Below the pieces are notes generated by a model. The model saw only the letters and a program-made list of their open reading frames with translations, was not told the origin of the DNA and ran no database searches. A stretch of 23,638 nt of DNA from a virus: positions 1-23,638 of IMG/VR virus record IMGVR_UViG_3300017989_000445. The stretch is one strand, 5' to 3'. Each line of letters opens with the position of its first letter. The stretch's first letter is position 1. The position numbers were made by a program, and so were the translations under genes. Shown here one piece after another: positions 1 to 23,638 of the stretch.

Positions 1-1
1 G

Positions 2-127
2 ATGAATGGGATAAAGAAAATAAAAGAATGGGATGATGGATACGATGAAGGTGGTGGCAAGAAAATAACAATGAAGGAAGCTCCATGGGTAGGAGATTCC
101 CTTCAAGCAGAGTATGAGCCAGTATGA
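2..127 (+). CDS. 3' end of a beta-sandwich virion protein (partial)
   Basis: The frame is open from the window edge and stops with TGA at 125-127, giving 41 visible residues. I do not think the first visible ATG (position 2) is the true start. It falls inside the motif hNG (here MNG), which in related phage domains is the middle of a beta strand. The visible part aligns with residues 39 onward of the next gene: WDDG, then a hydrophobic-MKE block, then GDSL-x-EY. This is the second half of a small domain seen in many phage virion proteins (pattern NG...DY...I.F..P..GD.L.V.Y). The stop overlaps the next start as ATGA, so the two are probably translationally coupled. The function is unknown; a decoration or neck accessory protein is an inference from position. 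Confidence 0.6.
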   Translation: MNGIKKIKEWDDGYDEGGGKKITMKEAPWVGDSLQAEYEPV

Positions 128-564
128 TACAGATACGAGAAAGACAAGGTGATACTTTGCAAGGCGATATTGATGGAATCAATGTCACCTACACCACTAC
201 GTACAATTTCTATGATGACATTCGAGTAAACATCTACGTCAATGGTCGATTGAAAATACGAGCATGGGATGATGGCTTCTCGGTAGTAATGCCAAACCAG
301 ATAGTGATGAAGGAGCCACTTCTCGACGGCGATTCGCTCGAGGTAGAATACTCATCTGGAGCTCCAACTGGTGGTGGAGCTGATGGAGGTTGTCCAAACA
401 GACCAGAACTATCTATAATGGCTCCAGAAACATTGGCAGATGAGAATGTACCAGAAATATTGGCAGATGATATTGACCCCTATGCTTTTGCAGAAGGGGA
501 ATTTGATATGGACGTTCTATCGGATGATTTGAAACCAGTAATTGTCCATTCAGAAGAAGGGTAA
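124..564 (+). CDS. Small beta-sandwich virion protein, paralogue of its upstream neighbour
   Basis: This 146-aa protein has a start that overlaps the previous stop by 4 bases (ATGA). Residues about 8-80 match a beta-sandwich domain common in phage structural proteins: GD-x-LQGDIDGIN, a TTY-F segment, IYVNGRLKI, WDDG, MKEP and GDSLEVEYSSG. A Gly-rich linker (GGGADGG) follows. The acidic tail carries loose repeats of the type LADENVPEILADD, similar to short acidic repeats in other phage neck and decoration proteins. The domain is duplicated in the gene just before it. There is no membrane segment or enzyme motif. Being just upstream of the head-tail adaptor suggests a capsid-decoration or neck-accessory role, which is inference only. 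Confidence 0.7.
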   Translation: MIQIRERQGDTLQGDIDGINVTYTTTYNFYDDIRVNIYVNGRLKIRAWDDGFSVVMPNQIVMKEPLLDGDSLEVEYSSGAPTGGGADGGCPNRPELSIMAPETLADENVPEILADDIDPYAFAEGEFDMDVLSDDLKPVIVHSEEG

Positions 565-567
565 AAC

Positions 568-1584
568 ATGGCAGTCATCAATTTGAAAATAGTCGTAAGT
601 AACCTGGATAGGGTGATGGCCAGTTTCGACCAAATCAAAGTCTATCGAAGTGTGACTGGACTGACTGGCACATACACAGAAATTACTGGTGTCGGTACTC
701 GGATAGCTTTGGAAGAGACTACCACGGTTTACGAGTACACCGATGACAGTGGAAGTGCAGAATACTACTACAAGACCAGCTACTACAACTCCACTTCTGG
801 TCTGGAGTCTTCCAAATCCGATGCTGTAAAAGGTGAAGGAGATTCTGCTCTAGACATCATTTCAGTGGATGAACTGAAGACGAATTACCTCTTTGGTTTG
901 GATCTCACTAACGATGAAGGAACAGAATATCCAGATAGCTTGTACGAGTGGTTTATCAAGTCTGCAGTGTCTTGGGTAGAAATCCGATTGGACTTGCCAC
1001 TACGTCCAAAAGTCATCGAAGAAGAGAAGCATGATTACGTCAAAGATGACTACGAGAATTACATCATGCTCCATCTGAGAGAGTATCCAGTCATTGCAGT
1101 GGAAGAAATCAAAATGGTGATACCAGGGGACCAGGACACTCAGATTTTCGAAGACGACTGGATTAACCTACGAAAAGACACTGGAGTAGTGCATGTAGTA
1201 CCAGGTACTGGTTCTGCTCAAACGATTCTCTTTGGTGCTGGTGGAGCCTGGCTACCCTACATGAGAGCAAACAACAGGTTTGTGCCAGATGTCTTTCGAG
1301 TGAAGTACACTGCAGGCTTCGAAAATGTACCAGATGTCATTAAGGATGTAGTTGGAAAGACTGCTTCCTTTGGTCCTTTGAACATTGCAGGTGACTTGCT
1401 TGGTGGAGCTGGAATTGCTTCTCAGAGTATCAGTATCGATGGACTTTCCCAAAGTTTCAATACTACGAGCTCGAGTACGAGTGCTGGCTATGGAGCTCGA
1501 TTGCTGCAATACCAGAAAGAGCTCAAAGCAGTGATTCCTACTCTCAAGAGTCACTTCAAACGAATAGGATTGGTGGTAGGTTAA
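568..1584 (+). CDS. Head-tail adaptor (gp6-like connector) with FN3-like N-terminus
   Basis: A 338-aa protein that starts 3 bases after the previous stop, with AGAAGG as ribosome binding site. Residues about 15-90 look like a fibronectin-III-type fold: FDQIKVYRS, then TYTEIT, a hydrophobic YEYTDDSG turn, and YYYKTSYYNS-SGLES. Residues about 95-230 contain the mostly helical connector core (SLYEWFIKSAVSWVEIRL, then LREYPVIAVEEI). The C-terminus has VKYTAGFENVP-DVI, AGDLLGGAGIASQSISIDGL and GYGARLLQYQKELK, which I recognise from adaptor proteins of tailed phages. Adaptors of this class dock under the portal ring and link it to the stopper or tail. The position at the start of the neck cluster fits. 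The FN3-like part may project outward as a surface-binding module (inference). Confidence 0.75.
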   Translation: MAVINLKIVVSNLDRVMASFDQIKVYRSVTGLTGTYTEITGVGTRIALEETTTVYEYTDDSGSAEYYYKTSYYNSTSGLESSKSDAVKGEGDSALDIISVDELKTNYLFGLDLTNDEGTEYPDSLYEWFIKSAVSWVEIRLDLPLRPKVIEEEKHDYVKDDYENYIMLHLREYPVIAVEEIKMVIPGDQDTQIFEDDWINLRKDTGVVHVVPGTGSAQTILFGAGGAWLPYMRANNRFVPDVFRVKYTAGFENVPDVIKDVVGKTASFGPLNIAGDLLGGAGIASQSISIDGLSQSFNTTSSSTSAGYGARLLQYQKELKAVIPTLKSHFKRIGLVVG

Positions 1585-2397
1585 ATGGGTACTGCTACGA
1601 TAAACATGCCAGCTTTAGGGGTGCCAGAAGGCGAAAAGCAAGCTGGCCAAAGAGTCGATTTCAAACCTACCAAGTTTGACCTCGCAATCGAGACTAAAGG
1701 CTATCTGCTACTTTGGGAAAGAGCCATGGTATGTCCGTGTGCACCAGTAGCAGACCAAACCGAGCAGCCAGATCCAAACTGCGATGTATGCAAGGGAAGG
1801 GGATGGACGTATTTTGGTCCATCTGAAGCTCAAGACCTAAGTGAGTACGAGCTCACAGACTTGCAAGAGAAGATGAGAGAAGATTCTGGTGGCTCCATCA
1901 TTCGTGGTGTCACTCATACGATTGGAAGTAATCCCGATCCAGTGAACATTTTGAGCAATTGGGTAGAAGGTTCTGCCATGCTCACAGTTAGGAATGAAAA
2001 CCGACTCGGATACTATGACAGAATCACTCTTCTCGATGCAGAAATAGTCTTTTCCGAGCACATCAAAGCAGATGGTGGAACAGTATTGCCTACCAGGTAT
2101 CCAGTGGTAGGAGTGAACCAACTTAGGTCTGTGAGCCAGGTTTACGAGCAAGAGACTGACTTCGATTTGAATTTGGGCGAAATCAGTTGGAGGTCTGGCT
2201 ATGAACCAGATGAAGATACCCATTTGGCTCTTCACTACATCTGCCATCCAACTTACCTGGTGATTACCCATCCACATGCTGCTCGAGTAACTTCTCAACT
2301 ATTCAAGACACCGACACCAAAGGCTCCTACTGGTGGTCCAAGACAATTGCCAGTACAGGCCATAATCAGATATGAGTTTTTGCCGGAGCCATCATGA
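1585..2397 (+). CDS. Cys-motif (zinc-ribbon-like) protein in the head-closure slot
   Basis: A 270-aa protein whose ATG directly follows the previous stop. Cys50, Cys52, Cys66 and Cys69 form CxC-x13-CxxC followed by KGRGW, a four-cysteine set likely to bind zinc. Similar CPC...CxxCxGxGW segments occur in phage neck-region proteins. The rest is predicted mixed beta (residues about 120-250), including a segment typical of virion proteins with LPTRYPVVGVNQLRSVSQVY. Lying between the adaptor and the gp10-like protein, it takes the place of a head-closure or stopper protein; that role is inferred from gene order and not from a recognised catalytic motif. The last codons overlap the next start (ATGA), so translation is probably coupled. 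Confidence 0.6.
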   Translation: MGTATINMPALGVPEGEKQAGQRVDFKPTKFDLAIETKGYLLLWERAMVCPCAPVADQTEQPDPNCDVCKGRGWTYFGPSEAQDLSEYELTDLQEKMREDSGGSIIRGVTHTIGSNPDPVNILSNWVEGSAMLTVRNENRLGYYDRITLLDAEIVFSEHIKADGGTVLPTRYPVVGVNQLRSVSQVYEQETDFDLNLGEISWRSGYEPDEDTHLALHYICHPTYLVITHPHAARVTSQLFKTPTPKAPTGGPRQLPVQAIIRYEFLPEPS

Positions 2398-3224
2398 TAA
2401 ATATCAGCAACATAGACATTCCAGAAAGTGTTGTTCCATTGATGAATGACCAGGTGTTGAGCTCTATCACCAGAGATGTAGCTGCTTCTGGAAAGGACAA
2501 GTGGATAAAACTGGCTTCTGAAGACTCCAGTTCTTTCAGAGAAGACTACGTAAGAGGTATCCAAGAAGTGGAGCCAAGAGGTGCTACTGGCCATGTGATT
2601 AGCCTGGTAGGAGAGATACCACATCAATTGGAAGATGGTTCACCACGTATGGACATGCGAGATACGCTTTTAGGGCCAAACGTACCAGTGGCTCCAGTTG
2701 GAGAGCGTGGCAAGCATCTCTCCAAAGAGAAACAGTTCTATAGGGCCATTCCATTGAGACACACTACACCAGGCTCTCAAAAGACCATTGGACAAGCCAT
2801 GGGATCTCCCTACAGTGGCCATCAAGCAGTCAGTGATGCCAAGAAGCTCGGAAATGCTGTTTATCGAGCAGCAAAGAAGCTGGAAGGGACAAAAACCGAT
2901 CCATATGGTGGAAAGACTCAATGGGGAGGTAGACTCGATACGAGCCGATTACGTGGTGGTCTGAAGAAGGGTATTTCTGGAATTCCACTGCTCAAACCAC
3001 ATCACAAGTCGGATATTTACAAAGGCATGGTACGTACTCAGAAGACCTACGAAAAGGCTACTCAGAGTATGTACGTGACTTTCAGGACCATTTCCACTGG
3101 TGTACGGGATGAAAGCTGGTGGAGAAAGTCGATTCCTGCCAGGCACTATGCCGATAGGGTCGGTGAATTTGTGTCCAGAATCCTACCAAGGGCCATCGAA
3201 GCCTACATCGAGGGACAAGCATGA
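2394..3224 (+). CDS. HK97-gp10-like neck / tail-completion protein
   Basis: A 276-aa protein overlapping both neighbours by 4 bases (ATGA at 2394 and at 3221). The N-terminal part has the helix AASGKDKWIKLA followed by FREDYVRGIQ, typical of gp10-like neck proteins. The middle shows LEDGSPRMDMRDTLLGP, then YRAIPLRH-TPGS, matching the family pattern of an acidic loop, D(M)-x-LL, and R-x-IPFRH. The C-terminal part has FRTIS followed by SWWRKSIPARHYAD and a helix. Proteins of this family sit at the head-tail joint and are needed to finish or attach the tail. The gene order (adaptor, closure, this gene, terminator) is the standard neck order. The length exceeds that of small siphovirus gp10 proteins but suits the longer myovirus versions. 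Confidence 0.72.
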   Translation: MINISNIDIPESVVPLMNDQVLSSITRDVAASGKDKWIKLASEDSSSFREDYVRGIQEVEPRGATGHVISLVGEIPHQLEDGSPRMDMRDTLLGPNVPVAPVGERGKHLSKEKQFYRAIPLRHTTPGSQKTIGQAMGSPYSGHQAVSDAKKLGNAVYRAAKKLEGTKTDPYGGKTQWGGRLDTSRLRGGLKKGISGIPLLKPHHKSDIYKGMVRTQKTYEKATQSMYVTFRTISTGVRDESWWRKSIPARHYADRVGEFVSRILPRAIEAYIEGQA

Positions 3225-3889
3225 TAAACCGATACATCCATGGCATTCTGACAGTTGGAATAACGAACATACTGGAAGACACCACCTTTCTCGATGAGCT
3301 CTTCAAAGACAACTATGTTATAGATGAATCAGAGGCAGAAGCAATCAAGACATATTTTCTGGAAAATGGATGCAGGGTCAAAAACGGATACCCTCGAAAG
3401 GATACGGTATGGCCAGCAATCCACATTGTTTTAGGAATGGAAACGGAATCCGACCATTTTCTTTCGGATAGTGCAGGGAAGATAACAGATGATGAAGACC
3501 CTAATTATGGCAAAGAGCTACTGGCAGCTATTTGGGAACATGGATACAGGTTGATTATCTGTACAGAACATCCAGATATTACCGTAGCTTACTACGAAAT
3601 AGCCAAGTTCATCATGCTCCAGGGTTTGGATGTTCTGCTCGGAGATGGGTGTTTTGAGTTTCATTTTTCTGGAAAAGATATGGCTCCAGATGAGCGGTAT
3701 ATTCCTGCTCATCTTTTCGTGAGAGAACTAATTTTCCAGTGTAATAGAGAATTTCAACATATTAAGCGTGATACGGACCTATTCAATATACGTAAAGTAG
3801 AAGGAATACACGTTGACAGTAGTGGCTCTCCAAGCGATGTTGGAAACGTAAAAACGAATGTGACTACGTACCAAGAAGATACGGAGTAA
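3221..3889 (+). CDS. Probable tail terminator protein
   Basis: A 222-aa protein. Its start overlaps the previous stop (ATGA), so it is likely coupled to the gp10-like gene. No enzyme motif is visible. The central part is an alpha/beta domain with ELLAAIWEHGYRLIICTEH, a helix YYEIAKFIMLQ, and then SGKDMAPDERYIPAHLFVRE, which resembles the end-strand pattern SGxDxxPxxxYxPxxxFxR of tail-terminator-like proteins in large myoviruses. The position directly before the small charged gene and the sheath supports the role: terminators (gpU or gp15 type) cap the tube and sheath and join the tail to the neck. The C-terminal 40 residues are polar and probably extended. The assignment rests on order plus a weak pattern. 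Confidence 0.58.
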   Translation: MINRYIHGILTVGITNILEDTTFLDELFKDNYVIDESEAEAIKTYFLENGCRVKNGYPRKDTVWPAIHIVLGMETESDHFLSDSAGKITDDEDPNYGKELLAAIWEHGYRLIICTEHPDITVAYYEIAKFIMLQGLDVLLGDGCFEFHFSGKDMAPDERYIPAHLFVRELIFQCNREFQHIKRDTDLFNIRKVEGIHVDSSGSPSDVGNVKTNVTTYQEDTE

Positions 3890-3892
3890 TGC

Positions 3893-4201
3893 ATGTCAAA
3901 TAAGAAAAAAGACAAAGAAAACAAGAAGAAAGAGACCAAACCAGACCCGAAAGAATCAGCGAATGCTGCTCCAGAAGAGAAGCCAGCTGATACTCCAGAA
4001 GAAGAGCCAAAGAAGGAAGAGAAGACAGAAGGCGATGGCAAACCCATGGTGCCTTTGAAAGTCTTCTGCAAACTTTCTGGAAAGAAGCCAGACCAAATGG
4101 CTGGATTCAATAGATACGCTCTAAATAACAAGATGGGACCGATGACTGTTCCGAAGTGGCAGGAAGAGCTCAAGAAGTTCCAATCTAAACCGATGCGATA
4201 G
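3893..4201 (+). CDS. Small virion or assembly protein with charged N-terminus
   Basis: A 102-aa protein with ACGGAG as ribosome binding site. Residues 1-47 are almost only Lys, Glu, Asp, Pro and Ala and are probably disordered. Residues about 52-102 form a compact domain: PLKVFCKLSGKKPDQMAGF, then a helix and WQEELKKF-SKPM. I have seen the pattern F-x-LSG-x-DQ-AGF...W-x-F-x-RPV in small proteins lying between terminator and sheath genes of other myoviruses, but I know no proven function. It could assist tail assembly or neck joining (inference). The N-terminal codon and residue composition differs sharply from the neighbours because it is low in complexity. Confidence 0.65.
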   Translation: MSNKKKDKENKKKETKPDPKESANAAPEEKPADTPEEEPKKEEKTEGDGKPMVPLKVFCKLSGKKPDQMAGFNRYALNNKMGPMTVPKWQEELKKFQSKPMR

Positions 4202-4212
4202 AGGAGAACACA

Positions 4213-6528
4213 ATGGCTACATCAATCTTTTTTGATGGTCGATTGATTGCAACACCAGGTGCGTACAGTCAAATAGATGCATCGGGTTTGGAATCGATTG
4301 GCTTAGGTGCATCAGGTATAGTCGCTGTGCTAGGGCAGGCCGAAGGTGGCAAGCCAGCATCAGAGATGTCGGAGGTTGCAGACTTTATAAGCATAAACAA
4401 GCCAGCGGCTGGAAGGGAAGCATTCAGAAGTGGAGATTTACGAGAAGTCGTAGATATGCTCTTCGCCCCTTCCAAGGATGCAGACATTATCGCTGGAGCT
4501 CAAGAAGTCATCGCAATGAAGACAAATCCAGCGACTCAAAGTACCGCAGTACTGGCAAACGCCTACGGAAACATTCTGGATCTGACCAGTGTAGACTATG
4601 GAGCCTTCACTAGCCAGGTGAATGTGGAAGTTGGCGATGGTACGAACCAAGGGAAGCTCATCACAGTCACTTTCGAAGATGAAGTGAAGACAGTCGATGA
4701 CCTTGGTGGAGACATCTTCTTCAATCTCAAGTACACCAAACCGACCAATGGATGGGATGTCATCACTGCAGAAGTGGAGAATGGTGGAGCAGTCGTCTGT
4801 GATGCCACTCGAGACAATGCAGGTCTGGACGGTGACATTACCGCTCAAATGCCAACTACTGGCAAAGTAAGAGTAAAGAGTGCCGATTCAGGTGATACTA
4901 CTCAACAGGTAGTTGTCTACGGTCTGGATGCCAGCGATGCTGCAATCAGAGAAACTCTCAACTTGAACGGTACTGCAGATGTGGATGGTCAACTGGACTT
5001 CAAATACGTCTACGGTGCAAGAGTCATTGGCACTACAGCTGGCATAGTCACTCTTTCCGATACCGTACTTCCTACTACGGTACTGACAATTGCAGCTGGA
5101 GCAAACCAGGTAAAAGGTCTCGCTCAATGTGCTGCGATGTACGTTGGAGCTGGAATCGTTTCTGCAGTAGCAGATGGAGCTACCACGAAGAATCTGATTC
5201 TCATCGGTAAGTCCACCACTGGTGCTGTTCAAATCGAGAAAATCGTTTTGACTGGTGCTACCCAAGTGGATGGAGTCGGTACATGGTCGGAGCTCGAGTT
5301 TATCGCTCTAGGCGATGTGGAAGCAGCCAGGACACTGACTTTCAGTGCAGAAGCAGCCAGGACAGTGCCTGCTACTCACAGTACGCTCCAGAAGGTGTCT
5401 GACTACTTCTCAGCTCGGTACTCTGCAGCTGCATCTGGTGGATTCGTCTTCACCATGGTAACAGCCAGGACCACATTTGACCCTGCAGACCTTGATATAA
5501 CCACTGGAGCAGGTGGAGCAGTGAGCTGTTTGGATCCTGCAAATCCAGCTTTCTATGCAGATGTACAGGTCATCAAAGAGTGGTTTGATAGCTCGAGCGA
5601 ATACATCACTGCAGCTAAATCTTCTGGTGGAGTAGGTGGAGCTCCAGACAACACCACTGCTCCAGTCTACCTGGCAGGTGGTGAAGAAGGAACAACTACC
5701 AGTACAAACTGGCAAGATGCACTGAATCTCTTGAAAAAGAAGAGAGTCAACAGTGTAGTTGTTCTAACTGGAGATCCAGCTGTACATGCGATGCTCGATG
5801 CACACTGCGCGTACATGTGCGGAATAGGACGGAATGAGCGAGATGGCTTCGTAGGACTTCTCAATACTGCTCTTACCAATGTTCCTACCAAGACAGAAAT
5901 CAAATCTCAGATTGTGGACATCAATTCCAGACACATTCGAGCGTTTGGACAGGCCATTGAACGCTACAACACATCTGGAGAAAGAGCAGAATTCCTGCCA
6001 TATTTCCAGGCAGCTGTAGCAGCTGGTATGCAGGCAGGCTCATCGGTGGGAACAGCTCTCACCTACAAATTCGCAAATACTCTTTCTCTCAGACAAGATT
6101 CTACCTGGAATCCAACAGATGACACTGAAGAGATGATTGCAGCTGGTCTGTGTTTCATGGAGAATGTTGAAGGTGTAGGAAGGCGAGTGGTGAGAAACAT
6201 CACAACTCATTTGACTTCCAATAACCTGGCATACATCGAAGGTTCAGTGAATGAAGCAGTAAATTACTCGGTGTACACCTTCAGAAACAGCATGGAATTC
6301 GCAGTTGGAAAGAAAGGCTTCGCTGGTACTGTGAATGCAGCTACTGGAATTGCGGTCAACATTTTAGGACTTCTGGTAGGTGAGAACGTAATCACTGCAT
6401 TCAGAAGCCTTAGCATGGAATTGTTAACTGATGTATTGGAGGTATCACTCGAAATTGCTCCAGTTCTTCCGATTAACTTCGTGAAAAATACGATACATCT
6501 TGTGACCATTCCACAGACCACGGAATAA
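4213..6528 (+). CDS. Tail sheath protein
   Basis: A 771-aa protein with a strong ribosome binding site (GAGGAG at 4201-4206). The N-terminus follows the sheath pattern: a short strand, PGAYSQID, ASGIVAVLGQAEGG, and then a block around ADFISINKPAAGREAF. The C-terminus has RRVVRNITTHLT-N, the dense helix-strand region around YIEGSVNEAVNYSV, FRNSMEF, and the final strands LEVSLEIAPVLPINFV. These match the contracting core of phage sheath proteins (T4 gp18 class). It forms the outer tube that shortens and drives the inner tube through the cell envelope. It is longer than T4 gp18 (659 aa) because of two related beta domains inserted at residues about 216-297 and 319-375. It is followed by the tube gene, as expected. 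GAAGCAGCCAGGACA is repeated in frame 30 bases apart (5320, 5350). Confidence 0.93.
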   Translation: MATSIFFDGRLIATPGAYSQIDASGLESIGLGASGIVAVLGQAEGGKPASEMSEVADFISINKPAAGREAFRSGDLREVVDMLFAPSKDADIIAGAQEVIAMKTNPATQSTAVLANAYGNILDLTSVDYGAFTSQVNVEVGDGTNQGKLITVTFEDEVKTVDDLGGDIFFNLKYTKPTNGWDVITAEVENGGAVVCDATRDNAGLDGDITAQMPTTGKVRVKSADSGDTTQQVVVYGLDASDAAIRETLNLNGTADVDGQLDFKYVYGARVIGTTAGIVTLSDTVLPTTVLTIAAGANQVKGLAQCAAMYVGAGIVSAVADGATTKNLILIGKSTTGAVQIEKIVLTGATQVDGVGTWSELEFIALGDVEAARTLTFSAEAARTVPATHSTLQKVSDYFSARYSAAASGGFVFTMVTARTTFDPADLDITTGAGGAVSCLDPANPAFYADVQVIKEWFDSSSEYITAAKSSGGVGGAPDNTTAPVYLAGGEEGTTTSTNWQDALNLLKKKRVNSVVVLTGDPAVHAMLDAHCAYMCGIGRNERDGFVGLLNTALTNVPTKTEIKSQIVDINSRHIRAFGQAIERYNTSGERAEFLPYFQAAVAAGMQAGSSVGTALTYKFANTLSLRQDSTWNPTDDTEEMIAAGLCFMENVEGVGRRVVRNITTHLTSNNLAYIEGSVNEAVNYSVYTFRNSMEFAVGKKGFAGTVNAATGIAVNILGLLVGENVITAFRSLSMELLTDVLEVSLEIAPVLPINFVKNTIHLVTIPQTTE
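5320..5364 (+). repeat. In-frame 15-bp direct repeat in the sheath gene
   Basis: GAAGCAGCCAGGACA occurs at 5320-5334 and again at 5350-5364, a 30-base period that keeps the reading frame and repeats the residues EAART. It lies at the end of the second inserted beta domain of the sheath protein. It looks like a small local duplication. Confidence 0.85.
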
Positions 6529-6541
6529 GTGAGGTGATTCG

Positions 6542-7015
6542 ATGACACTAGAACGAGGTCAAAAAGGCAAACTTTTCACTGGAGCAAGAGCTCGGTTTTC
6601 TGTGGAAGGTAAAATCGTAGGATATGCGAGAGATGTTACTGGCTCCGAAGAAATCGCCTATGAAGCCATCGAGGTATTGGATAATGTTCGAGTTGAGGAA
6701 CATGTACCAGTAGGATATTCAGTGAGACTGACTGCTTCCATGTTTAGAATCGTAGGAAGCACTCTCAAATCGAATGGTCTTTTCCCTACGAATGGTCCAG
6801 ATCCACAGACTCATCTGTTCAACATCCTTGTGAATGGTGAGCTCAATGCACAGATAGAAGACGTGAGAACAGGTAAAATCATTGCACAATTCACTGAAGT
6901 GAAAGTGGCTTCCCACAACTTCTCGATTTCGGCACGTGGTGTCGTAGGTGAAGATGCGGAATTCGTAGCCATTGCCATGCAAGACGAATCTGAAATCACT
7001 GGCGTAATCATCTAG
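6542..7015 (+). CDS. Tail tube protein
   Basis: A 157-aa protein with a strong ribosome binding site (GAGGTGAT at 6531-6538). It lies immediately after the sheath, the invariant order in myoviruses. The sequence has the features of tube subunits: an N-terminal GKLFTGARARFSVEGK strand pair, YARDVTGSEEIAYE, the strand-rich middle with LFNILVNGELNAQIED, and the final VASHNFSISARGVVGEDAEF-AIAMQDE. The protein stacks in hexameric rings to form the rigid inner tube through which DNA passes. The length is normal for the family (about 140-170 aa). The stop at 7013-7015 is followed by the longest noncoding stretch of the window, so its messenger may end or be processed there. Confidence 0.9.
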   Translation: MTLERGQKGKLFTGARARFSVEGKIVGYARDVTGSEEIAYEAIEVLDNVRVEEHVPVGYSVRLTASMFRIVGSTLKSNGLFPTNGPDPQTHLFNILVNGELNAQIEDVRTGKIIAQFTEVKVASHNFSISARGVVGEDAEFVAIAMQDESEITGVII

Positions 7016-7040
7016 CTCTTTCTTTCTGTACTTTTCATAA

Positions 7041-7073
7041 ATCCTAGAGATAGGGTCCACTGGATGCTTTTTT
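7041..7073 (+). terminator. Possible terminator or processing hairpin after the tube gene
   Basis: ATCCTA-GAGA-TAGGGT (7041-7056) can fold into a 6-bp stem (one G-U pair) with a GNRA-type loop GAGA. A run of six T follows at 7068-7073, but 11 bases separate stem and run, so it is not a textbook intrinsic terminator. CACTGGAT (7058-7065) can also pair with ATCCAGTG (7113-7120), giving an alternative fold. Placement behind the highly used tube gene makes a terminator or mRNA-stability element plausible. Confidence 0.3.
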
Positions 7074-7103
7074 CATTCGGGTATCCAGGGGTTTTCTGAG
7101 AGG

Positions 7104-7132
7104 TTGCCTGCAATCCAGTGCACTGGCATATT
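7104..7132 (+). promoter_or_regulatory. Possible sigma70-like promoter with a 12-bp palindrome in the spacer
   Basis: TTGCCT (7104-7109) and CATATT (7127-7132) are separated by 17 bases; each matches 4 of 6 bases of the -35 and -10 consensus. The spacer contains the perfect palindrome CCAGTGCACTGG (7115-7126), an operator-like element. Transcription would begin near 7139, about 24 bases before the chaperone ATG. Both boxes are weak, so this is a candidate only. Confidence 0.3.
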
Positions 7133-7162
7133 GAGAGCAGGATACAAAAAAGGAGAGCGAAA

Positions 7163-7657
7163 ATGCCAAATCCAGAAGAAGTAATCAAAGATTTCGAACC
7201 AGAACATATAACTAAGCAACTTCCCAAAAGTACTAAAGAAATGAAGGAAGAAATTGCTGAAAATATGGATACGAAACCAAAGGAGAAACATCCAAAGGAC
7301 GATCCAAGGTCACAAAAGGAATACACGTTTCAATTCCGATACGAAAGCCCAAATGGAAAAGTTTGGACTGGACAATTTACCAACAAAATCCTATCGATTG
7401 CTGAACAACAGGCAGTAGGTGTAGCTCGAGCAAAGTTTGGTGGTGGAATGCCATACGAATCCTTGGATCCACTTTCCAGGGAAATCAATATGATTACTGC
7501 TCACATGTCTTTTTCGCTGATAAAATGGCCAGATTGGGCAGAAGACTTGAGAGCCATACTCGAGATTCCGTTATTACAAGCTCTCTACACGGAGGTGGCC
7601 TCTCACGAGGCTACATTTCTCGGATTTACGAAACCTCAAGAAGATAGCAAAGGTTAG
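7163..7657 (+). CDS. Tail assembly chaperone, short form
   Basis: This is a 164-aa protein. I chose ATG 7163 over an in-frame ATG at 7118 because AAAGGAG lies 8 bases upstream of it, while the earlier ATG has no ribosome binding site and sits within the palindrome. The N-terminus is charged (residues 1-50). The core has FQFRYESPNGKVWTGQFTNKI, then AVGVARAKFGGG, a helix SREINMITAHMSFSLI, and WPDWAEDL. Position between tube and tape measure, and the presence of a downstream overlapping frame, identify it as the equivalent of lambda gpG-type chaperones, which bind the tape measure and recruit tube subunits. These proteins act in assembly and are absent from the mature virion. Confidence 0.78.
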   Translation: MPNPEEVIKDFEPEHITKQLPKSTKEMKEEIAENMDTKPKEKHPKDDPRSQKEYTFQFRYESPNGKVWTGQFTNKILSIAEQQAVGVARAKFGGGMPYESLDPLSREINMITAHMSFSLIKWPDWAEDLRAILEIPLLQALYTEVASHEATFLGFTKPQEDSKG

Positions 7658-7991
7658 TTTTGAACACGGACTGGCAACTATAAAAAAATGGTGGTTCAAG
7701 AAATACGGTTTACCAGCGAACCACGAGCTCTTTCGGAGTCAGTCGATTGCCGAACTGAATCTGGAGATGCTCGAAGACATGTTTTTGAGAAGAGAAGAGA
7801 TAGAAAAAGAACTGGAAACAGCTAGTGGAGATACTTACAACAATCTCATGATGGAATTGAATCACATAAACAGCACTGTGGAAGAGAAAGAGAAGGTAAG
7901 AGCTGTATCAGATCCACTAATCGACAAATGGGAAGAGCAATTCATGTCTGGAGAGACACCAGACTTGGAAGAAGGATTACCCAGTGCCTAA
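7163..7991 (+). CDS. Tail assembly chaperone, long form by programmed +1 (or -2) frameshift
   Basis: The frame +1 to the chaperone gene is open from 7551 (after TGA 7548-7550) to TAA 7989-7991, and so overlaps the first ORF by 107 bases. It has no ATG, GTG or TTG before ATG 7767, which lacks a good ribosome binding site. Yet protein-like sequence continues upstream of that ATG: KIAKVSFEHGL, KKWWFKKYGLPANHELF, SIAELNLEMLEDMFLRREEI. The W-x-KKYGLP...S-x-ELNLEMLED pattern resembles the second chaperone of myoviruses (gpGT-like C-terminus), ending in an acidic tail. A shift anywhere in the overlap gives a 275-aa fusion. Tape-measure translation then begins at GTG 7984, overlapping the end. The frame assignment is solid; the slip site itself is inferred. 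Confidence 0.68.
7595..7654 (+). promoter_or_regulatory. Candidate frameshift region: hairpin plus slip sites
   Basis: GTGGCCTC (7595-7602) pairs with GAGGCTAC (7607-7614) across the loop TCAC, an 8-bp stem with one G-U pair. It ends one base before codon TTT (7616-7618), followed by C. tRNA-Phe could slip from UUU to UUC and enter the +1 frame. A second option is AAA-G at 7649-7652 just before GGT TAG, where tRNA-Lys could move to AAG. GGAGG at 7591-7595 is Shine-Dalgarno-like and partly inside the stem. Which site is used cannot be told from sequence. Confidence 0.42.
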
Positions 7992-10458
7992 AGACGTTAG
8001 AACCAATGTCATCGTATCTGCAGAAACCAAGGGATTCGATTCTGCGAGGCAAAAAGTCTCTAAGTTCAGCGATGAAGGAGCCAAAGGAGTCACTGCTCAA
8101 GCTAAAGGATTCGAAGATGCCAAAAATAGCAGTGCTGCTTACAGTAAATCTCTTGAAAAAATTAATAAGATGGACTTCAAAGATGTCCAGAAACAGATAG
8201 GTGGCTTAAAAGACCATTTGGGTGATCTGCACAAGCAGCAACTAGCAGTAACCATGGCCATGTCGGAGATGGACGACCAGGCCAGTCCAGCTTACAAAAA
8301 GCTTAAAGATGACCTCAAATCGATTCAGCAAGAGTCGAAAACCGCTGAAAGACAAATCAATAGTTTGAACAAAGCCTTTGCTACACAAGCAAAGGAAGCT
8401 GAAAGACTCGCAGAAGCTTCCAGGCAGGGTCGAGGTGCCTTCATTCAAGGTCTGGCACAAGGTGGACTACCCTTTCCTGCTCCTTTCCTTCAAAGGGGAC
8501 CAGGGATGGGTAGGCAGGTAGCTGGAATGGCAGTAGGAAGAGCTCTTACAGGTGGAGCTCGAGGTGCTCAATTAGCAGGTGGAGCCATGTTTGGTGGTGT
8601 AGGTGGCATGGCTCAAGCGATTGGTTCTATTCCATTGGTAGGTGGTATGCTTGGTGGCCAATTCCAAGCAGCTGCACAATATGCTCAACAAAATATCCAG
8701 TGGCAACAAACGAAGCTCGGTATGGCCCCATATACCGAAAGAGTCGGAGATATTAGAGAGCGAGCAACATACCTGGCAGAAAGAAGTGCAAAACTAAGAA
8801 GGGCAAGATCCAGAAAAGAAGAAGCAGAAAGGGAAATCGAAGAAGCAGAACGAAACCGTGACATCCTTATGAAAGCTGCTCAATACCAGCATGCGCGTAA
8901 AAGGCAAGAAGAAGCACTGGCAGCTGCAGAAAAGGAAGGTGTTTTACCTTATGCAGCTGAAAAGGGTTCACAGGTAGTATCTAGCACATTCGATAGCATA
9001 AAAAGAGGGATTGGTGAGATTGTAAATCCATTCGGTGAAGTTGTCGATGCTGGCATAGATTTACTCAAAAAAGGAGATATTGGTGGTTTCATCACTGGCA
9101 AACACGGGGATGTAGCTGCTCAAAAAGCTATAGAAGAAAGAGAGCTCACCAGAACTACCAAAGGCGAATTAAAGAGCATCAAAGAGCTGGATGCATTACG
9201 AGAAAAGAACTTCGATAAGCTCGAGAAGAAAAGGAAAGAGGCAAGAAAAGCAGACTTGCAATATCGAAAGGAATTAGCCACTGCCAGTAAAAAATATGCA
9301 GCTGGTCCATTCCGAGACATTGGCCAAATGGGTGTCTCTTTAATGGGTGTATCCAAACCAGAAGCTGCACAAATCTATGGAGAGATGATGCAGGCAGGTG
9401 GTGGATACAAGCAGGAAGCTATCGAGCAAGGCATGATAGGTTCTGCCTTTGCAGCCAGGACAATGTTTGGAGTGCAGCCAGGGGTAGCTGGAGCATTTTT
9501 AGGAGCTGGAAGACGTGGTGGTGTTGTAGGAGCTCGAGGTGCTCAAGGTGGTGGGGGTGCTGCTTTCAGGGAAGCACTGGCAGAAGGATTGAGACTTGGA
9601 CTGGAAGGCTCCGAGCTCAATCGATACATGCAGGAAACAGCTGCAGGCATCCAGAATTTCGAAGCCACTGGTATCGAGATAAACACTCGAAGCATCACTT
9701 CACTGGCAAGAGACCTAACTGACACTGGAATAGCTGGTACTCGAGCAGCTAGGATGGCCAGGGGAATCACTGGTGGAATACAACAAGTAGGACAAAGGGG
9801 GATCCAAAGCGGTCTAGACTTATACATGCTTCAATCCATTGGTGGATATAGAGGTGGTGGAGCTACTCAATATCGAGAAGCTCGAGCTCGGATGGAAAGC
9901 CTGGCAGGTACTGTACAAGCAGAAGGAGTAGGTGCAATTGCTGGTGAATCACAAATAAGTGAATCACTACGAGGTATCATGAGAATGGCAGGTGGAGACC
10001 CTGGAGCTCAAGCAGAACTACTCCAGACCGTATTGAGACAAATGGGTGTGCAGACTTCAGTGAAAGAGACTGACTGGCTCGCACGTAGCCTTCGAGGTGA
10101 AGAAGCTACTCCAGAACAATTGTCGATGATTCAGCAAGAGAGAAGAAGGCAGGCTCTAGGAGCAGCTGAAGCAAAAGAGACTGGTCTTGGTTCTGAAGCA
10201 GACATGATGCAAGCAGCTAAAGACGTGGTGAGTGGATATGCTCCAGGTGCCAAAGCACAAGCCAGTTTAGCCAATAAACAGATTGCAGTAGGACGTAGAA
10301 TGGTCGGAGTGGTCAAGCAATTGGAAAACATGGCACTCGATGCCACTGATGCTATGTCCAAAGCTTTTGTGCCTTCACTCAGTAAAGCAACTACTGAACT
10401 TGAAAACATGGCAAAGAATCTTCCTACTCTTCTAGAGTACATAAAATTAGTCGGTTGA
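7984..10458 (+). CDS. Tail tape measure protein
   Basis: An 824-aa protein starting at GTG 7984, with AGAAGGA about 9 bases upstream; it overlaps the chaperone frame by 8 bases. The N-terminal part (residues about 1-140) is long charged helix with KFSDEGAKGV and coiled-coil heptads around YKKLKDDLKSIQQESKTAER. Residues about 150-230 are Gly/Ala-rich with several short repeats (GGARGAQ). More coiled coil follows around residues 265-320 and 380-435, then a second Gly/Ala-rich and helical half. There is no clear transmembrane helix, peptidase or transglycosylase motif. Such proteins fill the tube and set tail length. With the rule of about 1.5 angstrom per residue, a tail near 120 nm is expected (inference). 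Confidence 0.9.
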   Translation: MPKDVRTNVIVSAETKGFDSARQKVSKFSDEGAKGVTAQAKGFEDAKNSSAAYSKSLEKINKMDFKDVQKQIGGLKDHLGDLHKQQLAVTMAMSEMDDQASPAYKKLKDDLKSIQQESKTAERQINSLNKAFATQAKEAERLAEASRQGRGAFIQGLAQGGLPFPAPFLQRGPGMGRQVAGMAVGRALTGGARGAQLAGGAMFGGVGGMAQAIGSIPLVGGMLGGQFQAAAQYAQQNIQWQQTKLGMAPYTERVGDIRERATYLAERSAKLRRARSRKEEAEREIEEAERNRDILMKAAQYQHARKRQEEALAAAEKEGVLPYAAEKGSQVVSSTFDSIKRGIGEIVNPFGEVVDAGIDLLKKGDIGGFITGKHGDVAAQKAIEERELTRTTKGELKSIKELDALREKNFDKLEKKRKEARKADLQYRKELATASKKYAAGPFRDIGQMGVSLMGVSKPEAAQIYGEMMQAGGGYKQEAIEQGMIGSAFAARTMFGVQPGVAGAFLGAGRRGGVVGARGAQGGGGAAFREALAEGLRLGLEGSELNRYMQETAAGIQNFEATGIEINTRSITSLARDLTDTGIAGTRAARMARGITGGIQQVGQRGIQSGLDLYMLQSIGGYRGGGATQYREARARMESLAGTVQAEGVGAIAGESQISESLRGIMRMAGGDPGAQAELLQTVLRQMGVQTSVKETDWLARSLRGEEATPEQLSMIQQERRRQALGAAEAKETGLGSEADMMQAAKDVVSGYAPGAKAQASLANKQIAVGRRMVGVVKQLENMALDATDAMSKAFVPSLSKATTELENMAKNLPTLLEYIKLVG
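8554..9546 (+). repeat. Dispersed 18-bp exact repeat in the tape measure gene
   Basis: GGAGCTCGAGGTGCTCAA is present at 8554-8571 and again at 9529-9546, in the same frame, encoding GARGAQ within Gly-rich segments. It contains GAGCTC and CTCGAG. It could mark an old internal duplication or only shared codon choice for a Gly-rich motif. Confidence 0.7.
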
Positions 10459-10469
10459 GGTTTTACTAG

Positions 10470-12017
10470 ATGACAATACCAGGGTTAAATGCCAGGCCAG
10501 GTTTTCAGGAATCAGATCATACATACCCTGAAGTTGTCATCTATTCGAAAGCAGATGACCCTATCATTTTAGGAGCCATTCCACATTTCAGCTTTCCACT
10601 GGATGGAAGAAGAAGGCAAGATTCAAATCCGAGTGTTATCGCTGTTAATACTCATAAGGGTTTGAATGCTGCTTCTGGTACATTTCAGGTAACACTCAAA
10701 CCGTCGCAGGAAGCAGACACTCTCTTCAAAAGAATCGTAGATGATGATTGGATAGACATCACTTTTTTCAAAAACGATGAAGGCTTCCATACGATGCGAG
10801 GTCTCATCGATGAGCTCAATAGAGATAGAAATGTAGGTGGCAATGGTGCTACCACAGAAGGATGGACCATAGTTGGTAGAGACTTTGCCAAAGTATGGGA
10901 ATGTACACCAGTTTGGTTTGACCCTTATGCGAATGAGCTGGCCACTTCTGCAGCCAGCACAAGAGTATTCAACGGTGTACCTAATCTCTATACATCACCA
11001 GGTAAGGCTCCACTGGTCTTCCTGCAGGAATTCATGGAAGAGCTCACAGCGGTTAGTGGTGTCAATTGGTCTCCACCAGCTGGCATGCCAGGGATAAATA
11101 ATCTCACATTCACTGGCAACATCAATTTCCACGAAGCACCATTGGTAGGCTCCATTCACTTCCAGAACAATCCTATGAGACAGATATTCAATCCGAATGG
11201 GTTGAATCCACAAGGAATGCTTTGGCAGTTGGCACGTGAGTATTCTGACCCTATGTTCACCGAGCTCTTCGCAGATGTGCATCCAAGGATAGGTGGTCCG
11301 TACTCGCCACAAGTCAGTTTGGGTCAACCATTTTCTAATCTCGAAACAGAAATGTCTGTAGTGCTTCGAGATAAACCTTTCCCATTCTATCCCACTTCTG
11401 CTCCACCAGGGTTTGCTCCTACTTGGAATACCTTGCCGATACACTACATGCCAAGGCAAGAGATAGTGAATTACAACGTGAGCAGGTCTGGCTACGAGCG
11501 ATACAATGCTTTCTTCGTATCTTCCAGAATCCTACAAGAGTCTGTGAATTCGCATGCTCTATATCTGATGGCACCATTACTCGACCAGCAAAGCATCAAA
11601 AAGCATGGTCTTCGAAGGATGGATATTCAGAGTAACGTATCACCAGATGCTTTGGATCCAGTAGTGGGATTGGATGAAAGCAAGCTGGCCACCTTCCAAA
11701 GACAGTTAATCAGGGATTGGTACTGCATGAATCCCTATCTTTTGAGTGGAACAATCGGCACTGGTCATGGAAGACCAGACATCAAAATAGGAAACAAACT
11801 GAGAATACCAGGGGCAATCTATAGCCCTACCGACATCGAACCAGATGAAACTTACTACATCGAAGGAGTAGGTCAGAATTGGGTAGCCGGAAAGGGGTTA
11901 CGAACCACTGTAGAAGTTACCAGGGGATGGATAGGAACAGATGCAGAATACATGGCAGCATTAACGAAGCTGATACTTAGGTACAATCTTCCTGCCATGG
12001 CCTATGCACTGCCATAA
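10470..12017 (+). CDS. Baseplate hub protein (gp27/gpD-like)
   Basis: A 515-aa protein just after the tape measure, with TTGAGGTTTT as weak ribosome binding site. Residues about 45-160 show the hub pattern: SVIAVNTHKGLNAASGTFQV, then DDDWIDITFFKNDEG, MRGLIDELNRDR, GWTIVGRDFAKVWE and TPVWFDPY. The C-terminal part has SGTIGTGHGRPDIKIGNKLR followed by EPDETYYIEGVGQNWV, typical of the outlet domain where the hub meets tube and spike. In the particle this protein forms a trimeric ring that couples the six-fold tube to the three-fold spike. Order (tape measure, hub, spike) supports it. The middle section (residues about 170-380) is less conserved and I cannot assign it. Confidence 0.72.
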   Translation: MTIPGLNARPGFQESDHTYPEVVIYSKADDPIILGAIPHFSFPLDGRRRQDSNPSVIAVNTHKGLNAASGTFQVTLKPSQEADTLFKRIVDDDWIDITFFKNDEGFHTMRGLIDELNRDRNVGGNGATTEGWTIVGRDFAKVWECTPVWFDPYANELATSAASTRVFNGVPNLYTSPGKAPLVFLQEFMEELTAVSGVNWSPPAGMPGINNLTFTGNINFHEAPLVGSIHFQNNPMRQIFNPNGLNPQGMLWQLAREYSDPMFTELFADVHPRIGGPYSPQVSLGQPFSNLETEMSVVLRDKPFPFYPTSAPPGFAPTWNTLPIHYMPRQEIVNYNVSRSGYERYNAFFVSSRILQESVNSHALYLMAPLLDQQSIKKHGLRRMDIQSNVSPDALDPVVGLDESKLATFQRQLIRDWYCMNPYLLSGTIGTGHGRPDIKIGNKLRIPGAIYSPTDIEPDETYYIEGVGQNWVAGKGLRTTVEVTRGWIGTDAEYMAALTKLILRYNLPAMAYALP

Positions 12018-12025
12018 GGATTGAG

Positions 12026-13069
12026 ATGCAGAAACCGAAAATAGTAGGCAAGGGAGCTCGATTACAATCGGGAATAGTACATACTCGGATTAACGAAGAT
12101 GAATTTCCTAGTGCCAATGGCCTGCTTCTCAAAGGAGTAGTAGTAGCAACTTACGTGACAGATGACCCTGGCCATCCTAAGTTTTTGGATTTGAAGAGCC
12201 AGCCAAAAGCGGTGTATTGCGATGTAGTGACCTATTCCACAATACCAAGACAGAAGTGGTTTTTCTTGGAGAAAGTTCTGGTCTCTCAAAGACGTGGTGG
12301 ATTGCATGATGATGGCATTTGGAAGCCCAAAGCAGCCACCATGAATGTAGTCACTCAAGTTTTGAACGATACGATTGGAGCGAATCCAGGCCAGTTGGAT
12401 GGAGATCATGTGCTAGTTGGCTTTATGAACAACACCTTCGATGAGCCAGTTATCATTCGAGGTATTCCACATCCTTCTCGAGATGTAGGAAATGAAAACT
12501 ATTCAGCTGGAAAGAGTTTGAAACTAAAGCTGGTAGACGGTATCCAGAACGCTCCAGATTACGTGAAACACCAAGGGGTATTCCATGGTGTCGATGAGCT
12601 CGGAAACCACGTTGTGGACTCCACCTTTGGCCATGTCGGTCAATTACTGCCCTTTGGGATAGAGCCACCACCAGATGTTTTGGGAATCAGTGGCAACCAG
12701 ACACGAAATCTACCTCAGAATTCGACTCATGAAGTAATTTTCTGGAATATGGCTTCACCATTGACACCAGTGGAAGTGGCCAAGTTCAAGTGTACCAAGG
12801 ATGAATTCGAGATACTGATAAATATGCTTCCAACATTGAAAGTCGATGGAAGTGCAGCAACTGCCAATCTCACACTGGGTACTGGTGGAGTCAGTGCTGC
12901 TATTGCTGAAAGCATGGCTATTCTTTGGGCTAATTTGGCCAGCTGGTTAGCACTTCATACACATCCAGATCCAGTAAGTGGCTTTACTGGAGTGCCTGTA
13001 CAAGCAGCTACTATTCCACCATGGGATTCTGCCATTGCTTCTGGCAGGTTGACGTTTCCACCAGGTTAG
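12026..13069 (+). CDS. Baseplate spike protein (gpV/gp5-like OB-fold) with HTH iron-site motif
   Basis: A 347-aa protein with AAGGA as ribosome binding site. Residues about 25-155 form an OB-type barrel: LKGVVVATYVTDDPG, YCDVVTY, KVLVSQRRG, and GDHVLVGFMNNTFDEPVIIR followed by GIPHP, the classic gpV pattern (GDxVLVGFxxGxxxxPVIxG). The C-terminal part has HTHPDP at residues 311-316, then SGFTGVPV, the metal-site motif that in P2 gpV-type spikes binds iron at the needle tip. Between them a short region (AATANLTLGTGG) may be a small beta-helix. It is the point that pierces the outer surface of the cell. No lysozyme domain is present, unlike T4 gp5. Confidence 0.75.
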   Translation: MQKPKIVGKGARLQSGIVHTRINEDEFPSANGLLLKGVVVATYVTDDPGHPKFLDLKSQPKAVYCDVVTYSTIPRQKWFFLEKVLVSQRRGGLHDDGIWKPKAATMNVVTQVLNDTIGANPGQLDGDHVLVGFMNNTFDEPVIIRGIPHPSRDVGNENYSAGKSLKLKLVDGIQNAPDYVKHQGVFHGVDELGNHVVDSTFGHVGQLLPFGIEPPPDVLGISGNQTRNLPQNSTHEVIFWNMASPLTPVEVAKFKCTKDEFEILINMLPTLKVDGSAATANLTLGTGGVSAAIAESMAILWANLASWLALHTHPDPVSGFTGVPVQAATIPPWDSAIASGRLTFPPG

Positions 13070-13083
13070 GCGAGGTTAGGATT

Positions 13084-15066
13084 ATGGCAATTAGTGCAAT
13101 AAATTTCACGAAGGAAATGGTCAGACAGGGACTTACCCAAGATGACAAATTCTTTAGGCGAATGTTGTACTATTTTGAGCTCCACATGCCATTAGTTGTG
13201 GAATCCACGGGGCAAGTTGCACCAGGGGTAAGCAACAGTTTCATGTTCCCCTTAATTATTCCACCAGAATCTTATTCGATGGATGAGCCATTTGCTGTTG
13301 AAGTCACACCAACACAACATGGAGGTCTCTACACAGAAGAGAATGGAATCATTCAAAGGGTTATTCGAATAAGAGGTACTACGGGATTCAAACCGAGAAT
13401 GCTCAAGACCTATGGAGCTCTATTTGAGCCAAATGGTCCACCTTCACCGATGCCTACTTCTCTACCTGGTCTGAATCCTTCAGATCCATCTCATTCTCGT
13501 ACATTGATGCCTATCACTTTTGCAGAACTTTCTGGACAAAGGCATTTTCAATATCTCCAAGACTCGATGTTTCGTAGGTACGCTGATTTCAAGAGAGACC
13601 CTGCTACTGCCAAAGATACCATAATGTATTTTCACAATCCCAAGGATGATGAACATTGGCGAGTAGTACCAAATCGATTCTCGGTTGAAAGGGATAAGTC
13701 CAGACGTACACTTTACACCTACAATATCGAGCTACTCGTAGTAGGACCAGCGAATGCCACTGCAGATTTGGACTTCGATGATAAGAACATTTTCGATGAC
13801 CTAAACAATGCTCTCTATATGGCTCAACTTGGAGCAGCTCTAGTTGCTGGTGGTATCAATGACCTTACTGCACTGGCAGATGACTTGGGAACATTCTTGA
13901 GCAACATTACAGTGCTTATCGATAGTCTCACCACCATCGTTAATGCAACTGATGATTATGTGAGTGGCACTGAATCACTGATAAACGTACCGTATGCCTG
14001 GCATCAATCTCTGATGGAATTGATGGATGAAGCAGCTGATACAGCATCTCAGGAAGAGCAGATAGTGGCAGTACCACAGTCTGCTATCAATATCATAAGG
14101 CGAACAATCGAAGGGCTCGAGCTCATCGGTGCACATCCAGAATCTTTTGAGACTCCTAATTCGGATATTGCCAAATCCATCAAAGATAGGCAGGAAATTC
14201 GAAGGTCTGTAGATGAGCAAACGATAAACGATACCTTGGAATCCGAAAGTCCTACTTCCTTCGATGAGCTGGAAGCTGTAGGTACTGCTTTAACACCAGG
14301 TGAAGCCATGGCCAGTGAAGGCGAAATCAAATCTGGTGGTGAAGTGAAGAATTTCAGAAGCCTTCGAGAAATAACAGTAGGACAAAATGATACCCTGGCT
14401 ACCCTGGCATCTCAGTACATGGGTGATGCTCGATTGTGGCAACACATTGCAATAGCCAATGGTCTCAAACCACCTTATGTGAATGACCAGGCCACTCTTC
14501 CTTTGGGAAATAATGGAGCAGATGAAGTACCATTTGGCTCATCGATGGGTAGAGGTGCAAAGATACTGATACCGAGCAATGCAGCATCTCCATTGGATTA
14601 CCCATTATTGCCGGTATTGGGTACACAGATAGAAGAATCTATCGATAATCATCTGCTCGGTGTCGATGCTCTCTTGGAAGTTGTACATGGTGCCAAAGGA
14701 AGCAGTAGAGCTCTCTATGATGTAGCAGTCAATACAGAACTGGGTAGTACTGATGTGAAGCTCGCAGAAGGGATGGAAAACATCTCTCAAGTGGCACTCT
14801 TGAGACTGGCAATAGAATACGGAACAGATTTGCTCTATAAGCAGGTCGGTTTGAAACGAATCGTAGGGTTGAATTTCCACATAGCTGATTTGACTAATGC
14901 GCGGTATCGAATTCGAGAATCACTTACTGCAGATGCTAGAATAGCAGCTGTTCAGAATCTACAATTCGAGCAAGAAGAAGGTAAAGAAGATAATTTGCAA
15001 ACCGAAATGGATGCAGAATTAAGAGGCTTTCCACAATCAAGGCCGATTCAGGTGAGTTTAACGTAG
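13084..15066 (+). CDS. Baseplate protein with wedge-like N-terminus, LysM and gp25-like C-terminus
   Basis: The ATG at 13084 (660 aa) is preferred over the in-frame ATG at 13021, which lies inside the spike gene; GAGGTTAGG precedes it. Residues 1-235 hold a conserved unit (FFRRMLYYFELHMP, SFMFPLIIPPESY, FKRDPATAKDTIMYFHNP, RRTLYTYNIELLVVGP), like the tail-tube-initiator or XkdP-type proteins. Residues about 427-493 are LysM: REITVGQNDTLATLASQYM, WQHIAIANGL, AKILIPS. Residues about 540-660 look gp25/gpW-like: LRLAIEYGTDLLYKQVGL, a SLTADARIAAVQNLQFEQ helix-strand step, and a final strand. In other phages the LysM protein and gp25 are separate genes; here they appear joined, and the wedge gene gp6/J follows directly, as gp25 normally does. 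Confidence 0.72.
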   Translation: MAISAINFTKEMVRQGLTQDDKFFRRMLYYFELHMPLVVESTGQVAPGVSNSFMFPLIIPPESYSMDEPFAVEVTPTQHGGLYTEENGIIQRVIRIRGTTGFKPRMLKTYGALFEPNGPPSPMPTSLPGLNPSDPSHSRTLMPITFAELSGQRHFQYLQDSMFRRYADFKRDPATAKDTIMYFHNPKDDEHWRVVPNRFSVERDKSRRTLYTYNIELLVVGPANATADLDFDDKNIFDDLNNALYMAQLGAALVAGGINDLTALADDLGTFLSNITVLIDSLTTIVNATDDYVSGTESLINVPYAWHQSLMELMDEAADTASQEEQIVAVPQSAINIIRRTIEGLELIGAHPESFETPNSDIAKSIKDRQEIRRSVDEQTINDTLESESPTSFDELEAVGTALTPGEAMASEGEIKSGGEVKNFRSLREITVGQNDTLATLASQYMGDARLWQHIAIANGLKPPYVNDQATLPLGNNGADEVPFGSSMGRGAKILIPSNAASPLDYPLLPVLGTQIEESIDNHLLGVDALLEVVHGAKGSSRALYDVAVNTELGSTDVKLAEGMENISQVALLRLAIEYGTDLLYKQVGLKRIVGLNFHIADLTNARYRIRESLTADARIAAVQNLQFEQEEGKEDNLQTEMDAELRGFPQSRPIQVSLT

Positions 15067-15075
15067 AGGTAAATT

Positions 15076-16485
15076 ATGCCAAGATTTACGCCAAAGAGAC
15101 ACGAACAAATATTGACACAGATGATAGCCAAAGTTGTGTCCAGGTCTCGATTGAGTGATGTCTCGAATACTTCTGTATGGAAGCACGTACTTGCTGCAGC
15201 TGCTAGGCAAGATGATGAGCAATACTACCAGATGACCCTGGTTCTGATGCTGTTCGACCTTAGCAAGTGTAGTGGCAATGACCTCGATGAACGTGCAAAG
15301 GAAATACAACCAGGTACTGTCACAAGAGAGCTGGCAAACAAAGCCACTGGTAATCTCGTATTTTCTCGAGATTCGACAGTAGGCACTGTCAGTATTCCGA
15401 TTGGTACTCAAGTACAAACTGCAGATGGAACAACTTTCACAACAACTGCAGTTGGAGAAATTACTCCTACTAGTCCAGTGCAGATACCAGGCCATACTAC
15501 AGGTCAAGATTCGGGATTGATTCCGGCAATTGCAAACGTAGCAGCTAAAGCAGGAAATGTGGATGAAGATACCATCCAGAAATTCGTAACCAAACCACCA
15601 GGGGTAGATAGTGTTACGAATCCTTCTGCTTTTGCTTTTGGTCTGGATAAAGAGTCTGATGACTCCTTCAGAAACAGACTCATACAGTACGTTTCTAACC
15701 TGGCCAGGGGAACAATCGATGCTTTGGAAGCAGCTGTACTCGGAGCAGAAGATCCAGATACTGGAGCGAAGATACTTTTCGCCAAATGTGTAGAAGACGT
15801 TATCGATAGAGGTGAAGTCACTCTCTATATCGATGATGGCACTGGTTCTGCGATGACCACAGATACCGTTGTAGATGAGAATGTCTGTGAAGGTCTTTCT
15901 GGTCCACCAGCTGATTCTGCAGTAGGTGGTGAAGAGTACTTATCGCTGGATTATAAACCCATCGATGAGAGCACTCTTGTCTTGGAGAGCTCGGTAACTG
16001 GTGTGATGACCAATGGCACTGACTACTACGTGAATGCTGCATCCAGCCAGATAAACTTCACTACTCCATTGGTAACAAGCGAGGTCGTCGAAGCAGACTA
16101 CACCAGGTACACTGGTCTTATCGAATTAGGCCAGAAGATAGTCGATGGAGATCCAAACGATAGAGCAAACTATCCAGGTTATCGAGCAGCTGGAGTAAGA
16201 GTACTGGTCACTACTCCACAAGTGCTGATTCAGGTAATCGAGCTCAGTATCGTAATTTCTGAAGGCTACGAGACATCGGAGATTGAAGACAGTGTAAAGA
16301 ACGTAATCAAAGATTACATCAATACTTTGGGAATTTCTGGCGATGTCATCAGAACAGAGCTCATAAAGAGAATCAAGTCGGTGTCTGGAGTCTACGATTT
16401 CACTTTGACCTTACCAGCGGCAAACGTAGTACTTCTGGATGACCAGATGGCCAGAACAACAGATGCGAATATCACCATTAACTAG
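15076..16485 (+). CDS. Baseplate wedge protein (gp6/gpJ-like)
   Basis: A 469-aa protein; ATG 15076 is preceded by AGAGGT. It follows the baseplate-J pattern: an N-terminal helix MPRFTPKRHEQILTQMIAK, then FDLSKCSGNDLDERAKEI, SRDSTVGTVSIPIGTQVQTA, FTTTAVGEI, and the later ESDDSFRNRLIQYVSNLARGT with DALEAAV. Residues about 295-355 contain an inserted loop domain (NGTDYYVNAASSQINF, then YTRYTG), similar to the small NG...DY fold of the first two genes. The C-terminus has VLVTTPQVLIQVIELSIVIS and a helix-strand end. In the particle the protein forms the inner wedge ring that triggers sheath contraction. The location after the gp25-like domain is classic. Confidence 0.88.
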   Translation: MPRFTPKRHEQILTQMIAKVVSRSRLSDVSNTSVWKHVLAAAARQDDEQYYQMTLVLMLFDLSKCSGNDLDERAKEIQPGTVTRELANKATGNLVFSRDSTVGTVSIPIGTQVQTADGTTFTTTAVGEITPTSPVQIPGHTTGQDSGLIPAIANVAAKAGNVDEDTIQKFVTKPPGVDSVTNPSAFAFGLDKESDDSFRNRLIQYVSNLARGTIDALEAAVLGAEDPDTGAKILFAKCVEDVIDRGEVTLYIDDGTGSAMTTDTVVDENVCEGLSGPPADSAVGGEEYLSLDYKPIDESTLVLESSVTGVMTNGTDYYVNAASSQINFTTPLVTSEVVEADYTRYTGLIELGQKIVDGDPNDRANYPGYRAAGVRVLVTTPQVLIQVIELSIVISEGYETSEIEDSVKNVIKDYINTLGISGDVIRTELIKRIKSVSGVYDFTLTLPAANVVLLDDQMARTTDANITIN

Positions 16486-16493
16486 GAAAGAAG

Positions 16494-16919
16494 ATGGCTT
16501 TTTCAATTAGTTCAGTTTCTCCAGGTCAGATATTAGCCGATGGTGGCCATGCCATCGTAGTGACTGGCTCCTTCGAAGCAGGCCATCAGTATCGAGTGCA
16601 CATGGGTGATTTGGGCACTACAGATGACCCTGCTTGTTATTCTGGAAAGCCAGGGGATGGCAACATAGTCTCTCCTACTCCTTCAGAAGTTGGAGGTAGT
16701 CTCGATACACTGACAGTCTACTCTCCAAGGGTAACTCCAGATTCTTCTGCTTATGACATAGTGGTTATCGATGTGGACACATACGAGGTCCACCTTTTGA
16801 GTGGAGTTATTGAAGCTGTTAAGAAGCAGTTTTTCTCTACGGTGTATTCAATGAAAAGATTGTATGCTCCTAAATTTTATGTAGGACCAAGAACCATTGA
16901 TTTGGAAGAGCCAACATAG
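16494..16919 (+). CDS. Small IPT/TIG-like Ig-domain virion protein
   Basis: A 141-aa protein with AGGAAAGAAG as ribosome binding site. The first 90 residues match an IPT/TIG-type Ig fold: ISSVSPGQILADGGHAIVV (the start of such domains), TGSFEAGHQYRVHMGD, then LTVYSPRVTPDSSAYDIVVI. The last 40 residues are a linker, SMKRLYAPKFYVGPRTIDLE, which may bind a neighbouring protein. It lies among baseplate genes and is likely a minor structural or surface-binding protein. I cannot name a specific role. The following gene opens with another Ig-like domain. Confidence 0.65.
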   Translation: MAFSISSVSPGQILADGGHAIVVTGSFEAGHQYRVHMGDLGTTDDPACYSGKPGDGNIVSPTPSEVGGSLDTLTVYSPRVTPDSSAYDIVVIDVDTYEVHLLSGVIEAVKKQFFSTVYSMKRLYAPKFYVGPRTIDLEEPT

Positions 16920-16928
16920 AGGTAAACC

Positions 16929-17990
16929 ATGCCAGAAATAGTAATAGATGTAGCAGGTGAACCAGCGGGAAGTCCTGGTGTAGCTCGAGAATTTACCTTC
17001 GATAAAATCGATGGAAGTCCACCTTTGGTCACTCTTTCGATAGATGACAATTCCGGTATCACTCAGTGGTTTTGGGAAATACTCTCACAACCAGAAGGTG
17101 CCAGTGCTATCCTTGGTACTCCAACTGCCAGTATTTGCACTTTCACTCCAACTGCCTACAAACCAGGCACGTACCTGATTCGATGTACCTTTAATGCAGG
17201 TGCTTCTTATGCGCGTAATGGAGTAGCCTGGTCCACTAGAAATCTGGCAATTCGTATTCCTGCAGTCGGTGAAGAAGACGAATTCGACACTGATAGGGGA
17301 TGGGATCCAGCTTTATCAAAACTGATTCTTCTCATGGATGCTGGTCTTGGTGGAAACAGGCAAAGAAAAGTACTCGACTATGTGGACAACACTGCAGCTC
17401 CACCTACTGAGAATTCTGGAGATAGATACATACTCGACAATACTGGAGCATCGCATGCAAATTGGGATGGAGCTCCAGCACTATCCATTGTGACTTTCAA
17501 TGGTACTGCTTGGGAATACAGGACACCAGAAGAAGGCATGGTGGCCTATGTCGATGCTCTCAATCGAGATATGGAGTACGTCGATGATGGCACTCCAGCA
17601 TGGGAAGATAGACCACCAGGTGAAGGGTTCTATGACAACACTTTCAACACTGGCTCGATAGCTGGAGCTGGTGGAACTTGGACACAAGAAGTTGCCACTG
17701 GATTGGCCAATGCTTCCACTGGCATATTCCAGATGCTCAAAGTCATAATGACATCTGGCACAAGTACCGATACGGACATCGAGATTTGGGATGATGACCC
17801 TTCAGGTTCTGGTACTGAAATCTATCGAGCAGCTGCAGTGGATTTGGATACTGCAGCCGAACACTTTGACCCGACAAGTTTTTGGGCAGATTTGGTAGTA
17901 GCGGGAACATTTTGGTTGCAAATTGTAAACAATGGTTCTGGAGCAGCTGAATACTCGTATCGAGTACGCTTTAAGAACGATTCAGTATAA
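16929..17990 (+). CDS. Virion protein: Ig-like + DUF2793-like + C-terminal beta domain
   Basis: A 353-aa protein preceded by AGAGGT. Residues about 1-115 look like a PKD/Ig-type fold (VTLSIDD, ITQWFWEILSQPEGASAIL, ATFTPTAYKPGTYLIRCTF-like strands). Residues about 120-205 fit the DUF2793 pattern seen in phage and prophage tail proteins: PPTENSGDRYIL, WDGAPALSIVTFNGTAWEY, PEEGMVAYVDALN. The C-terminal part (residues about 225-353) is beta-rich with FYDNTFNTGSI, TDIEIWDDDPSGSGTEIY, FWADLVVAGTFWLQIVNNG, possibly an adhesion domain. There are no signal peptide or membrane segments. The mosaic build suggests an accessory baseplate or fibre-associated protein that could meet host surfaces. I give no exact function. 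Confidence 0.62.
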   Translation: MPEIVIDVAGEPAGSPGVAREFTFDKIDGSPPLVTLSIDDNSGITQWFWEILSQPEGASAILGTPTASICTFTPTAYKPGTYLIRCTFNAGASYARNGVAWSTRNLAIRIPAVGEEDEFDTDRGWDPALSKLILLMDAGLGGNRQRKVLDYVDNTAAPPTENSGDRYILDNTGASHANWDGAPALSIVTFNGTAWEYRTPEEGMVAYVDALNRDMEYVDDGTPAWEDRPPGEGFYDNTFNTGSIAGAGGTWTQEVATGLANASTGIFQMLKVIMTSGTSTDTDIEIWDDDPSGSGTEIYRAAAVDLDTAAEHFDPTSFWADLVVAGTFWLQIVNNGSGAAEYSYRVRFKNDSV

Positions 17991-18000
17991 GGAGTGAAAA

Positions 18001-18213
18001 ATGTCACTAGGGTTTATAGTAGGAGATACAGTCGATGTCGCTTTTTCAAGTAAGACAATCCAAGGTGAAGTGACACGAATTTCGTCAAAGATAATAGACG
18101 AGGTAGAATGTGGTGTCGTCGAAATCAAAAGGCCAAAGGTCGGTGAAGGGTATACTCATATCGAAATACCAGCAGTTGATGGCACTTTTGATCACATAAC
18201 AAAGGTGGTGTAA
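18001..18213 (+). CDS. Small conserved-looking beta-barrel protein, unknown
   Basis: A 70-aa protein with a strong ribosome binding site (AAGGAG at 17989-17994). The residues GDTVDVAFSSKTIQGEVTRI and GVVEIKRP suggest a small SH3- or KOW-like barrel, but I cannot assign it. It ends one base before the next start, which suggests translational coupling. Its presence among virion genes fits a minor structural or clamp-like protein (inference). Confidence 0.55.
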   Translation: MSLGFIVGDTVDVAFSSKTIQGEVTRISSKIIDEVECGVVEIKRPKVGEGYTHIEIPAVDGTFDHITKVV

Positions 18214-18214
18214 T

Positions 18215-19231
18215 ATGCCTCTACCAACAAAAGTAAAGACATGGAATTTCAGTGCTAATACTGATTGTACTGAGGGTACAGCTGAAAATTCGGCAAAACA
18301 TTCTCTTCACCAATTGAAGGTTGCAATTGCTTCTTTTTCTCAATGGAGTGTTGTGGCTTCCAGTGATTCAGTGGCTGTAAAAAATATCGGAGATGCTTCA
18401 CCAGATTTGTGGTCTGATTGGACCACTGACATTGTAGCTGGTGGAGGTGCACATTCATGGGTAATTTTACAAAACAGTGTTACTAGCGAACAACTCTGTT
18501 TTGATTACAATGGCACTTGGCCCTATCTGGATATTGTTTATTCTGCTACTGGTGCTTTCAATACGGATGGCACTACCTCTTCCAGGCCAACAGATACAGA
18601 ATCGGTTTATATTCAAGATGGCAGGCAGTGGGTGTCAACTGGTGTTGACGGTATGGTTGTAAATGCTCAATGCTCTAGCGATGGAAAAATAACTAGAGCT
18701 TGGATTAATATGACTGACGGTGCCACCAAAGGCAGTCTGTTCTTTGGACTGGAAGAAATGACAGGTGTACCTACTCAATGGAATTCCACAGTACCACGGG
18801 CATTACTAAGAATAGATGGTAGTGTCGGTTATTCTACTACTCCAGCACAACAAGAGCCAAAGCTTTCAAACATCGATGGTACTACAGAAAAAGTCCCAAT
18901 GTATTTGGAAGATGATACTCCTTACGAGGGATGGAATTACGCCTATCTGACAACCGAGTGTTATCACCAATGGACAGGCGATCAAGGCAATCCACTTTAC
19001 GAAGTCAATGCCAACATGGATTGGAATGATGGATACCCGATGACAGCACTTGGTTTGTACAGAACTACTTCACCAAGGCAAGGTGGTATGGGTGCTTTCA
19101 TAGACGTGTATGCAGGACCAGAAAATCATCAGTCCATCACTACCTATCCAGATGACTCGACGTATCTTTGGATAAAAGTTGGTGGTTTGATTCTACCTTG
19201 GAATGGTTCTGTACCAGTGGAGGCACCCTAA
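18215..19231 (+). CDS. Virion structural protein of a widespread phage family
   Basis: A 338-aa protein; AGGTGGTG in the end of the previous gene is the ribosome binding site. The N-terminus follows a pattern I recognise from phage structural proteins: LPTKVKTWNFSANT, then LHQLKVAIASFSQWSVVASS and HSWVILQNSVTSEQLCFDYN. The middle has a repeated strand-turn texture (SRPTDTESVYI, FFGLEEMTGVPT-W), and the end contains short beta strands with YLTTECYHQW and YLWIKVGGLILPWNG. No enzyme motif is visible. Such proteins are reported as head- or tail-surface proteins, but the exact place is unknown to me. The location next to the baseplate accessory genes points to the tail tip or fibres. Confidence 0.55.
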   Translation: MPLPTKVKTWNFSANTDCTEGTAENSAKHSLHQLKVAIASFSQWSVVASSDSVAVKNIGDASPDLWSDWTTDIVAGGGAHSWVILQNSVTSEQLCFDYNGTWPYLDIVYSATGAFNTDGTTSSRPTDTESVYIQDGRQWVSTGVDGMVVNAQCSSDGKITRAWINMTDGATKGSLFFGLEEMTGVPTQWNSTVPRALLRIDGSVGYSTTPAQQEPKLSNIDGTTEKVPMYLEDDTPYEGWNYAYLTTECYHQWTGDQGNPLYEVNANMDWNDGYPMTALGLYRTTSPRQGGMGAFIDVYAGPENHQSITTYPDDSTYLWIKVGGLILPWNGSVPVEAP

Positions 19232-19411
19232 ATGGCTCAAAATAAAGCAGGCAAGGTGAGCAATATTACAATGGGTGCCAGTAGAGGTGGTGCCAAAGAT
19301 CACGGACCAGGTAAAAAAGGTGGAGCAGTTAAAGGACTTGCCGAATCTGCTAGAGGTGGTGGAGCAGTAGTGATTCGAGAGATACCAAGATTGGTAAGAG
19401 AGATACCGTAA
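19232..19411 (+). CDS. 59-aa Gly-rich basic protein
   Basis: The ORF runs from ATG 19232 to TAA 19409-19411. GTGGAGG lies 8 bases upstream, and the ATG follows the previous stop directly (taaATG); its own stop is followed at once by the next ATG. It is 59 aa, rich in Gly and Lys/Arg: MAQNKAGKVSNIT, GASRGG, GPGKKGG, SARGGG, then a C-terminal VVIREIPRLVREIP. The exact fit between two stops and starts makes chance unlikely. The function is unknown; a basic, flexible linker or nucleic-acid-binding piece is possible. Confidence 0.6.
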   Translation: MAQNKAGKVSNITMGASRGGAKDHGPGKKGGAVKGLAESARGGGAVVIREIPRLVREIP

Positions 19412-21658
19412 ATGACTACATACGGCAAAGGCTCATACGGAAAAGTTTTACCTTGGGGTGGCATCACTCATGATGCTCCAGTTATCCCTGTTTCTTCAGC
19501 TGGCAATATCGAGGAGATAGGAATACTCGAATCCACCATTGGAGCGATTGCAGAAGAAGATAACGAAATAGGTGGCTTTACTCTTACTCGCCTTACCAAT
19601 GCACATACAGCTGGAGCCACCACTTTGAATGTCGAATCCACTTTGGACTGGCCTAGTGAAGGCAAAGTGGGATTAGGTGGCATTCTCTATTACTACACTG
19701 GAAAAACAGATACCTCTTTGACTGGCATTACTCACAAGTCAGGTGGCACTTCTACACCAGGTACTGCAATAGACCACATAGTGGATTCTCCAGTAGTCGA
19801 TGTAAGTGGAGAAAGAAGTGCGCTGGAGAGATTACGTAGAGCCATTTGGGTAGACTATGCAGAAGAAGAAGACCTCAATGTCATTGGTCGAAACTATGGT
19901 GTAGATAGACTTCCTATCTTTGGAGATGATGACCAGTTCAGGGAAATCATCAAAAAGATGGCCTATTGTCCAAAAGGCACCATAGAAGGTCTCGAGCTTG
20001 CAATGACTGGTTTGGTAGGAGCTGGCAACTTCGAAATTTACGAAGACCTCATAATGTATAACAACACGGTTTTCGTGAAGATAGATTCTTCAGTTATTAC
20101 CAGTTCTGTATCAGCTGGTAAGGCGTATCTCACTGGTCATCAATGGGGGGGATTAGACGGTACGTTGAACACCATTACTCTATCAGCTGCTCCTATAACC
20201 GTACAAAGTGTGACTTTGAAAGACCTTGGTGAGCTCTTCGATTTTCGAGATGATATTCCTAGCGATGTTCAGTATCCGTATTGGGATGGAGCGACACCAC
20301 AAGATGCATTCAGTTACCAAGGGTCAGTAGCAGAAGGGACTGGTGTAGTGCAGGTAGCTGGCCTGTACACTAAATTCATAAGCAATGCTGCTTCTGGCAC
20401 TGTTTACTATCGAATGGAAGACACCAAAGGAGCTCGAGTAACAGACGAATCGTATGTGGAGTACAGTACTCTTCTGCAGATACCTACTGGAAGTGTCCTA
20501 TCCACTGGCAAACTCTTGCAAGTGGCCATGACCATCGAAGATGGTGCCTACACAGTTAGGGCTGGTATAGATGATGACCGTACTTTTGGATTGTTTGCTA
20601 CTGAAGGTGGAGGTCATCTAGGAAGCACTGTTACTTTGGCACTGGACCAGTTCTACGAGATTACAATCAAGAAGTTTCAAGATGATTTTGTGGAGCTTTG
20701 GATAGATGGCCAATTCGTCGATAGGCAAGATTACAGTGCTTTCACAGTAGCCACAACCAATCATCGAGTAGAGTTTGGACTAATCAGCACCAATGTATCT
20801 GGAGCAGAAGCCTGGTTCAAACAGCTCGGATTGCAGATAATCAATATCCGAGATTACTGGAGTGCTCGAGAAGACGGTACTGGTACTGTTAATTCAGGAA
20901 ATCCAGATAGGTTCACTCTATCTGGCTCTCCTTATGTTTTTGGTGGTTCGGATGTTGGAAAAGGTCTGAGGATTTCTGGCTCAACAGTTAGCAATCCACA
21001 AGGTGGAAATAATAATGGTGATTTTGTAATTGATGCAGTCGTAGGTCCAGCCATTGTGGATCTTGTAGGAGCAGTGAAAGATGGTGCTTCAGTTTCAACA
21101 GCAAATCCTACTCGCATTACTGTGGATGAGCCTAACGTATTTAATTTTCCAGATGACTTGGGAAAGCAGATCGTTATTTCGGGGTCCACATCAGGGAACA
21201 ATGGTACTTACGTTATTAGTAAGTTGCTGCAGCCTGGCACTTATGCTGATTTCGATGCTGACTTCGACACTCCAATGAAAGAGAAGACGAATATCTGTGA
21301 AGTAACAGCGGCAACATTCACAACAGAAACAGGTTTGAATTGGCAACTAAATCCAGTGTTCGTTACGGAATCAGGTTTGGATTGGGTACAAGCAGATGCA
21401 GGCACCTTGTCTGGTGCACAACTTACTTTCAGACAATCCCTTTGGGCAAAAGGATTGACATTGGAGATTGCAGTCAGTGATGTTTTGACTGGACAACTTT
21501 TAACGGACATCGATGTAGGAAACTTAGTTATCGACCCTGGACCACCAGTGCTTTACGAATGGTATCCATTCTACCTGGCAGATCCAGTTGGAGCAATCGC
21601 AGCTTATATAGATACAATTACAGTCGCTGGAGTAATTCCAGAAGTTCTGATGGTATAA
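19412..21658 (+). CDS. gpI-like baseplate wedge protein with lectin-like C-terminal extension
   Basis: A 748-aa protein whose ATG follows the previous stop directly. Residues about 1-215 fit the tail protein I type: IEEIGILESTIGAIAEEDN, an inserted beta segment (AGATTLNVESTLDWPS, then LYYYTGKT), SALERLRRAIWVDYAEEEDL, VIGRNYGVDRLP, FREIIKKMAY-PKGTIEGL. Residues about 290-480 resemble a LamG/concanavalin lectin fold (YYRMED, GSVLSTGKLLQVAMTIEDGA, YEITIKKFQDDFVELWIDGQ, HRVEFGLIST). Residues about 489-545 and 557-608 are two related repeats (NPDRFTL...GKGLRISGS and NPTRITV...GKQIVISGS). The base part joins wedge and fibre; the lectin-like part may bind sugars. The family is normally about 200 aa, so the extension is large. 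It lies several genes after gpJ. Confidence 0.7.
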   Translation: MTTYGKGSYGKVLPWGGITHDAPVIPVSSAGNIEEIGILESTIGAIAEEDNEIGGFTLTRLTNAHTAGATTLNVESTLDWPSEGKVGLGGILYYYTGKTDTSLTGITHKSGGTSTPGTAIDHIVDSPVVDVSGERSALERLRRAIWVDYAEEEDLNVIGRNYGVDRLPIFGDDDQFREIIKKMAYCPKGTIEGLELAMTGLVGAGNFEIYEDLIMYNNTVFVKIDSSVITSSVSAGKAYLTGHQWGGLDGTLNTITLSAAPITVQSVTLKDLGELFDFRDDIPSDVQYPYWDGATPQDAFSYQGSVAEGTGVVQVAGLYTKFISNAASGTVYYRMEDTKGARVTDESYVEYSTLLQIPTGSVLSTGKLLQVAMTIEDGAYTVRAGIDDDRTFGLFATEGGGHLGSTVTLALDQFYEITIKKFQDDFVELWIDGQFVDRQDYSAFTVATTNHRVEFGLISTNVSGAEAWFKQLGLQIINIRDYWSAREDGTGTVNSGNPDRFTLSGSPYVFGGSDVGKGLRISGSTVSNPQGGNNNGDFVIDAVVGPAIVDLVGAVKDGASVSTANPTRITVDEPNVFNFPDDLGKQIVISGSTSGNNGTYVISKLLQPGTYADFDADFDTPMKEKTNICEVTAATFTTETGLNWQLNPVFVTESGLDWVQADAGTLSGAQLTFRQSLWAKGLTLEIAVSDVLTGQLLTDIDVGNLVIDPGPPVLYEWYPFYLADPVGAIAAYIDTITVAGVIPEVLMV

Positions 21659-21667
21659 GGAGAAGCC

Positions 21668-23638
21668 ATGAGTACTGATAGAGTCAGAGTAGCACCAAAT
21701 GAGCGAGTGGATATTGAAGATTTTCGTCATGTAGCAGGCGAGAGTACACAAGGCAGTTTAAGGCAGATTTGTCACAAGTTTTTTATGGAAGAATCTGTTG
21801 TTCAAAGCCAGGACAGAACAGGTTACATCATGTCTGGCTTTGCCATGTCGAATCCTTCAGGAAAGCAGCTCCAGGTAGACAAGGGGATAGCGATTCTTTC
21901 TCAAAGGCTCAATGGTGCTGTTGTTCAAGGTGTTGTGGCCACAGAAGGTGATGCTTCTCTAATAGTGGACTTGAATTCTTATGCTGCAGGTGATTACGGT
22001 ATCTACATTCGATTCGATGAGCTCGAAGGTAATGACCAAGGTAGAATCTTCTGGAATCCCACTGGAAGTGGATCTGAGTATGTCCAGTCTGTTCCTACCA
22101 GGCATACAGCTGCTTGGTCTTTACGTGTTGAGTCTTCCAGTCCTGGTTCTGAATGGTTGAAAATCGGTGAAGTGGCACAAGCTACGATGACCATTACGGA
22201 CCAAAGACCATTCTACTTTGAAGGCATGCCACATACTACCACTGCATACCAAAGTGGCTGGAGCTCGGATGGAGATGGTGGAGCAAACGATAGAAATGCA
22301 GATAGAGCCACATACGGTATTGGTGATCTCCATACGTTTATTCGAGCAGTGAAGCAGTGCATTGAAGACATCAAAGGTAGAGGTCTTCGTAGGTGGTGGG
22401 AAAGAGATATTGGTGGTTTGAATGTTGGCTTTGATGCAGACCCTGTTGAGAAACGTGTAGCAGTAGGGGATAACCAATTTTATCTCGACCAGACTACTAC
22501 ACCTAAAATTAATTTTGCTACGGATGATTACTTTGAATATGTGCGAGGTTTTAATGTACTGCATCTTATCATCAATGGGTCTAACAACCACGTTTGGGGC
22601 GAGGAAACTTATTCAGTAAAGAAAATAAATCTCAGTTCGAATTCTGGTGATGGCATGGACAACCATGTATTGCCTACTGTGGATGATACCTACGATTTAG
22701 GTAGAGGTGGTGGACCAGAGTGGAGAAATCTCTTTATCGATGGAACAGCATATATCGATGAAATCAGTCTTAGTGATGCAACTGATGAAGGATTCGCTAG
22801 TAACGTAGTGCCCAATACACACGGTACTTATGATTTTGGTGGTAGTTCATACAGGTGGCTAAACGGCTATTTTTCTGGACGTGTTTACTCCGGTACTTTG
22901 CAACTAGCCGCAGGTCTTGGTGGAAATGTAAATAGTAACTTATCTCCCATTGGTTCCCACTACCTGGGTTCTGGTACAGATCCTTGGGCTGGTGCAACCA
23001 TATCGGGTACTGCTACCATCGATACAGCTGCTTTAGATCACTTAGAAGTATCAGCTGTAGGTGGTGAAGGTGTAGGTACTGACTTAGTGCCAGATGCTGA
23101 TGCCACTCACAGTTTGGGTAACTCTTCCTACTACTGGGATGAGGCTCGCATTACTGGTTTGATTGTGTCCCTCGATGATGGTGGAAGTGCTGGTTGCAAT
23201 ACTCTCTTGCCTTTTGTGGATGGCGTATATCATTTAGGTAAAGATGCTCGAAGGTGGGGGGATGCTTTCATAGATTGCCTCTACGAATCAGAAGCAGCTT
23301 ACTTATGGAATTACCTTGGTAGCCAAGTTGCCATTTCATCTTCTAGTAATGCCTATGTGACACCAGACACAGAAATTGATAACAACATTTTGTCGGTAGA
23401 TGGTTCTAAAAGAATATCTGCTACAAAAAAGGGTCATTATCATGGCTCATGTACGTTTAGGATAGATGCTTCTGCAGCGGATACGATTTCTTTCTCAATT
23501 GCTTTGTATAAAAACACTGGTGCTCTTGGAGCAATGGAGCTCGTAACCAATTCAGATCAGCTTTTTAAAGAGACTTGGAGTGCTAGTAGCGAATGGAAAA
23601 ACTTTTCCTATAATTTTGTAGCTGATTTATCGGGTTCA
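21668..23638 (+). CDS. Tail fibre protein, partial (3' end beyond window)
   Basis: ATG 21668 follows a strong AAGGAG. The frame is open for 657 codons to the window edge. Residues 1-210 look like a fibre-base domain (RVAPNERVDIEDFRHV, GIYIRFDELEG, WLKIGEVAQATM). Residues about 334-550 hold five degenerate repeats of 40-48 residues, each with a (V/L)-P...D-x-x-Y-x-L/F-G segment and an aromatic W/Y about 5-8 residues later: starts near residues 334, 380, 425, 473 and 513. From residue about 580 a new domain begins (ISATKKGHYHGSCTFRI, TISFSIALYKNTG), resembling C1q/jelly-roll type receptor-binding heads. It is probably the host-recognition fibre attached to the gpI-like protein. Confidence 0.78.
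   Translation, partial: MSTDRVRVAPNERVDIEDFRHVAGESTQGSLRQICHKFFMEESVVQSQDRTGYIMSGFAMSNPSGKQLQVDKGIAILSQRLNGAVVQGVVATEGDASLIVDLNSYAAGDYGIYIRFDELEGNDQGRIFWNPTGSGSEYVQSVPTRHTAAWSLRVESSSPGSEWLKIGEVAQATMTITDQRPFYFEGMPHTTTAYQSGWSSDGDGGANDRNADRATYGIGDLHTFIRAVKQCIEDIKGRGLRRWWERDIGGLNVGFDADPVEKRVAVGDNQFYLDQTTTPKINFATDDYFEYVRGFNVLHLIINGSNNHVWGEETYSVKKINLSSNSGDGMDNHVLPTVDDTYDLGRGGGPEWRNLFIDGTAYIDEISLSDATDEGFASNVVPNTHGTYDFGGSSYRWLNGYFSGRVYSGTLQLAAGLGGNVNSNLSPIGSHYLGSGTDPWAGATISGTATIDTAALDHLEVSAVGGEGVGTDLVPDADATHSLGNSSYYWDEARITGLIVSLDDGGSAGCNTLLPFVDGVYHLGKDARRWGDAFIDCLYESEAAYLWNYLGSQVAISSSSNAYVTPDTEIDNNILSVDGSKRISATKKGHYHGSCTFRIDASAADTISFSIALYKNTGALGAMELVTNSDQLFKETWSASSEWKNFSYNFVADLSGS
22667..23320 (+). 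repeat. Five degenerate protein repeats in the tail fibre
   Basis: Segments VLPTVDDTYDLG, VVPNTHGTYDFG, LSPIGSHYLG, LVPDADATHSLG and LLPFVDGVYHLG start near 22667, 22805, 22940, 23084 and 23204, so the period is 120-144 bases. Each is followed by an aromatic-W segment and a short strand. The repeats are recognisable in protein but poor in DNA, so they are old. Confidence 0.75.

What the first reader, a model, noticed from the sequence alone, without database searches (positions are those of the whole stretch)
7551..7991. Programmed +1 (or -2) frameshift joining two tail-chaperone frames, with a hairpin at the likely slip site
Seen: the frame +1 to the chaperone gene is open for 107 bases before its stop and continues to 7991, without any ATG/GTG/TTG start before 7767, while protein-like sequence (KKWWFKKYGLPANHELF) lies upstream of that ATG. 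Known: chaperone pairs between tube and tape measure are often joined by frameshifting, in most phages by -1. Here -1 does not fit; +1 or -2 does. Seen: an 8-bp stem at 7595-7614 ends one base before TTT-C, and AAA-G lies just before the GGT TAG end. The upstream hairpin is an unusual arrangement, since stimulators generally lie downstream. Which codon slips is inference.
Basis: partly seen in the sequence, partly recalled or inferred. Interest (0 to 1): 0.8.

Follow-up and report, generated by a model that had tools for sequence, protein, structure and literature searches.

The report
Phage tail-chaperone +1 ribosomal frameshift

Summary
Between tail tube and tape measure, ORF A (7163-7657) is overlapped by a +1-frame ORF (open 7551-7991) with no ATG/GTG/TTG before 7767. 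Homologues of both halves lie in the same +1 arrangement in every relative that could be tested: 26 sequence clusters of IMG/VR contigs and 20 cultured phages, SPO1 among them. It is therefore neither a sequencing error nor chance. The possible shift region intersects only between -14 and +12 nt of one codon, window 7616-7618. That codon is TTT in 26/26 clusters, although TTT is a minority Phe codon there, and C or T follows. In the cultured phages it is TTT-CGN in 20/20; in five of them only 14 nt are left for the shift. Best explanation: P-site tRNA-Phe slips from UUU to UUC (+1), making a 275-aa fusion beside the 164-aa protein, as lambda G/GT does by -1. A -2 shift is excluded by re-pairing in 25 of 26 clusters. 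The AAAG site and the 8-bp stem are not conserved. A Shine-Dalgarno-like GGAGGT at 7591-7596 is. SPO1 is already annotated with +1 slippage, and UUU_Ynn and TTT-CGn shifts are published. New member of a known kind; no fusion protein has been shown.

The parts
7163..7657 (+). ORF A, zero-frame tail assembly chaperone (N-terminal, 164 aa)
   Evidence: phrog_25000 tail assembly chaperone E=7e-4 for the window protein; 11 of 14 family members match it, best 6e-8; AlphaFold2 mean pLDDT 82, ordered region ends at residue 152 = the slip Phe
7551..7991 (+). +1-frame open stretch (chaperone B); translated part inferred to be 7620-7991
   Evidence: homologues in the same +1 offset in all relatives with both halves
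7616..7619 (+). inferred slip site TTT-C (UUU in P site, CUC in A site)
   Evidence: TTT in 26/26 clusters, next base C 22 / T 4; 20/20 cultured phages TTT-CGN
7591..7596 (+). conserved Shine-Dalgarno-like GGAGGT, 19 nt before the TTT; possible stimulator (inferred)
   Evidence: Glu codon GAG 25/25 against 11/21 at another conserved Glu; preceding codon varies in amino acid but ends in G in 20/21; absent from SPO1 and L071
7595..7614 (+).
7649..7652 (+).
6542..7015 (+). tail tube protein gene (context)
   Evidence: phrog_985 virion structural protein E=4e-11; same position as SPO1 gp10.1
7984..10458 (+). tape measure protein gene, GTG start overlapping the end of chaperone B (context)
   Evidence: position, and homology to the same gene in relatives; SPO1 gp11.2 counterpart by gene order

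Best explanation
The tail assembly chaperone is made in two forms from one mRNA. Most ribosomes read ORF A (7163-7657) to its TAG and give a 164-aa protein. A minority, with tRNA-Phe in the P site on UUU (7616-7618) and CUC waiting in the A site, slip forward one base so that tRNA-Phe re-pairs with UUC (7617-7619). They go on in the +1 frame from 7620 to 7991 and give a 275-aa fusion. By analogy with lambda gpG/gpGT, the short form would coat the tape measure and the long form would recruit tube subunits. Shown here: the conserved +1 gene arrangement, the confinement of the shift to about 26 nt, the invariant TTT-Y, the chaperone family match. Inferred: that the slip happens, its efficiency, the tRNA mechanism, the role of the two products.
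For: +1 offset in every relative with both halves. Shift confined to -14..+12 nt of TTT over 26 clusters, and to -5..+9 nt in A9, ISP, AG20, EF24C and Romulus. TTT 26/26; on 24 clusters, 24/24 against 7/24 at another invariant Phe of the same protein, Fisher p=1.6e-7 (with TTT TTC cases read). The +1 motif WWxxKYxLP starts exactly 73 nt after TTT in 23/26 clusters although the zero-frame stop ranges from +12 to +69. 7/26 clusters, the window included, have no ATG/GTG/TTG in the +1 frame before that motif. Same gene order as SPO1, annotated with +1 slippage. UUU_Ynn is described as especially prone to +1 shifting in bacteria (PMC5009743).
Against: No protein or reporter data. TTT is also constrained by the +1-frame Phe codon, so its conservation alone does not prove slippage. 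The A-site codon here (CUC) is common in the window, 105 of 520 Leu codons, not a stop or a rare codon. No conserved downstream structure was found. The conserved GGAGGT sits 19 nt upstream, further than the known +1 stimulator of prfB (own knowledge).
Confidence: 0.9

Rival explanations
1. Chaperone B is made separately by internal initiation at a near-cognate ACG (7605-7607) in the +1 frame, 8 nt downstream of the GGAGGT Shine-Dalgarno-like sequence.
For: GGAGGT is conserved beyond the protein sequence, its spacing to ACG would suit initiation, and three clusters (L040, L048, L064) have ATG at this position.
Against: The His codon is CAC (ACG in +1) in most clusters although CAT would give ATG (column -10: C 22, T 3); L066/L067 have ACC there. 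+1 residues between the ACG and the TTT are not conserved while those after it are. SPO1 and L071 lack GGAGGT yet keep TTT-C, and six cultured phages open in +1 only 5 nt before TTT, with no start codon there.
Confidence: 0.05
2. The shift is -2 rather than +1 (as in phage Mu), giving the same frame with one extra residue.
For: Reaches the same frame; the Mu tail chaperone uses -2 (PMC3498833).
Against: At TTT a -2 re-pairing of tRNA-Phe is possible only in L039 of 26 clusters; no G-run like Mu's is conserved.
Confidence: 0.02
3. The slip occurs at AAA-G (7649-7652) next to the GGT TAG end.
For: AAA-G allows tRNA-Lys +1 re-pairing close to a stop.
Against: Not present in relatives, and in L064 and L066/L067 the zero frame has already stopped at +15 and +12 nt after TTT.
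Confidence: 0.02
4. A sequencing error, or two independent genes with no fusion.
For: The window is a single metagenomic contig, and such assemblies can carry indels.
Against: Same +1 offset in dozens of independent contigs and 20 cultured phage genomes; the window has no usual start codon before 7767, inside the conserved region.
Confidence: 0.01

Closest known systems
Bacillus phage SPO1 gp10.2-gp11.1 tail assembly chaperone (and Adastra '+1 frameshift product'), Herelleviridae
   Same: Same gene order (sheath, tube, chaperone pair, tape measure), same +1 direction annotated in the record, same TTT-C at the overlap
   Different: A-site codon CGT/CGC instead of CTC; no GGAGGT upstream; no sequence hit between the chaperones themselves by tblastn
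HF1-group halovirus tail chaperone pair, TTT-CGC +1 (PMC7230728)
   Different: Archaeal hosts; CGC in the A site; also unproven
Influenza A PA-X site UCC_UUU_CGU (PMC3498833) and bacterial UUU_Ynn shifts such as YopN-TyeA (PMC5009743)
   Same: UUU_Y P-site slip in the +1 direction
   Different: Unrelated genes; PA-X-like sites prefer CGN in the A site, the window clade mostly has CUC
Lambda gpG/gpGT -1 frameshift and Mu -2 frameshift
   Same: Same functional logic: short and long tail chaperone from one gene before the tape measure (PMC5009743)
   Different: Other direction or step size, and other slip sequences

Membership tests
Frameshifted tail assembly chaperone (G/GT type) | Gene pair between tail tube and tape measure with overlapping frames | tested here: met
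Frameshifted tail assembly chaperone (G/GT type) | N-terminal product belongs to a tail assembly chaperone family | tested here: met
   phrog_25000 and phrog_1038, 11/14 and 6/14 members; weak for the window alone (E=7e-4); no Pfam or PDB fold match
Frameshifted tail assembly chaperone (G/GT type) | Fusion protein produced in infected cells | not testable with these tools
   needs mass spectrometry or a reporter
SPO1-type +1 tail chaperone | +1 offset with TTT-C at the junction | tested here: met
PA-X-like UUU_CGN +1 site | CGN codon in the A site | tested here: not met
   window has CTC; clade: CTC 14, CAC 4, TTC 4, CGC 2, CAT 1, CGA 1
Bacterial UUU_Ynn +1 site | UUU followed by a pyrimidine, in frame | tested here: met
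   26/26 clusters; rule from PMC5009743
Lambda/P2-type -1 chaperone frameshift | second frame at -1 | tested here: not met
Mu-type -2 frameshift | slip site allowing re-pairing two bases upstream | tested here: not met
   possible in 1 of 26 clusters
Structure-stimulated frameshift | conserved stem or pseudoknot next to the slip site | tested here: not met
   upstream stem not conserved; downstream z near 0 in most loci, L010/L011 about -2.4 to -2.9; pseudoknots not searched

The most novel reading that the evidence does not exclude
UUU_Y +1 slippage is the general and ancient decoding rule of the tail chaperone in SPO1-type contractile phages of many hosts, the same tRNA-Phe slip used by influenza PA-X. 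The window's clade is a variant that replaced the CGN A-site codon mostly by CUC and gained a conserved Shine-Dalgarno-like GGAGGU 19 nt upstream that tunes the shift.
Probability: 0.4. Interest if true: 0.6.

Novelty: new member of a known kind. Interest (0 to 1): 0.42.

Why it matters
It corrects gene annotation: the second half is usually missed, given an unlikely start, or misnamed (for example 'RNA polymerase' in AG20 and EF24C). It gives one testable slip site, UUU_Y, for a large set of contractile-tail phages, including those of Staphylococcus, Listeria and Enterococcus. It also offers natural A-site, E-site and Shine-Dalgarno variants for studying how bacterial ribosomes make +1 shifts.

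Tried and rejected
tblastn of ORF A in phage records: no match. Single-sequence scans of viral contigs with each chaperone half: none; solved by anchoring on the sheath and on an alignment. Genome contigs: no relative found, so no host clue. Rfam on the junction region: only sub-threshold matches. PDB by sequence and by fold: nothing convincing. Stem covariation: none. Downstream stimulator structure: none conserved. One search's automatic count of slip codons (20 TTT, 4 TTC) mis-picked the second Phe in TTT TTC cases; one search shows TTT in all. The key SPO1 paper (Stewart 2009), the HSTV-2 papers and Dorscht 2009 are not held, so whether a slip site was already published for SPO1 is unknown.

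Full report
What is there. The window is a 23.6-kb virus fragment (an IMG/VR record) that carries a contractile-tail module: sheath 4213-6528 (phrog_279), tube 6542-7015 (phrog_985), a small ORF A 7163-7657, a +1-frame ORF ending at 7991, a tape measure gene from 7984, then baseplate genes. ORF A matches tail assembly chaperone families weakly by itself (phrog_25000, E=7e-4), but 11 of 14 relatives match the same family, best 6e-8.

Comparative test. Neither chaperone half found relatives alone. The sheath found 26 contigs and an alignment of ORF A's conserved part found 38 loci; neither search used the slip site as a criterion, though the alignment's last few columns include it. Wherever both halves are present, chaperone B is in the +1 frame. 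The 38 loci and the window give 26 groups at about 85% nucleotide identity (24 formed, plus L044 and L062, which its pattern had missed).

Where the shift must be. In each locus the slip has to lie after the last +1-frame stop and before the zero-frame stop. Over the 26 groups the intersection is -14 to +12 nt around one codon, a Phe codon at the end of the conserved H-E-x-x-F. It is TTT in all 26, followed by C in 22 and T in 4. Elsewhere in these loci TTT makes 10-69% of Phe codons, and a second invariant Phe in the same protein is TTT in only 7 of 24 (Fisher p=1.6e-7, which treats clusters as independent). The +1-frame motif WWxxKYxLP begins exactly 73 nt after TTT in 23 of 26, whatever the position of the zero-frame stop. 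In the window this codon is 7616-7618 and the site is ACA TTT CTC GGA. The predicted structure of ORF A is ordered up to residue 152, the slip Phe, and of low confidence after it.

Cultured relatives. SPO1 has the same gene order, and its record already gives gp10.2-gp11.1 as a product of +1 slippage; Adastra likewise. In 20 cultured phages (Herelleviridae of Bacillus, Staphylococcus, Listeria, Enterococcus, Lactobacillus, Brochothrix, Exiguobacterium and Lysinibacillus hosts, and the group of PHB04, Dolphis, ST4, Touem01, fHe-Yen8-01, Mecenats66 and phiT5282EW) the overlap holds TTT-CGN in every case. In A9, ISP, AG20, EF24C and Romulus only 14 nt are available for the shift, for example TCC TTT CGT TAC TAA in ISP. 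The script looks for TTT-C, but in most of these phages it is the only Phe codon in the overlap.

Mechanism. tRNA-Phe reads both UUU and UUC and pairs better with UUC, so a one-base forward slip in the P site costs little; this is the argument made for influenza PA-X (PMC3498833). In bacteria UUU_Ynn is reported as especially prone to +1 shifting even without a stop codon (PMC5009743). -2 re-pairing is possible in only one group. The slip itself, its efficiency and the roles of the two products are inferred.

What is not supported. AAA-G (7649-7652) is absent from relatives. The 8-bp stem is complete only in the window and L020/L057; across 14 distinct sequences 59.8% of cells pair against 59.3% in shuffles. 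No downstream structure is conserved.

What was missed. GGAGGT at 7591-7596 is kept in nearly all of the clade. Its Glu codon is GAG in 25/25 against 11/21 at another conserved Glu, and the variable codon before it ends in G in 20/21. It lies 19 nt before TTT, and SPO1 lacks it. It may stimulate or pause, or could serve internal initiation at ACG (7605), a rival I rate at 0.05.

Novelty. +1 tail chaperones (SPO1), TTT-CGC in HF1 haloviruses (PMC7230728) and UUU_Y shifts are known. The window is a new member, with CTC in the A site and a Shine-Dalgarno-like element as clade features.

Noticed in passing
L083 1394-1987 (AG20) and L084 1331-1906 (EF24C): The +1 half of the chaperone is annotated as 'RNA polymerase beta subunit' / 'putative RNA polymerase', most likely a misannotation.
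   Followed up: partly
window 7591-7596: Shine-Dalgarno-like GGAGGT apparently under selection at the nucleotide level inside ORF A, 19 nt before the slip site.
   Followed up: partly
window 7016-7162: The gap between tube and chaperone genes contains a CCACTGGAT / ATCCAGTG inverted pair seen by eye; Adastra has an annotated terminator at the same place.
   Followed up: no
window 4213-6528: The sheath protein is 771 aa while the matched family profile is 489 positions long, so it seems to carry a large insertion.
   Followed up: no
L028 8239-8607 and L080 1201-1560 (PHB04, Touem01): AAGGAGG lies about 5 nt before TTT-CGN, a spacing like the Shine-Dalgarno stimulator of prfB.
   Followed up: no
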